DNA of 5,116 nucleotides from Oscillospiraceae bacterium (GTDB lineage Bacteria > Bacillota_A > Clostridia > Oscillospirales > Oscillospiraceae), in NCBI GenBank assembly GCA_017455225.1, contig JAFTBL010000239.1, positions 1 through 5,116 of the forward strand. The letters run 5' to 3'. This document shows positions 1 through 5,116 of this stretch, in pieces. Each line of letters starts with the position of its first letter. The first letter of the stretch is position 1. A program made the position numbers and the translations under genes. The notes under the pieces are model-generated. The model did no database searches, had not been told where the DNA came from, and saw only the letters and a list, made by a program, of their open reading frames with translations.

Positions 1-1284
1 GCCGGCCACGCTGCCGATGTAGGCAAACACGCCGCTGCCGTCGCCCATTTTCACCTGGAAGCCGCCGGCGTTGACCACCTTGGTCATCAGGCCGGGGTTG
101 AAGCTGTCGCTTTCGCCGTCGTTCACTATCAGGCGCATATCCTCCTCGCCCGCTTCGGGCGCAGGAGCGGTCTTGGAGAAGCCGTTGATGGTCACCTGGT
201 TGGCGTTCACCAGTTGCCCCAGCGCAGCGCCATAATTCTTCGGTTCAGCGGTAATCGCTGCCTGCGCCTCAGCCACAGCGGCCTTGTTGGTAGCCAGCGC
301 GGTCAACTCGCTGGACAACAGCGGGGTGCCGGACAGGCCGGCCGCGGTGGCATAGTCGGAAATAGCGCTAACAGCAGCATCAGCGTTGGCTGCGCTATCG
401 ATCGCGGCGACGGCCGCCGTGTAAGCAGCCGGATCGGCGATCTTGCTCACCGCAACCTTCAGCAGCGCCTTATAGGCGGCGTCAATGTTGCCCAGCGCGG
501 TATTGGCCGCCGCGACCAGGTTTTCAACCGCGGTCGCCTGCGTCGTGCTCAGTTCCTGATTCTGGGCCTGTGCCGTCAGGGCGCTGGAGAGCTCGCTGCC
601 GTTGGCGGCCAGCGCATTGCTCATGCCCACGCGGGCGGCGTTCAGCTTGCTGTTGTACTCGCTGCGGTGGGTAATGGCGCCCGTCTGCTGGGCAGACAGG
701 TTGTCGTTGGAGCCGACAGCGCGCACGCCGTACGTCAGCCGCTCACCGTTGTATGCCCAGCCGTTTTCGCTGTAGCTGCCGGAGGCATAGGTGGTGCCAT
801 CCACCGTGGCGACGCGGCCGTCCGCGCCGTACACAGCGGTCCTCAGCAGGTTGGCAGCTACGACCTTGGTCGTGTCGTTCGGCATGAAGTTCAGGCGGGC
901 GGGCATCAGCTTGATGGTCTGCAGGCCGTAAGTGCTGTCGCTCAGATCCACCAGGTTGCCCCAGGTGAGGTTGGCCTTAGTGACCACCTGCTCAGCGGAA
1001 CTGTCACCCACGGCGGAAGAGATCTTGCTCAGATCCGCATAGGTGCCGCCATCCGTCCAGTTGTTTTCGCCGTCCTCCTGCCAATCGCTGTTCAGAAGGG
1101 CGATCTCCAGGTTGCCGTTTGCGCCTACGCTGGTGCTGATGCCGGTGATTTCCGGCGCCGTAGACAGTGTGAACCACGCGTACGTGGAGGACACCACCAT
1201 GATCGACGCCACCAACAGCATCGCCACGGCGCCCATCAGCTTTTTGCGGACGCCGCCATAGGACTTCGTCTGTTCTTTCGTCAT
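1..1284 (-). CDS. SipW-class signal surface protein, Ala-rich (3' end beyond window)
   Basis: The frame opens with ATG at 1284 and stays open to base 1, giving 428 visible residues; the C-terminus lies outside the window. AAGGAG sits 7 nt before the ATG and fixes the start. A basic stretch (R13-K15) and a hydrophobic helix (about 16-33) lead into S33-T-Y-A-W-F38, the form seen in SipW-dependent signal peptides of TasA-like proteins. The next part (S41-TAPEITG, then VGANGNLEIAL at 53-63) resembles a family of clostridial surface proteins that I recall but cannot name. Residues 64-190 look like a beta-rich globular domain. Residues about 195-345 are Ala/Asn/Ser-rich, low in Pro and probably helical or coiled coil, and residues 360-428 look beta-rich again. 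The likely role is an exported fibre, matrix or wall protein processed by a SipW-type peptidase, which is not encoded in the window. The function is inferred; the signal segment is the firm part. Confidence 0.85.
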   Translation of the reverse strand, partial: MTKEQTKSYGGVRKKLMGAVAMLLVASIMVVSSTYAWFTLSTAPEITGISTSVGANGNLEIALLNSDWQEDGENNWTDGGTYADLSKISSAVGDSSAEQVVTKANLTWGNLVDLSDSTYGLQTIKLMPARLNFMPNDTTKVVAANLLRTAVYGADGRVATVDGTTYASGSYSENGWAYNGERLTYGVRAVGSNDNLSAQQTGAITHRSEYNSKLNAARVGMSNALAANGSELSSALTAQAQNQELSTTQATAVENLVAAANTALGNIDAAYKALLKVAVSKIADPAAYTAAVAAIDSAANADAAVSAISDYATAAGLSGTPLLSSELTALATNKAAVAEAQAAITAEPKNYGAALGQLVNANQVTINGFSKTAPAPEAGEEDMRLIVNDGESDSFNPGLMTKVVNAGGFQVKMGDGSGVFAYIGSVAG

Positions 1285-1291
1285 CGTCTTT

Positions 1292-1297
1292 CTCCTT
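1292..1297 (-). promoter_or_regulatory. Ribosome binding site of the SipW-class surface protein gene
   Basis: AAGGAG on the minus strand, 7 nt from the ATG at 1284. It is a strong Shine-Dalgarno match and supports that start over later in-frame codons. Confidence 0.85.
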
Positions 1298-1304
1298 TCG
1301 AGTT

Positions 1305-1329
1305 CTGCGTGTTTTACCTCCCGCCGGAG
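1305..1329. repeat. 25-bp direct repeat, copy next to the surface gene start
   Basis: The 25 bases at 1305-1329 are identical to those at 1532-1556, in the same orientation and 227 bp apart. The shared core contains CCTCCCGCCGGAG. On the transcribed (minus) strand this gives a GGGAGGT that looks like a ribosome binding site but has no start codon after it. This copy lies just upstream of the true binding site at 1292-1297. Confidence 0.8.
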
Positions 1330-1445
1330 ATCGTTGTGGTTCCTCACGTCCTCGGTCTGCGCCGCAAGCGGCATTGAAGGGTCGTTGCCCGTGGCGCTCC
1401 ATAGAGAACGGGCCTGCCCGCACCTGACTTCGGGTGTTGGCGAGC

Positions 1446-1476
1446 CCGTAGGAACGGGCACACCCATTCCCTACGG
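1446..1476 (-). other. Strong hairpin, 13 bp with one bulge
   Basis: On the minus strand CCGTAGG pairs with CCTACGG, one G is bulged, and AATGGG then pairs with CCCGTT (one T-G pair) around a TGTG loop. No U-tract follows, so it is not an intrinsic terminator. It may be part of a leader RNA or the core of a palindromic intergenic repeat. Confidence 0.7.
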
Positions 1477-1508
1477 CAACGCCATCATCCGCCGCCCACT
1501 GTGCAGCA

Positions 1509-1520
1509 GGGCCGAAGCCC
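1509..1520 (-). other. Small hairpin with UUCG tetraloop
   Basis: On the minus strand GGGC-TTCG-GCCC forms a 4-bp stem closed by C-G over UUCG, a known extra-stable RNA loop. On the plus strand the loop would be CGAA, without that special stability. This suggests the minus strand is the structured transcript. Confidence 0.55.
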
Positions 1521-1531
1521 GTGAGGTTTGC

Positions 1532-1556
1532 CTGCGTGTTTTACCTCCCGCCGGAG
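1532..1556. repeat. 25-bp direct repeat, distal copy with perfect dyad
   Basis: This is the second identical copy of the 25-bp repeat at 1305-1329. Here the flanking bases complete a dyad: TACCTCC (1542-1548), loop CGCC, GGAGGTA (1553-1559). In the other copy the stem is only 4 bp before a mismatch. No T-run follows on either strand, so it does not look like an intrinsic terminator. Confidence 0.8.
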
Positions 1557-1617
1557 GTATGTAAACGGCAGAGATGGCTGCCGCTGCATACCGAAATCGT
1601 CTTGCGCCGTGGGTGGA

Positions 1618-2787
1618 TCAGTCCGTGTTCCACCACAGCAGATCGCCCAAAAAGCGATCAAGCCACGTTTCCTGCTCCTCTTCCTGCTCCTCGCCCAGCA
1701 GGCGGATGCTCATCTCCATCCCCAGATGGCCGCCGATCAGGTCGTCCGTGCACTGGGGATCGTCCCCCTCCAGCCACATGAGCACAGTGTACTTGTGTAC
1801 CTCATCCGGCAAAACGCCGGTCTGTGTGCCGCTGGCCAGCGTGACGGGGGACTCGAACATGTAGGGGATCACGCGGTAATATGCCACCTCGCCCGCCTGG
1901 CGCAGCAATTCGAACTGCTCCGCGTCCTCCATAAATTCCAGCAGTCCGGGATTGGGGTATCCGCGGCGGGTATCGTCCCGGCCGGGCAGCGCTTCCTCCC
2001 CGCCGGAGGCGGACTCCTCGGCAAAGATGCGACCCGCGCCGTCTTCAAACACGATGACCCACGCGGCGCTGCTCACGTCCTTGCTTTCGGAATTGAAATT
2101 GATGCTCCACTCGTAGCTGACCGTTCGGTCGCCCTCGTTGCGCACGTAGAAGGTATAGGCAAAATAGTCGCCGTTGTGGGAGCCGTCCGTCTGATCCACC
2201 GTGACGGGAATGTCGCTGATGGACACGCAGGGGATGTTCTCCGCCGGGGCGCTGAAAAGATGGGTGGTGGGCTGGGCAAAATCCTCCGTTTCGCTGAGGA
2301 CAAAACCGGCCTCAAACAAACTCTCCGACATGTTGACGGTAAAGTGTCCGCGCATCTGCACCGCCCACGAGAGCACCGCCAGCAAAAACATCAGCAGCAG
2401 CGCCGCGCCCAGCAGAGCCAGCAGACCCTTCCCGTGGAAAAACCATGTGAAAAACGCAAACGGCCTGCGCTTGTCAAAATAGAGACCCAGACTGGACGCC
2501 AGCAGCTCGAACTCTTTTTTGGTGTAGATCCGCTGCGCGCGCATCTCGGCGCGCAGTTTTTTGCGCCCGTCCTTGATCTCCTGCACCTCGGTGCGCGTCA
2601 GCTCCGTGTTGGCACGGGTGCGCTTGAACAGCCGGCGCTGCCGCTCCTCCGGCGGGATCTCCCGCTTTACAGAGGCCGCCGGGGGCGCCTTCACGTCCGG
2701 TCTGGCCTTGCGGCGGGGCGAGGGGTCAGACGGCGCTGCCGCCTCTTTTTTGATCTCGTCCGGTATATGATCGTATGGCGTTGCCAT
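1618..2787 (-). CDS. Membrane protein with basic cytoplasmic N-terminus and TasA/camelysin-like ectodomain
   Basis: The protein has 389 residues, an ATG start and a TGA stop. GGGAGGA lies 7 nt before the ATG. Residues 1-40 are Pro/Ala-rich and residues 41-90 are strongly basic (many Arg and Lys), probably helical and cytoplasmic. One membrane helix spans about 119-144, giving an N-in, C-out topology with no cleavable signal. The ectodomain (145-365) holds short motifs that I associate with TasA/camelysin-type beta domains: a 'GDYFAYTFYVRNEG' strand pair at 206-219 and 'WLEGDDPQCTDDLIGG' at 338-353. Cys187 and Cys346 could form a disulfide. The tail (366-389) is acidic and then Trp-rich. It lies 71 bp after the degenerate HD-GYP/EAL gene, likely in the same operon. 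A plausible role is anchor, assembly or accessory factor for a surface fibre whose cytoplasmic tail can receive a signal. The family match is from memory of motifs, so the function is tentative; the gene and topology are firm. Confidence 0.88.
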   Translation of the reverse strand: MATPYDHIPDEIKKEAAAPSDPSPRRKARPDVKAPPAASVKREIPPEERQRRLFKRTRANTELTRTEVQEIKDGRKKLRAEMRAQRIYTKKEFELLASSLGLYFDKRRPFAFFTWFFHGKGLLALLGAALLLMFLLAVLSWAVQMRGHFTVNMSESLFEAGFVLSETEDFAQPTTHLFSAPAENIPCVSISDIPVTVDQTDGSHNGDYFAYTFYVRNEGDRTVSYEWSINFNSESKDVSSAAWVIVFEDGAGRIFAEESASGGEEALPGRDDTRRGYPNPGLLEFMEDAEQFELLRQAGEVAYYRVIPYMFESPVTLASGTQTGVLPDEVHKYTVLMWLEGDDPQCTDDLIGGHLGMEMSIRLLGEEQEEEQETWLDRFLGDLLWWNTD

Positions 2788-2794
2788 AAACCGT

Positions 2795-2801
2795 TCCTCC
2801 C
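2795..2801 (-). promoter_or_regulatory. Ribosome binding site of the TasA-like membrane protein gene
   Basis: GGGAGGA on the minus strand, 7 nt before the ATG at 2787. It lies in the 71-bp gap after the upstream gene's TGA, where I see no promoter or terminator. Confidence 0.85.
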
Positions 2802-2858
2802 GACGCTGCCGCGCCGCCGCAGCGGATGGCGCGCCGTTCTACCCGACCGCCTGCGGGA

Positions 2859-4325
2859 TCAGTTCCCCCGCTCCCGCAGCAAACAATCGCGGATCATCTC
2901 ATCTTCCTCTACCGCCACGCCCACCGCCGGGCCGCTGGCGGCATATACGCCGCAGTCACTGAGCCAGCGGGCGGTGCCTTCGCTGTCCACCTCGCCGCCC
3001 AGCAGCGTGAAGTCCTCCTGGCGCAGCCGCTTCATCAGTTCCGCCGTGTCCTGCTGCAGGTACAGCTTGGACTTGCAGCGGATGTGGCTGATGCCCACGG
3101 CTTTTACGTCGTCCGCCGGGCAGAGAGACGGCTCGTATCCGTCCAGCACCAGCGTCACGCCGTTGCGCGCATAGCGGGCGATCGTCTCGCGCACGCCCTT
3201 GCCCGCCATGGCAAAGGTGAGCGCGTCCACTGTCAAATACAGCTTGCTCTTGTCCACGGGCTGGTCTTCAAACAGCTCCGCAAACCGCTTGAGCTGGCTG
3301 GGCGCGCGATAGAATTCCGGCAGCATGGGAAGCAGGATCCCCTGCGCGGCCAAACGGCAGTTCTGCATCCGCAGCAGCGCATCCGCCGCCTCATACAGCA
3401 GGTAAAAACTTACGTCCACCGTCAATTCGGTGCGGCGCAGCAGGTCTGCCGCCGCTGACAGCGGCTCTGTCGCTCCGTCCCTGCCGGCAATGCCGCCGAT
3501 CCACGGCTCCGCCTCATACAGCAGCACCTTGCCGCTGCGCCCGTCCGCCATGGGGCGGTACCGCAAGCCCATGGGGCGACTCTTTCGCTTTTCCACCAGC
3601 GGAATGGTCTTGGGCAGCGTGAGAGAATAGTGAATGTACTTGTTGTACACGCTTCGGCATTTGCCGCGGCAGTTTTTCAGCACCCGGATCAGCGCCGGGT
3701 TCCAGTCGGCGTCCTCGCCGGCATAAATGGCGTCCAGCGCCTCTGTAAACGGATCTTCCGACTTGGTTTCCGCCGCCAGATGGTCCAGTTCCTTGGCCAG
3801 CCCCACGATTTGGGCGATGGGGCTGATGGCGCTGCCCTTGCGGCCCTCCGGAAAGCCGCTGCCGTTCCAGCGCTCCATGTGCTGCAGGCAGCTCTCCCGC
3901 TGCATGCGCCACGGCACGTTGGTCGTTTCCGGCTCCGGCGCGGACAGGCCGCGCTTCTCCCGGTCATAGGCGTTGCTCTCCTGCAAGGCGGCGATCAGAT
4001 CGCAGCCGTCGGTGGTGTACTTGCGGTACACCGCCCGCTCCTCCTCGGTGAAATCGTCGCGCCACAGCTGATATTCCGGCGGGACAAGCGCTTTGCCCAA
4101 CTGGTGATACATGCCGCACTTGTACGCCAGATCGGCATAGCGGCCCTGCATCTGCGACTCGCCCGCGCTCGTTCCGGCGCAGAAGCCGTCCTCGCAGGCC
4201 TGCAAAAACAGCACCCGCGTATACGCCGCCACACGCACCGATTGCTGGCGCACCACCGGGGCAAGACCGCGAAACGCGTCCTCCCAGCTTTCAAAATATG
4301 TTCGTTTCCAAACCTGTTCCGCCAC
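2859..4325 (-). CDS. Degenerate HD-GYP + EAL protein, probable c-di-GMP-type receptor without catalysis
   Basis: With the GTG start at 4325 the protein has 488 residues and no signal or membrane helix, so it is cytoplasmic. Residues about 20-185 follow the HD-GYP pattern. The first His is Gln28 (QSVRVAAY), HD is His74-Gln75 with Lys78 kept (HQLGK), and the next His is Tyr103. HHExxDGxGYP has become HMERWNGSGFP (149-159), and the late vaD Asp is Lys178. Residues about 255-478 follow an EAL domain. The EAL motif is YEAE (270-273) with its Glu kept, and DDFG is LDGYEPS (394-400). The lKiD Lys and Asp are Arg416 and Lys418, and AEGVE is GGEVD (443-447). Intact versions of both domains hydrolyse c-di-GMP. 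Loss of most metal ligands in both argues for binding or scaffolding instead. The gene sits between two membrane-protein genes, 39 bp after one and 71 bp before the other. A further in-frame GTG at 4367 overlaps the previous stop but lacks a binding site. The domain calls are by motif alignment by eye. Confidence 0.85.
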   Translation of the reverse strand: MAEQVWKRTYFESWEDAFRGLAPVVRQQSVRVAAYTRVLFLQACEDGFCAGTSAGESQMQGRYADLAYKCGMYHQLGKALVPPEYQLWRDDFTEEERAVYRKYTTDGCDLIAALQESNAYDREKRGLSAPEPETTNVPWRMQRESCLQHMERWNGSGFPEGRKGSAISPIAQIVGLAKELDHLAAETKSEDPFTEALDAIYAGEDADWNPALIRVLKNCRGKCRSVYNKYIHYSLTLPKTIPLVEKRKSRPMGLRYRPMADGRSGKVLLYEAEPWIGGIAGRDGATEPLSAAADLLRRTELTVDVSFYLLYEAADALLRMQNCRLAAQGILLPMLPEFYRAPSQLKRFAELFEDQPVDKSKLYLTVDALTFAMAGKGVRETIARYARNGVTLVLDGYEPSLCPADDVKAVGISHIRCKSKLYLQQDTAELMKRLRQEDFTLLGGEVDSEGTARWLSDCGVYAASGPAVGVAVEEDEMIRDCLLRERGN

Positions 4326-4334
4326 CGTTTTCTG

Positions 4335-4340
4335 CTCCTT
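4335..4340 (-). promoter_or_regulatory. Ribosome binding site that decides the HD-GYP/EAL start
   Basis: AAGGAG on the minus strand lies 9 nt before the GTG at 4325. The earlier GTG at 4367, which would overlap the upstream TGA as GTGA, has only a GACGACGACGC stretch before it and would add 14 unremarkable residues. The later start is therefore preferred, though coupling through the overlap cannot be excluded. Confidence 0.65.
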
Positions 4341-4363
4341 CTGTCCGTGCGCGGCGCGCGCCG

Positions 4364-5116
4364 TCACGCGTCGTCGTCAATGTCATAATCCACCAGCGGG
4401 GTGGAATCCTGCTCCCGCCGGATGCGGCCCTTGGCCACCACTACGATCACCACCAGGCACACCACGTTGACGGTGAGGCTGACGATGAACAGGACGGGCC
4501 ACAGGTCGTGGGACTTGACGTTGCAGTAGTCGGTCCCCTGTCCTTCCAGCAGGCGCGACGTCAAATTGTTCAACTGCTCCACCTGCGCATCCACCGTCGT
4601 CTGATCGGCGCCGGTCTCCATCAGCGCGTTGCCTGCGTTCAGCGCGTCAAACAGCGCGATCCACAAACGGGGCTGGCTGAGACTGAACTCCTCGTTTTCT
4701 CCCAGCGCCCGCGCACGCGCCAGCGCGGAAATCAAATCGGTATACTGCACCGCCGTCAGCTTTTCAATGGCCTCGTTCAGTGCCTTTACCGCCTCGTTGA
4801 TCTCGTTTTGATCCTTGCTTTCCAGCTTCTCTCTGGCGCTTTCCACCTGGGACTGCAGCGTTCGCCACTGGGCGGTGGGATACTGGTCTCCGTCCAGCGC
4901 CTCCGCCTCCTTGATCTTGGCGTTCAGCGCAGCGGTGTCGATCTTCGGCTCCTCCGTCACCACCGGGTCCACCGGCTCCGAAACGGTACTGCCGCCTCCA
5001 CTGGAGCCGCCGCTGCCGCCGGAACCGCCGCCGGAACTGCCGCCTCCACCGGAGCCGCCACTGCCGCCGGAACTGCCACCTCCACCGGAGCCGCCGCTGC
5101 CGCCGGAACCGCCGCC
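4364..5116 (-). CDS. C-terminal part of a FIVAR-type surface protein with Gly/Ser linker and membrane anchor (5' end beyond window)
   Basis: The frame is open at base 5116 and ends with TGA at 4366-4364; 250 residues are visible. The GTG at 4972 is internal, because the frame continues upstream without a stop. Visible residues 1-43 are only Gly and Ser and form a flexible linker. Two helical modules follow, at about 59-122 and 125-191. They fit the FIVAR pattern, with a Trp or Tyr-x-x-x-Trp start (YPTAQW, then LSQPRLW), a mid 'DQ-x-x-V/I' and a closing 'L..AI.KL'-like helix. FIVAR modules are common spacers in Gram-positive surface proteins. A membrane helix (about 204-228) is followed by KGRIRR and an acidic tail ending DYDIDDDA, so the C-terminus is cytoplasmic. 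There is no LPXTG sortase motif. The missing N-terminal part probably carries the ligand-binding or fibre domains. The tail and the downstream cytoplasmic gene suggest a link across the membrane, which is inference. Confidence 0.87.
   Translation of the reverse strand, partial: GGGSGGSGGSGGGGSSGGSGGSGGGGSSGGGSGGSGGSSGGGSTVSEPVDPVVTEEPKIDTAALNAKIKEAEALDGDQYPTAQWRTLQSQVESAREKLESKDQNEINEAVKALNEAIEKLTAVQYTDLISALARARALGENEEFSLSQPRLWIALFDALNAGNALMETGADQTTVDAQVEQLNNLTSRLLEGQGTDYCNVKSHDLWPVLFIVSLTVNVVCLVVIVVVAKGRIRREQDSTPLVDYDIDDDA
4988..5116 (-). repeat. Tandem 36-bp coding repeat (Gly/Ser linker), continues beyond window
   Basis: Three 36-bp units, each 12 codons encoding SGGSGGSGGGGS or a close variant, lie at 5072-5107, 5036-5071 and 4988-5023. 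A 12-bp unit (TCCGGCGGCGGT) sits between the last two (5024-5035), and part of another lies at 5108-5116. The first two units differ at two third-codon positions, and the last has one Gly-to-Ser change. Near identity at the DNA level suggests recent expansion by slippage or unequal recombination, so length may vary among strains. Confidence 0.9.

Follow-up and report, generated by a model that had tools for sequence, protein, structure and literature searches.

A conserved protein joining degenerate HD-GYP and EAL domains in a CoCoPALM-like surface-protein operon of Oscillospiraceae and other bacteria

The window, the 5,116-nucleotide stretch of Oscillospiraceae DNA that was analysed, encodes a soluble protein in which a degenerate HD-GYP domain and a degenerate EAL domain are joined. 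We propose, with a probability of about 0.6, that this double pseudoenzyme works on the cytosolic side of a CoCoPALM-type surface-fibre system, as an adaptor or as a subunit that controls assembly; both the fibres and the adaptor role are putative and are deduced here from the genes. The proposal draws on fold matches, a fixed place in the operon ahead of the gene for a basic-tailed membrane protein, pseudo-EAL proteins at the same position in related operons, c-di-GMP riboswitches in some of those operons, invariance within the family, purifying selection, the scarcity of GGDEF among carriers and a single HD-EAL clade on the tree of AAA proteins, and the presence of GGDEF in 11 of 53 carriers counts against it. 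No earlier description of a dead HD-GYP domain joined to a dead EAL domain came up in searches of open-access PMC text.

Domains of the fusion protein

The gene and its two domains are located as follows:
2859–4325, minus strand: predicted HD-GYP/EAL double pseudoenzyme gene, 488 aa, GTG start, with AAGGAG at 4335–4340
3621–4163, minus strand: degenerate HD-GYP domain, about residues 55–235; H74, K78 and H149 kept; Q75, Y103, M150 and K178 at PmGH metal-ligand positions
2871–3587, minus strand: degenerate EAL domain, about residues 247–485; E271 and D395 kept; W275, G396, R416, G443 and S464 at lost catalytic or binding positions

Profile searches matched both domains in the 488-aa protein, and the HD-GYP fold and the EAL (TIM-barrel) fold both appear, by model, to be retained, although the EAL half of the window protein scored slightly below the Pfam cut-off. 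The nearest sequence matches among solved structures include a 3′3′-cGAMP-specific HD-GYP phosphodiesterase. The Pfam search assigned the HD part to HD_5/HD-GYP and gave no HDOD match at E≤1 in the window protein.

The active sites are a different matter. PmGH has eight metal ligands, and single mutation of any of them except E185 and D305 abolished its activity (PMC4159591). Alignment of the family profile with PmGH (4mcw) places H74 at H221, Q75 at D222, Y103 at H250, H149 at H276, M150 at H277 and K178 at D305; at least four of the eight ligands are therefore replaced, while H221 and H276 are retained. H189 would correspond to Q28, judging from the motif, with E185 falling outside the alignment. 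The HD-GYP half thus lacks the metal-ligand set of the phosphodiesterases, and the EAL half likewise lacks the catalytic set E, N, E, D, D, K, E, Q. Among 54 proteins, the first E of the EAL set is present in 54 and the first D in 52, but the second D in 11; the Lys site is Arg in 52, and the Gln of QGY is never Gln (0/54). The Glu of EGVE is replaced in most members, and Trp stands in for the ExLxR Arg in 53 of the 54 proteins, with Tyr in the other. Judged by these residues, both domains are almost certainly catalytically dead.

A conserved family under purifying selection

The HD-GYP/EAL fusion is a conserved family. Of 7,997 proteins scored, 875 were homologues at E≤1e-3, and both Pfam domains were present in 119 of the 120 homologues listed, the other (P0065) having only HD_5. 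The gene was located on genome contigs at 53 loci, in Oscillospiraceae, Clostridia, Clostridiales and a few other hosts, many of them from the ruminant gut. Within the order of genome G004, 9 of 394 genomes carry the complete protein, and a broad gap in E-value (8e-196 to 2e-15) separates them from the next match. An open frame is found at the same place in 54 loci, of 411–523 aa as called, with L030 cut by the contig end. A misassembly or chance fusion was rejected in view of the 53 genomes and of the two domains in 119 of the 120 listed homologues.

The striking point is that the replacement residues are themselves nearly invariant, beyond the loss of the original ones. Residues were counted in 174 sequences, namely the 53 genome loci, the window and the 120 listed homologues, one of which is 99% identical to the window protein. 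In the HD-GYP half, H74, Q75, K78, Y103 and E151 are found in all 174, H149 in 173, M150 in 172 and K178 in 159; in the EAL half, E271 is found in 174, W275 in 173 and R416 in 172. As the 53 loci were found with the patterns YHQLGKAL and EExAVY[RK]KY (residues 73–80 and 95–103), the counts of H74, Q75, K78 and Y103 are biased in those loci, whereas the 120 proteins were chosen otherwise. An alignment of the window protein with 21 homologues 56–70% identical to it has 122 invariant columns.

Comparison of coding sequences revealed purifying selection. The reading rests on four pairs with dS 0.16–0.69, in which omega was 0.081, 0.054, 0.206 and 0.103, the L001/L004 pair being too close for this use. 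Omega was 0.16–0.61 in nine further pairs with dS 0.73–0.87, values of dS that may well be underestimates in this high-GC DNA, and was below 1 in all 14 pairs listed.

Organisation of the operon

The neighbouring genes in the window are:
4364–5116, minus strand: upstream gene, with its 5′ end beyond the window; encodes a FIVAR domain, a single hydrophobic segment (by eye) and a short tail, DSTPLVDYDIDDDA
1618–2787, minus strand: downstream gene, here called TM; basic N-tail, one hydrophobic segment (by eye) and a presumed extracellular domain
1–1284, minus strand: TasA-like putative fibre-subunit gene, 3′ end outside the window; signal region VVSSTYAWFTLS

This arrangement recurs across the family. 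A protein with FIVAR and a hydrophobic segment (BLAST label) precedes the fusion gene in 49 of 54 loci, and the pattern of its acidic TPLVDYDI-type tail is found in 46 of the 54 HD-EAL loci versus none of 48 related-operon regions. Wherever the next gene downstream was called (51 loci), it is the TM gene, and in 44 of the 51 its product has an IKxGR motif inside the first 140 aa. The TasA-like proteins, which we take to be such from a signal motif and the SipW context, were supported by no Pfam or NCBIfam model. A Gly/Ser-rich repeat with units of 9 to 48 bases occupies 4984–5116 of the window, within the upstream surface-protein gene, and a consensus scan of the window found no sigma-70-like promoter.

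Loci on long contigs continue beyond TM with large TasA-like proteins (one or two) and a smaller one, followed by a SipW-like signal peptidase and then by AAA_5 and DUF2357 proteins. In the loci inspected, the AAA_5 protein has N-terminal hydrophobic segments, the DUF2357 protein is coiled-coil and a further TasA-like protein comes last; membrane segments and the coiled coil (a Glu/Arg-rich DUF2357 sequence) were judged by eye. A signal-peptidase label adjoins the AAA gene in most HD-EAL loci. In L048 the peptidase matched NF046067 (E 3.2e-29; 101.9 bits, below the cut-off of 190) and TIGR02228 (92.5 bits, above the cut-off of 51.85), and the DUF2357 protein matched PF09823 with 25.4 bits against a cut-off of 23.3; no PF09823 match was found in L036. 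Forty-one AAA proteins were found in the 54 HD-EAL loci, all 41 with Walker A, Walker B and NxDD, and NxD followed by D or E was present in all 53 aligned AAA frames of the related regions. In the genome of L004, whose fusion protein is 70% identical to that of the window, the AAA gene lies some 17 kb downstream, on the contig and strand of the fusion gene, and from this we infer that the window genome shares the full CoCoPALM set. Genes were called with our own codon-score caller, by which some regions (e.g. L135) were miscalled, and the "dock" label on L001 and L004 is wrong.

An earlier note on this DNA had proposed that HD-GYP and EAL folds occur in one chain, that both are apparently catalytically dead, that the fold is under selection and that the gene sits in a surface-protein operon. 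These four claims are supported by the analysis, the second of them at the level of sequence.

Very large proteins (>2,200 aa) are encoded upstream of the operon in L014 (3–8555) and L048 (2191–8850). That of L014 has a dockerin-like C end below threshold (E 0.0014), that of L048 gave no Pfam match, and a cohesin-like label had no Pfam support.

Relation to CoCoPALM

CoCoPALM was named by Bell et al. 2024, with its characterisation deferred to a later paper, and consists of three adjacent proteins: an McrB-like one that has N-terminal hydrophobic segments and an NxD motif, one of the signal-peptidase family, and a coiled-coil McrC homologue with DUF2357 (PMC11090510). In the literature searched, the name is used in this sense only in that paper and its preprint. 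The same three components adjoin in the operon described here: an McrB-like GTPase, again with NxD and a hydrophobic N-terminal part, a partner of the signal-peptidase family and a DUF2357 McrC homologue. An FtsB-like part fused to the GTPase, a CoCoPALM trait, may be represented by the hydrophobic segments at the N end of the AAA protein, seen by eye only. We are confident that the fusion gene belongs to a CoCoPALM-like operon. Unlike CoCoPALM as published, this operon also encodes TasA-like proteins together with either a pseudo-EAL protein or an HD-GYP/EAL fusion, and some lineages have c-di-GMP riboswitches ahead of it; "EAL domain", "GGDEF" and "TasA" do not occur in the main text of PMC11090510.

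Degenerate EAL genes in related operons

The AAA gene was matched in 50 of 394 genomes of the order and in 46 of 391 genomes of the class, weak matches included. Forty-eight regions around it were searched in six frames with HMMs, L135 and L188 being overlapping and L125 and L142 adjoining on one contig. Twenty regions have TM upstream of AAA with room before TM and were counted (L131, with TM at the contig start, was excluded). An EAL-domain gene is the next recognised gene before TM in 15 of them: 13 are stand-alone degenerate EAL genes, one is a second HD-GYP-EAL fusion (L170) and one is intact (L179). None of the 13 stand-alone proteins has the full EAL residue set, and they replace the EAL sites differently from the HD-EAL family. 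Eight of the 13 were checked in Pfam and matched EAL with E 1.1e-48 to 2.5e-15; L135, L171, L172, L189 and L193 were outside this check, and the EAL profile used in the search was built from ten proteins among those it finds. In the L170 fusion both HD-GYP and EAL are degenerate through different substitutions. L179 has two intact EAL proteins with a riboswitch between them and the TM gene, and its EAL genes may thus be a separate unit.

In the remaining five regions, TM is preceded by a TasA-like gene (L123, L124), by the signal peptidase (L128, L129) or by nothing recognised adjacent (L174, where an HD-GYP protein that looks intact is encoded another 0.7 kb or so upstream). The pseudo-EAL part is therefore not essential to the wider system. 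Downstream in nine related regions lies a protein of 748–805 aa with a GGDEF-like domain and an EAL domain whose residue set is intact in all nine. Its cyclase part looks degenerate, since GGDEF, GGEEF or the few variants tried occur in none of the nine and the GGDEF score was weak in both proteins checked in Pfam.

In a tree of 55 AAA proteins, in which L135 and L188 represent the same region twice, the 18 HD-EAL carriers sampled form one group with support of 100/100. L123, L124, L128 and L129 form another, the loci with stand-alone EAL genes fall into two further groups, and L170 groups with L131 rather than with the HD-EAL clade. As the tree does not resolve the backbone, both readings stand, that HD-GYP was gained twice or that it was gained once and lost. 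Seven regions (L180, L181, L182, L183, L185, L186 and L196) have a different arrangement, in which paired copies of a shorter AAA variant lie on either side of a DUF2357 gene; neither a signal-peptidase nor a TM gene was matched in these regions.

c-di-GMP riboswitches and GGDEF domains

c-di-GMP appears in the wider history of the system. All 13 stand-alone loci were scanned, and seven have a c-di-GMP-I aptamer just upstream of the degenerate EAL gene, 6 to 117 bases from the first possible EAL start. The riboswitches of the related operons, all situated at the operon start or close to it, are:
L134, 2438–2512: before stand-alone EAL gene
L135, 9329–9406: before stand-alone EAL gene
L139, 7997–8075: before stand-alone EAL gene
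L140, 14627–14706: before stand-alone EAL gene
L172, 10371–10456: before stand-alone EAL gene
L189, 7167–7249: before stand-alone EAL gene
L193, 12465–12650: two in tandem, before stand-alone EAL gene
L179, 8374–8468: before TM gene
L137, 14622–15503: tandem, before TasA-like gene
L141, 14369–14992: tandem, before TasA-like gene

No c-di-GMP riboswitch was found in 15 HD-EAL sources (the window, L116 and 13 more loci, including those of all 11 GGDEF-positive carriers, some of them short), which is partial evidence, as HD-EAL loci often lack the far upstream end of the operon. Ten further regions, six of them with GGDEF-EAL genes (L133, L187, L188, L190, L191 and L192) and several cut upstream, gave no Rfam match. 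Gut-1 RNA (RF01706) was also seen near related operons, with three copies in L141 (3909–6265) and one in L134 (585–660).

Most carrier genomes show no sign of making c-di-GMP. Two sets of carriers, all of them MAGs, gave GGDEF matches in 5 of 20 and in 6 of 33 genomes, and the other 42 of the 53 gave none. In the order as a whole it was matched in 213 of 394 genomes; among non-carriers it was present in 209 of 385 and absent in 176. The difference in absence (42/53 versus 176/385) has a Fisher p of 3.6e-6, in a test that ignores kinship and with carriers that may lie partly outside the sampled order. GGDEF was matched in 19 of 33 related AAA-bearing genomes. As 46 of 50 carriers have DAC, which served as a rough check of completeness, the absence of GGDEF is not mainly due to missing sequence. 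Strong EAL matches (E<1e-50) occur in 9 of 50 carriers, eight of them GGDEF-positive, and the five GGDEF-negative carriers in the order sample gave no second match to the family profile.

LapD and FimX are degenerate EAL receptors, and the Arg of the ExLxR motif has a role in such receptors. The earlier note had read the fusion protein as a LapD- or FimX-like c-di-GMP receptor. GGDEF, which a host of this type would need, is available in the 11 carriers; for most carriers the reading is rejected, with GGDEF absent, strong EAL matches rare and the Arg lost to Trp, and a role as c-di-GMP receptor is probably absent there. The interpretation in that note is thus supported in its folds, sequence-dead sites, selection and surface operon, and unsupported, for most carriers, in its receptor.

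Possible function of the fusion protein

For the adaptor that we favour, an ancestral EAL receptor or enzyme for c-di-GMP would have been converted early into a protein-binding part. In the HD-EAL clade this part would then have been joined to a second dead domain, HD-GYP, and its tie to c-di-GMP lost. The double pseudoenzyme may hold or gate the cytosolic ends of membrane components, candidate contacts being the basic tail of the TM protein and possibly also the TPLVDYDI tail of the protein encoded upstream, and subunit export by the SipW-like peptidase would thereby be coupled with the McrB-like/DUF2357 motor. Some ligand binding could persist, as E271 and, in most members, D395 are kept.

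In a different reading, which we consider unlikely, one or both domains have a rebuilt pocket through which the protein would sense some other nucleotide, for example c-di-AMP, a cGAMP or GTP. The near invariance of Q75, Y103, M150, W275 and R416 fits a rebuilt site, c-di-AMP is probably available given DAC in 46 of 50 carriers, and a 3′3′-cGAMP-specific enzyme is among the nearest solved matches; however, core packing would explain the invariant residues equally well, the EAL sites of the stand-alone relatives have other substitutions, and no EAL domain is known to bind c-di-AMP, a cGAMP or GTP. Less likely again is a true c-di-GMP receptor that controls the fibre operon post-translationally. 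An EAL fold with E271 and D395, related operons with c-di-GMP-I riboswitches and GGDEF-EAL proteins, and GGDEF in 11 of 53 carriers would agree with it, but 42 carriers have no GGDEF match, Trp replaces the ExLxR Arg in 53 of 54 proteins, the QGY Gln is absent from all 54, and the available DNA of the 11 loci from GGDEF-positive carriers contains no riboswitch.

A divergent enzyme of changed chemistry, e.g. with a metal-independent HD domain, is very improbable: H149 is kept in 173 of the 174 sequences and H74, K78, E151 and E271 in all of them, but no fewer than four of the eight metal ligands of PmGH are replaced, single mutation of any of the eight other than E185 and D305 abolished PmGH activity (PMC4159591), and in the EAL half the second Asp survives in 11 of 54, Arg takes the Lys site in 52 and Gln is never found. 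A functionless relic carried along in the operon, to which the lost catalytic residues and the lack of a c-di-GMP synthesis gene in most hosts might point, is hardly credible with omega of 0.05–0.21 in close pairs and below 1 in every pair listed, 122 invariant columns in 22 sequences and an open frame in the same place in 54 loci.

For the CoCoPALM fibre systems of Clostridia as a whole, we tentatively suggest that they are c-di-GMP systems by origin, a possibility to which we give rather less than even odds. The riboswitch would switch the operon on or off, the degenerate EAL of the first gene would be a hard-wired structural part, and the downstream membrane protein with GGDEF-like and EAL domains would reset the signal. 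One clade, Oscillospiraceae and relatives, would have lost the messenger and kept the receptor fold, doubling it with a dead HD-GYP domain into a signal-free control module.

Comparison with known systems

YdiV, which has an EAL fold, has lost 8 of 10 conserved residues, does not bind c-di-GMP and acts by binding FlhD (PMC3510510), is by analogy the clearest precedent for a protein-binding dead EAL domain, and BluF is another. The present protein resembles it in an EAL fold with most catalytic or binding residues lost, and differs in that YdiV has no HD-GYP domain, another host and another partner. The likeness to LapD and FimX lies in a degenerate EAL domain linked to the control of surface adhesins or fibres (for LapD, PMC3032553). 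Unlike them, the HD-GYP/EAL protein has no GGDEF domain or membrane sensor, has lost the ExLxR Arg and occurs mostly in hosts without a GGDEF match.

The EAL-HDOD proteins, such as YuxH, also have an EAL domain and an HD-superfamily domain in one chain. ZpdA and CdgJ are of this kind, and ZpdA is an active phosphodiesterase (PMC12607878). In those proteins EAL is followed by HDOD, whereas here the HD part comes first and both halves are dead by sequence; with the order reversed and HD-GYP in place of HDOD, identity with the YuxH type was rejected.

To our knowledge, the SipW/TasA operons of Bacillus and Clostridium perfringens have no McrB/DUF2357 pair or EAL protein. The operon described here is like them in having a dedicated SipW-like peptidase with secreted fibre-type proteins (PMC9674648, PMC7395162). 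CoCoPALM, so far named but unstudied, gains a concrete setting in putative surface-fibre secretion and assembly, with a link to c-di-GMP in some lineages. The operons also offer a natural experiment on the fate of second-messenger receptor folds after loss of the messenger, in which the same operon position can be compared between lineages with c-di-GMP, a riboswitch and a stand-alone degenerate EAL and those with a doubled pseudoenzyme and neither GGDEF nor riboswitch.

Leader RNA of the TasA-like gene

One more feature was found between TM and the TasA-like gene:
1285–1617, minus strand: leader of the TasA-like gene; a 25-nt element occurs in two identical copies, at 1305–1329 and 1532–1556

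The segment 1290–1617 folds unusually well (z −5.25), and the leader is 75–90% alike, in pieces, in L001 and L004. A scan of the window against Rfam gave nothing at E≤1, and the leader may be a new RNA element. Of the 54 HD-EAL loci, 18 have a short element like CTCCGGCGGGAGRTAAA (≤2 mismatches), and in 13 of these 18 it lies directly before a TasA-like gene, as labelled by the script itself.
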